Below, one piece after another: positions 1-64,000 of a stretch of DNA of 64,000 nt. Under the pieces are notes generated by a model that searched no databases, had not been told where the DNA came from, and saw only the letters and a program-made list of their open reading frames with translations. Numbering within the stretch: position 1 is the stretch's first letter; each line of letters begins with the position of its first letter. The position numbers were made by a program, and so were the translations under genes. The stretch is taken from contig NZ_JABAFC010000011.1 of NCBI RefSeq assembly GCF_012843435.1, positions 1-64,000 of the forward strand. Reading direction: 5' to 3'. The stretch is from Psychrobacillus sp. BL-248-WT-3. GTDB taxonomy: Bacteria; Bacillota; Bacilli; Bacillales_A; Planococcaceae.

Positions 1-168
1 AGTGTTCATTTGGAAAGTATCACTTAAGTAATTTCCAATTCATTTCTTTTTTTCGCTTGACATATTACCACTGGGCTCTTCTATCTCTTACTTTTTATTA
101 TGCCATCAGTTGACAGAAAATAAAAGAAAAACTTTAGTATGCTAATACGATAGCACAATAGAATAAAG

Positions 169-200
169 AAAAAACGAGAGATCTATCAAGTAGTCTCTCG
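169..200 (-). terminator. Rho-independent terminator of gltBD
   Basis: Inverted repeat CGAGAGA (175-181) and TCTCTCG (194-200). Read on the minus strand the stem is followed by six T residues (169-174). It lies just beyond the gltD stop codon. The remaining bases 1-168 hold no gene that I can see. Confidence 0.8.
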
Positions 201-208
201 CCCAATAA

Positions 209-1690
209 TTAGTTTACAAACGATTTATTTATAACGAAATCATTTACTCTTTTAGCAACCTCTTGCCCTTCTTTAATCGCCCAGACAATCAAGCTTTGAC
301 CCTTCCTAGCGTCTCCTGCTGCAAATACACCTTTCACATTCGTTGTATAATCTTTAGCCGAGGCAACGATACGTTTGTTTAACACCTTTACACCAAACTG
401 GTCCGCCAAAGGAGTTTCTGGACCTTCAAAGCCTATCGCAACAAAAACAAATTGTGCAGGCCATACTTTCTCAGATCCTGGAACTTCTTTAAAAAAGTAG
501 AAACCATCTTCCCCTAATATTTTTTCCATTTGAACGGTATGAAGCTCTTTCAGCTTGCCATCTTTATCTTTGATCATCTTTTTTGTTTGAATTAAGTACT
601 CCCGTGGATCCTTGCCGTATTTTGCATTGGCTTCCTCATATGCATATTCCAATTTATAAATATTTGGGTCTGTAGGCCATTGGTTATCCGCTGCTCGCAC
701 TGCAGGTAGCTGTGGATGCTTACCGAATTGTACGACACTTCTACAATTTTGACGTATAGCTGTTGCCACACAGTCTGCTCCAGTGTCACCACCACCAATC
801 ACAATGACGTCCTTCCCCTTTGTATTAATAAACTGACCGTCTGCGAAGTTTGAATCTAATAAACTTTTGGTTGTGGAAGTCAAATAGTCCATCGCCATAT
901 AAACTCCATCTGCATCACTTCCATCCATGTGGAGGGCGCGCTGTTTCTGTGCACCAATACATAAGATAATTGCGTCGTATTGAAGCTTTAGCTCATCTGC
1001 AGTGATATCCTTACCGACCTCTGTGTTTAATACGAAGTCGATACCCTCCTGCTGAAGCAGGTGAACTCTTCTCTCAACTATTTCTTTTTCCAGCTTCATA
1101 TTTGGAATGCCATACATGAGGAGACCTCCTGCACGATCAGCTCTTTCATACACAGTAACCGAGTGCCCTGCTTGATTTAAATTATCTGCACTTGCCAAAC
1201 CTGCTGGACCGGAACCAATAATAGCTATTTTTTTACCAGTTCGAACAGAAGGAATTCGAGGTGTAATCCATCCATTTTCAAACCCTTTGTCTATAATTGT
1301 TCTTTCTATATTCTTGATAGAAACTGCTGGATCTGTAATAGCTAACGTACACGATCCCTCACAAGGGGCTGGACAAACACGTCCAGTAAACTCCGGAAAG
1401 TTATTAGTCATTAATAATCTCTCTAAAGCTTCCTGCCACTTCCCTCGATAAACTAAATCGTTCCATTCTGGTATTAGGTTATTAATTGGGCACCCGGCTG
1501 TCGCACCTCTTATCTCAATACCCATATGGCAAAATGGAGTTCCGCAATCCATGCATCTTGCACCTTGTTTACGAAGAGATTCATCCGAAAGTTTGGATGC
1601 ATATTCCTCCCAGTTTTTTATACGCTTAAGAGGAGCTACTTCCTTGGCTTTTTCTCGTTTATATTCTATAAACCCAGTTGGTTTACCCAT
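209..1690 (-). CDS. gltD: Glutamate synthase (NADPH) small subunit
   Basis: 493 aa. The beta subunit of glutamate synthase passes electrons from NADPH through FAD and iron-sulfur clusters to GltB, which makes glutamate from 2-oxoglutarate and glutamine. The N-terminal ferredoxin-like part carries cysteines at 46, 49, 54, 67, 106, 110 and 114. An FAD-binding loop IIGSGPAGL lies near residue 157 and an NADPH-binding loop VIGGGDTG near 297, as in the GltD/dihydropyrimidine dehydrogenase family. The ATG is preceded by AAAGGAGGAG with good spacing. It follows gltB on the same strand after about 70 bases, so the two are co-transcribed. Length is normal for the family. Confidence 0.97.
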   Translation of the reverse strand: MGKPTGFIEYKREKAKEVAPLKRIKNWEEYASKLSDESLRKQGARCMDCGTPFCHMGIEIRGATAGCPINNLIPEWNDLVYRGKWQEALERLLMTNNFPEFTGRVCPAPCEGSCTLAITDPAVSIKNIERTIIDKGFENGWITPRIPSVRTGKKIAIIGSGPAGLASADNLNQAGHSVTVYERADRAGGLLMYGIPNMKLEKEIVERRVHLLQQEGIDFVLNTEVGKDITADELKLQYDAIILCIGAQKQRALHMDGSDADGVYMAMDYLTSTTKSLLDSNFADGQFINTKGKDVIVIGGGDTGADCVATAIRQNCRSVVQFGKHPQLPAVRAADNQWPTDPNIYKLEYAYEEANAKYGKDPREYLIQTKKMIKDKDGKLKELHTVQMEKILGEDGFYFFKEVPGSEKVWPAQFVFVAIGFEGPETPLADQFGVKVLNKRIVASAKDYTTNVKGVFAAGDARKGQSLIVWAIKEGQEVAKRVNDFVINKSFVN

Positions 1691-1760
1691 ATTGAAACTC
1701 CTCCTTTCCTTAAATGGCTCTTATTTTTCTCCACAGAAGCAAATGTTTTATAGACTAATA

Positions 1761-4700
1761 TCACTTCAGAAGCGTAGGTTTCTTTTCTACTTTTTTTGTA
1801 GATGTTGATAAGAATGCCTTCATCGCTGCCTCGTCTGTCGTCAGTCCTTCATTTTTAAATGTTGCAATTCTTTCTAGCATCTTTTTATAGTCGTTAGGTA
1901 CAACCTTTACGAATTTGTGAACTGTATCTTCCCATTTGTCCAAGATATTCATAGCCTTTGTGCTTCTTGTATAATAATAATGATCCATGATTAGCTGCCT
2001 TACACTATGAATCTCTTCTTTAGACTGAAGGTTTTCAAAACCAATCATTTCCATATTACATTTAAACTTGAATCCTTCTATATCATCCACTAGCACGTAG
2101 GCAATACCACCAGACATACCAGCTCCAAAGTTTTTGCCTACGTCACCTAGAATAACTGCTCTACCACCTGTCATGTATTCACAGCCATGATCTCCGATTC
2201 CTTCAACGACAACATCAGCTCCACTATTTCTCACTGCAAAACGTTCTCCAGCACGACCGTTAATGAATACGGAACCATTAGTTGCTCCGTACAATGCAAC
2301 GTTACCAGCTATAACATTTTGTTCTGCTGTTCCCGATAACGGAGAAGTAACTACAAGCTTCCCGCCTGAAATTCCTTTACCAAAATAGTCATTTACATCC
2401 CCGTTCACAAACATTGTCATTCCTTGTGGGATATATGCTCCAAAGCTTTGACCTGCCGCACCTTTAAAGCGTAGAGTAATCGAGTCATCAGGTAAGCCGC
2501 TTGCTCCGTATTTCTTAGAGATTTCACTCCCTATAATAGTACCTACAACCCGATCAGTATTAGCAATAGTGTAGTTTAAATCTACCTTCGTTTTATGAAT
2601 GATAGCTTTTTCTACTTGTGGCAGTAACTCTCTGATATCAAATGACTTTTCAAGCTGATGGTCTTGAGCTTGTTTGCAAGTACGGTCCCCACTCACTTGA
2701 TAAAGCAATACAGATAGATCTAATTGCTGCGCTTTCCAATGAGCCTTCGCTCGCTCGCTAACTTCTAATAGATCCGTTCTACCAACCAATTCATCTACAG
2801 TTCGAATACCAAGTAAAGCCATATACTCTCTTACTTCCTCTGCTACAAACTTCATGAAGTTTACAACATAGTCCGCAGACCCACTAAACTTATCTCGTAG
2901 CTCTGGATTTTGTGTTGCTATTCCAACTGGACAAGTATCCATATGGCAAGCACGCATCATGACACATCCAAGTACGATTAAAGGGGCAGTCGCAAAACCA
3001 AATTCCTCTGCTCCTAACAAGGCAGCCATAACGACATCCTTACCAGTCATGAGTTTGCCATCTGTTTCAAGTACTACTTTGTTTCGCAGCCCATTTAGCA
3101 TTAATGTTTGATGAGCTTCCGCAAGGCCTAACTCCCAAGGTAGTCCTGTATGCTTAATACTTGTTTTCGGAGACGCTCCCGTTCCACCATCGTACCCACT
3201 TACTACAATTACATCCGCTGCACCTTTAGCAACACCCGCAGCAATTGTTCCTACGCCAGATTTTGCAACTAGCTTGACACTAATCCTAGCTGAGCGATTT
3301 GCATTTTTTAAGTCATGAATGAGTTGGGCCATATCCTCGATGGAATAGATATCATGATGGGGAGGTGGAGATATTAAACCTACCCCTGTCGTCGAGCCTC
3401 TGACATCTGCTACCCATGGGTATACTTTATTGCCTGGAAGCTGACCGCCTTCACCTGGCTTTGCTCCTTGAGCCATTTTAATCTGAAGCTCATCGGCTTC
3501 AACCAAGTAGTGGCTGTTTACTCCAAAACGGCCGGAAGCAATTTGTTTAATAGAGCTGCGACGATTATCTCCATTGGTATCTAACACATATCGATTCGGA
3601 TTTTCTCCGCCCTCTCCACTGTTACTTTTCCCTCCAAGACGATTCATCGCGATCGCTAGCGTTTCATGAGCTTCTTGGCTTAATGAACCAAATGACATCG
3701 CACCTGTCTTAAATCTCTTTACAATGGAATCCACTGATTCTACTTCATCTAGTGGAATCTTTTTCGACCCTTTTTTAAAAGTAAGAAGATTTCTTAAAAA
3801 GCCGATTCTCTCTTCATTTGCCATTTCTGCATACTGACGATAAAGTCCATAGTCTCCTCGTCGCGTTGCCCATTGAAGGGTATGAATTGTTTTAGGATTA
3901 AACGCATGGTGCTCTCCTGTACTTCTCCATTGGAAATCACTGCCCGAATCTAAAGCATCGACAGTAGATTCTACTGCTAAAAGATGTCTTCGAATCGCTT
4001 CTTCGCGAATCGTTTCCAGGCCGATTCCACCAAGCTGAGAAATTGTGCCTGTGAAATAGTTTTCAATGACATCATGGCCAATACCTATCGCTTCAAATAT
4101 TTGTGCTCCACGATAGCTTTGTACTGTGGATATTCCCATTTTAGACATTACCTTAACGACGCCTTCTGCTACACCTTTGCTATACTTAGCAACTGCATCG
4201 TCATAGGTACTTTCTAAATGGCCATCATGGATTGCCTCCGCTATAGTTGCATATGCAAGATAAGGATTAATCGCGTCCACCCCATATCCGATGAGAGCAG
4301 CAAACTGATGGACCTCTCTTGCTTCCCCGGATTCAACGATTATACTCACCTTCGTACGGTTTCCTGTTCGGAGCAAGTGCTGATGCAGGTTACTGGCTGC
4401 CAACAGAACAGGTATAGTCGGTTGTGACACATTTAATGATCTATCTGACAAAATGATAAGCGATACGTTCTTATCTATTAGCTCATCTGCTTCTTTAGAG
4501 ATCCTCTCTAAATCTTTTTCCAAATCTTCAAACATATTAATATATATAGTGCCACTTCGGAAACTTTCATCCTTCAAATCCTTTATGGATTGAAGCTGTC
4601 CATTCGTTAAAACAGGTGTTTCCAAATAGATTCGACGAGCATTGAGCTCTCCAGGGTTAAGTAAGTCACCTTCTGCACCAAGCAACGTCATCGTCGAGGT

Positions 4701-6290
4701 AACAATATGTTCCCGGATAGAATCGATTGGTGGATTAGTTACTTGCGCAAATAACTGTTTAAAATAATTGAAAAGAGATTGCGGTCTATCGGATAGAACA
4801 GCTAACGGAGTATCGTTCCCCATTGAACCAATAGGGTCTTTTCCTTCTATAGCAATTGGCAGAATGTATTTGTGTATATCCTCATACGTATAACCAAATG
4901 CCTTTTGACGGAACAATAGGTCCTCTACATTTTCCTGTATATCTTCCTCAGCTATTACCTTGTATTGATGATCATTTAACCACTGCTGATATGGTTGTGC
5001 TCTTGCCATCTCAGATTTAATTTCCTCGTCTGAAATAATTCTTTGTTGCTCCAAATCAATTAACAGCATTCTTCCTGGGCTTAAACGTTCCTTATAAAGA
5101 ATATTTTCTTCCTCAATATCAACTACTCCAACCTCGGAAGAAAAAATAATATAGTCATCTTTTGTGACATAATAACGTGCCGGCCGTAAACCATTGCGGT
5201 CTAAAATAGCCCCAATTTGCTTTCCATTTGTAAATGAAATAGCTGTTGGACCATCCCACGGTTCCATTAAAGAGCTGTGGTAAGCATAAAATGCTTTTTT
5301 CTCTTGTGAAATGTGTGGATTCTCTGTCCACGGCTCTGGGATAAGCATCATCGCCGTATGCGCTGGAGACCTGCCAGCTAAAACAAAAAATTCAAATGCA
5401 TTATCGAGCATAGATGAATCACTTCCATTAGGATCAATGACAGGAAGTAGCTTTTCTAAATCATCACCAAAGGCATCCGAAACGAATTGTTGCTCACGGG
5501 CCTTCATCCAGTTGACATTACCTCGAAGCGTATTTATCTCCCCGTTATGAACGATGTAGCGATTTGGATGAGCACGCTCCCAGCTAGGGAATGTGTTTGT
5601 ACTATAACGAGAATGTACTAAAGAAAATGCAGAAGTAAAAAGTTCATCTTGTAAATCTACATAAAACTCGTCTACTTCTTTAGGAGTTAACATTCCTTTA
5701 AAAACGATTGTCTGACTAGAAAGACTTGGACAGTAGAATTTTTTTGCTTCCTGCTGGGCCCAATGCTCCACTAGTTTTCTGATGACATAGAGCTTACGCT
5801 CGAACGCTAGCGAGTCTTGAAAGTCTTTAGCCTTGATGAATACTTGTCGCACTACAGGTGCAGTTTCACTAGCGGATTCACTTAACTTACTCTTATCAGT
5901 AGGAACTGTCCTCCAACCGATTAGCTCTTGCCCTTCAGAAATAATCGTCTCATTTATTTTTAGTTCTATCGCCTGTCTTTCCTCATCATCCTGAGTAAAA
6001 AACAACATTCCTACTCCATATTGTCCTTTTTCTGGAAGGTCCCATTGACTGCAAACAACCCGAAAAAAAACATCAGGTATTTGCACCATGAGTCCTGCTC
6101 CATCTCCAGTTTGGCCATCACTGCCTTTTCCTGCACGATGGTCTAACCGGCATAACATTTCTAAGCCTTTTTTTACTATATCGTGTGTTGGTAAGCCTTT
6201 TATATTAGCATATAAACCTATCCCACAGGCGTCATGCTCTAATTCAGGATTATACATGCCCTGCGCTCCAGGTAATTGGTGAAATGTCAT
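1761..6290 (-). CDS. gltB: Glutamate synthase (NADPH) large subunit
   Basis: 1509 aa from the chosen start; called gltA in B. subtilis. It has an N-terminal class II glutamine amidotransferase domain whose catalytic Cys22 follows a short propeptide (sequence EHDACGIGLY), a central domain, the FMN-binding synthase domain with a 3Fe-4S cysteine cluster in CVMMRACHMDTCPVG, and a C-terminal GXGXG beta-helix domain. The open frame runs 45 codons further upstream, but the start at 6290 has an ideal GGAGGTCGATTGC ribosome site and gives the family N-terminus MTFHQLPGAQG. The longer frame would run through the promoter into gltC. It is transcribed divergently from gltC, whose product is its known activator in B. 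subtilis. Confidence 0.97.
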   Translation of the reverse strand: MTFHQLPGAQGMYNPELEHDACGIGLYANIKGLPTHDIVKKGLEMLCRLDHRAGKGSDGQTGDGAGLMVQIPDVFFRVVCSQWDLPEKGQYGVGMLFFTQDDEERQAIELKINETIISEGQELIGWRTVPTDKSKLSESASETAPVVRQVFIKAKDFQDSLAFERKLYVIRKLVEHWAQQEAKKFYCPSLSSQTIVFKGMLTPKEVDEFYVDLQDELFTSAFSLVHSRYSTNTFPSWERAHPNRYIVHNGEINTLRGNVNWMKAREQQFVSDAFGDDLEKLLPVIDPNGSDSSMLDNAFEFFVLAGRSPAHTAMMLIPEPWTENPHISQEKKAFYAYHSSLMEPWDGPTAISFTNGKQIGAILDRNGLRPARYYVTKDDYIIFSSEVGVVDIEEENILYKERLSPGRMLLIDLEQQRIISDEEIKSEMARAQPYQQWLNDHQYKVIAEEDIQENVEDLLFRQKAFGYTYEDIHKYILPIAIEGKDPIGSMGNDTPLAVLSDRPQSLFNYFKQLFAQVTNPPIDSIREHIVTSTMTLLGAEGDLLNPGELNARRIYLETPVLTNGQLQSIKDLKDESFRSGTIYINMFEDLEKDLERISKEADELIDKNVSLIILSDRSLNVSQPTIPVLLAASNLHQHLLRTGNRTKVSIIVESGEAREVHQFAALIGYGVDAINPYLAYATIAEAIHDGHLESTYDDAVAKYSKGVAEGVVKVMSKMGISTVQSYRGAQIFEAIGIGHDVIENYFTGTISQLGGIGLETIREEAIRRHLLAVESTVDALDSGSDFQWRSTGEHHAFNPKTIHTLQWATRRGDYGLYRQYAEMANEERIGFLRNLLTFKKGSKKIPLDEVESVDSIVKRFKTGAMSFGSLSQEAHETLAIAMNRLGGKSNSGEGGENPNRYVLDTNGDNRRSSIKQIASGRFGVNSHYLVEADELQIKMAQGAKPGEGGQLPGNKVYPWVADVRGSTTGVGLISPPPHHDIYSIEDMAQLIHDLKNANRSARISVKLVAKSGVGTIAAGVAKGAADVIVVSGYDGGTGASPKTSIKHTGLPWELGLAEAHQTLMLNGLRNKVVLETDGKLMTGKDVVMAALLGAEEFGFATAPLIVLGCVMMRACHMDTCPVGIATQNPELRDKFSGSADYVVNFMKFVAEEVREYMALLGIRTVDELVGRTDLLEVSERAKAHWKAQQLDLSVLLYQVSGDRTCKQAQDHQLEKSFDIRELLPQVEKAIIHKTKVDLNYTIANTDRVVGTIIGSEISKKYGASGLPDDSITLRFKGAAGQSFGAYIPQGMTMFVNGDVNDYFGKGISGGKLVVTSPLSGTAEQNVIAGNVALYGATNGSVFINGRAGERFAVRNSGADVVVEGIGDHGCEYMTGGRAVILGDVGKNFGAGMSGGIAYVLVDDIEGFKFKCNMEMIGFENLQSKEEIHSVRQLIMDHYYYTRSTKAMNILDKWEDTVHKFVKVVPNDYKKMLERIATFKNEGLTTDEAAMKAFLSTSTKKVEKKPTLLK

Positions 6291-6329
6291 GCAATCGACC
6301 TCCATTTTCCAAAAAAGTGTGTTAGGAAC

Positions 6330-6358
6330 ATTGTATGTTTTCAAAATAATATAAACAA
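6330..6358 (-). promoter_or_regulatory. Predicted sigma-A promoter of gltBD
   Basis: Minus-strand -35 TTGTTT (6353-6358), a 17-bp spacer and -10 TACAAT (6330-6335), placing transcription start near 6323. The -35 box lies inside one copy of the direct repeat described at 6349-6381, consistent with activator-dependent transcription. Confidence 0.65.
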
Positions 6359-6381
6359 TATATAATTTGGATATAAACAAT
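6349..6381. promoter_or_regulatory. Direct repeat, candidate GltC-binding region
   Basis: ATATAAACAAT occurs at 6349-6359 and again at 6371-6381, a 22-bp centre-to-centre distance (two DNA turns), in the 120-bp gap between divergent gltB and gltC. LysR activators usually bind two sites on one helix face, one touching the -35 box. A TATAAT at 6361-6366 could be the gltC -10. GltC binding is inference. Confidence 0.5.
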
Positions 6382-6410
6382 CTACTTTTGAGATAGGTTA
6401 GGAGAAAACT

Positions 6411-7313
6411 ATGGAAATCAGGCAATTAAGGTACTTTAAAGAAGTAGCCGAAAGAGAACATATTTCGGATGCAGCTATTCATTTACACGTCGCACAGTCT
6501 GCAGTTAGTAGACAAATCGCTAATCTAGAAAGTGAACTGGGTGTGGAATTATTCGAACGTATTGGGCGAAATGTAAAATTAACGCCAATAGGTAAGATTT
6601 TTTTAGAGCATTGCCTGTCTGCACTACAAGCAATCGATTTTGCCAAAAAACAAATTGATGAGTATCTAGATCCAGAAAAAGGAACTATTAAAATCGGTTT
6701 CCCAACTAGTTTGGCTGGCCATTTACTCCCCACGGTTATTTCTGCCTTTAAAAAGGAGCATCCTAACGTAGCATTTCAATTGAGACAAGGCTCTTATAAT
6801 CATTTAATCGAGGCAGTCAAAAAACGAGATATTAATATCGCTTTTTTAGGTCCACTTCCTCCAAAGGATAATACTATTAATACCACCATTTTGTTTTCGG
6901 AAAACTTTTCTGTACTAGTACCTACGAACCATCGTTTTGCAAAAAGAGAAAATATTCCCTTAATTGACATGAGAGAAGAAGACTTTGTTCTATTTCCAAA
7001 AGGATATATATTGCATAAACTTGTTTATGATGCTTGTCATTCCGTAGGGTTTACGCCTAAAAGTTCATCTGTTGGAGAAGATATGGTTGCCATAAAAGGT
7101 CTAGTTGCTGCCGGTGTAGGAATCACGATACTACCAGACAGTACTTTCTATGACTCTATCCCTAGATTTACAACTAAGGTTCCTCTCATATCTCCACCAC
7201 TCCAAAGGACAGTAGGTATGATTAGTCCGGTGACGAGGGATTTGTCTCCATCAGAAAAGGTATTCCACGACTTTACCATACAGTTCTTCAAGCTATTGAA
7301 TCAATATCAGTAA
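6411..7313 (+). CDS. gltC: LysR-family activator of glutamate synthase genes
   Basis: 300 aa. The N-terminal winged helix-turn-helix (about residues 1-60, HLHVAQSAVSRQIANLE) and the effector domain (about 90-295) resemble B. subtilis GltC strongly, including EYLDPEKGTIKIGFPTSLA and the C-terminal VIQFF/TIQFF region. In B. subtilis GltC activates gltAB when 2-oxoglutarate is high and represses it when glutamate is high. Divergent adjacency to gltB supports the same role. The ribosome site GGAG is 6 bases before the ATG. Confidence 0.95.
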   Translation: MEIRQLRYFKEVAEREHISDAAIHLHVAQSAVSRQIANLESELGVELFERIGRNVKLTPIGKIFLEHCLSALQAIDFAKKQIDEYLDPEKGTIKIGFPTSLAGHLLPTVISAFKKEHPNVAFQLRQGSYNHLIEAVKKRDINIAFLGPLPPKDNTINTTILFSENFSVLVPTNHRFAKRENIPLIDMREEDFVLFPKGYILHKLVYDACHSVGFTPKSSSVGEDMVAIKGLVAAGVGITILPDSTFYDSIPRFTTKVPLISPPLQRTVGMISPVTRDLSPSEKVFHDFTIQFFKLLNQYQ

Positions 7314-7389
7314 GGCCATTTAATAGGCCATTATTGCTATATTGTGGTAAAATAAATGGAAGAGAATGTAGAAATGTGAGGTAGGAAAT

Positions 7390-7956
7390 TTGAAAACAAA
7401 GAATGAAAAAAACGAATTGCGGGAATGGGTCGGAGCAATTGGAGTTGCTGTTTTGCTTGCCTTTGGAATACGCTTCTTTTTGTTTATACCTATAGAAGTG
7501 GAAGGTGCTTCTATGCTTCCTACCTTTGAAAATGGAGATAAGGTGATGGTCAATAAAATCGGTCCTAAATTTAATGACTACGAGCGATTTGATATTATTG
7601 TTTTTAAGGTTAATAAGGAAACTAATTACATCAAGCGAGTTATAGGTTTACCAGGCGACCATATTACCTATAAAGATGATGAGCTTTTAATAAATGGAAA
7701 AAAATATGATGAGCCTTATTTAGATGAATTGAAAAAGGAATTAATTGATCATGGCACGCTAACCCAGGACTTTACCCTTGAAGAATACTTAGGTGAATTA
7801 GTAGTACCGGAGGGTTCGTTATTTGTACTTGGAGACAATAGACGCTTTAGTAATGACAGCCGAGAGCCTAGTGTTGGGTTCATATCTATGGATATAGTAC
7901 TCGGTACCGTGAACATGACGTATTATCCCTTAAATAACTTCGGTTTTATTAAGTAG
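7390..7956 (+). CDS. lepB: Type I signal peptidase
   Basis: 188 aa, starting at TTG behind the ribosome site AGGTAGGAAA. One N-terminal membrane segment (about residues 14-33) is followed by the family S26 catalytic region: Ser41 in EGASMLPT and general base Lys82 in YIKRVIGLPGD, then the LGDNRRFSNDSR box near residues 150-160. It cleaves signal peptides of secreted proteins on the outer membrane face. The size matches the Bacillus SipS/SipT type. It stands alone between gltC and a strong terminator. Which paralogue it is cannot be decided from this window. Confidence 0.93.
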   Translation: MKTKNEKNELREWVGAIGVAVLLAFGIRFFLFIPIEVEGASMLPTFENGDKVMVNKIGPKFNDYERFDIIVFKVNKETNYIKRVIGLPGDHITYKDDELLINGKKYDEPYLDELKKELIDHGTLTQDFTLEEYLGELVVPEGSLFVLGDNRRFSNDSREPSVGFISMDIVLGTVNMTYYPLNNFGFIK

Positions 7957-8111
7957 TATAGGCTGCGTTAGAATAAACTAGTAGTTCTTTAATTTTTAAT
8001 TTTGTTAGCAAAAGACTAGTACCCATTCAGATTAATTAAGTGATATAATATTCCATTCTTAAGACTATCCCTTCTTATTAGTAGAGATCCACAAATCCAT
8101 TATAAATATTA

Positions 8112-8154
8112 AAAGCTTCGAAATTTACATTTGTAAAATTTCGAAGCTTTTTTT
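8112..8154 (+). terminator. Terminator downstream of lepB
   Basis: A perfect 15-bp stem, 8112-8126 with 8136-8150, is followed by a T run. The loop-side sequence AAATTTAC/GTAAAATTT resembles the terminators at 19901 and 47601. The 400-bp gap 7957-8357 contains this hairpin and the palindrome at 8317; I see no gene in it. Confidence 0.75.
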
Positions 8155-8316
8155 GTATTTAGTTCTTATTGAGAAAGGCAGCCTCTACATGGTGTATTTG
8201 TTGTTCTCTGTCTATTTAAAACTGTATACAATCTTTACATTATATTAAGAACATTTTCAAACTATTGTAGGATAACATTAATATTATTTTTATATTTTCT
8301 ATCTATTACAGGTCTA

Positions 8317-8349
8317 GTATATTACAGGTGCCAGGCACCTGTAATATAC
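8317..8349. repeat. 33-bp near-perfect palindrome
   Basis: Arms of 16 bp (8317-8332 and 8334-8349) around a single central A, with core CAGGTGCCAGGCACCTG. It lies 8 bp beyond the stop codon of the minus-strand deoR-type gene and could end its transcript, but there is no clean T run. Similar GGTGCC/GGCACC palindromes are, as I recall, dispersed in Planococcaceae genomes. Confidence 0.6.
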
Positions 8350-8357
8350 CAAAATAA

Positions 8358-9146
8358 TCATTGATCTTTAATAATGTCTCTTTCCTTCGTCTCCCCCTTT
8401 AATAACGTAGATTTCCTTTGAAAAATGTCTTCTTCCTCTTTGGAAATAGTGCTATCTGTGATAATACCTGTAATTGAGTCAAAATCAGCTATTTTGGAAA
8501 AGGCTTTTTTGCCAAATTTATGAGCATCAACGATTAAGTAGACAGCCTCACTGATGTGAAGCATCGCTCTTTTTATGGACGCTTTCTCAAAGCTTGCAGA
8601 TGTTACACCGTGAACAGCATCTACTGCATCAGCGCTAAGAAATAAAATATCTACAAACATATTTTCCAACATATTTTCTGCAAAAGACCCTACTATAACA
8701 CCGTCTTCAGTCTGTACCTTACCACCAAGTAGAATTACTTCTAATTTTGAATTAGTTAATTCTGTAGCGATTTTTATATCATTCGTAACTATCGTTAGAT
8801 TGCAACGTACTTTTAAAATTTTAGCAATCTCTAATGTAGTAGTACCAGAATCTAAAAGAACACTCATTCCGTCTTGTACTAATGTAACAGCAATTTTGGC
8901 GATTTCTTTTTTCCTCAGATCTGTTTCCGAAAGATTTTGTTCAAATAATTGCTCTCTTCCGATAACCTGCGGGAGTGCCGCTCCACCATGAGTTCTAATT
9001 AATTTTTTGTTTTTTTCTAGTTCGTCTAGGTCTCTCCTTATAGTCATTGCAGAAACATCTAAAAGATCTACAAGCTCTAGTATTTCAACCTTACCCTTAA
9101 TAGAAAGCTCATCCATTATTATCTTTTTTCTGTTATCAGGAAGCAA
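8358..9146 (-). CDS. DeoR/GlpR-family transcriptional repressor
   Basis: 262 aa from TTG at 9146. The frame opens 5 codons earlier with ATG (9161), but that ATG has no ribosome site. GGAGGAG lies 6 bases before the TTG, giving the usual family N-terminus LPDNRKKIIMDEL. The N-terminal DeoR helix-turn-helix spans about residues 1-55 (VSAMTIRRDLDELE, then a GGAA loop). The C-terminal sugar-phosphate sensor domain has the isomerase-like motifs DSGTTTLEIA, TNDIKIA and a late VDAHKFGKKAF. Such proteins repress sugar or nucleoside catabolic genes and are released by a phosphorylated sugar. No target operon is adjacent and its effector is unknown. It is divergent from ilvA. Confidence 0.88.
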   Translation of the reverse strand: MLPDNRKKIIMDELSIKGKVEILELVDLLDVSAMTIRRDLDELEKNKKLIRTHGGAALPQVIGREQLFEQNLSETDLRKKEIAKIAVTLVQDGMSVLLDSGTTTLEIAKILKVRCNLTIVTNDIKIATELTNSKLEVILLGGKVQTEDGVIVGSFAENMLENMFVDILFLSADAVDAVHGVTSASFEKASIKRAMLHISEAVYLIVDAHKFGKKAFSKIADFDSITGIITDSTISKEEEDIFQRKSTLLKGETKERDIIKDQ

Positions 9147-9180
9147 ATTTATCTCCTCCATATAGCATATTGTTAGCTTT

Positions 9181-9195
9181 GAACATATTATGTTC
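9181..9195. promoter_or_regulatory. Palindromic candidate operator upstream of the deoR-type gene
   Basis: GAACATATTATGTTC is a perfect palindrome of 7-bp arms around one base, 35 bp upstream of the regulator's chosen start codon and within the gap shared with ilvA. Autoregulation by the DeoR protein is an inference. Confidence 0.4.
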
Positions 9196-9341
9196 TAAAT
9201 TAACAGAAAAATCAAAAATCTTTGAGCGTAATTAACAATGATCGAAATATTACATTGTTTTGAATTATCAAAAATATATTAGGGGTTTACTGCTGTAGTG
9301 TGTTAAAATATACGAATAATTAAAATTAGGAGGGTCATCTA

Positions 9342-10604
9342 ATGCAACTGGCGGAGACAAAATTACTTCAAATTGAAGATGTGTTAAGAGCGCATCAATT
9401 TTTAAAAGAGGTTGTGTTACATACACCTTTACAAAAAAACGACTATCTGTCGGAGAAATACGAGGCTAATATATATTTTAAACGTGAAGATCTTCAACAT
9501 GTTCGCTCATTTAAACTAAGAGGAGCTTACTATAAAATAAAAACTATTGAAGAGGCTGCCTGTAAAAAAGGAGTGGTCTGTGCAAGTGCAGGAAATCATG
9601 CCCAAGGAGTGGCTTATGCCTGTGCCCATTTAGGAATATCCGCAAAAATATTTATGCCATTGACTACTCCGAGTCAAAAAATTGAACAGGTAAGAATGTT
9701 TGGACGTGAGTTTGTCGAAATTATTCTAGCTGGTGATACTTTTGATGATTCAGCTAGCAGTGCCGTTGCCTACGCAAATGAGAATGATCGACTCTTTATC
9801 CACCCTTTTGACGATTTAGATATCATTGCAGGTCAAGGTACAGTCGCAGTTGAAATTATGAATGATATTGATGAAAAGCTAGATTATGTTTTTAGTAGCA
9901 TTGGTGGAGGTGGTCTAGTGTCAGGCGTTTCTTCCTATATAAAGAATCTATCTCCTAGCACACAAATTATTGGTGTAGAGCCTGCTGGAGCAGCAAGTAT
10001 GAAGGCAGCAATAGCAAACAGCGGGCCAATCGTACTTGAAACGATAGATAAATTTGTAGATGGGGCAGCGGTTAAGTGCGTCGGAAAGCTAACGCATCAA
10101 GTGGTAGCCAAATACGTGGATGATATTACACTTGTTCCAGAAGGAAAGGTATGTACTACCATTTTAGACCTGTACAATAAACACGCTATTATCGCAGAGC
10201 CTGCTGGAGCATTATCAGTAGCAGCGCTTGACTCTTATAAGGAACAAATTAAAGGAAAATCTGTAGTTTGTATTATTAGTGGTGGTAACAATGATATTGG
10301 AAGAATGCAAGAAATTAAAGAAAAGTCATTGATTCATGAAGGTCTACTCTACTACTTTATCGTGAGCTTCCCACAAAGAGCTGGAGCTTTACGACAATTC
10401 CTAGATAAAGTACTCGGTCCGAATGATGACATTACAACCTTTGAATATACGAAAAAAAACAATAAAGAAAGCGGACCTGCATTAGTAGGTATTGAATTGA
10501 AAACTAGTAATGATTATTCAGGACTCTTAATGAGAATGAATGAAAATGGATTTTCTTATAAGGAAGTGAATAAAGATAGCACGCTTTTTGAGTTATTAAT
10601 ATAG
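9342..10604 (+). CDS. ilvA: Threonine dehydratase, biosynthetic
   Basis: 420 aa. A PLP enzyme that deaminates threonine to 2-oxobutanoate, the first step of isoleucine synthesis. The PLP lysine is K58 in RSFKLRGAYY, the substrate loop is SAGNHAQG (82-89), and the glycine-rich phosphate loop is SIGGGGLVSG. The C-terminal part (about 335-420) is a single ACT-like regulatory domain, giving the short form typical of Bacillus IlvA (about 420 aa) rather than the 514-aa E. coli form. The ribosome site AGGAGGG precedes the ATG. No T-box or other leader structure was recognised in the 195-bp gap upstream. It is not in an ilv operon here. Confidence 0.93.
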   Translation: MQLAETKLLQIEDVLRAHQFLKEVVLHTPLQKNDYLSEKYEANIYFKREDLQHVRSFKLRGAYYKIKTIEEAACKKGVVCASAGNHAQGVAYACAHLGISAKIFMPLTTPSQKIEQVRMFGREFVEIILAGDTFDDSASSAVAYANENDRLFIHPFDDLDIIAGQGTVAVEIMNDIDEKLDYVFSSIGGGGLVSGVSSYIKNLSPSTQIIGVEPAGAASMKAAIANSGPIVLETIDKFVDGAAVKCVGKLTHQVVAKYVDDITLVPEGKVCTTILDLYNKHAIIAEPAGALSVAALDSYKEQIKGKSVVCIISGGNNDIGRMQEIKEKSLIHEGLLYYFIVSFPQRAGALRQFLDKVLGPNDDITTFEYTKKNNKESGPALVGIELKTSNDYSGLLMRMNENGFSYKEVNKDSTLFELLI

Positions 10605-10719
10605 AAGAATAGCTTTATATCAACATTTATATTAGTTTAATGGCGCCAAAAATTGTTCACAAACTATGTACAGATAAAAATTATTATAATCTAATTCTAG
10701 CATTATCACTTTCCCTTTG

Positions 10720-10734
10720 ATATAATAATTCTTG
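10720..10734 (+). promoter_or_regulatory. Extended -10 promoter of katA with possible Per box
   Basis: TGATATAAT gives an extended -10 (TATAAT at 10721-10726). The 15 bases 10720-10734 match the PerR consensus TTATAATNATTATAA at 10 of 14 defined positions, overlapping this -10. Peroxide control by PerR is known for katA in B. subtilis; its presence here is inference from this modest match. Confidence 0.45.
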
Positions 10735-10767
10735 TATTATAAAGATTCTAATCTAGGGGGAAATTAA

Positions 10768-12258
10768 ATGTCTGAAAATCAAAACAACAAAATGACAACT
10801 GCAGCTGGAGCACCAGTAGTAGATAACCAAAACTCACAATCAGCTGGTCGAAGAGGTCCTCTTCTACTTCAAGACGTTTGGTTATTAGAGAAACTAGCAC
10901 ACTTTGATAGAGAAGTAATTCCAGAGCGTCGTATGCATGCGAAAGGCTCAGGTGCTTACGGTAAATTTACTGTAACTCATGATATTACTCAATATACTTG
11001 CGCTAGTCTATTCTCAGAAATCGGAAAAGAAACAGAAATGTTCGTACGTTTCTCAACTGTTGCTGGAGAACGTGGTGCAGCGGATGCTGAGCGTGATATT
11101 CGTGGATTTGCAATGCGTTTCTATACAGAACAAGGTAACTGGGATTTAGTTGGGAACAACACACCAGTATTCTTCTTCCGTGATCCACTAAAATTCCCAG
11201 ATTTAAACCATGCCATTAAGCGTGACCCACGCACAAATATGCGTAGCGCTAATAGCAACTGGGATTTCTGGACTTCTCTTCCGGAAGCACTTCACCAAAT
11301 TACTATCGTAATGAGTGAGCGTGGATTACCAAAATCCTACCGTACGATGGACGGGTTTGGAAGCCATACATTCTCAATGATCAACGCGGAAGGCCAACGT
11401 GTTTGGGTTAAATTCCACATGAAATCAGTGCAAGGAATTGAAAACCTTACTGACCAAGAAGCTGTTGACATCGTAGGTGTAGACCGCGAAAGTCACCAAC
11501 GTGACCTAATGGAAGCAATTGATGCAGGTAACTTCCCTAAATGGAAAATGTATATCCAAGTAATGACGGAAGAACAAGCTAACAATATGCCTTACAATCC
11601 ATTTGATTTAACAAAAGTTTGGTATAAAAAAGATTTCCCACTAATTCCAGTTGGAGAATTCGAATTAAACCGCAACCCAGATAACTATTTTGCAGAAGTA
11701 GAGCAAGCTGCATTTACACCAGCTAACGTAGTACCTGGTATCAGCTTCTCTCCAGATAGAATGCTACAAGGTCGCCTATTCTCTTATGGAGATGCAGCAC
11801 GTTACCGTTTAGGTGTTAACCATCATCAAATTCCAGTTAACCAACCTAAATGCCCATTCCACTCTTACCACCGCGATGGTGCTATGCGTGTAGATGGCAA
11901 TAAAGGAAGCACCATGACTTACGAGCCAAACAGCTATGGTCAATGGAAAGATCAACCTCAATATAAAGAACCTGCTTTATCTCTTGATGGGGCAGCAACT
12001 CAATGGGATTTCCGTGAAGATGACGACAACTACTTTGAGCAACCAGGTAAATTGTTCAATCTTATGAACCCTGAGCAACAGCAAGTCCTTTTTGAAAATA
12101 CTGCTCGTAATATGAATGGCGTAGAAGATTTCATTAAAATCCGTCACATCATTCACTGCTACAAAGCAGACCCTGCTTATGGTCAAGGCGTTGCTGCGGC
12201 AATGGAACTTCCATGGGAAAGAATTGAAGAAGTTATGAACGTAACTGCAACTGTATAA
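10768..12258 (+). CDS. katA: Heme catalase (monofunctional)
   Basis: 496 aa. It converts hydrogen peroxide to water and oxygen. It is a small-subunit clade catalase with catalytic His57 in [12 protein letters not shown], Asn130 in [14 protein letters not shown] and proximal heme ligand Tyr340 in [14 protein letters not shown]. The asparagine-rich N-terminus has no signal peptide, so it is cytosolic. The ribosome site AGGGGG lies 7 bases before the ATG. Monocistronic, with a terminator directly after the stop codon. Compared with its neighbours the gene uses many C-ending codons for His, Asn, Phe and Tyr, as highly expressed genes do. Confidence 0.97.
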
Positions 12259-12265
12259 GTTTAGT

Positions 12266-12297
12266 AAGGCTATCCTCTTGAAGAGGATAGCCTTTTT
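12266..12297 (+). terminator. Terminator of katA
   Basis: The 14-base arms 12266-12279 and 12281-12294 (AAGGCTATCCTCTT and its complement) form a strong hairpin followed by T residues, 8 bases after the katA stop. Confidence 0.88.
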
Positions 12298-12413
12298 ATG
12301 AGCTTCCATATCTCGCTTTTCCTATATAAGTTGCCACTTTTTAGACTCAGATTGACTAAAGCCATTTGTGCTATGATGTAACTATAATGCGTGAATTAGG
12401 AGGATATCTTTTT

Positions 12414-12566
12414 ATGGGTACTGTCATAATAATAAGTATTATTATATTCGTCATAGTTCTAGCTTTAACGATTTTCACTATTAACAAGGGCTATGCTTAT
12501 AAGCATACGATTGATGAACATCCTGACAAAATGGATAAGAAACAAAAAACGCATCCGCCTGAATGA
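12414..12566 (+). CDS. ytzI: YtzI-like single-span membrane protein
   Basis: 50 aa. The chosen ATG follows AGGAGG at 10 bases; a longer in-frame start at 12366 has no ribosome site. Residues 2-25 are a continuous hydrophobic helix (GTVIIISIIIFVIVLALTIF) and the tail (INKGYAYKHTIDEHPD) is polar. The KGYxYKHTxD motif is what I recall from the uncharacterised Bacillus YtzI family. An extended -10 (TGCTATGAT) lies at 12369-12377. Function unknown. Confidence 0.7.
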   Translation: MGTVIIISIIIFVIVLALTIFTINKGYAYKHTIDEHPDKMDKKQKTHPPE

Positions 12567-12580
12567 GGCAGATGCGTTTT
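12547..12580. terminator. Bidirectional terminator between ytzI and rlmN
   Basis: AAAACGCATC (12547-12556) pairs with GATGCGTTTT (12571-12580), with GCCT/AGGC continuing inside. A and T runs on both flanks let it serve the convergent genes on either side. It overlaps the end of ytzI. Confidence 0.8.
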
Positions 12581-12588
12581 CTAATATA

Positions 12589-13659
12589 TTATTTTGTTCC
12601 CGCTTTTTCTTTTTTAATTTGTTTACTACGTAATTGACCACAGGCTGCATCGATATCAGTACCCTGTTCCATACGTACTCCACAGTTTATTCCTTTATTC
12701 TTTAATGTTTGGAAGAAAGCACTAATGGATTTTTCAGTACTACGTTGGTACTGTCCATGCTCATCTACCGGATTATAAGGAATTAGGTTAACATATGAAA
12801 GATGACGCTTATTTTCCAATAGCTTAGCCAACTGCTGAGCTTCTTCCACATGATCATTAACGTCTTTAAGTAGGATATACTCAAATGTAATACGACGGTT
12901 TGTTTTTTCTAAATAATAGTCAACAGCAGCCATTACTTTCTCAATTGGGAAGGCTTTATTGATAACCATGATTTGAGAACGAAGCTCGTCATTTGGAGCA
13001 TGTAAAGAAACAGCAAGATTTACTTGAATATTTTCATTAGCAAAGTCAATAATTTTCTTAGCTAGCCCACTTGTAGAAACAGTGATATGACGTGCACCAA
13101 TTGCAAGTCCTTTTTGATCATTAACTGTTCTTAAGAAGTTCATAAGGTTTTTGTAGTTGTCAAATGGCTCGCCAATACCCATTACTACGATATGACTTAC
13201 ACGTTCGTCTTTTTGAAGCTGATCTAAATGCTCTTGAACCTTCATAATTTGTCCAACTATCTCTCCAGCATCTAAGTCACGACTCTTCTTTAAAAGACCA
13301 CTTGCACAAAAGCTACAGCCGATATTACAGCCAACTTGAGTTGTTACACATACGGACAGACCGTATTTAAAACGCATTAATACTGTTTCGATTAAATTTC
13401 CATCTTGCATTTCAAAAAGGAATTTAATCGTTCCATCTGCAGACTCCTGTTTTACACTTTCTTTTAGCGTTTGGATAACGAAATTTTCTTCTAAAAGATC
13501 CAAACAGTCTTTGTTTACATTTTTCATTTCCGCAAAGCTTTGTACTCGTTTAATATATAACCAATCCCATACTTGTTCCGCACGGAATTTCTTTTGACCA
13601 TGTTCCATTAACCATTCTATTAATTGGTCTCTAGTTAGACCATAAATTGATTTTTTCAT
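12589..13659 (-). CDS. rlmN: 23S rRNA (A2503-C2) and tRNA (A37-C2) methyltransferase RlmN
   Basis: 356 aa. A radical-SAM enzyme that methylates C2 of adenine 2503 in 23S rRNA and A37 in some tRNAs. The Fe-S/SAM motif C111-x3-C115-x2-C118 ([11 protein letters not shown]) and the C-terminal resolving Cys340 (DAACGQLR) are present. The sequence reads as RlmN rather than the resistance enzyme Cfr, judged by overall length and the N-terminal domain. In B. subtilis the gene sits between rsmB and prpC; here it is a single gene in another setting. Whether another copy exists elsewhere cannot be told. Confidence 0.93.
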
Positions 13660-13856
13660 TATTTAGCCCCTCTTTTCTTACACATACAATTCGCCTATTA
13701 TACACCAAATTCTCTTGCACGACAATTAATTATAAAGGAAAAATATTTAAAAAGATATCATTTAGTCTTTCCAATACTAACTTAAATACACTGGAAATTA
13801 AAGATATTAGTCCTATTTCCTTTTACTGACGATAATATCATTCATTGAAAGGAATT

Positions 13857-13886
13857 ATGATGAATAAGCTAATAGAACGTGTATAA
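13857..13886 (+). CDS. Possible 9-codon leader peptide (MMNKLIERV)
   Basis: ATGATG follows GAAAGGAATT at good spacing and runs nine codons to TAA, ending 19 bases before the start of the exported protein at 13906. It could couple or modulate translation of that gene, or be chance. I recognise no attenuator hairpin. Confidence 0.3.
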   Translation: MMNKLIERV

Positions 13887-13905
13887 AAGATTGGAGATAT
13901 CGATT

Positions 13906-14247
13906 ATGAAGTTTATGAAAAGAAAAAGAGCATTTTTCCATCCTGGTAAAGCATTTTTAAAAGTAATTGTATTCATTACTTGTTTTGCAGCATTTCTACC
14001 TACAGGGATTACCAATACGCAGATGAATGATACTTTTTTAGGGAATACAATTAATACTTTTCAACACTCGATTGATAATCTCATGGTTGTCTCATATGAG
14101 GTTAATGATACGATCATAGATGAAAATACGGGTCAAGCTGAATATTCCGTGATTACTGCTTATACTCTATTTGGTATTCCATATGCTGAAGTAATTGCTA
14201 CTGAAGAAAGCAGCTATATTAATAAGAAGTATCTTTTTGTACGTTAA
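13906..14247 (+). CDS. Small exported or membrane-anchored protein of unknown function
   Basis: 113 aa, not recognised. The ATG at 13906 has GGAG 9 bases upstream; a GTG nine codons earlier (13879) overlaps the mini-ORF and has no better site. A basic N-terminus (KFMKRKRAFFHPGKAF) is followed by one hydrophobic segment (about residues 17-36, FLKVIVFITCFAAFLPTGI), with no lipobox and no evident signal-peptidase site. The remainder is polar, rich in T, N and D, and looks extracellular. No cysteines remain in the mature part. The stop codon is directly followed by a dispersed repeat (14248). Confidence 0.55.
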   Translation: MKFMKRKRAFFHPGKAFLKVIVFITCFAAFLPTGITNTQMNDTFLGNTINTFQHSIDNLMVVSYEVNDTIIDENTGQAEYSVITAYTLFGIPYAEVIATEESSYINKKYLFVR

Positions 14248-14369
14248 GAAAAGCGCAAGCGCCTATGTCTGCCCCGACAGGCAAATGAAGAAAAGCGAGG
14301 AGGCAGTTCCTCAGCCACCGGAGCTTTTATCCATTTGACCCCGAGGGGCAAGGCGATGAAGCTAGACAT
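14248..14369 (+). repeat. Dispersed structured repeat, family 1 (single copy)
   Basis: About 122 bp that begins at the base after the preceding stop codon with GAAAAGCGCAAGCGCC and ends with GGGGCAAGGCG...GAAGCTAGAC. Two tandem copies lie inverted at 56374-56609. It contains several small inverted repeats (for example GAGGCAG/TTCCTC and GCCCCGA...CGAGGGGC) and could form an RNA hairpin. No coding potential is conserved. Confidence 0.8.
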
Positions 14370-14413
14370 CAATTTACCCACAGGTTCAGAATTTCATAAT
14401 TTCCTAAACATTA

Positions 14414-14453
14414 AAAAAACCGTGAAATCGGCAACTTGATTTCACGGTTTTTT
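14414..14453. terminator. Bidirectional terminator
   Basis: A perfect 16-bp stem (14414-14429 with 14438-14453) with A6 before and T6 after. It ends transcripts from the exported-protein gene and from the minus-strand sulfurtransferase. Between it and 14617 there is only a degraded scrap of repeat family 2 (about 14478-14515). Confidence 0.88.
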
Positions 14454-14617
14454 AAGACATTTCTCCATTTTAGTTGTTAGCAGACCCCTCAGAAAGCGTC
14501 CGCTGTATCGGAAAACAACTCTAGGTGATTAGAATAGAATCCTCGGAATCTTACCAGGTAGTAAAATTTTTAAGGTTTATAATTGGCAGCCTAGCCTCAT
14601 ATTTATTTTTATATTAG

Positions 14618-15433
14618 TTATATAGATGTTTCTATTTCGTTCTCGCGAATCCAGTCACTATAGCTACCAACATATAATTTAACATCTTCATATCCTGCTT
14701 CTTTTAAGGTTGCATATAATGGAGCTGCAGTTACCCCACTTCCGCAGTACGCGATAACTGGCTTCTTTTTGTTCGTTAGCTCACTTAGCTTTGCAGTTAA
14801 TGAATCTTTGTCTAAAAAAGTACTACCCTGCTTTAATTGTTCCCAGTCAAAGTTAATTGCTGTGGGGATATGACCCGCTATCGGATCAATTGGCTCTATC
14901 TCGCCTCTGAATCGAGCAGCTGCACGTGCATCGATTAACTGACCTTTCTTGTTCCCTTTTACAACCTCACGGACATCGTCCATATTTAACAATATATTAT
15001 CATTCCAACTTGGAACTACTCTCGTCTTGTCATAATAGGTTACATTTTTAGAAATGGGAAGAGCTTTCTTTATTTCTTCAAAACCTTGACGTAAAACTTT
15101 AACATTCTTAAAGCCTGCCCACTCTAGTAAAAAATATGCTCTTAAAGAAAAAGGTACTGCTCCTTGATCGTATATAACTATTTGGTCATCCAATGATAGT
15201 CCTGCGCTCTGTACGAGTTCTGTCATTTTCTCTTTCGAAATCATTGGATGTCTACCTTGAACATCCTCCATGTTAGAAAGATCTTTTTCTAAGTCCCAGT
15301 AAACCGCACCTTCTACATGCCCATCTTGAAACAAATCAAATCCAGCCTTAGAATCAGCCAGGTTAAAGCGTGTATCGATAAACCTTGTAGTATTAACATC
15401 AATCTCAGATAGTTCGATAAAAACCTTTGTCAC
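14618..15433 (-). CDS. Tandem-rhodanese sulfurtransferase (thiosulfate/3-mercaptopyruvate type)
   Basis: 271 aa with two rhodanese domains. The N-terminal one (about 1-125) lacks a catalytic cysteine (loop DQGAVPFS). The C-terminal one (about 145-270) has Cys230 in the active loop YCGSGVTA, as in thiosulfate/mercaptopyruvate sulfurtransferases. It moves a sulfane sulfur to a thiol or cyanide; the in vivo donor cannot be read from sequence, though the CGSGVT loop resembles the SseA/MST type. The GTG start shares one base with the dynA stop (TAGTG) and has GGAGG 10 bases upstream, so the two genes are translationally coupled. Followed by the terminator at 14414. Confidence 0.88.
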   Translation of the reverse strand: MTKVFIELSEIDVNTTRFIDTRFNLADSKAGFDLFQDGHVEGAVYWDLEKDLSNMEDVQGRHPMISKEKMTELVQSAGLSLDDQIVIYDQGAVPFSLRAYFLLEWAGFKNVKVLRQGFEEIKKALPISKNVTYYDKTRVVPSWNDNILLNMDDVREVVKGNKKGQLIDARAAARFRGEIEPIDPIAGHIPTAINFDWEQLKQGSTFLDKDSLTAKLSELTNKKKPVIAYCGSGVTAAPLYATLKEAGYEDVKLYVGSYSDWIRENEIETSI

Positions 15434-18400
15434 TAAGCATTACCTCCACCCTGAATTTTTTGATAAATATCTTTCCAGCGGTTCAACGTCTCTTCTTGCT
15501 CCAACAGTTTTCGCTCAGCAGCAAGCTGTTGTAATGATTCATTCAACCATTTTATACGAGCTCGCTCTATTTCTTGATCAGCATAATGGATTAGCCATTC
15601 AACTAATCTTTGTTTCTCTTGTTCGATATAGGCTGTTGCTTCTACTTTTGTTTCCTCAGACAAAGTATCCCTTAACTTTTCTTTTTCATTCTTCTCGAAA
15701 AAGGACTTAGCATTTTTAAAATATGATTTTACGTGACTATATTTATCTTTGTCTTGGAAAGGCCCTACAAACTCTAATAATTCATAGTCCTCACTTTCAT
15801 GAGGGCTAAACGTTAAGCTTCCATTCCAATCCTTTAAGATTCTCATTTCTTCCTTGTCCAGCTGGGTTATTTGTCTCTGGATAAATTGAAGAACTCGGAA
15901 GTTGGTTACACGTAACTCCTGCTCCAAATCAAACCGGATCATTTGAAGAATATCTTTTAGAGCGATGTCTAAAGCAACAGAAGCATTGTGATTAGAAAAC
16001 AGGGAAGGATTATAAGCTTCCTTGAAAAATTCATTAAAGCGATAATACACACGTTGTAAAACATAAAAAAGTAGCGATTCTAACTCTTGCGTTGTATCCT
16101 TTGTTAAGGATATAGCGTTGTACTGTGTATATCGTTCTCTTATTTTTGCTTCTTGATTAGTAAGCTCCGTCAGTCTTTCTTCTTTTCGAGCTAGATTAGC
16201 CTCGGTTTGTTGAATGAGAGATAACAATTTATTTTTCTGGCGATTCGATTCCTCTTCTAAAGCAATGACAGCAATTTGCTTAAGATCCTGCTCTAAGAAT
16301 TGATGGAATGATTTTTCAAACTGCTCCATTCCTTTATGTAGCTGCTTCTTATTTTCTTTTTCTTGCAAAGCTTGAAGACTAGAGACACCAAACACTCGAG
16401 GGAAACGAATACCAAAACGCTGTAGCTCGTCCTTAACATATTGTTTTACTAAATCTGCCTCTTCCTCATTGCTTGCAAGGTCAATTGCATTTACTACAAA
16501 GAACATCTTGTCTAGCTCAAAAGAGTCCTTCACACGGCCAAGCTGGATTAGGAATTCTCTATCTGCTTTAGCAAAAGCATGGTTAAAGTACGTCACAAAT
16601 AATACTGCATCTGCGTTTCTAATGTAGTCGAAAGCGACTCCTGTGTGTCTAGCATTTATGGAGTCTGCTCCCGGAGTATCAACTAAAGTTACTCCTAATC
16701 TTGTTAACTCACAATCAAAATAGAAATCAATAAAATCTACGAAGCAGCTTTTAGATTCCTGTGCGACAAAAAGAGAAAATTCCTTTTCATCTACATTTAA
16801 AACTTCTCCCAGCTTGTCCTTTACAGCAGGGTATCCGATATAAAATGCGTTAATAAAGGATTTATGAACTTCCTCAGTAGAGTTCTCTTTTACTGCAGCT
16901 GGAGCTTTTTCGAAGGCTTCTTCTAAAGAAGTAATAGTTATTCCTAACTGTTCAAAGGCATACTTAACATCCTCTAAAAGCTGTTCTTGCGTCTTCAAGC
17001 TAACATCAGCCGTATTATGCAAGTGAGTATCTGTTACGGGATGTATTTTATTTATGGTTGCCGTAGTAGGGTTTGGTGATACAGGCAACACATTAGCTCC
17101 CATCAGTGCATTAGAAAAACTTGATTTTCCGGCACTAAAAGCTCCAAAAAGCGCAATAGTGAATTGTTGGTTTTCTACCCGCATTGCTTTCTTCTTAATA
17201 ATGGAAGCAGCTTCCTGAAAGTCAGGGAGCTCTTTTAAAATCTCTCCAATTTTATTTGCACGGTGAATAATTTCATCAAATGCTAATATTGGAGCTTCCT
17301 CAGATCTCTCCTCTTCAGTAGCGACAGCATTAACTGCCTCTTCTTCCTCTTCAGTTGTCTCTACATATTCCACAATAGAACGTTCGAACAATTGACGTTC
17401 TTCGTTCCACTCACTTAAAAGATCGACACTATCCTTTCGAATTTGAAGAGTAGGAGCTATTAATAACTTGCTAAGGTCCTCTACCCTTTTCTCTATTTCT
17501 GTCACTTTTAAAATAGCTTCTTGTTTTTCTCTTAAAGTATCCGTTTTCTTATTAAACTGCTCGTCTTCAGTAGAAGAATTCTCTTCAATATATTGAATAT
17601 TTTCTTCTTTCCAAGCTTCCGTTTCTTTTACAAAGTATCGGCTAACTGCATCGTTTACACGATTTGCATAATTTAATATCGCGTCACCAGTTGTACTAGC
17701 CCCATTATGGATCGTATCTACGATAATTTCGGATGGCAAGGAAAATGACATATTATTTATTTCACTTGTCTTACTGTCATTTAATAAACCAACATCTTTT
17801 AGCATCCGCTTCATTAAGTTTTTAATATGTGCCGTAATATGAGTGGAAACAATTGTCTCTAGTAGCTCAATTGTCTCTGTTAACCTATTATTTCTTTCTT
17901 GTTCCGTCTTTTTCTTACTCGATAAGAAGCCAACTTTGAAGTTATCCTGCCTGCTTTCCGCATAACTCTTTAGCTTCTCCCGAATTTCATACGTCATTAT
18001 CGAGGCATTGCTTAAGATTTCTTTTCTGTTAGATTCAAATACCTTTTTCCAAGCGTCGCTTTCTTGAAGCTTTTTTTGTTTCTCAGAGACTTCAAACTGT
18101 TCCAAGATTTCTTCGACATTAATCCAATCTTCCTCGGTTAATAAATAACTTAGCTCATGCTGTAAACCTTTTTTTTCCTCTTCTAAAAATGCCAGATGCT
18201 CATCTTTTAGTTTATCTAATGTAGCTGTAGCTGAAAGTAAAAAAAGTTCTTCTTTATGAAGGATTGAATCATTTACAATTTGTTTTACTTGCTCAAAGTC
18301 ATTATGTAGCATCTCTCTGTTTTTTAAAGAGGTATAGTAAATATCCTTTGGAACAACATTCCAAGCGGTAAAAGCAGATGACACAGATTCTTTATAAGCA

Positions 18401-19041
18401 GTAAAAGACAACTCTTCTTCTCGGTGCTTATCAATCTGGTTAACGATTAAGTATATGTTTTCATTGTAATGCAGCAATTGTTTCGTAAATTGAAAGTTCA
18501 ATTCAGACTGTACATGGTTATAGTCCATCACATAAAATACGATGTCTGCGAGATGGAGCGCCGACTCTGTTGACACTCGGTGAGCGTCATCTGTAGAATC
18601 AACACCAGGCGTATCCATAACGGTAATACCTTTTGGAAGCCCAGATGTTTTATGTCCAATTTCTATTTGAGAAACCTTACTACCATCCTTTGAATATTTT
18701 TTTACATGCTGTATATCATATTCTCCTGAGAATTTAACAGGAGACTGATCCACAAAGTGGACAATCGCATAATTTTCATCTGCTTTATTTACCGTTACAA
18801 TATTAGCCGACGTAGGTATGGGACTAGTCGGTAGCAGTTGTTCATTTACGAGTGCATTGATCATACTAGATTTACCTGCTGAGAAGTGACCAGCAAAAGC
18901 AATGGTAAATGTTTGTTTTTCTAATTTATCTGCAAATAGCTTTGACTTGGCATATCTTTCATTATCCTTGTTTTGCTTAAAGATAGCTGCAAGCAAAGCG
19001 TTTTTCTGTTTAATATTCTGTAGTTCTTCTAATTGATCCAT
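15433..19041 (-). CDS. dynA: Bacterial dynamin-like GTPase, two fused modules
   Basis: 1202 aa, the size and layout of B. subtilis DynA (YpbR, about 1190 aa). Two dynamin modules are fused in one chain. Module 1 has the P-loop GHFSAGKSS (51-59), the switch DTPGVDSTD and NQID. Module 2 has GAFSAGKSS (near 635), DTPGADSINARH and NAID. Long charged coiled-coil stalks follow each GTPase, and hydrophobic paddle segments suit membrane binding. DynA tethers and fuses membranes in vitro and protects cells against membrane damage and phage lysis in B. subtilis. The ATG has AAAGGGG upstream. The sulfurtransferase start overlaps its stop. Confidence 0.94.
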   Translation of the reverse strand: MDQLEELQNIKQKNALLAAIFKQNKDNERYAKSKLFADKLEKQTFTIAFAGHFSAGKSSMINALVNEQLLPTSPIPTSANIVTVNKADENYAIVHFVDQSPVKFSGEYDIQHVKKYSKDGSKVSQIEIGHKTSGLPKGITVMDTPGVDSTDDAHRVSTESALHLADIVFYVMDYNHVQSELNFQFTKQLLHYNENIYLIVNQIDKHREEELSFTAYKESVSSAFTAWNVVPKDIYYTSLKNREMLHNDFEQVKQIVNDSILHKEELFLLSATATLDKLKDEHLAFLEEEKKGLQHELSYLLTEEDWINVEEILEQFEVSEKQKKLQESDAWKKVFESNRKEILSNASIMTYEIREKLKSYAESRQDNFKVGFLSSKKKTEQERNNRLTETIELLETIVSTHITAHIKNLMKRMLKDVGLLNDSKTSEINNMSFSLPSEIIVDTIHNGASTTGDAILNYANRVNDAVSRYFVKETEAWKEENIQYIEENSSTEDEQFNKKTDTLREKQEAILKVTEIEKRVEDLSKLLIAPTLQIRKDSVDLLSEWNEERQLFERSIVEYVETTEEEEEAVNAVATEEERSEEAPILAFDEIIHRANKIGEILKELPDFQEAASIIKKKAMRVENQQFTIALFGAFSAGKSSFSNALMGANVLPVSPNPTTATINKIHPVTDTHLHNTADVSLKTQEQLLEDVKYAFEQLGITITSLEEAFEKAPAAVKENSTEEVHKSFINAFYIGYPAVKDKLGEVLNVDEKEFSLFVAQESKSCFVDFIDFYFDCELTRLGVTLVDTPGADSINARHTGVAFDYIRNADAVLFVTYFNHAFAKADREFLIQLGRVKDSFELDKMFFVVNAIDLASNEEEADLVKQYVKDELQRFGIRFPRVFGVSSLQALQEKENKKQLHKGMEQFEKSFHQFLEQDLKQIAVIALEEESNRQKNKLLSLIQQTEANLARKEERLTELTNQEAKIRERYTQYNAISLTKDTTQELESLLFYVLQRVYYRFNEFFKEAYNPSLFSNHNASVALDIALKDILQMIRFDLEQELRVTNFRVLQFIQRQITQLDKEEMRILKDWNGSLTFSPHESEDYELLEFVGPFQDKDKYSHVKSYFKNAKSFFEKNEKEKLRDTLSEETKVEATAYIEQEKQRLVEWLIHYADQEIERARIKWLNESLQQLAAERKLLEQEETLNRWKDIYQKIQGGGNA

Positions 19042-19104
19042 TTGAAATTTTTCCCCTTTTTATCTAATAAACAATATGTATATCATATCAGAAAATATAA
19101 AAAA

Positions 19105-19130
19105 AGATGACTTTATTGTCATAAAGTCAT
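19105..19130 (-). terminator. Terminator of the 29-codon gene
   Basis: GATGACTTTA/TAAAGTCATC hairpin. Read on the minus strand it is followed by seven T residues. It lies just beyond the stop of the small gene at 19145 and before dynA. Confidence 0.75.
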
Positions 19131-19144
19131 CACATAAATAATTC

Positions 19145-19234
19145 TTATTTTGAATGAGGTGTTATTGAACTTAATACATGCTTTGTAACTACGCTATAAA
19201 TAACAACTGTTGAGCCAATTAAAATATATAACAT
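19145..19234 (-). CDS. Putative 29-aa single-span membrane peptide
   Basis: ATG at 19234 with AGAGGGAG 6 bases upstream, then 29 codons (MLYILIGSTVVIYSVVTKHV...) ending at TAA and followed by its own terminator. Residues 2-16 are a hydrophobic helix and the rest is a short polar tail. I do not recognise a family. Support comes from the good ribosome site, the dedicated terminator and a Fur-like palindrome directly upstream. It is too short for length-based gene calling, so expression evidence is needed before it is taken as certain. Confidence 0.5.
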   Translation of the reverse strand: MLYILIGSTVVIYSVVTKHVLSSITPHSK

Positions 19235-19258
19235 GACTATCTCCCTCTCAACTGAACT

Positions 19259-19285
19259 TGATATTCATTCTCATTTAAATGATAA
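19259..19285. promoter_or_regulatory. Candidate Fur box upstream of the 29-codon gene
   Basis: TGATATTCATTCTCA (19259-19273) matches the 7-1-7 Fur consensus TGATAATNATTATCA at 12 of 14 arm positions. It runs into the palindrome TCATTTAAATGA (19271-19282), so overlapping 6-mer repeats continue to about 19285. It lies 25 bp upstream of the small gene's start codon, within the likely promoter. The rest of the 333-bp gap 19042-19375 holds only that gene and its terminator. Confidence 0.5.
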
Positions 19286-19375
19286 CATAACAATTCACAA
19301 ATGACTATAAAATATATTCTTTTTGACTACATATTATGCTAAAATTGATTCAACTTTACTACTTGGAGGAAAAAG

Positions 19376-19834
19376 ATGACTCTTTCTAGGAACATACAAA
19401 CTATATTGAATGGGACGATTCAATCTATAAAAGCAGTCATCCCTTTAAACCTTAGTTATACCCCACCTACTCTCTTGTCTCAACCATATGAGGTAGTGGA
19501 AATGGCTGTACTGATCGGTATTGTAGGCGATATGAAAGCAAGAATTATAATAGATGCATCTTCTCATTATTTTTCTTCTGTTGGTGCATCTATGTTTGGT
19601 ATGCCTTTAGAGGGAGAAATGCTTGAATCTTTTACAGGCGAACTAGGAAACATGATTGCAGGTAATTTATGTACGGTTGTTGCACAACAAGGATTAGAAA
19701 TAGATATAACCCCTCCTACTGTAATTGTAGGACAAAGTAAGTTATATGGTTTCCAACAGGCTTTCTTTCTACCCGTAGAAGTTACTGACATAGGTCCGAT
19801 GGCTATCATCTTAACGATTGATGAGGATGAATAG
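19376..19834 (+). CDS. CheX/CheC-type chemotaxis phosphatase-like protein
   Basis: 152 aa, one CheX-like domain. The family signature ExxN of CheY-phosphate phosphatases is present as E89-L-G-N92, followed by MIAGN. CheC, CheX and FliY use this Glu/Asn pair to dephosphorylate CheY. There is a single copy of the motif, as in CheX, and no chemotaxis genes nearby, so it is an orphan and may act on another response regulator. GGAGG precedes the ATG at 9 bases. Monocistronic, with a terminator at 19901. Confidence 0.8.
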   Translation: MTLSRNIQTILNGTIQSIKAVIPLNLSYTPPTLLSQPYEVVEMAVLIGIVGDMKARIIIDASSHYFSSVGASMFGMPLEGEMLESFTGELGNMIAGNLCTVVAQQGLEIDITPPTVIVGQSKLYGFQQAFFLPVEVTDIGPMAIILTIDEDE

Positions 19835-19900
19835 TGCTATACATAATTTTTATATTTTTATAAACAAAGAGGATGGTACAAAATCATCCCTATAAGTTAA

Positions 19901-19944
19901 AAGTCCTAGAATTTTACAAATAGTAAAATTTTTAGGGCTTTTTT
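19901..19944 (+). terminator. Terminator of the cheX-like gene
   Basis: The 17-base arm 19901-19917 pairs imperfectly with 19923-19940 around a 5-base loop, then T6. The loop-proximal AATTTTAC/GTAAAATT matches the terminators at 8112 and 47601. Confidence 0.82.
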
Positions 19945-19954
19945 CATTGCATCA

Positions 19955-20127
19955 TAGCAGTTGTTCTCGCTAAAGCGAGTAGAGACTGGTGAGACAGATA
20001 AGACATCACAACCACGCGCGTAAGCGATGGGTGGTGGCTTATCGCTCACCCCAAGGAAAGCGCCGTCTGGCGCTATGGAATTTGCTTTGCATCATAAAAT
20101 CAACCCTACTCTTTAACAAAGCCAACA
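19955..20127 (+). repeat. Dispersed repeat, family 2 (short copy)
   Basis: A shortened relative of the ~390-bp element at 36221 and 55900. It has the central hairpin (GGTGAGACAGATAAG pairing with CTTATCGCTCACC, about 20 kb) and the right end (AAATCAACCCTACTCTTTAACAAAGCC). The left ~200 bp is absent. The gap 19835-20352 otherwise contains the terminator at 19901 and the cba control region. Confidence 0.75.
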
Positions 20128-20266
20128 TAAAAGTGCATTGATCCTCTATACACTTCAATTACCCCGATAAAAAATAACGTAAATCATAACTTTTATCATA
20201 TTCCCTATTTGTTTTTCTGTTACTTTCAAATTATTTCACAGTATCTTCACATATAACCTTTGTATG

Positions 20267-20282
20267 TGTGATAAATATCACA
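20267..20282. promoter_or_regulatory. Candidate Fnr-binding site of the ba3 oxidase operon
   Basis: TGTGATAAATATCACA fits the Bacillus Fnr/CRP consensus TGTGA-N6-TCACA exactly and is a 7-2-7 palindrome. A -10 hexamer TATGAT at 20304-20309 predicts a start near 20316, which puts the palindrome centre at -41.5, the classical activating position for B. subtilis Fnr. No good -35 is present, as expected for an activated promoter. Confidence 0.72.
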
Positions 20283-20352
20283 TCAACTTTGTTTTTTTAA
20301 ATTTATGATGTACCTATAGAAAAAGAAGGAAAGTTTTGGAGGTGTAAGACAG

Positions 20353-20475
20353 ATGTCCAAAAAACAAAATAAAGAACCAGAACTAAAAGGGACGCTTATA
20401 TCAGTTAGCGTTGTCGGTATATTTATTTTAGTCACTTGGTTTTTCGCATTCTATTTATTTATTGACAGATTTTAA
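20353..20475 (+). CDS. cbaD: ba3-type cytochrome c oxidase subunit IIa (micro-protein)
   Basis: 40 aa. ATG with GGAGGTG upstream. A charged N-terminus (SKKQNKEPELKGT) precedes one transmembrane helix (about residues 14-37, LISVSVVGIFILVTWFFAF) and a short FIDRF tail. Size, single helix and position immediately before subunit II match the CoxIIa/CbaD subunit of Thermus and Bacillus ba3 oxidases, where it supplies the helix missing from the one-helix subunit II. It is followed by GGAGG and the subunit II start 20 bases later. Confidence 0.82.
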   Translation: MSKKQNKEPELKGTLISVSVVGIFILVTWFFAFYLFIDRF

Positions 20476-20495
20476 ACTAATGGAGGTTAAAGGTT

Positions 20496-20972
20496 ATGCA
20501 TATTCACAAGTATGAAAAATGGTGGATAACATTTGGTGTTAGTTCACTAGTTTTATTTTTAATAATAGTTGGTTTTAGCGCCTTCCACTATGGTTCACAT
20601 CCACCAAGTGCAAAAGTATATATTGATCATGAGCGAGTAGACGAGATTGCTCCATTCAATAACCCAGGAGTTCACAAAGTAGAAGGTAAAGAATGGGATT
20701 ATGAGATAGTAGTAGTTGCATCCGCATTCTTCTATAACCCACAAGAATTTGAAGTTCCACTAGGTTCTACGGTTAAATTTATAGCTACAACGAAAGACGT
20801 TATACATGGCTTTCAGATAGTAGATACAAATATTAATATGATGCTTGAACCAGGTTACGTTTCAGAATATGTAACAACTGTAGATAAAGCTGGAGAGTAT
20901 TTAGTTTTATGTAACGAATATTGCGGTGTAGGACACACGTCTATGACATCGAAGTTAAAGGTGGTTGAGTAA
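20496..20972 (+). CDS. cbaB: ba3-type cytochrome c oxidase subunit II
   Basis: 158 aa with one N-terminal membrane helix (about 10-31) and an extracytoplasmic cupredoxin domain. All CuA ligands are present: His104 in IHGFQ, Cys139, Glu141, Cys143, His147 and Met150 in the C-terminal box CNEYCGVGHTSM. CuA takes electrons from cytochrome c. The single helix and short length are diagnostic of the ba3 (B-type) oxidases, not the long caa3 CtaC. There is no fused cytochrome c domain. Middle gene of a three-gene operon; its stop overlaps the ribosome site of subunit I. Confidence 0.94.
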   Translation: MHIHKYEKWWITFGVSSLVLFLIIVGFSAFHYGSHPPSAKVYIDHERVDEIAPFNNPGVHKVEGKEWDYEIVVVASAFFYNPQEFEVPLGSTVKFIATTKDVIHGFQIVDTNINMMLEPGYVSEYVTTVDKAGEYLVLCNEYCGVGHTSMTSKLKVVE

Positions 20973-20973
20973 C

Positions 20974-22641
20974 ATGGCAACAATAACAGAAAAAGCCCAA
21001 AGCTTTGTGAAAGTTGACCGTCGTGATGGCAAGCTTGCAATGGCTCATATTCATGTAGCTTTTATTGCACTATTAATTGGAGGACTTTGCGGACTCTTAC
21101 AAACCCTTGTACGTTCTGGGCAATTCACCCTTCCTTGGGGTATAGGTTACTATCAATTATTAACTGTTCATGGTGTTTTATTAGGACTTATTTTAACTAC
21201 TTACTTTATATTTGGTTTTCAAATTGCTGCTGTTAGCCGTACTTCCGGCACATTAACAGATAAACAGAGAACACTAGGTTGGATTGGTTTTTGGACAATG
21301 ACAACCGGGACTACTGCTGCTGCAGTAATGGTTTTATTAAACGAAGCATCTGTGTTGTATACTTTTTATGCACCACTTCAAGCGCATTGGATTTTTTATG
21401 TTGGGATGGCATTAGTTGTAGTAGGCTCATGGATTGGCGGAGCTGGCCTGATCATGAAATATATGGAATGGCGTAAAGCAAATCCAAAGCAACCTAGCCC
21501 ATTATTAACTTTTATGGTTATTGTAAATTTAACTATGTGGATTATTTGTTCACTTGGTGTAGCAGTCGAGGTAGTATTCCAATTAATCCCATGGTCTTTA
21601 GGCTGGGTAGATAAAATCGATGTTTTACTCTCTCGTACACTTTTCTGGTATTTCGGTCACCCATTAGTATACTTCTGGTTATTGCCAGCTTATATGGTAT
21701 GGTATGTGATCATCCCGAAAATTATTGGAGGTAAAATTTATTCGGACGCACTAGCAAGATTATCCTTTATGCTGTTCTTAATCTTCTCTATCCCAGTTGG
21801 ATTCCATCATCAATTGACAGAGCCAGGTATTGATTCATTTTGGAAGTACTTGCAAGTTGTTTTAACAATGATGGTAGTTATACCTTCCCTTCTGACTGCT
21901 TTCTCTATGTTTGCTTCATTTGAGATTCGTGGAAGACAGCTTGGAGGAAAAGGCGTATTTGGATGGTTTAAAAAGCTACCTTGGAAGGATGCGCGATTCC
22001 TAGTACCATTTATCGGAATGGCTGCCTTCATCCCTGCTGGGGCTGGTGGTATTATCAATGCATCTAACCAAATGAACCAAGTAGTACATAATACTATCTG
22101 GGTTACAGGTCATTTCCATCTTACTTTAGCAACAACTGTCGTTTTAACATTCTTTGGAGCAGCCTATTGGTTAATCCCTCACCTTACTGGTAGAGTGTTG
22201 ACTAAACAAATGAATAAGCTAGCTATTATACAAGGTATTGTTTGGGCAGTAGGTATGTCCATCATGTCTGGGGCAATGCATATTGCTGGATTATTGGGAG
22301 CCCCCCGCCGATCAGATTTCTCAACCTATGGTGAATCTGCCCAGGCAGCCGAGTGGGTTCCGTACCAAATCGCACAAGCAGTTGGCGGTACAATTTTATT
22401 CATCGGTATCATCTTAGTCTTATATATAGTAGCTCAATTAGTATGGTTTGCTCCTAAAGGTGATACAGAATTTCCAATTGGAGAAGTATCCGAAAATGCA
22501 GAAAAAACACCGATGGCACTCGAAAACTGGAAAATATGGTTAACGATTTGTATTTTCTTAATTTTATTTGCTTATACGGTTCCGGTGTTTGATATGATTC
22601 AAAATGCTCCTCCAGGTTCAAAAGGTTATAAATTCTGGTAA
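20974..22641 (+). CDS. cbaA: ba3-type cytochrome c oxidase subunit I
   Basis: 555 aa, polytopic, with about 13 membrane helices. Low-spin heme ligands lie in TVHGVLLGL and VTGHFHLT, the CuB-ligand His with the cross-linked Tyr lies in WYFGHPLVYFWLLPAY, and the other CuB histidines lie in GFHHQL. The lack of the A-type proton-channel motifs fits B-family oxidases. It reduces oxygen to water while pumping protons. ATG at 20974 with AGGTGG upstream; an in-frame TTG three codons earlier is unlikely. Last gene of the operon, ending in the terminator at 22671. B-type oxidases have high oxygen affinity, which fits the Fnr-like site upstream. Confidence 0.95.
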   Translation: MATITEKAQSFVKVDRRDGKLAMAHIHVAFIALLIGGLCGLLQTLVRSGQFTLPWGIGYYQLLTVHGVLLGLILTTYFIFGFQIAAVSRTSGTLTDKQRTLGWIGFWTMTTGTTAAAVMVLLNEASVLYTFYAPLQAHWIFYVGMALVVVGSWIGGAGLIMKYMEWRKANPKQPSPLLTFMVIVNLTMWIICSLGVAVEVVFQLIPWSLGWVDKIDVLLSRTLFWYFGHPLVYFWLLPAYMVWYVIIPKIIGGKIYSDALARLSFMLFLIFSIPVGFHHQLTEPGIDSFWKYLQVVLTMMVVIPSLLTAFSMFASFEIRGRQLGGKGVFGWFKKLPWKDARFLVPFIGMAAFIPAGAGGIINASNQMNQVVHNTIWVTGHFHLTLATTVVLTFFGAAYWLIPHLTGRVLTKQMNKLAIIQGIVWAVGMSIMSGAMHIAGLLGAPRRSDFSTYGESAQAAEWVPYQIAQAVGGTILFIGIILVLYIVAQLVWFAPKGDTEFPIGEVSENAEKTPMALENWKIWLTICIFLILFAYTVPVFDMIQNAPPGSKGYKFW

Positions 22642-22670
22642 CTATCATTCTTTTAAATATATACGATGGA

Positions 22671-22705
22671 AGAGAGACTATTCATATAAACAGTCTCTCT
22701 TTTTG
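22671..22705 (+). terminator. Terminator of the ba3 oxidase operon
   Basis: AGAGAGACT (22671-22679) pairs with AGTCTCTCT (22692-22700) and is followed by T5. The rest of the gap to 22903 shows no gene. Confidence 0.85.
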
Positions 22706-22902
22706 TTTTTATAATCTTGCACTTGTTGATCATCTCGTCGTTTACAAACTTTAGTAGTTTCTATGTATGGACAAGGCGTTAGAGGGACTACCCGTAAAAG
22801 CCAAATTTCTGACTTTTAGAGCACTCCCTTTTAAAAATGTATTTATCATTATACATATTTAAGCACACGCCCACCCAAATAGGGGTTTGCCTATTTAAAT
22901 TT

Positions 22903-23643
22903 TTACCCCTCTGACCGTACTCTTACTTGTCTAATTTGTAGTACTTTTAAAGTTAGATCTACTACCATTTTCTCTGTAAGCGTATCAAAAGTATCGCGCA
23001 TATCCACTAAGCACGGAGAGTAGTCAAGCTCGAAAAACTCAGCTCTCACCAATTCACAATAAGGCTGCTCATTATAGAAAGTACTGTTCTCAAAGAAATA
23101 CTTATCTAAACGAGGCATTTCACTGTTTTTCGGATTAATGAAACGGGATTGACTTTCAGAAGACTTAGTAATGATAGGGTATAGAATAAAATCAGACCCA
23201 TTTAGGTCAGCAAAGCCTGTGAAAGGTACGGAAGCAATACGATCGTAAATTACACCGTTACAATCATCAGTTGCGTATTCGATGTCCTTTCTAATAAATC
23301 CTTCAACAAATAATTTAGCTCTAGTAACTCTGCGAGAGCCATCGCAAGAATCCATCGGATCAAACCTTACCGGTACAAGCTTACATTGTGTTAAGAATAC
23401 ATCCTTGTGTACTCTTTTGATTTCGCTTGCAGGTGGATCTAATGATATATCCGCTTCTACTACTATTTGAATTGTAGTTTCCGCTAATACAGCTGGCACC
23501 TTAATAATCGGGTAAAAATTATCGGGTACTACGCAAGGATCAACAGGATCATCCTGTAATTGTGGTAGAGACCTTGCATTATCTACCGGACATGGGTAAA
23601 CATTGGACAAATCGCCATTGTTTAAACCGTTCTCTTCATTCAT
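22903..23643 (-). CDS. SPOCS (DUF3794) domain spore-surface protein
   Basis: 246 aa. A cysteine-dotted, P/D/N-rich N-terminus (1-45) precedes a SPOCS/DUF3794 domain (about 48-125, VPAVLAETTIQIVVEADISL to KLFVEGFIRKDIEY). A second module follows (138-205, VPFTGFADL to YCELVRAEFFELD), then a short amphipathic tail (225-241). SPOCS domains occur in the clostridial engulfment protein SipL and in exosporium or coat proteins of spore formers. GGAGG sits 9 bases before the ATG and a sigma-K-like promoter lies upstream. Role in spore coat or exosporium assembly is inferred from family and promoter. Confidence 0.75.
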   Translation of the reverse strand: MNEENGLNNGDLSNVYPCPVDNARSLPQLQDDPVDPCVVPDNFYPIIKVPAVLAETTIQIVVEADISLDPPASEIKRVHKDVFLTQCKLVPVRFDPMDSCDGSRRVTRAKLFVEGFIRKDIEYATDDCNGVIYDRIASVPFTGFADLNGSDFILYPIITKSSESQSRFINPKNSEMPRLDKYFFENSTFYNEQPYCELVRAEFFELDYSPCLVDMRDTFDTLTEKMVVDLTLKVLQIRQVRVRSEG

Positions 23644-23691
23644 TTAAAATTTCCTCCATTCATTTTTTGCGAAATTAATTCATTTCTGTTT

Positions 23692-23719
23692 TAAGTTATG
23701 TAAAATCACCGATGGATGT
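23692..23719 (-). promoter_or_regulatory. Candidate sigma-K promoter of the 246-aa SPOCS gene
   Basis: On the minus strand AC (23718-23719), a 17-bp spacer, then CATAACTTA (23692-23700), which fits the sigma-K pattern AC-N16/17-CATANNNTA. It lies about 50 bp before the start codon. Upstream, 23720-24056 contains a scrap of repeat family 2 (about 23908-23940) and a hairpin at 23973-24008, but no gene. Confidence 0.5.
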
Positions 23720-23972
23720 ATAAGCAATAGACACAGAAACGTAAATTATGTCGATATTATTTATCTATTTCACTGTTTAAATAACTCTTTTGTGTAATAT
23801 AGCTTAGAGATTTCCTCTAACTATTCACAACCACTAATTTAAATTTTACTAGCTCTATGGAATTCATGATCACCATTCTCTTAAAGGAGCTAGGAACCGT
23901 GTATAGCATTGATCCCACTGGACTCGTCGCCTACTGCTTAAAAGATTTATATAAATAATGAGCAATTAAATA

Positions 23973-24008
23973 AGCCATCACCAACGAACTCATTCGTTAG
24001 AGATGGCT
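23973..24008. terminator. Possible terminator hairpin after the 623-aa SPOCS gene
   Basis: AGCCATC/GATGGCT outer stem with AACGAA/TTCGTT inner stem. There is no long T run on either strand, so termination is only possible. Confidence 0.4.
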
Positions 24009-24056
24009 ACATTAAAAAAGGTACTTGCACTAACAAAATTACTGTACAAGTGGAGT

Positions 24057-25928
24057 TTATTTTTTTGTAGATGGATAATACACTTTCTGAACTTGTAAAA
24101 GCTGCAAAACTAATTCAATTACAGCATTTTGTTGCACTTTAGGCGATTCAGACGGTAAATCTTTTTTCCTTAGCTTTTCCTCGCTTTCCGACAACACGGT
24201 ATATTCAATTCTTTGTATAATAGTCCCTTCTATTAACAGCTTTCCTCTCGTTGCCTGTTGGACACCTTCTTCGTTGGATTGCTCGAAAGAGGAAGGTATG
24301 AATTTACAAGAAGCCAATTGAATATCCTTTGATAGTTCTTTAATATTAACTACTCTTTCTTCTAAATCTAAGGCTCTTTTTAAGCTTATTTCAACATCAT
24401 ACTCCCCTATAATTACAGGTACTTTAATATGCACCGCTAACGGGAGCTTATTTTCCTTTTGCCCTGAATTATGTCTAACTTTAACTTGGGACTTATATAG
24501 GTTATTTTCTGCTACAGATAGTTTTTGTGAGTCATTGTTATGAGCAGAAAAGAGAATTTCATGCACTTTATAACCTAACAGATGGCAATAGAGTTCTTCT
24601 TGAAAAAAGTACATACTATCAAAAAATACTGTATCTAAAAGTGGAAAATGATCGTTGTTTGTAGGTAAAAAATTATACCCTTCCTGCTTTGCACTACCAT
24701 AAAGTGCAGGGTTCATAAAATCTTCAATATCTACGTAGGTAGAAAACGGAATATATATGGTTTTTGTTTTTATATTAGAAGTGGGTCCCTTTACTCTATA
24801 AATTACTTCCTCTAAATTTTGAGAATCTTCTTCTGCAACTAAGTTAGTGAGTAATATTTCCTCTTCCTCTATAAGAGATTCTTTTACTATAGTAGGTATG
24901 TTTTCCTCTTGATGATGAGTATTATCTGGTAAAGTGTTGAAGTCATCACTTTCACCCGCTTCTTTACTAGCAATAATTTTTTTCAGACTACTAATCATTT
25001 CAGACAAATACGTGTCTCGAAGACTTTCTTCCATAAATCTTATATTATCTTCATTTTTAATTTCTAATTCTTTAGTTATGGAATCTAATGGATCTATTTC
25101 ATGAGCAATTTCTATGGAAGAATAATCTACATCATTTCCTAAAACTAACATTTCCTCTTTACTGTCGTAGGAAGGTATTGTAGGCATGTTTGTTTCTTCT
25201 ATAGATTCCCCTTGTTTTGAATCTTCTTGTAGGGAAGGGATCTCGATTGCTTGCGCCTCAATAAAGAAGGAAGAATCCTGGAGCGGTGTTTGTTCTGTGG
25301 CATTCCATTCTGTTGGTTCTTCTTCTGACTCAATGTAAGCCATCACTTCTAATTCATGATTATAATCTGCATTTTCATACTCTAATACAGGATTTATTTT
25401 ACGTCTCGGTTTTGGCAAATAAGCCCTAATATATTTTAGTTGATTAGGCTGTTTAATATTCTTTTTATTATTTGATAGCAGATAGTATGGCTTAAGTGAA
25501 TTTTTTTCTTCCCTTAAAAAATTGAATAAACTATTTTCCTTTGTATTTTCTTGAGGGCCATTTATCATAATGTTATCTTCAGATGGTACTGTGGCTATAA
25601 ATCGTCTGCGCCGTTTTCTTTTGAAAGTACGTCTGTTTACTTTTTTAATATCAGACGCATATACTTCTTCTATCTCAGTTAAGCTATCATCTTCAAATAC
25701 TTCTTCATCACTTTTCACTTCAGCCGATTCAAATAGTTGTGAAACTGAAAAACATATACATTTCTTTTGATTGTTATTAATTTCAACGAACGCACCATAA
25801 TCAAACCATGGAACAGTCAATTTTCCCTCTGAATTGTTATAGTGAAAGTCACTAGCAATATTAAATGTAACAGCCTCTTCTTTCGTAAAGACAACTCCAT
25901 CCTCTATATTTGGTATGATTAACCCCAC
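24057..25928 (-). CDS. Large SPOCS-domain protein with acidic disordered centre
   Basis: 623 aa from GTG. Layout: a short N-terminal folded stretch (1-55), a basic patch KRKRRRRF near residue 107, about 250 residues of acidic E/S/T/N-rich low-complexity sequence, a module resembling the second part of the 246-aa neighbour (391-462, YIPFSTYVDI to YCHLLGYKVHEILF), a SPOCS-like domain (500-578, VPVIIGEYDVEISL to KLLIEGTIIQRIEY) and a tail like the neighbour's. The modules are thus in reversed order relative to its paralogue. The start is uncertain: AAAGGTGGGG overlaps the GTG itself and no clear alternative follows. Probably a spore-surface or morphogenetic protein; function unknown. Confidence 0.6.
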   Translation of the reverse strand: MGLIIPNIEDGVVFTKEEAVTFNIASDFHYNNSEGKLTVPWFDYGAFVEINNNQKKCICFSVSQLFESAEVKSDEEVFEDDSLTEIEEVYASDIKKVNRRTFKRKRRRRFIATVPSEDNIMINGPQENTKENSLFNFLREEKNSLKPYYLLSNNKKNIKQPNQLKYIRAYLPKPRRKINPVLEYENADYNHELEVMAYIESEEEPTEWNATEQTPLQDSSFFIEAQAIEIPSLQEDSKQGESIEETNMPTIPSYDSKEEMLVLGNDVDYSSIEIAHEIDPLDSITKELEIKNEDNIRFMEESLRDTYLSEMISSLKKIIASKEAGESDDFNTLPDNTHHQEENIPTIVKESLIEEEEILLTNLVAEEDSQNLEEVIYRVKGPTSNIKTKTIYIPFSTYVDIEDFMNPALYGSAKQEGYNFLPTNNDHFPLLDTVFFDSMYFFQEELYCHLLGYKVHEILFSAHNNDSQKLSVAENNLYKSQVKVRHNSGQKENKLPLAVHIKVPVIIGEYDVEISLKRALDLEERVVNIKELSKDIQLASCKFIPSSFEQSNEEGVQQATRGKLLIEGTIIQRIEYTVLSESEEKLRKKDLPSESPKVQQNAVIELVLQLLQVQKVYYPSTKK

Positions 25929-26002
25929 CTTTCTCTTATTACTTGAGACGTTTGCCCTGTATTATTTATATTATTCAGTTAGAAGGAATTCGTTCAAAAA
26001 AA

Positions 26003-26100
26003 AACCTTTTACTTCAAAGTTCGTCATATGATTTCACAAATTCCTTATAAATAAGAAGGAATTCGAGTAATTTAATGGCGATTCTATAAAGTAAAAGGTT
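26003..26100 (-). terminator. Long nested hairpin terminator after ypvA
   Basis: AACCTTTTACTT (26003-26014) is the inverted copy of 26089-26100, and read on the minus strand the stem runs into about nine T residues. Inside the 74-base loop is a second hairpin, AATTCCTT (26039-26046) with AAGGAATT (26056-26063). GAAGGAATTCG is also directly repeated at 25982 and 26055. It may be a terminator or a tiny inverted-repeat element captured as one. Confidence 0.6.
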
Positions 26101-26111
26101 AAATTTTAGTA

Positions 26112-28013
26112 TTATTCATTTGAAATGGTTGTAGGTAAAATACGTGCAAAACGATCTTCTATTAACGCTTCTGAATCATTTAGAAGAAGGTGTATTTCAC
26201 CGTGATCCTCAGACGTACGGATAAGACGTCCTATTCCCTGTTGAAGTCGAAGAAGCATAAACGGTAATTCTACTTCTTCAAAGGGATTGTTAGAAAACGA
26301 ACGTTTTGCATCGAATAATGGATCTACTGGTGGGAATGGCAGATCATAGATAATTACTCGAGTTAAAGCTTCTTTAGGCAAGTCTAAGCCTTCCCACAAA
26401 TGATAAGAACAAAGGGTAGAGAATTCTCCATTTTGAAATTCCTTCACAATTGTTGAAAGCTCACGATCCCCTTCAAAAGCAATGTCCTTAGCTTGAGTCG
26501 ATGCTCTAAAATGATCCATCGCAGCTTTAGACTTAAACAAAATGAGTGTTTGACTAGTAGATTCCAATATCTTATCGGTTTCATGAACTTTTTCTACTTG
26601 ACTAACATGATGAGCTGTTACTTTCATAACCTCATCATAGTCGAATGGTGATGGTACAGAAAATGATTGATACTTCTCAATTCCTAAAGAATCTGCCAAA
26701 TAAGTAAAATCTTTTTCTATGGATAAGGTTGCAGAAGAAAAAATGACAGGCAGTTTAGTACTAAATAGCTTTTCATTTAAAATATCCGTTACTAGCCTTG
26801 GCATAATAATAAGTGTTTCATAGCCATCGATTATTTCTAGCCATTCAACGCCATCACCTTTTTCTGTAAACAGCCTTAGCGAGAATGAATACTGCTCTAA
26901 AAATTCTTCTACCATTCTTAGCTCATATTCTGGAATCGTAAACAGTTCCGATTCAAATACAAATTCCTCAAGCAAGTCGTCTGTAATTTTAATCGCCTGC
27001 TTACATAGCTGCATTAGTTGAGGTGATTTATCAATTTTCATACGTTCGGTTTCCTCAGTAACACTACCAACTCTTAAAACACTAAAAATCTTCTCATGTG
27101 TATTTTGAAGTATTTCCATAAGATTTAACGTTTTTTCTCGGACACCGTCAACCATCACCCGTTCTAGTAAACGGATCAGTGTTTCACTCTGCACTTCATA
27201 TGTAAGTGCTTTTTGAGCTGCAAATTCTAATAGATGTCCTTCATCCAGTACAATCATAGAGACTTCAGGTAAAAAAGGTAGCTGCCCTTCACGAATGCGA
27301 GAGTCTTTTGTCCAAAGATGCTCCATTAAAAAGTCATGTGAGCAGATGATTAAATCAGATGATTCCCGGTAATGTTGACGGTGAATAGTTTGCCCACATC
27401 GATTGCGCAAATCACAAACTGTACATTGTTGAGTAGGATGGAAGTTAACTTTTTGCCAATCTACATCCGAAACTCCAGGAAACTGGCTTCTTTCACCAAA
27501 AGGGAATATGCTTTGTAGAGAAGCAGAACCATAAACGAAATCAGGAACACCATCTTCAATTTCTTCTATGAAGAAGTCATTCTCTCCATTTTTTTGAGCC
27601 TCTTCTAGTCTTTTTAGACACAAATACTGATTGCGTGATTTAGCTAATCTCACATCTATTTTTATATCTAAATAATTTTGTAACTTAAAAATATCACCAG
27701 CCTCTTTTACTAGCTGCTCTATTAGTGTTTCATCAGCGCAGGCGATAAGTGCTGGTTTTCCAGTATATCTCGCATAAGAAATAGCAGGTAGCAGATAAGC
27801 TATCGTCTTTCCTGTACCTACTCCAGCCTCTGCAAACAAGACATTTTTCTCTTTTAAAGCTTTTTCAATTTGATAAGCCATGAAAATTTGCTCATCACGA
27901 CATTCAAATCCTTTTTCGGGTAATTCATCGTATAAAACGTCTCCCATCCAGTCTCCTAATGATTCAAAGAAAGAACGGTCCTTAGATAATTTAAATGGTA
28001 AAGCTTGCTTCAT
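26112..28013 (-). CDS. ypvA: DinG/XPD-type ATP-dependent helicase YpvA
   Basis: 633 aa. A superfamily 2 helicase of the XPD/DinG group: Walker A in AEAGVGTGKT (near 64), DEGH box in VLDEGHLLEFA and the C-terminal motif VI QQGIGRLIR. Cysteines in NQYLCLKR and in QCTVCDLRNRCGQ suit the 4Fe-4S cluster of this family. Length matches B. subtilis YpvA (about 640 aa). It lacks the N-terminal exonuclease domain of dinG at 44609. Proposed to unwind damaged or structured DNA; its cellular role is not established. AAGGGAG precedes the ATG. Confidence 0.9.
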   Translation of the reverse strand: MKQALPFKLSKDRSFFESLGDWMGDVLYDELPEKGFECRDEQIFMAYQIEKALKEKNVLFAEAGVGTGKTIAYLLPAISYARYTGKPALIACADETLIEQLVKEAGDIFKLQNYLDIKIDVRLAKSRNQYLCLKRLEEAQKNGENDFFIEEIEDGVPDFVYGSASLQSIFPFGERSQFPGVSDVDWQKVNFHPTQQCTVCDLRNRCGQTIHRQHYRESSDLIICSHDFLMEHLWTKDSRIREGQLPFLPEVSMIVLDEGHLLEFAAQKALTYEVQSETLIRLLERVMVDGVREKTLNLMEILQNTHEKIFSVLRVGSVTEETERMKIDKSPQLMQLCKQAIKITDDLLEEFVFESELFTIPEYELRMVEEFLEQYSFSLRLFTEKGDGVEWLEIIDGYETLIIMPRLVTDILNEKLFSTKLPVIFSSATLSIEKDFTYLADSLGIEKYQSFSVPSPFDYDEVMKVTAHHVSQVEKVHETDKILESTSQTLILFKSKAAMDHFRASTQAKDIAFEGDRELSTIVKEFQNGEFSTLCSYHLWEGLDLPKEALTRVIIYDLPFPPVDPLFDAKRSFSNNPFEEVELPFMLLRLQQGIGRLIRTSEDHGEIHLLLNDSEALIEDRFARILPTTISNE

Positions 28014-28070
28014 TTTCTAACTCCCTTAAATATAATATAACAGCAAGGGAGAGCTTAATCTCCCCTACTG

Positions 28071-29198
28071 TTATGAACGTTTACCCCAAAACTGATAGTA
28101 ATCTGTTCTTATAAACCCATTGAACAATTTACGTTTCTTCGTTGCTCTACGACCATACAGATTTTCAAAATTCTCCATGGAAGATAACATATAAACTGAC
28201 CAAGAAGGATATTTTTCCATCATATGCCCTAAGTCACTAATAGCTTTCTCAATTTCTTCAATTTCACCTATACGCTCTCCGTACGGTGGATTACCAATCA
28301 TTACGCCATCCATTAAGTCCGTAGAGAAGTCGCTTGCTTGCATTTGTTTAAAGCTGATTAAATCAGCAAAGCCTGATTCAAAAGAGTTCTGCTCTGCAAT
28401 TTGAATCATTTTATGATCAATATCTGAACCAATTATTTCTAAAGGTTGGTCATAGTCGGCTAAATCTTCAGCTTCATTTCTTACATCATCCCAAATTTTT
28501 TGAGGCATCCAAGCCCAAGCCTCACTATGAAAATCACGGTTAAATCCTGGAGCAATATTTTGCCCAATCATGGCTGCTTCAATTGGAATTGTACCGGAAC
28601 CACAAAAAGGATCAACAAAAGGTCTATTGGGACTCCATTTAGAGATTTTTACTAAAGCTGCTGCTAAGGTTTCTTTTAAAGGTGCTTCCCCTTGACCATG
28701 TCGGTAACCGCGCTTATGCAGTCCAGCTCCGCTAGTATCAATGGTAATAGTCGCTACATCCTTCAATATACTAATTTCTATCTTGTATGTAGCCCCGGAC
28801 TCATCTAAAAACCCAATTCGTTTATAGGCTAGCTTTAATCTCTCTACAATCGCTTTTTTAACAATAGCCTGACAATCAGGAACACTAAATAATGTTGATT
28901 TGACTGATTTGCCTTGTACAGGAAAAGCAGCATCTACAGGGAGGAACTTCTCCCATTGAATCGCTTTAGTATTCTCAAACAGTTGATCAAAGGTTCTGGC
29001 AGGAAATTGAGCAGCTACAATCTTTACACGGTCTGCAACTCGTAGCCATGTATTAGCTCTTGCAATTGCTCTTTCATCTCCTTCAAAATATACCTTTCCG
29101 TTTTCAGTTGTTGTTTCATATCCTAGTGCTTTTACTTCTTCTGCAACGATTGCCTCTAGCCCCATTGCAGCAGTAGCTACTAATTTAAATGTTGTCAT
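28071..29198 (-). CDS. ypsC: THUMP-domain rRNA guanine-N2 methyltransferase YpsC
   Basis: 375 aa. An N-terminal THUMP/ferredoxin-like RNA-binding region (about 1-160) precedes a Rossmann SAM methyltransferase domain with motif I VDPFCGSGTIPIEAA and catalytic motif NPPYGER. It is homologous to the N-terminal half of E. coli RlmKL (RlmL), which makes m2G2445 in 23S rRNA. Its ATG shares one base with the stop of the upstream PAS-GGDEF-EAL gene (TAATG), so the two are coupled. In B. subtilis ypsC is also next to rnpB/gpsB. Confidence 0.92.
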   Translation of the reverse strand: MTTFKLVATAAMGLEAIVAEEVKALGYETTTENGKVYFEGDERAIARANTWLRVADRVKIVAAQFPARTFDQLFENTKAIQWEKFLPVDAAFPVQGKSVKSTLFSVPDCQAIVKKAIVERLKLAYKRIGFLDESGATYKIEISILKDVATITIDTSGAGLHKRGYRHGQGEAPLKETLAAALVKISKWSPNRPFVDPFCGSGTIPIEAAMIGQNIAPGFNRDFHSEAWAWMPQKIWDDVRNEAEDLADYDQPLEIIGSDIDHKMIQIAEQNSFESGFADLISFKQMQASDFSTDLMDGVMIGNPPYGERIGEIEEIEKAISDLGHMMEKYPSWSVYMLSSMENFENLYGRRATKKRKLFNGFIRTDYYQFWGKRS

Positions 29199-30922
29199 TA
29201 TACCTTCCCTTCTTGCTTATGGATCTCCCATAACTCTAAGAAATCCATTAGCCCTTTACTTGGAACTGGCTTGCTATAATAGTATCCTTGGATAATATCG
29301 CAATTCATTTCCCTTAGAATTTCTACTTGTTCCTTAGTTTCTACACCTTCAGCTACAACCTTAATATTCAAACGATGTGACATTAAAATAATAGATTCCA
29401 CTATTGCTTGTTTATCCTTTAAGGTAGTTATGTGCTGAATAAAGCTTCTATCAATTTTTAAATAGTTTATAGGAAATTGGTTTAAATAACTCAAGGACGA
29501 GTATCCTGTCCCAAAATCATCAATAGAAATTTTAAATCCATTACTTTTAAGCTTTATAAGCTTAGAGATAATATTATTCGAATCCTTCATAATAGTGCGC
29601 TCAGTTAATTCTAATTCAAGCTGCTGTGGACTACAATTATATTGCATTACCAAGTTGTTTATTCTTTCAATAAAATTATCTTGTTGAAAATGTATAGATG
29701 CAATATTAATGGATACTGAAATACTACTAATATCAAGTGTTCTCCATTCAAGGATATCTAAACATACTTTTTTAATAATTAACTCACTTAATGGGATGAT
29801 TAGGCCAGTTTCTTCAGCAAGCGGGATAAACTCTGCTGGAGATACAGTACCTACCTGATCATTTTCCCACCTTACTAAAGCCTCTACTCCAATAATGGTT
29901 TTTGTTTCCAAGGAAACTTTAGGCTGGTAATGGACGGAGAAATCATTTGCTTGTATCGCCTTTCTCAGTTCAGCCTCCAATAACAGCAGCCTTTTCGAAT
30001 CTCTCTTCAAATCTTCAAAGTAAAATGCATATTGATTACGGCCATTATGCTTAGCAAAGTACATTGCCTTATCTGCCTTGTGAATAAGTTCATCTATTTC
30101 TTGTCCGTCTTGAGGAAAAAAGCTGATCCCTATACTAGCGGTTAAATAAATTTCCAAATCATCTATTATAAATGGCTTGCTTAGCATTTTAATAATTTCA
30201 ATAGCAATTTGGCCAGCATCTATATGTGATTTAATATGTGAAAGTGCAAGTAAGAACTCGTCTCCACCATACCTTGCCAAGATACTATCCTTTGGTGTTA
30301 TATGCCTGACACGTTTCGTAAATTCAACTAGAATTCTATCTCCTATTTCATTTCCAAGTGATGCATTCACTTGCTTGAAACGATCTAAATCGATAAACAA
30401 AAGTGCACTGCAGCTATTTGGAGTCGATTTTTCAATCAACTGTAAAAACAATTCATTAAAAGAGAACCTGTTAGGTAAACCTGTGAGATAATCCGTTGAA
30501 GACAATGTCTTTATTTCTTTTTCTGCACTTTTTTTTATGGAAATATCAGAAAACACTCCAAAATAATGTGTAGTTTCGCCTAGTTCGTTTTGAATTCTAG
30601 TAATTTTTAAGTGCTCAGGGTATACTTCACTATTCTTCCTTCTGTTCCAAATTTCACCTTGCCAAGTTCCTTTTTTGTCTAACTCTTTCCACATGGACTC
30701 GTAAAATGATTTGTCCTGCTTTCCGGATTTTAATATGCTAGGAGTTTTATCTCTAACCTCCTCCAAGCTATATCCAGTAACCGCTTGAAAGGCAGCATTC
30801 ACTAAAGTAATTTTTAAATGTTCATCCGTAATCATAATACCCTCAGTAGTGGAATTAAATACTTTCTCTACTAGCTCTTTTGGGTACAAAGAAAAGCTTT
30901 CGGGATGTTGCTCTTTTTTCAC
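29198..30922 (-). CDS. PAS-GGDEF-EAL c-di-GMP signalling protein
   Basis: 574 aa, no membrane segments. A PAS sensor domain (about 17-135) is followed by GGDEF (about 140-300) with intact RYGGDEF and no RxxD inhibitory site at the usual place. EAL (about 320-565) has the catalytic set EALVRW, ELTE, DDFGTGYSS, KIDRSF and AEGVE. Both synthesis and breakdown of cyclic di-GMP are therefore possible; net activity cannot be read. GTG start with AGGT upstream, a modest ribosome site. It is inserted between rnpB and ypsC, a position empty in B. subtilis, and is translationally coupled to ypsC. Confidence 0.93.
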   Translation of the reverse strand: MKKEQHPESFSLYPKELVEKVFNSTTEGIMITDEHLKITLVNAAFQAVTGYSLEEVRDKTPSILKSGKQDKSFYESMWKELDKKGTWQGEIWNRRKNSEVYPEHLKITRIQNELGETTHYFGVFSDISIKKSAEKEIKTLSSTDYLTGLPNRFSFNELFLQLIEKSTPNSCSALLFIDLDRFKQVNASLGNEIGDRILVEFTKRVRHITPKDSILARYGGDEFLLALSHIKSHIDAGQIAIEIIKMLSKPFIIDDLEIYLTASIGISFFPQDGQEIDELIHKADKAMYFAKHNGRNQYAFYFEDLKRDSKRLLLLEAELRKAIQANDFSVHYQPKVSLETKTIIGVEALVRWENDQVGTVSPAEFIPLAEETGLIIPLSELIIKKVCLDILEWRTLDISSISVSINIASIHFQQDNFIERINNLVMQYNCSPQQLELELTERTIMKDSNNIISKLIKLKSNGFKISIDDFGTGYSSLSYLNQFPINYLKIDRSFIQHITTLKDKQAIVESIILMSHRLNIKVVAEGVETKEQVEILREMNCDIIQGYYYSKPVPSKGLMDFLELWEIHKQEGKV

Positions 30923-31084
30923 TTTCTATGACCTGCTTCCCCTCAGTACTCACTCGATGATAAAATACAATTCTATTAAAGCATTAATAACCGCCTTTAA
31001 GACATCAATCAAGCAATCTGAGATAAATAATAGTATAGGGTGAGGTTTTACTCTCTCTCATGATAAAATATGTAGTCAAGAAAA

Positions 31085-31114
31085 GAAAAGCTCTCCGTGA
31101 TTGGAGAGCTTTTC
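31085..31114 (-). terminator. Terminator of rnpB
   Basis: A perfect 12-bp stem GAAAAGCTCTCC/GGAGAGCTTTTC (31085-31096, 31103-31114), followed on the minus strand by TTTTCTT. It lies 16 bases past the mature RNA end. Confidence 0.85.
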
Positions 31115-31130
31115 GTATTATTAATTATAG

Positions 31131-31534
31131 CCACTCATAAACTCAATAAGCCATGTTTTGTTTCCACGGTACTCAAACGGTGAACTACCTCGTACGTATG
31201 TGGACGGCAATCATCTATCTACAGATTAATATCTGTTTTTCTATCCGTTCAATTCCTTCAAGAAAATGCCCCTACCATAATTTGGGTTTCTCACTCGTGG
31301 GGTTTACCTCGTTCCACCTGTATAGTTTCCTATCCAGCTTCGTCACTGTGGCACTTTCAGAGATTGTTAGCCATATCCGAAGACTTAGGCCTTCATCCCG
31401 CCGTCAGCCAAAAGGCTGCCTTAGTTTATTTTTTCACTAAGCACGAACACTACATTCATCGCAGAATTGTGTGAGCATGGACTTTCCTCTACAATGTCTA
31501 AGCATTGCAGCGATTGCCCGAATAAATAAGTGGT
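31131..31534 (-). ncRNA. rnpB: RNase P RNA, bacterial type B
   Basis: About 404 nt. This is the catalytic RNA that trims tRNA 5' leaders. Read on the minus strand it contains the conserved P4/CR-I segment GAGGAAAGTCCATGCTC, the ACAGTGACGAAG region, GTAAACCCC...GAGAAACCCAAAT and the CR-V stretch ATAGATGATTGCCG. Order and spacing are those of B. subtilis rnpB (401 nt). The 3' part ends with AAACATGGCTTA. The 5' and 3' ends (CCACTTAT near 31533, ATGAGTGG near 31131) pair as P1. The 5' end is set from the promoter; ends are good to a few bases. The long open frames across this stretch are accidental. Confidence 0.95.
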
Positions 31535-31540
31535 AATTAC

Positions 31541-31569
31541 ATTGTATATGATTTGACATGAAAACACAA
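31541..31569 (-). promoter_or_regulatory. Promoter of rnpB
   Basis: Minus-strand -35 TTGTGT (31564-31569), a 17-bp spacer and -10 TACAAT (31541-31546). The predicted start is 31534, which coincides with the expected 5' end of the mature RNA. Confidence 0.75.
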
Positions 31570-31590
31570 ATTTTCTTTTTTGATAAAATA

Positions 31591-31887
31591 TTATTCGTAC
31601 AATTTAGCTCCAAATACATGTTTTTCTAAATGAGATAATCTTTTTAGAATATCAAAATTAGTTGCACCTGCTGCTGGTTGTACGGGAGCAGATCTACGTG
31701 GTGCTTCCTCTAGCTCTTCTCTAAGTTGCTTGTTTTCTTGCTGCAGTTGAATGATTTTCTTTTCAAACGCTTCGTAGTCTTGAATAATATCGTCTAAAAA
31801 CATATCTACTTCTTCTTGGTTATAGCCTCTAAGACCCGTTTTAAATTCTTTTTCTAATATATCAGAAGCTTTAAGTTTAAATTCCAT
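31591..31887 (-). CDS. gpsB: Cell division/cell-wall regulator GpsB
   Basis: 98 aa. The N-terminal DivIVA-like membrane-binding domain (1-33, [30 protein letters not shown]) is followed by a dimeric coiled coil (about 35-60), a proline/alanine linker and a C-terminal helical trimerisation domain (about 75-98). GpsB shuttles class A penicillin-binding proteins such as PonA between septum and side wall. Adjacent to rnpB as in B. subtilis. Length is normal. Confidence 0.95.
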
Positions 31888-31966
31888 GTAGCATCTTCCT
31901 TCCGTCTACAATTAGCTACTCGTATTATAGCATAATGGTGTCGAATAATGGAGTAATTTCGCGTGA

Positions 31967-33241
31967 TTATGTGCGTTTTTTGTTAGGTTGTGCGCTTTCC
32001 CGGGAAATATCTATTTTTCTTTTTATTCTTATTTCCCGCTTAAGAAGCTCACCTTCAAAACCTTTAGGAGAATCCATCCTAGTCTTACTCCAATAATCTA
32101 AGCATTCCTGCGTTTTTTCTAATGCTTTTTGATAATCTTTCTTCTGATGTTCATAAAGCTTTGCAAGTTCCACCAAAACCTTTAGACGATATTTCCCGTC
32201 AATTTCCTTTAAAGCTATTTCGAATGCTTCTACACTTTCTTCTATTAGATTTTGTCTTTTTAAATGTAACCCAATATAAAAGTATGCGACGCTTGTTTCA
32301 CTTTCTGAAAATTGGTCTACAACGAATTCAAACCATTTATTGCTCGCATCTTTTGATTTTAGGTCTTTAAACCATTTACCGATATTCGTGTAAGTGTTAG
32401 CAGTTTCTAGTGATTCTTCTTTTTTTAAAAGATCTATCGATAAAGTATAGAGAGTTGCAAGTGATAAGATATCCCATTCATTATGCTTTAAAATTCTCAT
32501 AAGATTAGTAGGATCACCTTGTTTTACTGCATCAAAATAAATAATGGGTGCCAAGTGTCCTGGAAGATCATTTTTTCTTGTAAAGCCCAGTTTGCTCTCT
32601 TCTAGTTGCTTTAGTTTAAATCTCTCTAAATCACCTTTCCATATTCTTTTGGAGGAATGCATTAAATCAATTTGCTCATGTTCTTTTAATGGCGGAAGAT
32701 TATTGCGATTCATCGTCCAGCGAGTATTTAACTGTGGAATATCGAAACTCTTACCATTATAAGTGATAATAGTTTGTGTATCTTTCCAAAATTCAGTAGC
32801 TAACAGAAACGCTGCTTCCTGCCCAGGCTCTACTAACACATATTGAGATAGCAAGTATCCACCGGGCGCTTTTTTTAATATACCATTTAAAAAAATGAGC
32901 ACACCTGTCCCTTTTAACCCAGTTGTTTCTGTATCATAGAAGCAAAAAGGATTACCTGGTGAAACCGTAAGTGGATGATTTGGGTATCTCTCTTGCATGA
33001 AGGAAATTGCCTCCTCCAGCTTATCCAAACCAATAGTTCCATGTATATGCTTCTTACGATAAAATGTTTCTTTTAAAAAGAAAAAACCCTTCTCGTTTTT
33101 TATAAGCTTTAAACCAGCTTGTTTCCATTGTTCTGTATAAAAAGGAAGTGCAATTTCTGGCACTTCCTTTTTGGGCTGTTTCTCGGGAACATTCTTCTTC
33201 AGAAGTCCCTTCATCTCTAATAGTTTTTTCTCATATGACAT
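31967..33241 (-). CDS. mrfB: 3'-5' DNA exonuclease MrfB (YprB)
   Basis: 424 aa. An RNase H-fold DEDD exonuclease domain (about 95-270) has D103/E105 in FYDTETTG, the TYNGKSFDIPQL motif and late acidic residue in HNEWDILSL. TPR-like helices follow (about 280-400). In B. subtilis MrfA and MrfB excise mitomycin C adducts in a UvrA-independent pathway; MrfB is the metal-dependent exonuclease. Its start lies 11 bp inside the mrfA reading frame, so the two are coupled. The C-terminus ends in a basic stretch (KRKIDISRESAQPNKKR). Confidence 0.92.
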   Translation of the reverse strand: MSYEKKLLEMKGLLKKNVPEKQPKKEVPEIALPFYTEQWKQAGLKLIKNEKGFFFLKETFYRKKHIHGTIGLDKLEEAISFMQERYPNHPLTVSPGNPFCFYDTETTGLKGTGVLIFLNGILKKAPGGYLLSQYVLVEPGQEAAFLLATEFWKDTQTIITYNGKSFDIPQLNTRWTMNRNNLPPLKEHEQIDLMHSSKRIWKGDLERFKLKQLEESKLGFTRKNDLPGHLAPIIYFDAVKQGDPTNLMRILKHNEWDILSLATLYTLSIDLLKKEESLETANTYTNIGKWFKDLKSKDASNKWFEFVVDQFSESETSVAYFYIGLHLKRQNLIEESVEAFEIALKEIDGKYRLKVLVELAKLYEHQKKDYQKALEKTQECLDYWSKTRMDSPKGFEGELLKREIRIKRKIDISRESAQPNKKRT

Positions 33242-35510
33242 AACGATCCACCTGTAGCATATGCAGTAATTTTATAACTTCTTTCTTTAAGTTATTTTCA
33301 GCATCTTGTGCTCCAATACAAGCTGGACACCCACCAGTACATGGACAGCTCGCAACTTGCTCTGTAACTTTTGGAACTAAGTCATTCCATAGGTCAAACA
33401 TTCTCTCGGATAAACCAATACCGCCAGGATAGCTATCGTACATAAAGAAAGTAGGCTTCTCCACGTTTACTGATTTTACCTGTGGGACTACATGAATGTC
33501 CTTAGAATCACAATGAATAAATAATGGTATAAATGAATGCAAAGCATATGCTACACCCGTCATCGCATCTGAAAGCAAGGTTTCCGACCAGTCATTTGGC
33601 TTATCAAAGCTAAACCAAGTGGATGTAGTGTGAAGCTCTAAAGGCGGTAAATGTATTTTACCTGATCCAATATTATCGTGCGTATCAAACTTAATCTTTT
33701 TGAAGATGGTCGGCTGAGCAAGAACAATAATGTCTCCAAAACGTAGTGTTCCAATATCAGCTTCTTTTTCCTTATCCTCACTTAGCACCTTTAGCTCGAT
33801 TGCAATATTAGCATCTGTAAAATAATCCACGTCCACTTCTTTAACAAATGCCTTTTTCTCTTCCCAATCTAATTTCTCTACTTGAAACTGTGTTCCTTGA
33901 TGAAGGTATATAGCTTCCTCGTGAAGCAGGGTCATCGCACTATAAAGATCCATCTCTCCTATGACTCGAGTTTTAGTAGGTACTGACTGATCAATTATAA
34001 TGACATTGTCTTGGGAGGCAGAACGAAGACTAACATTACTAGCAGGAAAGCTTTCGGACATCCAATGCCATTTATCTGCTGTTTTTAACAGAACCCCTTC
34101 ACTTTCTAAGAACTCTAGCAATTCCTGAATTGAAAATTCACCATAATTGTCGCTAGTCGTAAAAGGAAGCTCAAAAGCGGCACATTTAAGATGATCCATC
34201 AAAATAATCATGTTATCAGGATGGATTCGAACCTCTTCCGGTGATTGTCCAAGAAAATAGTCTGGATGCTTAACTACGTATTGATCTAGGGCAGTAGATT
34301 GTGCCACATAAATTATGAGCGCTTCATCCTGCCTACGCCCAGCTCGTCCTGCCTGCTGCCATGCACTAGCTATATTGCCAGGGTATCCAGTCATAATGCA
34401 TGCTTGGAGCTGGCCAATATCTACACCTAGTTCTAATGCATTCGTGCTTACTACAGTACGAATTACTCCATCCCGGAGTCCTTTTTCAATATCTCGTCGT
34501 TCAGAAGGTAAATAACCGCCTCTATAACCACGAATAGATTGGTCATTTATTTTTTTACTTACTAGAGCCTGCAAATAAGTCACTAGCATTTCTACTCTTA
34601 CTCTGCTTTTAGCAAAAACAATCGTTTGAATTCCATTGACATATAACTCTTGTGCAAGGTCTCTCACTTCTAATACTGCACTACGTCTCACATTAAAAAC
34701 GGGATGTACAATCGGAGGATTATAAAAAACAAAATGTTTTTTCCCAGCAGGTGCACCGTTCTCATTTATAAGTAAATGTGATTCGTTTGTTAAGTTCTCA
34801 GCAAGCTCCTTAGGATTTTTAATCGTGGCAGATGTACAAATAAACTGAGGGCTACTACCATAAAATTCACAGATTCTTTTTAATCTACGAATGACATGTG
34901 CAACATGGCTTCCAAATACACCTTTATATGTATGAATTTCATCTATAATAATATATTTAAGGTTTTCAAATAGTGAAACCCATTTTGTATGGTGCGGCAA
35001 AATGCCTGAGTGCAGCATATCTGGATTGGTCAGCACTATATGTCCTGATTTCCTAATCTTTTGGCGTATTCCCGGCTCGGTATCACCATCATAGGTATAA
35101 CTTAAAATCTCCTCCCCGCTTTCCCGAATCAATTCATTTAAATCACTTTTCTGATCCTGTGCTAACGCTTTAGTCGGAAATAAGTAAATTGCTCGAGAGG
35201 TGGGATCTTCCATAATAGATTGCAATACGGGAAGATGATAACAAAGAGATTTTCCAGAGGCGGTGGGGGTAATTGCAGTAAACGATTTCCCTAAGGAAGC
35301 AGCATCGAAGGCTTGTCTTTGATGAATATAGAGTTGTTCCACCCCTCGCTTTTTTAAAGCATTTGTGATGGATGGATGCATGTGATGTGGAAAAGGAGCA
35401 TATACGGCTTCTTTCTCCTCCACAGTATGGATATGCTCTATTTGTGGAAATCGATTATTATCAATTCTCCAATCATCTAATAGCTCAGCTATACTTTTGT
35501 TTTTTAGCAT
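33231..35510 (-). CDS. mrfA: DEAD/H-box DNA helicase MrfA (YprA)
   Basis: 759 aa. Superfamily 2 helicase core with Walker A TPTASGKS (81-88), DEIH box in IIDEIHTYKG, SAT-type motif III (CTSATIKNP) and motif VI QQAGRAGR. The C-terminal DUF1998/MZB zinc domain has Cys722, 724, 728 and 731 (CPCTGGCPAC). These features define YprA/MrfA, the mitomycin-repair helicase related to yeast Hrq1. It is followed by overlapping mrfB, as in B. subtilis. Only one base separates its start from the yppE stop. Confidence 0.95.
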   Translation of the reverse strand: MLKNKSIAELLDDWRIDNNRFPQIEHIHTVEEKEAVYAPFPHHMHPSITNALKKRGVEQLYIHQRQAFDAASLGKSFTAITPTASGKSLCYHLPVLQSIMEDPTSRAIYLFPTKALAQDQKSDLNELIRESGEEILSYTYDGDTEPGIRQKIRKSGHIVLTNPDMLHSGILPHHTKWVSLFENLKYIIIDEIHTYKGVFGSHVAHVIRRLKRICEFYGSSPQFICTSATIKNPKELAENLTNESHLLINENGAPAGKKHFVFYNPPIVHPVFNVRRSAVLEVRDLAQELYVNGIQTIVFAKSRVRVEMLVTYLQALVSKKINDQSIRGYRGGYLPSERRDIEKGLRDGVIRTVVSTNALELGVDIGQLQACIMTGYPGNIASAWQQAGRAGRRQDEALIIYVAQSTALDQYVVKHPDYFLGQSPEEVRIHPDNMIILMDHLKCAAFELPFTTSDNYGEFSIQELLEFLESEGVLLKTADKWHWMSESFPASNVSLRSASQDNVIIIDQSVPTKTRVIGEMDLYSAMTLLHEEAIYLHQGTQFQVEKLDWEEKKAFVKEVDVDYFTDANIAIELKVLSEDKEKEADIGTLRFGDIIVLAQPTIFKKIKFDTHDNIGSGKIHLPPLELHTTSTWFSFDKPNDWSETLLSDAMTGVAYALHSFIPLFIHCDSKDIHVVPQVKSVNVEKPTFFMYDSYPGGIGLSERMFDLWNDLVPKVTEQVASCPCTGGCPACIGAQDAENNLKKEVIKLLHMLQVDRYVI

Positions 35511-35511
35511 G

Positions 35512-35871
35512 TTACTCCCCGACCTCCTGTAACGCTTGAAGAATGGTTTCTAAAGTATATTTGGAAGAATGTACAGACTTTAAAAAACGTTTTTTACTAG
35601 TGGCTTTATAAAAGGACTGTACGACAAATTGTCTCATTGATTCAAGTAACGAATCAATTTGACTCGGATGTACATATTTGGGACGCTTCATTTGGATCCA
35701 AGGACGTACTAGTTGCTCCCATTCGTTCAGTAATTCATCTATATCATACGCATATGGCTTTACTTCTTCAAAAAAATCCGGTTCACGGTCTTCTTCACGA
35801 AAACGGTGAAACCTTTCTATACAACTATCACATTCAATTAGCAGCTGTTTATTTACGTTTGTTAATGACAA
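35512..35871 (-). CDS. yppE: YppE-family protein (DUF1798)
   Basis: 119 aa from TTG at 35871. The frame opens at ATG 35886 without a ribosome site, whereas AGAGGG lies 6 bases before the TTG. Predicted all-helical, with the family motif RPKYVHPSQID near residue 65 and a basic segment TSKKRFLKS. B. subtilis YppE is a small four-helix protein of unknown function encoded next to mrfA. Here it is the first gene of a yppE-mrfA-mrfB unit, which hints at a link to DNA repair but proves none. Confidence 0.82.
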   Translation of the reverse strand: MSLTNVNKQLLIECDSCIERFHRFREEDREPDFFEEVKPYAYDIDELLNEWEQLVRPWIQMKRPKYVHPSQIDSLLESMRQFVVQSFYKATSKKRFLKSVHSSKYTLETILQALQEVGE

Positions 35872-35946
35872 AGTAATCCCTCTCATTCTAGTAATAGTTT
35901 ATCAAAAAGCATAGCATATTACCAGCTTCGAACGAACATACATTCC

Positions 35947-36102
35947 TTACAGATTACTTTCTAATTTTTCCATCTTCCCTAGCAAGCGAAAAGATGATTT
36001 ACTAAAATCTTCTTCAAATTGATCCTGTTCTTCGTTTAAACGGTTCTCCAATAGATATTCCAAAAGCTCTAGTTGATCAATAAGACGTTCAATTTTATTC
36101 AT
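35947..36102 (-). CDS. 51-aa coiled-coil protein of unknown function
   Basis: ATG at 36102 with AAAGGAGAG 7 bases upstream, a strong ribosome site. The 51 residues (MNKIERLIDQLELLEYLLEN...) form one predicted amphipathic helix with heptad leucines, acidic in the middle and ending KMEKLESNL. No family recognised. It lies on the same strand as, and just upstream of, yppE-mrfAB, with 75 bp between it and the yppE start, so it may belong to that transcript. Confidence 0.62.
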   Translation of the reverse strand: MNKIERLIDQLELLEYLLENRLNEEQDQFEEDFSKSSFRLLGKMEKLESNL

Positions 36103-36220
36103 GTTAACACTCTCCTTTTACTGTTTAGTTCCTTCCTTCCTGATAAATCCCTTCCTACTCGACAAAGGTTCTATACATAAGACAAAACTAGCGGCACATC
36201 GACAGTGGTTAAGATGAAAA

Positions 36221-36611
36221 GCTTTGTTAAATTTATAGGTTGATTTTGACTAACAATTCTTTGTTATAGTGACTTAATGAGTGTAAACATTATAAAAAGG
36301 ACATTCAAATAAAAATCATAAATAGATGACGAAATTGGTGTTGGTGACAGTTTTTCAACTTTGCTGCTTATGCGAGTAAATTTTTAGCACTTATCGATAC
36401 ATTAAAGCTGTTCCCATTCATTGATTGGAGCACCAGACGGCGACTCCTACGGGATGAGTGAGACAGATAATACATCACAACCACACGCGATTGCTGTGGG
36501 TGGTGGCTTATCGCTCACTCCGAGGAAAGCGTCCGGCTGTGGATAAATCAATTCTACCCTCTGATTTAAGATTTCTTTGCATCATAAATCAACCCAACCC
36601 TTAACATAGCC
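36221..36611 (+). repeat. Dispersed ~390-bp element, family 2 (full copy, plus orientation)
   Basis: 391 bp, closely matching the inverted copy at 55900-56288 over its whole length. The ends are imperfect inverted repeats (GCTTTGTTAAA...GGTTGATTTTG on the left; the complement of GGCTATGTTAAGGGTTGGGTTGATTT on the right). A strong central hairpin GAGTGAG/CTCACTC (36455-36461, 36514-36520) continues with GATAA/TTATC inside. There is no open reading frame. It looks like a MITE-type non-autonomous element. It fills the 583-bp gap between the 51-aa gene and recU. Confidence 0.78.
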
Positions 36612-36685
36612 AAATGAAACTAAATTGATTACTCGTTCGTCTAACTAACTTGTGATAAACTAATATCATAAAAGAGGTGATTGTC

Positions 36686-37285
36686 TTGGCTATCCAATAC
36701 CCTAATGGGAAGGTATATACACCTACCAAGAAAACAAAAACCCCAAAGCAAAAGGATTATTCTTTCAGTAATAGGGGTAAGACGTTAGAAGATGAGATAA
36801 ATGATGCCAATGAGTACTATCTAGCTCATGACATTGCTGTCATCTATAAAAAACCAATACCTATTCAGGTCGTTAAGGTAGACTACCCAAGTAGAAGCTC
36901 GGCGGTTATAAAAGAAGCTTATTACAGAACACCATCCACTACTGACTTTAACGGGGTATACAAAGGGAAATATATTGACTTTGAAGCAAAAGAAACGGAA
37001 AATAAGACTTCATTTCCTTTAAAAAACGTTCATCTTCATCAAGTAGAACATATGGGAAGAGTTGTTCAGCAACTCGGTATTAGCTTTCTATTGGTTCGTT
37101 TCTCTACAGCGGATCGATATTTTTATTTGTCTTACGAGCATTTAAAATTTTTTTGGGATAGAATGCTATCTGGAGGAAGAAAATCAATCACTCTCGGGGA
37201 GTTTGAGGAATATGGGATTGAAATAACTCCAAAATATGCACCAAGGGTCAATTATTTAAAGATAGTTAATGACTTGTATGTATAA
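36686..37285 (+). CDS. recU: Holliday junction resolvase RecU
   Basis: 199 aa from TTG at 36686, preceded by AGAGGTG at 6-7 bases and giving the family N-terminus AIQYPNGK. A GTG three codons earlier overlaps that ribosome site and is less likely. The type II endonuclease-fold nuclease has catalytic acidic/Lys residues in TDFNGVYKGKYIDFEAKET (around residues 80-105), with the stalk region and conserved FPLKNVHLHQVEHM after it. RecU cleaves four-way junctions and modulates RecA. It is followed 21 bp later by ponA, the same pairing as in B. subtilis and staphylococci. Confidence 0.95.
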   Translation: MAIQYPNGKVYTPTKKTKTPKQKDYSFSNRGKTLEDEINDANEYYLAHDIAVIYKKPIPIQVVKVDYPSRSSAVIKEAYYRTPSTTDFNGVYKGKYIDFEAKETENKTSFPLKNVHLHQVEHMGRVVQQLGISFLLVRFSTADRYFYLSYEHLKFFWDRMLSGGRKSITLGEFEEYGIEITPKYAPRVNYLKIVNDLYV

Positions 37286-37306
37286 AGGGAAAGTGAGGAG
37301 ACGTTT

Positions 37307-39961
37307 ATGAGTGAGCAAAAATCTACTCGTGGACAAAGAAGAAAACAACAACTTGAACAAAAGAAAAAACAAACAAAACCTGCAAAAACATGGCTAAAAC
37401 GTATCATGATAGCAATTTTAGCTATTGGATTAGTAGGATTAATAACTGGTGGGTCCGTTTATGCATATTATGCAAGCACAGCACCAGATTTAGATGAGGA
37501 ATTACTAAAAGACCCGATCAGTCCTAAACTATTAGACGCAAACGGTGAAGAGTTTGCAACCGTCGGAAGTGAAAGCCGAGAATATATATCCTATGAGGAA
37601 ATTCCTCAACAAATGGAAGATGCCATTTTAGCAACAGAGGATGTTCGTTTCTACGATCACATGGGAGTAGATGTCTTACGTTTAGGTAAAGCCGTTTTAG
37701 CCAACCTGAAGGATGGATTTGGTGCACAGGGTGCAAGTACAATCACTCAACAGGTTGTCAAAAACTCTTTCTTTACAAATGAAAAAACGATAAAACGTAA
37801 AGCACAAGAAGCCCATTTAGCTCTACAATTAGAGCGTGAATATGAAAAAGAAGAAATTTTCGAGATGTACTTTAACAAGGTATTAATGTCAGGACGTATT
37901 TACGGCTTTGGAACTGCTTCTAAGTATTTCTATGGGAAAGAATTAAAGGATTTAGAGCTACATGAGATAGCAGTATTGGCTGGAATGCCTCAAAGCCCAA
38001 ATAACTTTAATCCTTTTAAAAACCCAGAACGTGCTGAAAAACGAAGAAATACAGTCCTTTATTTAATGAATCTTCACGGAAAAATAACTGACGAGGAAAT
38101 GAAAGCAGCCCAAGCTATTCCAGTTGCTGACTCCCTTTTACCAGAAGATCAAAGAGTTACAAACCAAGATTCTAAATACGATGCATTTATCGATATAGTA
38201 TTAGAAGAACTTGAAGAAAATGGGGATGGAGATGCTATTTCCGAAGGTATAACTATCCATACGACACTTCAACCGAATGCACAAAAGCAAGTAGAAGCAA
38301 CCTTGAACTCTGATATATTCCCAACCGAGGATATTCAATCCGGGGTTGCAGTAATTGATACTCAAACTGGAGCAGTTGTCGCTGCCGGTGGAGGAAGAAA
38401 TTATGGAGCAGATCGAGGATATAATTATGCTGATGATATGAAAGAACGATCACCAGGATCGACGATCAAGCCTTTAATAGATTATGCTCCAGCAGTAGAA
38501 TATTTAGGTTGGTCTCCTGCTCAAATCATTGAGGATAAAGAAATTAAATATACAGGCACAGATCAAGTAATACGTAACGCAGATAATAAATATCTAGGTG
38601 CTATGACAATGCGGGAAGCATTATATAAATCTCGTAATACTACTGCAGTTCAAACATTAAGAGAAGTAGGTACTAAGAACTCTAGAGAATTTATTAGTCG
38701 ATTTGGAGTAGATATCGGCACAGTAAATGAAGCCTATGCAATTGGTGGTATTTCGAAGTTCATGTCCCCTATCCAACTAGCAGGAGCTTACGCTGCTTTT
38801 GGTAATGGCGGTACTCATACTGAACCATATGCCATTAACAAAATTGTATACAGAGATGGCAAAACAGAGAAAAATTACAAGCCTGAATCCAAGACAGTTA
38901 TGAAGGATTCAACAGCATACATTATTACAGATGTTTTACGTGATGTTTTAACAAAAGGTACTGGTAAGGCTGCTGCAATTAGCGGATTAGATGTAGCAGG
39001 AAAATCTGGTACGTCCAACTTCAGTGGAGATAAAAAAGGTGTTCCAGATGTATGGTTTGCTGGGTACACAACTAACTATTCAGTAACCGTATGGTCAGGT
39101 TATCATGACAACTCACCCATCACAACAGCGGAGGAACGAAGCCTTCCCCAACGAATCTTTAAAGAGGTTATGGGTGGTATTTCCGAGGGACAGAAAACAG
39201 AAAGATTTAAAAAGCCTAATTCAGTTGTAGAAGTTACAGTTGAAAGAGGTTCTAATCCATTAAAATTAGCTAGTGAGTATACACCTGAAAATATGAAGCT
39301 AACAGAGTTATTTGTTAAAGGGACAGAGCCTAAACAAGTATCTGAGGAATATGACCAGCTAGAACTAAATGCCCCTTCTAACCTATCAGTGCAATATGAT
39401 GAAATAACATCATCGGCAACGTTAGATTGGGACTTCGAAGGACCTGAAGGCGAAGATGATGTTAACGTTCAGTTTGAGGTAGCGGTCTCTATTGATAACG
39501 GTCCAAGCGAAATTTTACAAACAACAGATAAAACAGGGTTGATCGTTCAAGCTCTAATCCCTGGTAGTAAATATTTATTTACCGTTACAGCAATAGCTGA
39601 GGATGTTCGAAGTGAATCAGCTAGTGTAGAGTTAGTGCTCGAAGGTATCGAAGAAGAAGATCTCGAGTCTCCTGATTCGGAGGAAGAAAAACCAGAAGAT
39701 ACCGAGGGTGAGAATGAAAACCAACCTGGAAACAATGGTAACAATGGTAACAACGGTAATGGTAATAACGGTAACAATGGTAATAACGGTAACGGTAATG
39801 GTAATAATGGAAACGGTAATAATAATGGTAATGGTAACAACAACGGTAATAGTGGCGGTAATGGTGGTAATAATGATGGTGGTCAAGAAGATGGTGGCAC
39901 CGATGGAGAAAATCCTGAGGAAACCCCTGAAGACGGCACAGAAACCGGATCTACACCTTAA
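37307..39961 (+). CDS. ponA: Class A penicillin-binding protein 1 (glycosyltransferase/transpeptidase)
   Basis: 884 aa. A basic cytoplasmic tail (1-28), one membrane anchor (about 32-55) and a GT51 glycosyltransferase domain with catalytic Glu111 in ATEDVRFYDHMG and the GASTITQQ motif. The transpeptidase domain has Ser385 in STIK, SRN in the SxN position and KSGT at 566-569. A fibronectin type III-like domain follows (about 690-785), then an acidic linker and a C-terminal tail of G/N repeats (about 808-850). It polymerises and crosslinks peptidoglycan outside the membrane. GAGGAG precedes the ATG. Co-transcribed with recU, ending in the terminator at 39997. Confidence 0.96.
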   Translation: MSEQKSTRGQRRKQQLEQKKKQTKPAKTWLKRIMIAILAIGLVGLITGGSVYAYYASTAPDLDEELLKDPISPKLLDANGEEFATVGSESREYISYEEIPQQMEDAILATEDVRFYDHMGVDVLRLGKAVLANLKDGFGAQGASTITQQVVKNSFFTNEKTIKRKAQEAHLALQLEREYEKEEIFEMYFNKVLMSGRIYGFGTASKYFYGKELKDLELHEIAVLAGMPQSPNNFNPFKNPERAEKRRNTVLYLMNLHGKITDEEMKAAQAIPVADSLLPEDQRVTNQDSKYDAFIDIVLEELEENGDGDAISEGITIHTTLQPNAQKQVEATLNSDIFPTEDIQSGVAVIDTQTGAVVAAGGGRNYGADRGYNYADDMKERSPGSTIKPLIDYAPAVEYLGWSPAQIIEDKEIKYTGTDQVIRNADNKYLGAMTMREALYKSRNTTAVQTLREVGTKNSREFISRFGVDIGTVNEAYAIGGISKFMSPIQLAGAYAAFGNGGTHTEPYAINKIVYRDGKTEKNYKPESKTVMKDSTAYIITDVLRDVLTKGTGKAAAISGLDVAGKSGTSNFSGDKKGVPDVWFAGYTTNYSVTVWSGYHDNSPITTAEERSLPQRIFKEVMGGISEGQKTERFKKPNSVVEVTVERGSNPLKLASEYTPENMKLTELFVKGTEPKQVSEEYDQLELNAPSNLSVQYDEITSSATLDWDFEGPEGEDDVNVQFEVAVSIDNGPSEILQTTDKTGLIVQALIPGSKYLFTVTAIAEDVRSESASVELVLEGIEEEDLESPDSEEEKPEDTEGENENQPGNNGNNGNNGNGNNGNNGNNGNGNGNNGNGNNNGNGNNNGNSGGNGGNNDGGQEDGGTDGENPEETPEDGTETGSTP
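39723..39875 (+). repeat. G/N-codon repeat encoding the PonA tail
   Basis: Near-tandem 6- and 9-bp units of GGTAACAATGGT type encode GNNGNN repeats at the PonA C-terminus. The regular units leave all six frames open, which explains spurious long frames here. Such tracts vary in length by slippage. Confidence 0.8.
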
Positions 39962-39996
39962 ACTATTCGATTATTACTTAAAATGATTAAAAGAAG

Positions 39997-40034
39997 AACG
40001 AGGAAATGGGATTATAACCCTTTCCTCGTTTTTT
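39997..40034 (+). terminator. Terminator of recU-ponA
   Basis: AACGAGGAAA (39997-40006) pairs with TTTCCTCGTT (40021-40030), with GGG/CCC inside, and T6 follows. Confidence 0.87.
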
Positions 40035-40191
40035 AATTATTTCTTGAATTTATAAAGTGATTTTTTATTGCTTACCTTAGTTTAAGTGTAACATTTCACA
40101 AACGAACTCGTTTCACGAAATACCAACCCTAGCCTTTAAAGAGGGCATTGAAATACTTACGTTTTTATAATAAATTTGTTTTGAAAATTAA

Positions 40192-40234
40192 AAAAGGGTG
40201 CTTTTTGTTCAAATTGAACAGAAAACATCCTTTT
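40192..40234. repeat. Hairpin end of a degraded IS1182-type element
   Basis: AAAAGGGTGCTTTTTGTTCAA and TTGAACAGAAAACATCCTTTT form an imperfect long hairpin directly past the stop of the transposase remnant at 40243. It probably represents the old element's right-end terminator structure. Confidence 0.5.
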
Positions 40235-40242
40235 TCATTGCC

Positions 40243-40465
40243 TTATTCTTGCTCTCCTTCGTTAAGTAACTTTAGGATTCGCTTCAGGTTGACCGCAAAT
40301 ATGGTTGTGGCTCCTTGTATTTCCATGCCAAAAAGACCCGTGCTAATCGCTGTATCGTAGCCGTATCCACTCTTTATCCTTCTTTATAACACCCAACTCT
40401 GAAAGGGCATATTTTACATTTTTCCACATCAAAATTATATTTATCATTGTGCGCACCCCTGCATT
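40243..40465 (-). pseudogene. IS1182-family transposase remnant (C-terminal fragments)
   Basis: Minus-strand translation in two pieces recalls the C-terminal part of IS1182 transposases. First comes KYNFDVEKCKICPFRVGCYKEG, a zinc-like CxxCP...C stretch. After a deletion and frame change comes GYGYDTAISTGLFGMEIQGATTIFAVNLKRILKLL, then a stop. About 90 residues between the two pieces are missing and everything upstream is gone, so it is dead. The gap 40037-40850 holds this remnant, a hairpin, repeat family 2 core and a terminator. Confidence 0.65.
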
Positions 40466-40514
40466 TACTTTTCTTTAGTATAGCAATATTACCTGAGTAC
40501 ATTTTAAATAAATT

Positions 40515-40735
40515 CTATAGTGGATTGGAGTGCAGAGCGGTGACTCCTAGGGGATTAGCGGCCACGGCGAGCACCCGGACTGAGCGCAGCGAGGGAGAAG
40601 GCTTGCCGGGCCGCCCCCAGGAAAGCACGCTCGGAACGAAAAAGACACGGTCTCAGGAAATAGGAGCCTTTATTCATACTCTACCTCTAAGAGTTTAAAA
40701 GTACTTTTTCAGTGCACTCGCCTTTAACATAGCCA
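40515..40735 (+). repeat. Divergent family 2 repeat core
   Basis: It has the family's landmarks in order: GGATTGGAG, GACTCCTAGGGGAT, CAGGAAAGC and, at the right end, CCTTTAACATAGCC. The middle differs and is GC-rich (CCGGACTGAGCGCAGCGAGG). This variant resembles a repeat widespread in Bacillaceae. No coding capacity is evident. Confidence 0.65.
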
Positions 40736-40768
40736 TATTTTTTTATATTTAAACTGCCCTAATCTAAA

Positions 40769-40840
40769 AATGCCCCATATGGACTCCCTCTCTAAGTTAG
40801 TTTAGTATCTAACTTTTAGTAGGCAGTATATATGGGGCAT
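40769..40840 (-). terminator. Large hairpin terminator of the asnS-dnaD-nth-ypoC unit
   Basis: An 11-bp stem ATGCCCCATAT/ATATGGGGCAT (40770-40780, 40830-40840) encloses a second hairpin AAGTTAG/CTAACTT. On the minus strand it is followed by TTTTT. It lies 10 bases past the ypoC stop. Confidence 0.75.
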
Positions 40841-40850
40841 CGTTGAATAA

Positions 40851-41159
40851 TTAAGGTTTTCTTGATTCCATAATAAAGCGAAGAGCAAGCTTCTTTTCCG
40901 TTTCTTTAAATAATTCATCCAGCTGTCGAAACGCCGCAAAAGTTTTATAGTTCTGTTTTATAAAAGTAAAACGTTCCTGATAGTTTAATGGACAAGTGCC
41001 ATCTGCAAGGTCGATTAACTCGTTTAACAGATCAATTCCTTTTTCCATTAAATCATTAGACCCGTTATTTCTTTTTTTATAATGAGCTTGTATCTCATCT
41101 CGAAGCTCTGACCACTTTGCAAAAAGTCCGACAAAGTCTTCTTTTTTAAGCTTGGACAA
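40851..41159 (-). CDS. ypoC: YpoC-like protein
   Basis: 102 aa, predicted helical and soluble, with the motif CPLNYQERFTFIKQNYKTFAAFRQLDELF that I associate with the uncharacterised YpoC family. It is shorter than I recall for B. subtilis YpoC, so the N-terminal part may be reduced. Its start lies 14 bp inside nth, and it is the last gene of the asnS-dnaD-nth cluster as in B. subtilis. Function unknown. Confidence 0.75.
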   Translation of the reverse strand: MSKLKKEDFVGLFAKWSELRDEIQAHYKKRNNGSNDLMEKGIDLLNELIDLADGTCPLNYQERFTFIKQNYKTFAAFRQLDELFKETEKKLALRFIMESRKP

Positions 41160-41811
41160 CTTTACTCATCCTTTTTTTCCCCTCTCTGCACACAGGCAGT
41201 AACGGACATTGTGGGCAATTGGGATTTTGTGCCTTGCAATGGTAGCGGCCAAAAAATATAAGCTGGTGATGTGCCTTGGACCAGGATTCAATCGGAGTCT
41301 TTTTCATTAACGTTTCCTCGACCTGTAGGACAGAGTCCTTCCATCGACATAGTCCTAATCGCTTCGATACTCTTTCGACATGAGTATCGACGGCAATGGC
41401 AGGAATGTCAAAAGCAACTGAAACAACTACATTAGCAGTTTTGCGCCCTACTCCTGGAAAAGTAGTAAGTAGATCTCTGTCTTCCGGTACTTCGCCATTA
41501 TAAAGCTCTATTAGTTGCTTACTAAGCGCTTGAATATTTTTTGCCTTATTACGATATAGGCCGATTGAACGTATGTCGTTTTGTAGCTCTTCGATTGAAA
41601 CTGCTAAATAGTCTTCGGGCTTTTTATATTTTTGGAACAAATTTTTAGTTACTTTATTTACAAGCACGTCCGTGCATTGCGCTGATAAAAGTGTAGCTAC
41701 TAATAATTCAAAAGGATTATCGTGGACTAACTCACAATGAGCATCCGGAAACATCCTTTCCATTTCCTCTAAACAAAAATGCCATTGGGCCTTTGTAAGC
41801 AACGTTTCCAC
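41146..41811 (-). CDS. nth: Endonuclease III (DNA glycosylase/AP lyase)
   Basis: 221 aa. A base-excision repair enzyme that removes oxidised pyrimidines. Its helix-hairpin-helix LTTFPGVGRKTANVV carries the catalytic Lys, and the catalytic Asp follows in AVDTHVERVSKRLGL. The C-terminal 4Fe-4S cluster is C-x6-C-x2-C-x5-C (CKAQNPNCPQCPLLPVC). It starts with GTG immediately after the dnaD stop (TAG-GTG), so the genes are coupled. Length is normal. Confidence 0.96.
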   Translation of the reverse strand: METLLTKAQWHFCLEEMERMFPDAHCELVHDNPFELLVATLLSAQCTDVLVNKVTKNLFQKYKKPEDYLAVSIEELQNDIRSIGLYRNKAKNIQALSKQLIELYNGEVPEDRDLLTTFPGVGRKTANVVVSVAFDIPAIAVDTHVERVSKRLGLCRWKDSVLQVEETLMKKTPIESWSKAHHQLIFFGRYHCKAQNPNCPQCPLLPVCREGKKRMSKVVQA

Positions 41812-42522
41812 CTACTCTCTTTCTTCTAACCAATTGTAAAAAGGAACTTTCGCCGTATCTAAGGATTGCTCCTTTGGTCTTTGCATTGGTATATGCTGTC
41901 TAAACTGAGCCGACTGATTTTCTGCAGCTTCTACTGTTTTTATATTTTTCTTTTTCCACTCGAATAATATGCGGTCTATATAGCGCAGGCTTAGCTTTTG
42001 AGATAAGACAGCCTCTTTCAAAGCTAGCCTTATTAAAGAGGCAGAATGCTTGTCCTGGTCAAACCACATTCCAATTGTTTCATATTCCATTGGAGATAAC
42101 AATCTACCGAATTCAGCTTCAAATAATTTGTAAATTTCGCCTTCTTCGCCCTTCACTTCTTCGTCTTCTTTATTAAGGTTTTGTTGCTCTACGCAATCGA
42201 CCAAAAGCTCCCATAAATGATTAAAATCATAGTATTCATAATGAACTCCATTTTCGTCCATATGCTGTTCAATTTGGATTAATCCCTTTTGGACAAGACG
42301 TTGTAAAATCGTCACTACTTTATGTTCGTTAAAATGTGTACGTTCCACTAAGTTTTGAGGGGTTGGAAAGTGGTTACCCGCTTCTCCAAAAGCGATAAGA
42401 TGTAATAGCAGAATAGCTTCCTCGTCCTTGACATTAATGGCCTTGTAATGGCTAAAAAAAAGCTGGGAAATGGTTACATTTCCCTGCTCTGTCCAGATTC
42501 GGAGCCGATTTCGCTTTTGCAT
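41812..42522 (-). CDS. dnaD: Primosomal protein DnaD
   Basis: 236 aa. The N-terminal winged-helix DDBH1 domain (about 1-115) is followed by an acidic linker (NKEDEEVKGEEGE) and the C-terminal DDBH2 domain (about 130-205) with the YxxxIxxxW-like motif YIDRILFEWKKKNIKT. DnaD acts with DnaA, DnaB and DnaI in loading the replicative helicase. AAGGGAG lies ahead of the ATG. The gene sits between asnS and nth, the conserved Firmicutes arrangement. Confidence 0.95.
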   Translation of the reverse strand: MQKRNRLRIWTEQGNVTISQLFFSHYKAINVKDEEAILLLHLIAFGEAGNHFPTPQNLVERTHFNEHKVVTILQRLVQKGLIQIEQHMDENGVHYEYYDFNHLWELLVDCVEQQNLNKEDEEVKGEEGEIYKLFEAEFGRLLSPMEYETIGMWFDQDKHSASLIRLALKEAVLSQKLSLRYIDRILFEWKKKNIKTVEAAENQSAQFRQHIPMQRPKEQSLDTAKVPFYNWLEERE

Positions 42523-42594
42523 ACTCGCACTCCCTTTCTTATATAATACGCTGTAAAAGTTTATTAACGTAAATGATCTTTCTTTCGATTCTTA

Positions 42595-43890
42595 TTATGG
42601 ATATAAACGGTTTAATAGTCTTGGGAATGGGATAGATTCACGTACGTGTTCTGCTCCACTTAACCAAGCTACTGTACGTTCTAATCCAAGCCCAAACCCT
42701 GAGTGAGGAACAGACCCTTGTTTACGTAGCTCTAAATACCATGCATAAGCCGATTCATCTAATTTATGCTCTGCAAGACGTTGTTTTAGTAAATCATAAT
42801 CATGAATACGTTCTGATCCACCGATAATCTCACCATATCCTTCAGGAGCGATTAAGTCCGCACATAATACAACATCGTCTCTGTCTGGATGAGGTTGCAT
42901 GTAGAATGGTTTAATGCCTATAGGATAATGCGTGATGAATACTGGCATATCATAGCTTTCTGCGATAGCTGTTTCATGCGGTGATCCGAAATCATCTCCC
43001 CATTCAATATCATCAAAGCCTTTCTCGTGTAAAAACTTAATTGCATCATCATACGTGATACGTGGGAATGGTGCTTGAATTTTTTCTAATTTAGAAGTGT
43101 CGCGTCCTAAACGTTCTAATTCTAATTGACAGTTTTTAAGAACAGATTGGACAATATATGCCACATATTGCTCTTGTACTTCTAGATTCTCATCGAATTC
43201 TACAAACGCCATCTCTGGCTCGATCATCCAAAATTCTATTAAGTGACGTCGTGTTTTAGATTTCTCTGCACGGAATGTTGGTCCAAAGGAGAATACTTTT
43301 CCTAATGCCATTGCTGCAGCTTCCATGTATAGTTGTCCAGATTGAGATAAATATGCATCCTCATCAAAATACTTTGTATGGAAAAGCTCTGAAGTTCCTT
43401 CAGGAGAAGATCCAGTTAAAATTGGTGGATCCATTTTTACAAATCCATTTTCATTAAAGAATTCATATGTAGCACGAATTATTTCATTACGAATTTTCAT
43501 AATTGCGTGTTGTTTTCTAGAACGCAGCCATAAATGACGGTTGTCCATAAGAAATTCAGTTCCATGCTCTTTTGGTGTAATAGGATAATCAACCGCAGCG
43601 TGAATTACTTCGATTTCTTTTACTTGTAGCTCATATCCAAAAGATGAGCGTTCATCTTTAGTTACTTCTCCAGTGATATACATAGAAGTTTCTTGAGTTA
43701 ACCCTTTTGCTGTTTGGAAAATTTCTTCTCCAACAACTTCCTTTACTACTACTCCTTGTACAAAGCCGGAGCCATCACGTAGCTGTAAAAAGGCAATCTT
43801 TCCGCTTGAGCGCTTGTTCGCAAGCCAAGCCCCAAGTTTTATTGTTTCTCCAACATGGTTGGCCATATCTTTAATCATAATTTTTTTCAT
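42595..43890 (-). CDS. asnS: Asparaginyl-tRNA synthetase
   Basis: 431 aa from ATG at 43890, which has GGAGG 5 bases upstream; the open frame begins four codons earlier inside that ribosome site. Class IIb synthetase: an N-terminal OB-fold anticodon-binding domain (about 1-105) and a catalytic core with motif 2 [24 protein letters not shown] and motif 3 [13 protein letters not shown]. Length equals B. subtilis AsnS (about 430). In B. subtilis aspB lies between ypmB and asnS; here ypmB is the direct neighbour. No T-box leader seen. Confidence 0.96.
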
Positions 43891-43918
43891 GTTGTCCTCC
43901 ATTAGTCATAAATAAATT

Positions 43919-44407
43919 TTACAAATTGGATATTCTCTTCCACCAGTCGCCGTTATCAAATAATAGATAAACGTAGTTTAGATTATCCTTTGAATTGACA
44001 AAGGTAATCTCCCATACAGGGCCAACCTCTTCCACACCTAGCTTAGCGTGGAGCACCTTACTTTCTTGCTCTCCATCCAAAACGATGGAGATGGCTTCTT
44101 CTTTTGATATACCCTCTTCAAAGCTTACCTCCATGATAGGCTCTTCATTTGCCTTCAGTGGGATAAAAAATGCTTTTTTGGAGCCATCTTTTGTGTTACC
44201 TATAATCGTCTGATAAGAGTCGGTACTATTATACACATAGGACTCATCAATTGTCTCCAATAAGTTATTCTTTAGTGTATAAGATTCTGCAGACGTTAAG
44301 GCTTCCTTAAATGGCTCCCGAGCCTGAGTATATATAAGAATGCTAAGGATTGCGGTTAGGCTAATTGTAAAAATAACGATAAATAATAGCCATCTTTTAA
44401 GTGCCAT
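43919..44407 (-). CDS. ypmB: YpmB-family membrane-anchored PepSY-like protein
   Basis: 162 aa. The N-terminal signal anchor (about residues 4-26, KRWLLFIVIFTISLTAILSILIY) is followed by an extracellular region with two PepSY-like repeats, the second around VSFEEGISKEEAISIVL to GPVWEITFVN. This is the layout of the uncharacterised YpmB/DUF5590 proteins. Its ATG starts two bases after the ypmA stop, so ypmA and ypmB are coupled. Function unknown. Confidence 0.85.
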   Translation of the reverse strand: MALKRWLLFIVIFTISLTAILSILIYTQAREPFKEALTSAESYTLKNNLLETIDESYVYNSTDSYQTIIGNTKDGSKKAFFIPLKANEEPIMEVSFEEGISKEEAISIVLDGEQESKVLHAKLGVEEVGPVWEITFVNSKDNLNYVYLLFDNGDWWKRISNL

Positions 44408-44409
44408 AT

Positions 44410-44580
44410 TTAGGTCCTGTAAATGGTAAAGACTGCTTTTTCTTGGTCTTCTTTATCTAATGCCAATCCAAACATTAAATCCTTTTCCTTCAAAGAACGG
44501 TTCAATGCATCTACTATTTTGTATAGATCTGATTGGTATTGTACGGTGACTGTGGAGATGACTTCGATTTTGTTTTCCAT
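44410..44580 (-). CDS. ypmA: YpmA-family small protein (DUF4264)
   Basis: 56 aa (MENKIEVISTVTVQYQSD... ending EKAVFTIYRT). Size, sequence style and position between dinG and ypmB match B. subtilis YpmA, a conserved 56-residue cytosolic protein of unknown function. The predicted fold is a small alpha/beta unit, with no membrane segment. The ribosome site is weak (GCGGGTAGAAAT). Confidence 0.85.
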   Translation of the reverse strand: MENKIEVISTVTVQYQSDLYKIVDALNRSLKEKDLMFGLALDKEDQEKAVFTIYRT

Positions 44581-44608
44581 ATTTCTACCCGCTTTCTAAT
44601 ACTCATCC

Positions 44609-47362
44609 TTAATTAGTATACCAATTTTCTAGCTCTAAGACTATATTTTCTAGTGATACTTTCTTTACAGGTATGTTAGGAATCGCCTGTAAAAAATCAG
44701 CCCCATACGACTTAGTCTCAATTCTTCTATCTAATACGATAAATACTCCCTTATCAGCGGAGGAACGAATTAAACGACCAAATCCTTGTCTAAATCTTAG
44801 AACTGCTTCTGGTAAAGAGTAGGATGAAAATGGGTTAAGCCCGTTTCTGCTCATTAATTCTGCACGTTTTTTAAATAATGGGTCATCTGGTGATGAAAAA
44901 GGTAAACGCACCATGATTACGACAGACAGTGCCTCCCCTGGCACATCTACGCCCTCCCAAAAGCTATTGGTGCCGAAAAGTACAGATTTCGAGAAGCGTT
45001 GAAAGGATTTTAATAGACGCATTCTACTGCCAGTTGTAATCCCTTGGGCAAACAGCATATAATCTTCGAGCAGGTTAGTCTCTTGAATTAACTCAACCGT
45101 TTTTCGAAGCATATCTTGTGAGGTGAATAATACAAAGCATCTTCCGCCAGTTACTAGCACTGTCTGAACAATTGCTTCTGCCACTGACTCAATATAGTCA
45201 GATTGTGAAACTTGCTGAATATCCGGCATATCTTCAATAATTAAGAGCTCTGCCCCATTATAAAAATTAGATTCTACTTTAAATTGATGAATCGGCACAC
45301 TCGAACTAAGCCCTAGCTGTGAAGTGATAAAGTATTTGTTAGATGGTACGGTCAAAGTCCCCGACGTCCAAATAATACCTCCACTATCTCTTAACGGAGC
45401 CATTGCTTCTTTTATATCCTCTTGATAATCTAATGGTCTTTTGATGATAGTAAGGCTCCCTGGCACACTTCTATTATCTAGTTCGAGCCATTTTGCTTCT
45501 TCTTCACCATGCTGAAGAAATATTTCATCCCACTCACTTACTTTAATCTCTAGCTCCCGTAGCCAATATTCCCACTCATTTACGATAACTATTAATTGAG
45601 GGTCCAATAGGTTTTTCTTGGACGAGCCAACATATGGCTTTGTGGAATATATAAACGTCTGCAGATTTTTAGCTACTTTGATAAAATATGATTTATCTAG
45701 TTCTAACTCTTCCATCGTATTCGTACGTTTCGTACTTTTAGATTTATGAGGGAAGCTTTGTATAGAAGAAATGATGTGAGACATAGCGAGATCAAACGAC
45801 TCTACAACATTTACAAAAAGCTTCTCTATGCGGAGTCGTACGGATAAAGAGACGTTTATAAGCGACAGTTTGTAAAGTAGATGATCGGTATCTAACGTTC
45901 CAAATTGACCTAAAATATACTTCCAATTAGTATAGGAAAAAATACGTTCTTTTCGAGAAATACTAGCATGGATCATTTGATGTGCTTCATCAATGATAGT
46001 TGCACAGCCATTCTCTAAAAGTTTAACTTCTCTATCCTTGTCTGCTATGATCATGGAATGATTCGTCACAAGTATATCGCAATCCTTACTCCGAAGAAGT
46101 GCTCTCTCATAAAAGTCAATTCCTTTTACGTCGTTTATCATCTTCTCAGAGGTTCTTCTTATTTTATCAACAAAGAGTAAACCCCCTCCAGAGACATTAA
46201 GCTCAGAAAGATCACCCTCCTCTGTCATAGTAAGCCAAACTAAAATCTGCATGATAGTGAAGGTTTCATCATATGACTCGTCATCTTGCTGAAGATGCTC
46301 CCAAAAACGATAAAGGTCAATATAGTGGTTAATCCCTTTTAGTTTAGCTACTCGAAGATTTATATTCAAAATGTCATGAAGCTTCGGTATTTCCTCATTT
46401 ATTAGTTGATCAATAAGATGAGTAGTGTAGGTACTAATAATAATTGGCTTTCCTTGCTCTATTCCATAAATAGCAGCAGGGATTAAATACCCTAATGTTT
46501 TACCTATCCCAGTCTCGGCCTCACATACTATTTCTCTAGATTCGGACAGCGCTAGGTGAATTCTATCCATAAGCTCAAATTGGCCAGTTCTTTCCTCCAG
46601 CTTTAAACTTCCTTGTTGGAATAACTGCTTCTTTTCGTCGAAAGAGCTTGGGTAAACTAGCTCACTTTGCGTTGGAAGAGGCTCATCTCTTTCATATTGT
46701 AAAGGGATCCCTCGATATTCTAAATAATCCTTTGAGTCATACATTTTTCTTTTCATCGTCAGCACTTCAAAAAATATAAGAGCTAGATTGGATTTTAATT
46801 GAAAGGATCTCTTATGTAAAAGTTCTATTGTTTTCATTGGCAGCGTTTGTAGCTGATCAAAACATTTCAGCAGTAAATAAGCTGTAGCCTTCGCATCGTC
46901 ATCTGCTCGGTGGGCAGATTCAAGCTCTATATGTAGCTCATTTGCTATATCCTGAAGTTTATAACTATAAATATTAGGAAACATCAGCTTTGCAAATTCC
47001 ACTGTATCAATCGATTTACAAACTAATTTAGGTAATCCTACACGTTTTAGCTCCTGCTGAAGAAACGTTAAGTCAAAGTTCGTATTATGAGCAACAAAAA
47101 TATGATCTTGCAACATTTCCAACACTTTTGGGGCAATCTCTTCAAATCTAGGAGCATCCTTGACATCTTCTTCCTTGATGTTAGTTAGATCCTGAATAAA
47201 TAGAGGAATTTGTTTTTGCGGATTTACAAACGTATTAAAGGAGCCCGTTATTTTATTATTTTCTATAAAAACAATTGCAAGCTGAATAATTCGGTCACCA
47301 TTGGCAGATGAATGGCCTGTTGTTTCAATATCGACAACTGCATATTTATGATTTTCCAACAC
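44609..47362 (-). CDS. dinG: DinG: exonuclease-helicase fusion
   Basis: 917 aa. The N-terminal DnaQ-like DEDDh 3'-5' exonuclease (about 1-170) has VVDIETTG, HNTNFDLTFL and HRADDDAKAT. The XPD-type helicase part has Walker A EAETGIGKT (near 283), the DEAH box IIDEAHQM and motif VI RQGFGRLIR. This Gram-positive DinG form lacks the Fe-S cysteine set; S. aureus DinG of this type behaves as a nuclease. GTG start with GGTGAGATGAAG upstream; a TTG one codon later is equally possible. Located between ypmA and panD as in B. subtilis. Confidence 0.94.
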   Translation of the reverse strand: MLENHKYAVVDIETTGHSSANGDRIIQLAIVFIENNKITGSFNTFVNPQKQIPLFIQDLTNIKEEDVKDAPRFEEIAPKVLEMLQDHIFVAHNTNFDLTFLQQELKRVGLPKLVCKSIDTVEFAKLMFPNIYSYKLQDIANELHIELESAHRADDDAKATAYLLLKCFDQLQTLPMKTIELLHKRSFQLKSNLALIFFEVLTMKRKMYDSKDYLEYRGIPLQYERDEPLPTQSELVYPSSFDEKKQLFQQGSLKLEERTGQFELMDRIHLALSESREIVCEAETGIGKTLGYLIPAAIYGIEQGKPIIISTYTTHLIDQLINEEIPKLHDILNINLRVAKLKGINHYIDLYRFWEHLQQDDESYDETFTIMQILVWLTMTEEGDLSELNVSGGGLLFVDKIRRTSEKMINDVKGIDFYERALLRSKDCDILVTNHSMIIADKDREVKLLENGCATIIDEAHQMIHASISRKERIFSYTNWKYILGQFGTLDTDHLLYKLSLINVSLSVRLRIEKLFVNVVESFDLAMSHIISSIQSFPHKSKSTKRTNTMEELELDKSYFIKVAKNLQTFIYSTKPYVGSSKKNLLDPQLIVIVNEWEYWLRELEIKVSEWDEIFLQHGEEEAKWLELDNRSVPGSLTIIKRPLDYQEDIKEAMAPLRDSGGIIWTSGTLTVPSNKYFITSQLGLSSSVPIHQFKVESNFYNGAELLIIEDMPDIQQVSQSDYIESVAEAIVQTVLVTGGRCFVLFTSQDMLRKTVELIQETNLLEDYMLFAQGITTGSRMRLLKSFQRFSKSVLFGTNSFWEGVDVPGEALSVVIMVRLPFSSPDDPLFKKRAELMSRNGLNPFSSYSLPEAVLRFRQGFGRLIRSSADKGVFIVLDRRIETKSYGADFLQAIPNIPVKKVSLENIVLELENWYTN

Positions 47363-47584
47363 ACTTCATCTCACCATCATTAAAATTAAAAGCATTCTAA
47401 CAAGCGCTCGAGCACTGCTTTTTAAAAATTGTACCACATTACTTTATTAGAAACGAAATATATGTAGGACTTAAAAAAAATTAAAATTATTATCCCTACT
47501 TCTTTCATTCTCAAATAAACAATTCAAATCCTATTTAGACGAAAAAATGTGCAGATCTAGCTTGTTAGAGAGAAAGTTGCAATA

Positions 47585-47635
47585 GCAATAAAAAACAAAG
47601 CCCCGGAAATTTTACGATTGGTAAAATTTCCGGGG
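47585..47635 (-). terminator. Terminator of panBCD
   Basis: A perfect 15-bp stem (47601-47615 with 47621-47635, CCCCGGAAATTTTAC) with a 5-base loop. On the minus strand it is followed by CTTTGTTTTTTATT. The 323-bp gap 47363-47685 contains no gene. Confidence 0.85.
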
Positions 47636-47685
47636 ACTTTTGAAATCCAGGGGCTTTTTTCTCCAGCCACCTCCATGTGCAATTA

Positions 47686-48069
47686 TTACATGACTGTTGC
47701 TTCTGGCTCGTAGTTGATAATTTGGTTAATCGTATTATCTGAGTTCATAATTCCTACTGTTGGACGATGGTTTTTTGCTTCTTCATTCATTACGTATGCA
47801 TAAGACAAGATAATTACTATATCTCCACGTTGAACAAGGCGTGCTGCAGCTCCATTTACACAAATTACACCGCTTCCACGTTCTCCTGCGATAATATATG
47901 TTTCAAAGCGTGCCCCATTATTGTTATTGACAATATGAACCTTTTCATTTGGCAGCATTCCTACTGCATCCAAGATATTTTGGTCAATTGTAATACTGCC
48001 TACATAGTTTAAATCCGCCTCAGTGACTACTGCTCGGTGAATTTTACTGTTTAACATCATTCTTAACAT
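47686..48069 (-). CDS. panD: Aspartate 1-decarboxylase precursor
   Basis: 127 aa. It makes beta-alanine from aspartate for pantothenate. The pyruvoyl enzyme self-cleaves between Gly24 and Ser25 in NYVGSITID. Conserved Lys9 (NSKIHRA), Tyr58 region ([13 protein letters not shown]) and [17 protein letters not shown] are present. Last gene of panB-panC-panD; its start follows the panC stop after two bases. Confidence 0.96.
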
Positions 48070-48071
48070 TA

Positions 48072-48920
48072 TTACTGCACTTCCTTCATATTAACTATTA
48101 TATTATCAATTAATCTTGCTTTTTCAAAAAATACGGCAGCTGCAAATAAGACTTCTTCTGTGTACTCGTTTACAGGTTGTAGTGTTGGATAAGCCAAAGC
48201 CTCCAGGTAATCTATTTTACCAGATGTGTTTTCAATTATATATTGTTTAGCTTCAGCAATAGCCTTTTGTACATCCCCCGTGCGATGCACGTTCTCTTTT
48301 GCCAGCGTAAGCGCCTTGTAAATATGAGGGGCAACTTCACGTTCTTGCGCGCTAAGAAATACATTTCGCGAACTTTTAGCCAATCCATCTTCTTCACGTA
48401 TAGTTGGAACAGCAACTATTTCTAGCGGGAAATTGTATGCTTCAACAAACAGCTTAATAATCGCAAGCTGCTGAGCGTCCTTTTGTCCAAAATATGCCTT
48501 TGTAGGTTGAACTAAATGAAATAGCTTAGATACTACTTTCAGTACACCATCGAAGTGACCTGGACGTGTGGAACCACATAGCTTGGTAGAAATATCACCG
48601 GCATGTATCGTAATCCCACTTTCAAAAGGATACATTTCATCAGGCGTTGGAACAAATAATAAATCTACTCCAGATTCTACAGCAATCTTTGTATCTCGTT
48701 CAATATCTCTTGGATATCTATCTAAATCTTCATTTGGTCCAAACTGTGCTGGATTTACAAAGATACTAGCAACTACGAACTCGTTTTCTGCTCGAGCTTT
48801 AGTAAGTAGTGCTTGGTGGCCTTCGTGTAGATACCCCATCGTTGGTACAAAACCAATAGAGTGTTGTTTATGTTTTGCAATAATTGCTTTAAGTTCATCA
48901 ATCTTTTGTACTGTTTGCAT
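48072..48920 (-). CDS. panC: Pantothenate synthetase
   Basis: 282 aa. It condenses pantoate with beta-alanine using ATP. Nucleotidyltransferase fold with the HIGH-type motif [12 protein letters not shown] near residue 28, [18 protein letters not shown], the FGQKDAQQL substrate motif and the KSSRN loop (KMSKS equivalent). Its start lies 23 bp inside panB. Length is normal. Confidence 0.96.
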
Positions 48921-49758
48921 GGCTAGGGTTACCTCCGTATAGTTGGTTTAGTTGATCATCCTTCATGGTGAAAGAATGCTCTGTAGCAGGGAATGCACCA
49001 TTTTTAACTTCTTCTACATACTTCTTAATACCGCTTAAAATAGGTTCCCCCACATTTGCATATTCTTTTACGAACTTCGGTATATGATGAGATCCATACT
49101 TAACCAAGTCATGGAATACTAATACTTGGCCGTCCGCAGTCGAACCAGCTCCTATTCCTATCGTTGGTACCATGAGAGCACTCGATATTTGCTCTGTTAG
49201 CTGATAAGGGATACACTCCAACACGACAGCACAAGCTCCCGCCTGCTCACATTTTTTGGCATCTTCAATTAGTTTTTGCGCAGCTTCCGCAGTTTTCCCT
49301 TGCACTTTATATCCACCCAGAACTCCTGCAGATTGAGGTAACAATCCTAAATGAGCGACTACCGGTATACCAGCAAATGTCAGCTTTTCAATTACAGGTA
49401 TAATTGCTCCTGCTCCCTCTAGCTTTACAGCCTGTGCACCCGTCTCCTGCATTAAACGAACTGCGTTAGAGAGCGACTGATCGATATTTCCGTGATATGT
49501 TCCAAATGGCATATCCACAACTAAAAATGTATTCGGTGCTCCTCTTCTAGCAGCTTTACCATGATGAATCATATCATTCATCGTAACTGATACCGTAGAA
49601 TCGTACCCTAGCACTACCATCCCAACTGAATCCCCTACTAAAATCATATCGACATTAGCTTCTTCAGCAAATTTGGCTGTTGGGAAGTCATAAGCTGTGA
49701 TCATAGAAATTTTTTCTTCATTACTTTTCATTTTCAAAAAATCACTCGTTGTTTTCAT
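48898..49758 (-). CDS. panB: 3-methyl-2-oxobutanoate hydroxymethyltransferase
   Basis: 286 aa. The first pantothenate enzyme, transferring a hydroxymethyl group from methylenetetrahydrofolate to 2-ketoisovalerate. TIM-barrel motifs [37 protein letters not shown] and [14 protein letters not shown] are present, with the metal-binding Asp in LVGDS. AAGGAGG precedes the ATG. First gene of panBCD, which depends on a promoter in 49759-49840. Confidence 0.96.
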
Positions 49759-49804
49759 CCATTTCCCTCCTTATAAAATTATTACCTCGGTCTAGCACAT
49801 AAGC

Positions 49805-49817
49805 TTACCTTTGGTAA
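49805..49817. promoter_or_regulatory. Small palindrome in the panB upstream region
   Basis: TTACC-TTT-GGTAA palindrome about 50 bp before the panB start. It may overlap the promoter, but no clear -35/-10 pair could be set. Any regulator is unknown. Confidence 0.25.
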
Positions 49818-49824
49818 AATAGAA

Positions 49825-49900
49825 GAGAAAACCAAATATAAAGCCCTTCAATCCTTTACTTGGACAGAAGGGCAGAAAATTTAAATTCATCGGTTTTCTC
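49825..49900 (-). terminator. Two-level hairpin after birA
   Basis: Inner stem GCCCTTC/GAAGGGC (49843-49849, 49867-49873) lies within an outer stem GAGAAAACC/GGTTTTCTC (49825-49833, 49892-49900). It probably ends the dapB-mgsA-bshA-cca-birA transcript on the minus strand; the T run is weak. The 263-bp gap holds no gene. Confidence 0.55.
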
Positions 49901-50022
49901 CGTCCCTGTCATTCATAGATCAAGGCAGACTATTTAATTTAAAAAAGTAACTTACCGGTGTAGTTCTAAAAAGATACTACCCTTCGCATACAGAATAACA
50001 GAATTAGACGAAAACGTCCAAA

Positions 50023-51009
50023 TTAAATTTTGAGTAAATCAATATCAGCCGAATAAATACCTTTTATTTCTCCATTATCTAATTGAAGCTGCAAAGCTCC
50101 ATCATTAGTAATGCCAATAGCCTGTCCCTCAATTGTATCCCTAAGAGTAGTAGCTCTAATCCTATTGCCAATAGTACAGTTATAGCTCTCCCAAATGAGT
50201 TTAATAGGTTCAAAACCTAGAGTGATGTACATATCACTATATTTTTCTAGATAAAATAGAACTTTGGCAGCTAGGAGAGCTCTGTCTACATGTTCTCCAG
50301 TTTCCAACTTTAAAGAAGTGGCAATAGATTCCAAAGGTCCTTCAAAGGATTCTGATGTCTGATTTACATTGATACCCATTCCAATAATAATAGCTTGTAC
50401 ACGGTCCATATCTGACTGAAGCTCGGTAAGGATGCCAGTCACTTTCTTCCCATTAATGAGCAGATCATTAGGCCATTTAATGCTTGGCACACAGGTTGTA
50501 GTATCTTCTATTGCTCTGGCGATTGCTACAGCAGCTACTAGCGTAAACTGTGCAGCAAATTGAGGACTAATATTAGGTCGGAGTATGAGACTCATCCAGA
50601 TCCCCTTTCCAACTGAAGATTCCCAAGAACGGTCTAGTCTACCACGACCTGCAGTCTGCTCCTCTGATACTACTAACGTTCCATGAGCGACACCCTCTCT
50701 CGCTTTGTTTGTAGCAATCGTCTGAGTAGAATCACAAACCGGATAATATATAATATTTTTACCTAGTTCTTTTGTTTCGAGATGAAGTGAAATACGTTCA
50801 CTAGCTAAAGTATCCGGCATCTGTTTAAGAATATAGCCCTTTTTCTTTATAGCTTCAATTTCGTAGCCTTCTTCTCCAAGTCCTTTAAGATACTTCCATA
50901 CCATCGTTCTAGAAATCTCTAGTTCTTCTGCGAGTGCTTGACCAGAAATTGGGTCTCCCTTTGCAGCCTGGAGTCTAGAAATAATTCTTTCTTTAATTGA
51001 TATACTCAC
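50023..51009 (-). CDS. birA: Biotin-[acetyl-CoA carboxylase] ligase and repressor
   Basis: 328 aa. The N-terminal winged helix-turn-helix (about 8-65) marks the bifunctional type that represses biotin genes. The central ligase domain has the biotinyl-AMP loop GRGRLDRSWES and KWPNDLLINGKKVTGILTE, followed by a C-terminal SH3-like domain. It starts 17 bp inside cca. Attaches biotin to the carboxylase carrier protein and senses biotin demand. Position after cca as in B. subtilis. Confidence 0.95.
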   Translation of the reverse strand: MSISIKERIISRLQAAKGDPISGQALAEELEISRTMVWKYLKGLGEEGYEIEAIKKKGYILKQMPDTLASERISLHLETKELGKNIIYYPVCDSTQTIATNKAREGVAHGTLVVSEEQTAGRGRLDRSWESSVGKGIWMSLILRPNISPQFAAQFTLVAAVAIARAIEDTTTCVPSIKWPNDLLINGKKVTGILTELQSDMDRVQAIIIGMGINVNQTSESFEGPLESIATSLKLETGEHVDRALLAAKVLFYLEKYSDMYITLGFEPIKLIWESYNCTIGNRIRATTLRDTIEGQAIGITNDGALQLQLDNGEIKGIYSADIDLLKI

Positions 51010-52174
51010 GAAAAAACCATTCCTTTATCTGTGCTCTGTCGTTTTTTAGTTCTTCGTTCAAAATCATTATCGTTAACTTATCTAAAGCTTCTTTAATCCA
51101 AGGGCCTCTTTTTTCCTGCTTCCATTCCATTAAATCATTCCCACTAACTACTACATCTCGCTTAGACGAAATAGCTAACTTCTTTTTTTCTTCTCTCAAG
51201 AGCTCTGGGGTATATGAATGCTCGATATTAAATAGGACCCTTCCATAGCTCGCTGCTGCAATCAATACTTCATCCGAAAACTGAAACAGCTCCACAGAAT
51301 CCCAGCTCCCATTATTCAAAGATTCCACAGCACGGAGCACTTCCTTGACGTGTTTTTTTTCTGAATTGGAGCATTTAAAGGCAGAAAGTAGCTCAGTATG
51401 GTTAGAATCTTTATTCATTAATATGAAAAATGCCCATCCATTTGCTTTCATCCCAAAGCTATTAAAATCTCTCCATTTAGAGATTGAATCTACCCAATTT
51501 CCTACAAAATGTCTCGATAGCCCTGTAGAAACAAACAGTTCCATTCCTTTTGAGGGGTAATTACTAACCCAAATTTTCTCTAGCTCTACTTTTACTCTCT
51601 CTATAGAGATATGACTGATTAAAGGATGCAGCTCTTTGATGGCAGCTTGTGTCGAGCTATCTAAGGTGAAATTTAATTGTGCTGAAAAACGTATAGCTCG
51701 TAGCATCCTAAGGGCATCCTCGGAAAACCGTTCCTTTGGATTCCCTACTGCCTTGATCGTACCTTTTTCTAAATCGGAACTTCCTCCGAAGAAGTCGATT
51801 AACTTATCTTCTTTAGTTAAAGCCATCGAGTTAATCGTGAAGTCCCGTCTCTTTAAATCTTCCTTAAGCGTGTGAACAAATTTAACTTCGTCCGGTCTTC
51901 TATGGTCACTATACGTAGTCTCCGATCGAAAGGTTGTAACTTCAATTGGTTCTGATAAAACAACAAGAACAGTTCCATGTTCAATTCCCACATCAATAGT
52001 ATGTTCAAATAATTCTTTTACTTGTTGTGGTAAAGCATTAGTTGTTATGTCTACATCGTTAGCTTGAACACCTCTCACGAAGTCTCTTACTGCTCCACCA
52101 ACCACGTATGCTTCGAAGCCAGCATTTTCAAGTACGGAGATTACTTTATAAGCATCTGGCCATCGATTTTCCAT
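50993..52174 (-). CDS. cca: CCA-adding tRNA nucleotidyltransferase
   Basis: 393 aa, class II nucleotidyltransferase. Head domain VGGAVRDFVRGVQANDVDITT carries the catalytic aspartates. RRDFTINSMA and EDALRMLRAIRFSAQL follow. The helical C-terminal body is of the Bacillus CCA type (about 395 aa). It repairs and completes tRNA 3' ends. Its start follows the bshA stop directly, with no gap. Confidence 0.95.
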   Translation of the reverse strand: MENRWPDAYKVISVLENAGFEAYVVGGAVRDFVRGVQANDVDITTNALPQQVKELFEHTIDVGIEHGTVLVVLSEPIEVTTFRSETTYSDHRRPDEVKFVHTLKEDLKRRDFTINSMALTKEDKLIDFFGGSSDLEKGTIKAVGNPKERFSEDALRMLRAIRFSAQLNFTLDSSTQAAIKELHPLISHISIERVKVELEKIWVSNYPSKGMELFVSTGLSRHFVGNWVDSISKWRDFNSFGMKANGWAFFILMNKDSNHTELLSAFKCSNSEKKHVKEVLRAVESLNNGSWDSVELFQFSDEVLIAAASYGRVLFNIEHSYTPELLREEKKKLAISSKRDVVVSGNDLMEWKQEKRGPWIKEALDKLTIMILNEELKNDRAQIKEWFFREYIN

Positions 52175-53305
52175 TTATTTTTTCGCCACTCTTTCATACA
52201 TCTCTTCATATTGATCTACTATTTGCGAGGAGCTAAAACGTTCCTTTACAATTTGGACTGCCCTTTTCTTTAACTGGTTATGTAAATGAGGATCCTTCAA
52301 TATTTTCAGACCATATTCGGCAACACTGTCTATATCTCCAAGAGGTACCAAATATCCATTTTCACCAGGTATTATTACTTCAGGTATACCACCGACGGCA
52401 GTTCCAATACATGGAACCTCACAAGCCATTGCCTCCAGTAATACTAAACCAAATGACTCTTTTTCAGATAACAGTAGCATCAGATCTGAAATAGAATATA
52501 GCTCTGAAACATTTTCTTGTTTTCCAAGAAAGAGAACGTCTTTCTCAATTGGCTTACCCTTCACATATTCCATTACTGGATGCTTTTCTGGACCATCCCC
52601 TACTAATAGGAGTTTTGCTGGGACTTCTTTATGCATTAATTCGAAGCTTTTTACAACATCCGGAACGTGCTTGACTTTCCTAAAATTGGATACATGGATG
52701 ACAACCTTTTCATTCTCTTTAATGCCTAATAATTCTTTTAGGTTGTTTGCATCCTTTTTGTGATACTCTCTTTCATCCACAAAATTATATATCGTCTCAA
52801 TATCTTTTTTGGTCGTAATTAGCTCTCTAGTTTGTTTCACTAACGATGTAGAGACGGCTGTAACGACATCCGACTTTTCAATTCCATACTGAATGGCTCC
52901 CGTCAACGATGAATCATAACCTAGAACTGTAATGTCTGTCCCATGCAAAGTTGTAACAATTCCAATATCAGAATTAGCCATATCCTTAGCAAGGATTGCG
53001 CAAACCGCATGTGGTATTGCATAGTGGACATGGAGAACATCTAAGCCCTCATCTTGAATTACTTCAGCCATTTTATTAGCCAAAGCAATATCATAAGGGG
53101 CATACTGGAATACAGAGTAACTATTTACCTCCACCTGGTGGAACGTAATAGTTGGATAAATTTTGTTTAAGCGAAAGGGAACACTAGATGTGATGAAATG
53201 GATCTCATGCCCTTTTTCAGCAAGCATTTTTCCTAGCTCAGTAGCTATAACTCCGGAACCACCAACAGTAGGATAGCAAGTGATACCTATTTTTAGTTTA
53301 CGCAT
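52175..53305 (-). CDS. bshA: N-acetyl-alpha-D-glucosaminyl L-malate synthase (bacillithiol)
   Basis: 376 aa. GT-B fold, family 4 glycosyltransferase. The N-terminal [16 protein letters not shown] loop, [11 protein letters not shown] and the C-terminal EX7E motif ([20 protein letters not shown]) are as in BshA. It joins GlcNAc to malate in the first step of bacillithiol synthesis. In B. subtilis bshB1 lies between mgsA and bshA; here only 18 bp separate bshA from mgsA, so bshB1 is absent from this spot. Confidence 0.94.
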
Positions 53306-53323
53306 GTATATGTCCTCTTTTCT

Positions 53324-53731
53324 TTATCTACCCCGACGTTCTTCTAGAAGACGCCAGTCTAGAAACCCCTCTTCGATTCCTTTAAGGAGAATTTCCGCAG
53401 TACCCATATTAGTTGCCAATGGGATTTGATAAACGTCACAAAGACGGATCAAAGCAGTAACATCCGGCTCGTGAGGCTGCGCTGTAAGGGGATCACGAAA
53501 GAAAATAACCATATCCATTTCATTATTAGCGATAGCAGAACCAATTTGTTGGTCTCCGCCTAGTGGACCTGATTTATACCTAAAAACAGAGAGACCGACC
53601 TCATTTATAATCCGTGTACCTGTTGTACCAGTAGCAAATAACTCATGCTCTTCAAGAATAGGCTTATATGCTGTTACAAATTGTATTAAATCCTCTTTTT
53701 TCTTATCGTGAGCCACCAATGCGATTCTCAT
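53324..53731 (-). CDS. mgsA: Methylglyoxal synthase
   Basis: 135 aa from ATG at 53731, which has AGGAGG 8 bases upstream; a GTG one codon earlier is possible. It converts dihydroxyacetone phosphate to methylglyoxal. Catalytic Asp is in [11 protein letters not shown], phosphate-binding residues in ATGTTGT and the active-site His in PHEPD. Length is slightly under the B. subtilis enzyme. It sits between dapB and bshA, 12 bp after the dapB stop. Confidence 0.95.
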
Positions 53732-53743
53732 CACGTTTTCCTC

Positions 53744-54520
53744 CTATAAAATAATCTCTTCTAATCCATATATTAATTTATTTTGACACATTACTTCTTT
53801 AATAGACAATACCACACCAGACATAAAAGAGCCTCTATTGAATGAGTCATGTCTCAATGTTAATAGTTGACCGTCTCCACCTAATAACACCTGTTGGTGA
53901 GCGATTAAGCCTGGCAAACGAACACTATGAATTCTCATGCCTTCAAAATTCGCCCCTCTTGCTCCAGGAAGGATTTCTTCCTCCTGTGGATGTCCTTGCG
54001 TTGCCTCTGTTCTAGTGTTTTGTATCATTTGAGCAGTTTTAATAGCAGTGCCCGAAGGTGCATCTATTTTTTCGTCATGATGCATTTCAATAATTTCTAC
54101 GTCCGGTAAATACTTTGCGGCAGTTTGAGCAAATTTCATCATTAATACTGCACCGATAGAAAAGTTAGGTGCAATGATACAGCCAATTTGTTTTTCTTCC
54201 ACTAAATTCCTTATACTATCAAGTTGTGCATCAGAAAATCCAGTCGTTCCAACTACAGGTCTTACACCATATTCTAATGCTGTTATTGTATGGTCATATA
54301 CAGCAGACGGAACTGTCAAATCAACTAAAACATCTGGAGCAGTTTCTTCAATTAATTCAGTTAGGGATGTAAAGATAGGTATATTATCTCCTAGAGTTTC
54401 TTCCTGTTTTTTAGAATCTAGTAGTCCAACCAATAAAAATTCTGCATTTTTAATAACAGTACTAACTGCTTCTCTTCCCATTTTACCTCTTGGTCCTGCT
54501 ATAGCTACTTTAATCACCAT
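53744..54520 (-). CDS. dapB: 4-hydroxy-tetrahydrodipicolinate reductase
   Basis: 258 aa. NAD(P)H-dependent step of lysine and diaminopimelate synthesis. N-terminal nucleotide motif IAGPRGKMGREAV (residues 7-19) and the catalytic signature EMHHDEKIDAPSGTA (near 153) with tetrahydrodipicolinate-binding residues. AGGAGG precedes the ATG. Two bases separate it from the ypjD stop. Diaminopimelate supplies peptidoglycan and the pathway also feeds spore dipicolinate. Confidence 0.95.
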   Translation of the reverse strand: MVIKVAIAGPRGKMGREAVSTVIKNAEFLLVGLLDSKKQEETLGDNIPIFTSLTELIEETAPDVLVDLTVPSAVYDHTITALEYGVRPVVGTTGFSDAQLDSIRNLVEEKQIGCIIAPNFSIGAVLMMKFAQTAAKYLPDVEIIEMHHDEKIDAPSGTAIKTAQMIQNTRTEATQGHPQEEEILPGARGANFEGMRIHSVRLPGLIAHQQVLLGGDGQLLTLRHDSFNRGSFMSGVVLSIKEVMCQNKLIYGLEEIIL

Positions 54521-54522
54521 AG

Positions 54523-54855
54523 TTAGTCCTCCTTTTTAGTCCAGCGATCTTTATCTCGAGTGTTATATTTATGTAAAACTTTTTGTAAGGCACCTTCTAA
54601 ATCTATGCCCTCAGAGTTAGCCAGACAGATCAACACAAAGAAGAAGTCTCCCATTTCATCAGCTAATTCTTTTTGTACTTCCGTATGCTTCTTTTTCTTA
54701 GTACCATACTTATGTTGTACCTCTCTCGAAAGCTCACCTAGCTCCTCTGTTAATCTTGCTAGAAGCTCCATAGGAGGAAAATAACCTTCTTTAAATTGGT
54801 TTATGTATGTATCAACTTCTTGTTGAAGCATATTTAATGATTTTGTTTCTTTCAT
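54523..54855 (-). CDS. ypjD: MazG-like nucleotide pyrophosphohydrolase YpjD
   Basis: 110 aa from ATG at 54855; the frame opens three codons upstream with GTG but AAGGAGA then sits too close. A single MazG-like helical domain with metal-binding acidic motifs EELGELSRE (41-49) and ELADEMGDFFF (67-77). Family members hydrolyse (d)NTPs to monophosphates; the preferred nucleotide of YpjD is not known to me. First gene of the ypjD-dapB-mgsA-bshA-cca-birA unit, divergent from the YitT-like gene. Confidence 0.9.
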   Translation of the reverse strand: MKETKSLNMLQQEVDTYINQFKEGYFPPMELLARLTEELGELSREVQHKYGTKKKKHTEVQKELADEMGDFFFVLICLANSEGIDLEGALQKVLHKYNTRDKDRWTKKED

Positions 54856-54957
54856 TAATCTCACTCTCCTTCATTCATCGTAATAAAAATATAAGGGTGT
54901 TGTCAAAAGCAAAAAAATAATATAGATTTAGTATGGACTATAAAATGAGGTGGTACA

Positions 54958-55827
54958 ATGGGGATTGGTTTAAAATTAAAGAATATATTAATGATTATTT
55001 TAGGTTCTGCAATATTTAGTTTCGGCTTTGTACACTTTAATATGCAAAACGAACTAGGGGAAGGCGGCTTTTCCGGAATAACATTAATTTTGTACTTTGT
55101 CTTTCATTTAGATGTATCTGTAATGAATTTAGTATTAAATATACCTATGTTTATTTTAGGTTGGAAGCTTTTAGGTAGGAGAGTGTTCTATTATACATTA
55201 ATCGGAACCTTTTCTGTTTCCGTATTCCTGAAAATTTCCCAAATCTACGAAATTCAGCTAGGAATTAATGATGATTTATTTTTAGCCTCTCTTTTTGCTG
55301 GTGTGTTTATAGGTGTTGGTTTAGGTATTATCTTCCGAGCTGGCGGAACGACTGGTGGCGTTGACATTATTGCTAGACTAGCCCAAAAGTATCTTGGTTG
55401 GAGTATGGGTAAAACCATGTTTATGTTTGATGCCGTGGTTATCATGGTTTCTTGGTTAACCTTCTTAGATATTCGTTCTATGATGTATACGCTTGTAGCA
55501 GTATTTGTAGGCGCACGTGTAATTGACTTTGTTCAAGAAGGTGCATATGCTGCTCGTGGAGCATTTATAATTTCTGACCATCAAGATGCTATTGCAAATA
55601 GGATTACAAATGAAATGGATCGCGGGGTTACCGTCTTAAAAGGATACGGACATTATACGAAAAAAGATCGTGAAGTATTGTATTGTGTCATTTCTAAAAA
55701 TGAAATTATCCGTTTAAAAACGATTATATCTTCTGTTGATCCGCATGCCTTTGTTTCGGTAACAGAAATGAACGATGTCATGGGCGAAGGCTTTACGTTA
55801 GATGAACAAAAAAAACCGTTGCTTTAA
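54958..55827 (+). CDS. ypjC: YitT-family membrane protein (YpjC type)
   Basis: 289 aa. Five or six membrane helices in residues 8-195 (DUF161 repeats) with the conserved GEGGFSGITLIL and FRAGGTTGGVDIIAR motifs, followed by a cytosolic DUF2179 domain (about 215-280, DRGVTVLKGYGHYTKKDREVLYCVI). This is the YitT/YpjC group of Bacillus. The transported or sensed substance is unknown. GAGGTGG precedes the ATG. Divergent from ypjD with about 100 bp between starts. Terminated by the hairpin at 55834. Confidence 0.88.
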   Translation: MGIGLKLKNILMIILGSAIFSFGFVHFNMQNELGEGGFSGITLILYFVFHLDVSVMNLVLNIPMFILGWKLLGRRVFYYTLIGTFSVSVFLKISQIYEIQLGINDDLFLASLFAGVFIGVGLGIIFRAGGTTGGVDIIARLAQKYLGWSMGKTMFMFDAVVIMVSWLTFLDIRSMMYTLVAVFVGARVIDFVQEGAYAARGAFIISDHQDAIANRITNEMDRGVTVLKGYGHYTKKDREVLYCVISKNEIIRLKTIISSVDPHAFVSVTEMNDVMGEGFTLDEQKKPLL

Positions 55828-55833
55828 ATTATG

Positions 55834-55876
55834 AAAGAGCATGCTCACACTTTTACAGTGTAAGCATGCTCTTTTG
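55834..55876 (+). terminator. Terminator of ypjC
   Basis: The stem AAGAGCATGCT/AGCATGCTCTT with CACAC/GTGT inside is followed by TTTG. It lies a few bases after the stop codon. Confidence 0.82.
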
Positions 55877-55899
55877 TTAAGAATTGTTGTTATTCATTA

Positions 55900-56288
55900 G
55901 GCTATGTTAAAGGGTAGGGTTGATTTATAATCCAAAGAAATCTTAGATCAGAGAGTAGAATTGATTTCCGCCCCAGCCGGACGCTTTCCGTGGGGTGAGC
56001 GATAAGCCATCACCCGTCGCTAACGCGCGCGGTTGTGATGTCTTATCTGTCTCACTCATCCCACTGGAGTCGCCGTCTGTCGCTCCAATCAATAAATGGG
56101 AACAGCTTTAGCATTGATAAAGAACTAATAAATTTACTCGCATAAACAAAGCTAAAAAACTGTCACCAACCCCATTTTCATCATCTATTTATGTTCATAA
56201 TAGCCATTTGAAAGTTCAATTGTTTATGTTTACAGTCACTATAAAAAAGAATTGTTAGTCAAAATCAACCAAAAACTTTAACAAAGCT
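55900..56288 (-). repeat. Dispersed ~390-bp element, family 2 (full copy, minus orientation)
   Basis: 389 bp, the inverted counterpart of 36221-36611. Ends GGCTATGTTAAAGGGTAGGG and, on the opposite strand, AGCTTTGTTAAAGTTTTTGG then GTTGATT, giving imperfect terminal inverted repeats that match at 20 of 26 positions. Central hairpin GGTGAGCGATAAG/CTTATCTGTCTCAC. No open reading frame. Confidence 0.78.
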
Positions 56289-56300
56289 ATACATTAAAAG

Positions 56301-56330
56301 AGACTATCTCAACAAGCTAAGATAGTCTCC
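56301..56330. terminator. Hairpin between the repeat families
   Basis: GAGACTATCT (56301-56310) and AGATAGTCTC (56321-56330), a perfect 10-bp stem. T-rich on both outer sides, so it could stop readthrough from yugP on the minus strand or from ypjC. Confidence 0.65.
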
Positions 56331-56373
56331 TTTGTTTTATAAAATTCTGAAGCTATGGATAAATTGAGTTTAT

Positions 56374-56609
56374 CGCCTTGCCCCTCGGGGTCAAATGGTA
56401 AAAAGCTCCGGTGGCTGAGGAACTGCCTCCTCGCTTTTCTCCATTTGCCTGTCGGGGCAGACATAGGCGCTTGCGCTTTTCTTGTTGTCTAGCTTCAGCG
56501 CCTTGCCCCTCGGGGTCAAATGGTAAAAAGCTCCGGTGGCCGAGGAACTGCCTCCTCGCTTTTCTCCATTTGCCTGTCGGGGCAGACATAGGCGCTTGCG
56601 CTTTTCTTG
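56374..56609 (-). repeat. Dispersed structured repeat, family 1 (tandem pair)
   Basis: Two copies, at about 56374-56484 and 56499-56609 with a 125-bp period, of the element found once at 14248-14369. On the minus strand they start just after the stop codon of the yugP-type gene (56611), in the same orientation relative to the gene as at 14248. The two copies differ at only a few positions (for example GGCTGAGG against GGCCGAGG), which suggests recent duplication. Open frames across it are by-products. Confidence 0.82.
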
Positions 56610-56610
56610 T

Positions 56611-57291
56611 TTATTCGCTTCTTGACATTCCTGTATAGATTAATACTAAACGTAATAATTCTAATACGGCAACTGCTGCTGCTGCAACGTATGTTAATGC
56701 TGCTGCACTTAATACTTTTTTAGCGTGACGCTCTTCTTCGTTTCTAATTACTCCTAATGAAACCATTTGGTTCATAGCACGACTAGAAGCATTAAACTCT
56801 ACAGGAAGTGTAACGATTTGGAATACAACCCCCATAGCAAGAAGAATGATACCTAATAACAGCATATTAGTAGAAGTAGCAAAGATACCAATCATGATAA
56901 ATACCCATGATGCATTGGAAGAAATATTAGCTACTGGAACTAATTTGTGTCGTAATGTTAAAAAAGAGTAAGCCTCTTTATGTTGAATCGCATGACCAAC
57001 TTCATGGGCAGCTATTGCAGCTCCAGCCACAGAAGCCTCATGGAAGTTATGACTAGATAAAGCAACTATTTTCGTCATTGGGTTATAATGATCACTTAAA
57101 AACCCGCTACTTTCCACTACTTTTACTTCATATAAACCATTCTCATCTAATATTCGTCTAGCTACTTCTGCACCAGTCATTCCTGAAGTAGAGCGGACTT
57201 TGGAATATTTCTTATAGGTACTTTTTACTTTCATCTGTGCGTATAGTGGTAACAACAAAATTATCGCAAAATAAACGATATACATTCCCAA
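56611..57291 (-). CDS. yugP: YugP-type membrane zinc metalloprotease
   Basis: 226 aa. N-terminal membrane helix (about 3-18), zinc motif HEVGH (His96-Glu97-His100), then two or three C-terminal helices (about 125-160 and 195-220). It belongs to the YugP/DUF2268-like neutral zinc peptidase family; substrate unknown. The TTG at 57291 has GGGGG 8 bases upstream, while the ATG two codons later is further away. In B. subtilis yugP is elsewhere in the genome; here it occupies the place of ypjB. Confidence 0.88.
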   Translation of the reverse strand: MGMYIVYFAIILLLPLYAQMKVKSTYKKYSKVRSTSGMTGAEVARRILDENGLYEVKVVESSGFLSDHYNPMTKIVALSSHNFHEASVAGAAIAAHEVGHAIQHKEAYSFLTLRHKLVPVANISSNASWVFIMIGIFATSTNMLLLGIILLAMGVVFQIVTLPVEFNASSRAMNQMVSLGVIRNEEERHAKKVLSAAALTYVAAAAVAVLELLRLVLIYTGMSRSE

Positions 57292-57347
57292 CAGAAATTC
57301 CCCCTCTCGATATCTAATTAATATTTTATATGCTATTTACCTTGCAA

Positions 57348-57935
57348 TCAACTGATACGATTTGTCCTTTTCTGATATACGACATACGATAAGAGAATAC
57401 ACGCAATCGATAACCAGAAGGTAAAATAGCCTATATTACTAGCGTACTCACTTAGGCTTCTATACGTAGGCATTTGACCAAATACATAGTCTATCACATC
57501 ATTGTGGAGCGTCCAAATGGCTGCGATCACAATATGGACAAATTTAAATCGGTAAAAAGGAATATATAGAATAGCTTGAAGTGCCATAGCAAAATGTGAG
57601 CCTACTAGCATCCAGCCCATCCAGCCTATATCTCCAGTTTCTACTAACGTCCATAAATTCATAACAACAGCCCATAGTCCGTATTTCACAAGTGTAATAA
57701 GCGCTAAAGCTTCTATTAGTTTCCAGTTTTTATTCATTAGCCAACCTAAAAGAGCAAGTGTAAAAAATAGACTCGCCGTTGGACTATCCGGTACAAATAT
57801 TAGAAATTTTGTTTCAGTAACAGATAATTGGCCATTATACCAATAATATCCATAAATTGTTCCGATTAGGTTTACGTAAAATAACAACCACATGAATGAT
57901 TTATTGTAGAGCAACAATTTTATATCCGTCATCAT
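57348..57935 (-). CDS. ypjA: YpjA-family membrane protein (DUF1405)
   Basis: 195 aa with about six predicted membrane helices. Motifs VNLIGTIYGYYWY, FVPDSPTASLFFTLALLGW and LHNDVIDYVFGQMP are those of DUF1405/YpjA. Function unknown. It follows the qcrC terminator and precedes yugP on the same strand. The ribosome site is weak (GGAGTATGGG), and the second Met is an alternative start. Confidence 0.88.
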   Translation of the reverse strand: MMTDIKLLLYNKSFMWLLFYVNLIGTIYGYYWYNGQLSVTETKFLIFVPDSPTASLFFTLALLGWLMNKNWKLIEALALITLVKYGLWAVVMNLWTLVETGDIGWMGWMLVGSHFAMALQAILYIPFYRFKFVHIVIAAIWTLHNDVIDYVFGQMPTYRSLSEYASNIGYFTFWLSIACILLSYVVYQKRTNRIS

Positions 57936-58030
57936 ATATATTTCCCATACTCCCCTATTTTATTATAACTAGAATAACTATAATTTTTTGTGAAGAATTT
58001 GTAAAATTTCATTAAAGGAATAATTGCTAA

Positions 58031-58062
58031 AAAAAGAGAGTCAGTTACCTGACTCTCTTTTT
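58031..58062 (-). terminator. Terminator of qcrABC
   Basis: A 14-bp stem AAAAAGAGAGTCAG/CTGACTCTCTTTTT with short loop and T tract on the minus strand, 6 bases after the qcrC stop. It is almost symmetric, so it also stops plus-strand transcripts. Confidence 0.9.
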
Positions 58063-58067
58063 TTGGA

Positions 58068-58847
58068 TTATTCTGCTGGTTGTAAAGTTGTGATAAACTC
58101 AGCAAGCTGTTGTAATTCCTCTTCCGTTCCTTGGAATGTGCCACCTGGCATAGTTCCAATCCCTTCATGAGCAATTTCAACGATTTCTTCAGCTGTATAT
58201 TCTAAACCAATAAGTGGTTTACCTATACCGCCTTCAAAAGCATTACCGTGACAACCTATACATGATGAGCCCTGATATATTTCAAATCCAGGAGCAGTTT
58301 CATCAATTTCTACAGCCACTTCTTCTCTAATTTCACCTTGTGCTTTAGCAGCTTCCCAGTCGTGGTTAGCTACAGATTCCCAAGTTAAGAAAATAATTGA
58401 AGCGATAGCTAAAAGCATGAAACCAGTTGGTAATGGACGTTTCCATGGGCTTCTTTCCTTGCTTGTATCTAAGAATGGTACTAGTAAAAGTGCTCCGAAA
58501 GCAAGACCTGGCATAACGATTGCTCCAATGATGTTGTATGGTCCAGAAGCAAATTCGTATTTTAATAATTGATATAAAAATAGGAAATACCAGTCAGGTA
58601 AAGGAATATAAGCTGTGTCCGTTGGATCAGCTGGTCGCTCTAACGGCGATGGATGTTCAACTGTCAATACTAAATAACCGACTAAAAATACTGCTCCGAC
58701 TAACCATTCTTTTAGCAAGAAGTCAGGCCAGAAAGCTTCTGTTTTACCTGGATACTCAGAATAGTCTTTAGGAGTTTTCTTTTTACGGCTAGAAGGATCC
58801 GTTACACGAGAATCTCCAACAAATTTCAAACCTTTTCCGCGATGCAT
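58068..58847 (-). CDS. qcrC: Menaquinol:cytochrome c reductase, subunit IV-cytochrome c fusion
   Basis: 259 aa. The N-terminal half resembles subunit IV of b6f complexes, with three membrane helices (about 48-63, 85-125, 141-157) and the Qo-site PDWY motif (IPLPDWYFLFLYQLLKYE). The C-terminal half (about 185-259) is a membrane-tethered cytochrome c with C196-I-G-C199-H200 and a TMPGG axial Met. This fused form is characteristic of Bacillus QcrC. It passes electrons to a small cytochrome c and so to oxidases such as the ba3 enzyme at 20.5 kb. Confidence 0.96.
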   Translation of the reverse strand: MHRGKGLKFVGDSRVTDPSSRKKKTPKDYSEYPGKTEAFWPDFLLKEWLVGAVFLVGYLVLTVEHPSPLERPADPTDTAYIPLPDWYFLFLYQLLKYEFASGPYNIIGAIVMPGLAFGALLLVPFLDTSKERSPWKRPLPTGFMLLAIASIIFLTWESVANHDWEAAKAQGEIREEVAVEIDETAPGFEIYQGSSCIGCHGNAFEGGIGKPLIGLEYTAEEIVEIAHEGIGTMPGGTFQGTEEELQQLAEFITTLQPAE

Positions 58848-58888
58848 ATTGTCCCCTCCTTTTAAGAATTATCTGTTCCACTTACCCA

Positions 58889-59563
58889 TTATAGTGGTCC
58901 AGAAATACCTTGACGACGAATCATGATAAAGTGAGCTGCAAGTAAAGCAAAAAGAGCAGCCGGCAAGAAGAATACATGAATCGCGAAGAATCTTGTTAAT
59001 GTTTGTGCACCGATGATTGTCTCATCACCAGCTAATAATGTTTTGATCATGCCACCGATAACCGGTACAGATGCGGCAATTTCAATACCTACTTTTGTAG
59101 CGAACAATGCTTTCATGTCCCAAGGAAGTAGGTAACCTGTAAATCCTAAACCTAACATAACAGCGAAGATTAATACTCCGACCATCCAGTTTAGTTCACG
59201 AGGTTTTTTGTAAGAACCAGTAAAGAATACACGTAAAGTATGTAAGAACATCATAACAATTACAAGAGATGCTCCCCAGTGATGCATTCCACGCACGATT
59301 TCACCGAATGCTACTTCATTTTGAAGGTAGTAAACTGATTCCCATGCATTCTCGATATCCGGTACATAATACATTGTTAAGAACATACCAGATAGAATTT
59401 GAATAACTGTAATGAAGAACGTTAATCCCCCGAAACAATAAACAAATGCTGAGAAATGATGTGCAGGGTTTACGTGTTCTGGTACTTCATGGTCTGCAAT
59501 ATCACGCCATATAGGTGTAATATCAAGACGTTCATCCACCCAATCATAGATTTTATTAAGCAC
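58889..59563 (-). CDS. qcrB: Menaquinol:cytochrome c reductase cytochrome b subunit
   Basis: 224 aa, b6 type with four membrane helices. Heme-ligand histidines occur in the helix of FSAFVYCFGG and in ASLVIVMMFLHTLRVF, with others in the fourth helix (FAIHVFFLPA). Cys43 occupies the place of the cysteine that covalently binds the extra heme c_i in B. subtilis QcrB and cytochrome b6. GTG start with AAGGGGG upstream. Middle gene of qcrABC. Confidence 0.96.
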   Translation of the reverse strand: MLNKIYDWVDERLDITPIWRDIADHEVPEHVNPAHHFSAFVYCFGGLTFFITVIQILSGMFLTMYYVPDIENAWESVYYLQNEVAFGEIVRGMHHWGASLVIVMMFLHTLRVFFTGSYKKPRELNWMVGVLIFAVMLGLGFTGYLLPWDMKALFATKVGIEIAASVPVIGGMIKTLLAGDETIIGAQTLTRFFAIHVFFLPAALFALLAAHFIMIRRQGISGPL

Positions 59564-59583
59564 TGATGTCGTACCCCCTTACA

Positions 59584-60087
59584 TTAAACTAATGTGTTAG
59601 TTATAGCTTTTCCAATTTCTAAGAAACCGTTATTTTCACGTACTTCAAATTGATCCAACGGACCTAGAGGTGGTGTTTTTGCAACATTCTGTCCGTTTTT
59701 CTCGTAACGGCCTGCGTGACATGGACAGAAAAATTGATTTTTGTGTGCTGGGTCACCTTCCCAGTTAACTGTGCATCCTAAGTGCTTACATACTGGAGAC
59801 AATGCAATAATGCTATCTCCTTCTTTGTAAACCCATGCAGCGCTAGTTACATCAGACTTGTACCAGGCATCTACCTGCTCGAAAGTAAAGTCTACTCGTT
59901 CAGGAACCTCAGTAAGGTCTGCAATCTTCTTCTCAGTCAGTACATAATCTCCACCTTCTGATTTTTGCAATACAGGATCAACTGCAAAACGTACCATTGG
60001 CATAAGCATACCTGCTGCCATGAATCCGCCAACACCTGTTAATGTATAACTTAAAAATTGGCGTCTTGATACTTTATTGTTACTCAT
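59584..60087 (-). CDS. qcrA: Menaquinol:cytochrome c reductase Rieske iron-sulfur subunit
   Basis: 167 aa. A twin-arginine-like N-terminus (SRRQFLSYTL) followed by one membrane helix points to Tat-dependent insertion. The Rieske 2Fe-2S ligands are Cys100/His102 in CKHLGC and Cys121/His124 in CPCHAG; Cys105 and Cys123 can form the stabilising disulfide. The ribosome site AGGGGGGAAAAGG precedes the ATG. First gene of qcrABC, behind the promoter at 60162-60190. Confidence 0.96.
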   Translation of the reverse strand: MSNNKVSRRQFLSYTLTGVGGFMAAGMLMPMVRFAVDPVLQKSEGGDYVLTEKKIADLTEVPERVDFTFEQVDAWYKSDVTSAAWVYKEGDSIIALSPVCKHLGCTVNWEGDPAHKNQFFCPCHAGRYEKNGQNVAKTPPLGPLDQFEVRENNGFLEIGKAITNTLV

Positions 60088-60161
60088 CCTTTTCCCCCCT
60101 CTAACTTAAAGGTCAGTCCAATGGACATACTTGCTTGAATTAATAATACTAGGACATTTCA

Positions 60162-60190
60162 ATGATATATCAATAAAAAAGGAAGGTCAA
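60162..60190 (-). promoter_or_regulatory. Sigma-A promoter of qcrABC
   Basis: Minus-strand -35 TTGACC (60185-60190), a 17-bp spacer and -10 TATCAT (60162-60167), with a predicted start near 60155. A palindrome GTCCAATGGAC at 60116-60126 lies in the leader and could be an operator. Confidence 0.75.
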
Positions 60191-60244
60191 TAATTCCTGC
60201 TACGAATTATGAACTTTGTGAACAAATAATGAAACATATTGTCA

Positions 60245-60691
60245 CTAATTCGCCCACTTATTCGCAAAACGAGGGATTAATTGTCTTAATTGATCCTCCA
60301 ATACGGATAATTTCATTTTTTGATCCATGGAATCAAGTGGTATTGATGGGAACCACAGGACATTTTGTTCCTCTCCCATTGTACTCCACTCTCTGTCAGA
60401 AGTAACGTAAAAGATATGTTTAAATCCAGCTTTTTTAAATTCTTCATTCCAAGCCTCCAATAATGATAGCTTGTCCTGAGATCCTGTATAAGAGAAGGAA
60501 GGAAATAAAACGATCCTTCCTTTGAACTGATTTTCAATTGTATTTGCTAGCGACAAAGTAAAATCTGCAGCTGAGGCAGCAAATGGAAATCCATGCTCTG
60601 AACCATCTATTAATATAAGTGGGACTATCGCTGTGTCAATATATTCTTTTTGTGCTTGAAAAACTGTGCTATCTTTTCCGTTCCAATGCAT
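60245..60691 (-). CDS. ypiF: YpiF-family protein (DUF2487)
   Basis: 148 aa from ATG at 60691, which follows AGGAGAG and equals the length of B. subtilis YpiF. The frame extends 32 codons upstream without a ribosome site. Soluble alpha/beta protein with the conserved FPSFSYT and WFPSIPLDSMD segments. Function unknown. Encoded between ypiB and qcrA, the usual Bacillus order. Confidence 0.85.
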   Translation of the reverse strand: MHWNGKDSTVFQAQKEYIDTAIVPLILIDGSEHGFPFAASAADFTLSLANTIENQFKGRIVLFPSFSYTGSQDKLSLLEAWNEEFKKAGFKHIFYVTSDREWSTMGEEQNVLWFPSIPLDSMDQKMKLSVLEDQLRQLIPRFANKWAN

Positions 60692-60701
60692 GTTATCTCT
60701 C

Positions 60702-61253
60702 CTATTTTTCTCTATACGGTAGATTTTTCCATAGTGCGGAAAGTTCGAGAAACTTTTCTTTATTATTATCATCAATTGCTTGATCAATCTGTTTTTTTAG
60801 TTGTTCGGCCTGAAAAGATTGCAAGCTTTCGGTTAAAATATCCTCTGCAATTAGCTTATCTTTTTCACTAATATGCAGATATTTGGGCATATACGGGTTT
60901 TCTTCTAATACTGCTAAATACTCGGGACTTGGGGGCAGTGTTTGAAAGTTCAATTGTATATACATCTCTTCATCTGGGTTTAAGCGAAGATCGTGAAAAG
61001 ATTTTTCAGCATCTGCTGTCATGATACTACCTTTATAAAATCTAAAAGGTATTCCGGAGGATGTAGTAACAGACATAATCATAGCTCTTGGACAATAATG
61101 GGCTTCCTCCACAAAGTGTACATTGTTCAACATTGTTTCGTGGCTTATTAAGTAATTTAAAATCCACACACATTCTCTTCTCTTCATTTGATACTTTTTC
61201 AGAAACCAACGGACAAATTCTTTTTTCTCACCAACTGAAACAGAAGCAGTCAC
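60702..61253 (-). CDS. ypiB: YpiB-family protein (UPF0302)
   Basis: 183 aa from GTG at 61253. AAGGAGAGG lies 6 bases upstream and the resulting N-terminus (TASVSVGEKKEFVRWFLKKYQ) matches the family; the ATG at 61274 overlaps the ypiA stop and sits before that ribosome site. Conserved segments RRECVWILNYL, TADAEKSFHDLRL and YLAVLEENPYMP are present. Function unknown. Coupled to ypiA. Confidence 0.88.
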   Translation of the reverse strand: MTASVSVGEKKEFVRWFLKKYQMKRRECVWILNYLISHETMLNNVHFVEEAHYCPRAMIMSVTTSSGIPFRFYKGSIMTADAEKSFHDLRLNPDEEMYIQLNFQTLPPSPEYLAVLEENPYMPKYLHISEKDKLIAEDILTESLQSFQAEQLKKQIDQAIDDNNKEKFLELSALWKNLPYREK

Positions 61254-61273
61254 ATAACCTCTCCTTCCTATCA

Positions 61274-62518
61274 TTATTCCATCATGTCAAACCATTCACT
61301 GTTTTCTGGCTGAAGCTCTTGTAATATCGAAATAATTTCTCTTGCTTCTTCACGTTTACCATCTTCTAAAAGGAAGTATAAGTACTTTTCCAAAAATGCT
61401 GCATCCTCTTTATGTTCAGTATATGCAAGCTTATAAAATTCGTATGCTTTTTCATACATTTCTAACCGCTCATATGCTGTGGCTAAAAGGGGATACATAG
61501 AAGACATCTCAAATTGCTCTTGCTTTAAGGTTTCATAGAGGTCAATTAACTCCTCATCCATTTCCTCCTGGGAGAACAAGGAAGAAAGTATGTAAATAGC
61601 ATCCATGTACTCAGGGTCTAATGCGATTGCTTCCTGAAGAAAACCTTCTGCTTCTTTCACTCTACCCAATTTTAGAGAAATTTTACCTGCAAATAAATAA
61701 TATTCTTTTTCAAATTCATCTCTAGCGATTCCATCTGTAATAGCACTCAGTGCTTCCTCATTCTTTTCAAGCATAGCGTATGTTTCCGCTAAAAGCATAT
61801 AGCCAGAGAAGAAATCTGGGTCTATTTCTAAAAGATGATTTAAATGTTTTGCAGCCGTTTCATACTGTCTAACTTGGAAAAATGCATATCCTGCCTGAAA
61901 AAGAACCTCTGGTGCAGCTTCCTTTTGAAGGGCCTCTGTATAATAAGGGATAGCCTCTTCATAAGCTGCTCCAGCACTATAGATTTCAGCTATTTTTAAT
62001 GAAAGATCCACTCCTTGCAGCTCACTTTTAGAAGCTAAAAGATCTTCCATAAGTCTCGCAGCCTCTAAATACCGTCCAGTTTCAAATAAAAGTTCTCCTT
62101 TTGCATATTGCAAAAGTGGCTCTCCCGGTAATAGAGCAATTGCTTCTTCTATTTTATGTTCGGCAACCTCATATAAACCAATCATTTGATAATAATCAGC
62201 TAATGTAAGTAAGGCCTGTGGATAGGACTCGCTGTTCTTCTCTATATTACTTAGCATTTCCAAAGCATCGTCCTCTTTATTCAATTCTAAAAATAATTGT
62301 GCGAGGTCTATTTTCAGTTGGTCTTCCTCTGGAAATAAAAAGTTTAAATTCTCTAACGTTTTTATTGCCTCTTGTATAAAACCATATTCTGTTAATAAGT
62401 CTGCTAATCCATACTGCTCGTCAGGATTTTCCTCTAGTAAGAAAGCATCTACCATGCCATCAAGCTTTTCTATATCTCCATCCTCCATAACTCGGATAAA
62501 GGGAATCATTTTTTCCAT
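61274..62518 (-). CDS. ypiA: TPR-repeat protein YpiA
   Basis: 414 aa built of about ten tetratricopeptide repeats (for example KQYETAAKHLNHLLEIDPDF and MYEKAYEFYKLAYTEHKED), acidic, with no signal peptide. It corresponds to B. subtilis YpiA, encoded between aroE and ypiB. A protein-interaction scaffold is likely; partners unknown. A terminator separates it from aroE, so it probably has its own promoter in 62519-62582. Confidence 0.9.
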   Translation of the reverse strand: MEKMIPFIRVMEDGDIEKLDGMVDAFLLEENPDEQYGLADLLTEYGFIQEAIKTLENLNFLFPEEDQLKIDLAQLFLELNKEDDALEMLSNIEKNSESYPQALLTLADYYQMIGLYEVAEHKIEEAIALLPGEPLLQYAKGELLFETGRYLEAARLMEDLLASKSELQGVDLSLKIAEIYSAGAAYEEAIPYYTEALQKEAAPEVLFQAGYAFFQVRQYETAAKHLNHLLEIDPDFFSGYMLLAETYAMLEKNEEALSAITDGIARDEFEKEYYLFAGKISLKLGRVKEAEGFLQEAIALDPEYMDAIYILSSLFSQEEMDEELIDLYETLKQEQFEMSSMYPLLATAYERLEMYEKAYEFYKLAYTEHKEDAAFLEKYLYFLLEDGKREEAREIISILQELQPENSEWFDMME

Positions 62519-62576
62519 AACATCACCATTCCTTCTCTACTATTTAATCGTACAAGAACTTTGAAGGTTGAACAAG

Positions 62577-62603
62577 AAAAAGACTCTCCTTGATCAGGAG
62601 AGT
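62577..62603 (-). terminator. Terminator of aroE
   Basis: ACTCTCCT (62583-62590) pairs with AGGAGAGT (62596-62603); on the minus strand TTTTTC follows. Confidence 0.82.
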
Positions 62604-62616
62604 ATGGGAAATTTAT

Positions 62617-63906
62617 TTATTTTATGACATTTTCTAAGTGTTCAAAGAAATTTGGATAGGAAACGGCTATACATTCTTGGTTATCTATTGAAACTATACC
62701 ATCAGTTACTAACGCAGCAATAGCTGCCATCATTCCAATACGATGATCTCCGTATGTAGAAAGTTCGCCACCATGCAATGGAGTTGGCCCCTCAATGACC
62801 ATTCCATCTTCTGTTGGATTAATATTCGCTCCAAGCTTTCTCAGTTCATTGACCACGGCATCAATACGATTAGTTTCTTTTACCTTTAACTCCTCCGCGT
62901 TTTTAATAATTGTTTTACCTTTAGCTTGTGTGGCAAGAAGTGCTATTACTGGTATCTCATCTATTAACCTTGGAATGAGATCTCCGCCAATTTCAGTTCC
63001 TACTAAATTAGAAGTTTCTATCGTTAGCGTACCAATCGGCTCGTGACTTGCATTATTTTGTGTCTCAATAGTTAATGTGGCACCCATTGCTTTTAGCACA
63101 TCTATAATTCCTGTACGGGTTTCGTTCAACCCAACATTAGTTAGCACAAGCTTACTATCTAAAGCAATAGCCCCAGCAACTAAGAAAAATGCTGCAGAAG
63201 AAATATCACCAGGGACTACAACGTGTGCTCCTGTTAGCTTTTGTCCACCCTGAAGGCTAATTACATTGTCTTTTACTGAAATTTCTGCTCCGAAATGCTT
63301 GAGCATCTTTTCTGTATGATCTCGAGTGGTTTCTAGCTCTTCTACAACAGTCTCACCTTGTGAATTTAGAGCAGCTAGCAATATAGCAGATTTCACTTGA
63401 GCACTGGCTACAGGCATTTTATAATGAATCGCTTTTAGGGTTGTCCCCTCTACGGCAATAGGGGTGTATTGTCCATTCGCTCGACCTATTAGCTTGGCTC
63501 CCATTTGCTTGAGCGGCTCTGTGACTCGCTTCATTGGTCGTTTTTGAATAGACTCGTCGCCTATTAACACAGAAGAAATACTAGAGCCTGCTAGAATCCC
63601 AAGCATTAGACGAGTCGTTGTACCTGAATTCCCTGTATATAAAATTTCATCAGGTTCCTTCCAAGTAGAAATCCCTTTGCTATCGATTTGCACATGCTCA
63701 CCGTCTACCTTAATATCTACACCAAGCTTGCCGAAACAATCAATCGTACTTAGGCAATCGTCACTTTGTAGAAACCCCTCTACCGTTGTTGTTCCTTCCG
63801 CGATAGCCCCAAACATAATCGAACGGTGGGAGACTGATTTATCTCCTGGTATTTTAATGCTTCCTTGTAATGAAGGCTTACCAAAGTTTAAAAGTTTAAC
63901 TGTCAT
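62617..63906 (-). CDS. aroE: 3-phosphoshikimate 1-carboxyvinyltransferase (EPSP synthase)
   Basis: 429 aa (aroA in E. coli naming). ATG at 63906 has GGGAGG 10 bases upstream and gives the family length of about 428; the frame opens 17 codons earlier without support. Shikimate-pathway step joining phosphoenolpyruvate to shikimate 3-phosphate. Motifs [40 protein letters not shown] and LKVKETNR are present. Located after tyrA as in B. subtilis. The GNSGTTTR loop (rather than GNAGTAMR) is characteristic of class II enzymes. Confidence 0.96.
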
Positions 63907-63919
63907 AGTTGATTCCTCC

Positions 63920-64000
63920 CTACGCAATATAAGTCTCAAATGATGTATGTGCAGCAATACATCGAACTGCCTGTGCTCGGTCCTCCATTGTTTGAAAACT
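63920..64000 (-). CDS. tyrA: Prephenate dehydrogenase, C-terminal end (partial)
   Basis: The last 26 codons before TAG ([18 protein letters not shown]...ETYIA), cut by the window edge. Position directly upstream of aroE and a tail similar to the ACT-domain end of Bacillus TyrA support the call, but the fragment is short. The stop lies 13 bases before the aroE start codon, so the genes form one operon. Confidence 0.65.

Follow-up and report, generated by a model that had tools for sequence, protein, structure and literature searches.

A predicted Fnr-dependent promoter of the ba3 oxidase operon in Psychrobacillus and the probable exchange of its oxygen-sensor site in another genus

The ba3 oxidase operon and its promoter region

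The window, that is, the whole stretch of 64,000 nucleotides of Psychrobacillus sp. BL-248-WT-3 DNA that was analyzed, contains three consecutive genes for the subunits of a terminal oxidase, preceded by a palindrome, a -10 element and a ribosome binding site (Table 1). Subunit I was read from its ATG; in the list of open reading frames it starts at the TTG at 20965. A PDB search placed the ba3 oxidase 1EHK among the top group of matches for both subunits I and II, the best PDB matches reaching E values of 1.6e-124 and 6.3e-29, respectively, as compared with the values for 1EHK given in Table 1. In subunit II, a CuA-type motif, CNEYCGVGH, was read by eye. The HPLVY sequence of subunit I aligns with HPIVY of 1EHK, with the cross-linking tyrosine present. 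This tyrosine matters because some CbaAB proteins of Bacillus have been proposed to be NO reductases, and it serves to call an oxidase (PMC3475470). Of 234 loci coding for a relative of subunit I, the closest being from Psychrobacillus, the best 80 were kept as our set of orthologues; the tyrosine is found in all 80, of which 64 read HPLVYFW and 16 HALVYFW. The aligned tyrosine marks the predicted enzyme as an oxidase and not as one of the related NO reductases; together with CoxIIa, the CuA domain of subunit II and the likeness of subunit I to 1EHK, it assigns the operon to the ba3-type cytochrome c oxidases.

Table 1. Features of the oxidase promoter and operon, in window coordinates
Feature	Position	Strand	Remarks
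First TTCACA of paired box	20235-20240	-	TGTGAA on the - strand; putative site of ResD or another OmpR-type regulator
Second TTCACA of paired box	20246-20251	-	Starts 11 bp, or one helical turn, after the first
Fnr box (predicted), TGTGATAAATATCACA	20267-20282	+	Centre 20274.5; 7-bp arms around AA
-10 element TATGAT	20304-20309	+	From sequence; no -35 found
Predicted transcript start	A20316	+	Inferred from the -10 position
Ribosome binding site GGAGGTG	20338-20344	+	From sequence
CoxIIa (oxidase subunit IIa), 40 aa	20353-20475	+	PF08113, E 4.4e-7
Oxidase subunit II, 158 aa	20496-20972	+	PF00116; 1EHK_B, E 6.5e-29
Oxidase subunit I, ba3 type, 555 aa from ATG	20974-22641	+	PF00115; 1EHK_A, E 1.8e-124

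The palindrome matches TGTGA-N6-TCACA, the consensus of class II Fnr boxes, without a mismatch. The preliminary description of this DNA had named the same consensus and had combined the site with the TATGAT hexamer to arrive at a centre of -41.5, and both elements are present as described: with the -10 element where it is, a start at A20316 would place the centre of the palindrome at -41.5. When positions 19830-20360 were scanned with the consensus, the + strand gave no sigma-70-type promoter and the - strand gave two, a number at chance level. The arrangement, for which the start is predicted, fits a class II promoter, with the centre at about -41.5 lying over the -35 position, a -10 element present and a -35 element absent. 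Between a CheX-like gene and the oxidase promoter, the window also carries one copy (19989-20073) of an interspersed repeat of about 85 bp; at least 40 matches to it were found including the window copy (40 of 96 candidates scored), the others showing 91-96% identity and lying on both strands.

Conservation of the site and of its spacing

To follow the site through the orthologues, we searched 690 bp upstream of each locus. Among the best 80 of 234 loci, the site was exact in 43, had one mismatch in 30, two in five and three in two. Its core, GTGA-N6-TCAC, was retained in 77 of the 80, as compared with 0-2 for each of five control palindromes made of the same bases. The preliminary description had pointed to close relatives as a check on the palindrome, and they bear it out: seven of the eight closest loci (L015-L022) have it exactly and one with a single mismatch, at an unchanged distance from the -10 element. 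In ten other genera of the window's family that have fnr, 36 of 39 fetched promoters contained the exact site, two a site with one mismatch and one a site with two. A second oxidase copy devoid of the site (L233) was left out of these 39 promoters; the fnr-bearing genera g8 and g1, the genomes G098, G143, G146, G231, G232 and G325, and the second G219 copy lay outside the promoter fetch.

The spacing analysis took in 130 loci whose Fnr site had no more than one mismatch. The best -10 element started 29 bases past the centre in 95 loci and 30 bases past it in 11, where shuffling leads one to expect about 4-5 loci for each offset; the best -10 element was at some other offset in 24 loci. TATGAT was the commonest hexamer at this position (64/130). 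Matches to a -35 element averaged 2.14 out of 6, as against 2.74 out of 6 at control positions of the same loci.

Upstream of the palindrome, the two TTCACA repeats are conserved. The first is exact in 110 of the 130 aligned loci, starting 41-38 bases ahead of the centre of the Fnr site; the second is exact in 108, starting 30-28 bases ahead of it. Tandem repeats with one-turn spacing are compatible with an OmpR-type regulator such as ResD, the site of which consists of TGTGAA repeats. The TTCACA repeats, one helical turn apart, possibly form a candidate site for ResD or for another OmpR-type protein. In Bacillus cereus, Fnr and ResD are reported to associate (PMC3520743).

Two further elements were seen in parts of the set. 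A second Fnr-like site, 42-43 bp farther upstream than the first, is exact in L040, L061 and L065 and has one mismatch in L066 and L081. In 32 of the 80 loci, including L027-L036, L039, L046 and L079, a conserved block, ATGAACAATTTGTGAA, occurs downstream of the Fnr promoter region; L039, L046 and L079 lack the Fnr site and retain the block, which is possibly a second promoter.

The regulator predicted to act at the site

We assign a probability of about 0.9 to the reading that the site is a real low-oxygen switch for the ba3 oxidase, worked by the Bacillus-type Fnr of this genome. Two proteins encoded in the genome, L005 and L006, exceed the cut-off for a Crp-type helix-turn-helix domain; no NCBIfam model was above its cut-off for either. 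L005 consists of a Crp-type sensor domain and a helix-turn-helix domain (PF00027 and PF13545) followed by a C-terminal CX2CX4C motif, and its residues C219, C222, C227 and D133 are invariant in all 82 aligned sequences. The fourth cluster ligand of Bacillus subtilis Fnr is Asp141. With these domains, the cysteine motif and the matching aspartate, L005 has the sequence features of a Bacillus-type Fnr; the Fnr homologue with a cysteine cluster on which the preliminary description depended is thus encoded in the genome, with C219, C222 and C227 as its cysteines. The cysteine ligands of the B. cereus Fnr cluster carry the same numbers (PMC3520743). L006 is YeiL-like, at a score below the cut-off of that NCBIfam model, and has no cysteine cluster.

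An Fnr of this kind might read nitric oxide and not oxygen, in which case the operon would answer NO stress. In vitro, the clusters of FNR are sensitive to NO (PMC8139620), and NO reductase is the function assigned to part of the CbaAB family (PMC3475470). We consider an NO response improbable, given that subunit I keeps the oxidase tyrosine in the window as well as in all 80 orthologues and that NO reduces the binding of FNR, which would switch the operon off (PMC8139620).

The assignment to Fnr draws on the gene neighbourhood and on the distribution of fnr. In genera g2, g4, g12 and g13 we inspected 21 regions, 20 of them fetched round fnr, plus L259. In 16 of the 21, fnr and the oxidase share a strand, fnr lying 71-377 bases ahead of the oxidase's exact site and no open reading frame of 80 aa intervening between fnr and the site; in L298 and L302, one open reading frame of 256 or 322 aa intervenes between fnr and the oxidase; and three regions show no oxidase (L289, L292 and L303, the last of which runs to the contig end). 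A head-to-tail order of fnr before the ba3 operon, with the exact site between them, is seen in L259, L284-L288, L290, L291 and L293-L302.

A survey of 247 genomes of the family, each at least 95% complete, found subunit I (E up to 1e-100) in 212 and fnr (E up to 1e-20) in 161. Outside genus g17, 153 of 186 genomes have both genes, 23 neither, eight only fnr and two only the oxidase, an association with a Fisher p of 1.5e-20, which ignores relatedness; genomes with no match, including those with neither gene, were counted partly by subtraction. In G202, a genome of the window's own genus, the fnr match is interrupted by three in-frame stops, and the best subunit I match is not a close one (E 1.1e-159). 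This genome seems to have lost the two parts of the circuit together, despite which it was counted as having both genes. In three genomes of the 80-locus set (G022, G025 and G065), no Fnr match reached the C-terminal cysteines; two of their loci, L039 and L079, lack the site, and the third, L036, keeps it, with only a weak Crp-type match found. Conversely, at L046 fnr is present and the site is lost. Elsewhere in the family, genera that gave no fnr match mostly have no oxidase either. This shared loss could also reflect a life without low-oxygen respiration. Linkage and shared loss alike go with the cysteine-bearing Fnr. They argue against L006, which belongs to the Crp/Fnr family and lies above the Pfam cut-off for HTH_Crp_2, as the protein that reads the site in place of Fnr, an assignment that we regard as very unlikely.

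Rex, a sensor of the NADH/NAD+ ratio, might repress the oxidase from the same palindrome. The genome encodes a Rex-type DNA-binding domain (L308), and TGTGA-N6-TCACA is also the core of the Rex site, TTGTGAA-W4-TTCACAA (PMC2883068). However, the bases that define a Rex site, A after TGTGA and T before TCACA, are absent: none of 98 exact sites reads TGTGAA-N4-TTCACA, and 124 of 130 sites have T or C as their first inner base. Moreover, promoters that have no -35 element are as expected for activation and not for repression by Rex, and the adjacency of fnr and the oxidase in several genera also speaks against it. We regard a role of Rex at this site as very unlikely.

The frequency of the motif contributes nothing to the choice of Fnr. 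The 3.80-Mb genome contains four exact copies and 63 copies with at most one mismatch, as compared with 65 for the reversed control; the window contains 21 copies with at most two mismatches, where 29 are expected. Frequency does not set the site apart from a chance occurrence. Since the motif is not over-represented, the case rests on comparison, and it is carried by position, geometry and conservation. The preliminary description had proposed a search for further sites of the same form, and this check yielded nothing, the counts being at chance level and no regulon emerging. Three other exact sites are present in the genome: L002 precedes, by 46 bp, an open reading frame that by eye resembles an NDH-2-type dehydrogenase; L003, which has the Rex form, lies about 400 bp before a transporter-like open reading frame; and L004 has no long open reading frame nearby. 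No Fnr regulon is obvious from these sites, and none can be claimed. A chance match without function, with which motif counts equal to the control would agree, is contradicted by the retention of the core in 77 of 80 loci, mostly with the same spacing, and by its place next to fnr in other genera, and we give it next to no credence.

Under the preferred reading of a low-oxygen Fnr switch, a fall in oxygen would allow Fnr to keep its [4Fe-4S] cluster, held by C219, C222, C227 and probably D133. Fnr would then bind at -41.5 beside RNA polymerase, replace the missing -35 element as a class II activator and switch on coxIIa-subunit II-subunit I. The TTCACA pair would probably add a second redox input, most likely through ResD. 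We infer binding, activation, the oxygen signal and the assignment to ResD from sequence, and the cell's turn to the ba3 enzyme at low oxygen from the families to which the proteins belong. B. cereus Fnr is reported to bind some promoters without its cluster (PMC3520743), and the oxygen dependence is therefore not certain here. The preliminary description is right on the sequence and, as far as sequence tells, supported on its meaning; it mentions neither the TTCACA pair nor the adjacency of fnr and the oxidase in other genera nor the probable exchange in genus g17.

Genus g17 and the biology of the predicted switch

Genus g17 comprises 61 genomes (G252 was assigned to it by its number only), which contain 53 oxidase orthologues and no fnr match. 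None of the 40 promoters fetched for these 53 orthologues contains the exact Fnr site, and the one-mismatch matches in L165 and L168 are out of register. A different palindrome, TAGGG-N4-CCCTA, is exact in 38 of the 40, with one mismatch in L181 and two in L192. In the 39 loci used for spacing, from which L192 was left out for having more than one mismatch, its centre lies 30 bases before the -10 element in 38 and 31 bases before it in one, where Fnr sites mostly show 29-30. Upstream, TGTGAA repeats 11 bp apart are present with at most one mismatch in 36 and 27 of the 39 loci, respectively. Matches to a -35 element are slightly above control (mean 2.79 vs 2.46), with four of six matched in 10 of 39 loci, and these promoters may have a weak -35 element. 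The palindrome is rare, with 1-6 copies per genome in eight genomes (reversed control, 0-6). Among promoters with an Fnr site, it occurs with at most one mismatch in none of 40 loci of the family and in three of 80 others. The two genomes of g5 have both sensors, and their Fnr-site promoters have no TAGGG box.

NreB has been described as functionally equivalent to FNR, and its partner NreC as binding a GC-rich palindrome at narGHIJ, nir and narT (PMC8139620). An NreB-like kinase (E up to 1e-60) is encoded in 59 of the 61 g17 genomes and in 84 of 247 family-wide; the window's genome gave no match at the same threshold. Four of the 59 g17 matches contain stop codons (G274, G275, G277 and G288). 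The CX2CX11CX2C motif was present in the kinase of all ten g17 genomes looked at. The two genomes that lack the kinase, G247 and G252, also lack an oxidase orthologue, as do six that have nreB (G258, G268, G290, G292, G293 and G300).

The palindrome is also found at the nitrate reductase genes of g17. In L304, Pfam identifies the alpha, beta and gamma subunits of nitrate reductase, a GAF protein (NreA-like), a kinase and a LuxR-type regulator (NreC-like); narJ receives no Pfam name. The palindrome precedes narG in L304 and L305; in L306 and L307 it precedes a ScdA-N/hemerythrin gene that itself lies ahead of narG. These four regions were chosen because they had the palindrome. L306 has a further TAGGG-N4-CCCTA box before an MFS transporter gene. 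In 20 g17 regions fetched regardless of the box (L309-L328), the palindrome was located 133-154 bases before the N-terminal motif of narG in all 15 regions bearing that motif (five exact, ten with one mismatch). L309, L313 and L315 have neither narG motif nor box, and in L319 and L321 there is a box and the narG motif was not found. Control palindromes, with one mismatch allowed, were found in 0-4 of the 20 regions.

The published form of the NreC site is GTAGGG-N4-CCCTAC. Because the g17 palindrome also precedes narG ahead of nreABC, NreBC has probably replaced Fnr at the oxidase promoter of g17. The order narGHJI-nreABC, the CX2CX11CX2C kinase and a GC-rich nar palindrome are as in the NreABC system of Staphylococcus (PMC8139620, PMC8774646, PMC4601167), from which g17 differs in that the palindrome stands before the ba3 oxidase as well, where its relatives have the Fnr box. 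We think it likely that the -41.5 slot is an interchangeable oxygen-sensor socket, in which g17 has put an NreBC box for the Fnr box, in register to within about one base and with the TGTGAA repeats and TATGAT kept. This probable exchange is a more surprising result than the window promoter itself.

By type, the element in the window is, as predicted from its sequence, an ordinary class II Fnr promoter. Bacillus narG, narK and arfM have class II Fnr-dependent promoters. Common to these and the window promoter are TGTGA-N6-TCACA at about -41.5, a -10 without a -35 element and an Fnr with CX2CX4C; the window promoter differs in that its target is a ba3 oxidase and not genes of nitrate respiration or fermentation, and in the conserved paired TTCACA box upstream. 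In proteobacteria, FNR, FixK and ANR control cbb3 oxidases. The predicted circuit resembles these in that an FNR-type oxygen sensor would switch on a high-affinity oxidase at low oxygen, and is unlike them in oxidase family and Fnr subtype. In a search of largely open-access literature, the titles and abstract openings among the matches listed contained no report of Fnr with a ba3 or cytochrome oxidase in Bacillus; the Fnr-ba3 link may have been predicted elsewhere.

Taken together, these comparisons provide the ba3 oxidases of Bacillaceae and Planococcaceae with a likely regulator and a physiological meaning, namely respiration at low oxygen. If the exchange in g17 is true, control of this oxidase has passed there to a second iron-sulfur oxygen sensor that is unrelated to Fnr, and the genus would be a natural case in which one [4Fe-4S] oxygen sensor substitutes for another while the site stays unmoved.
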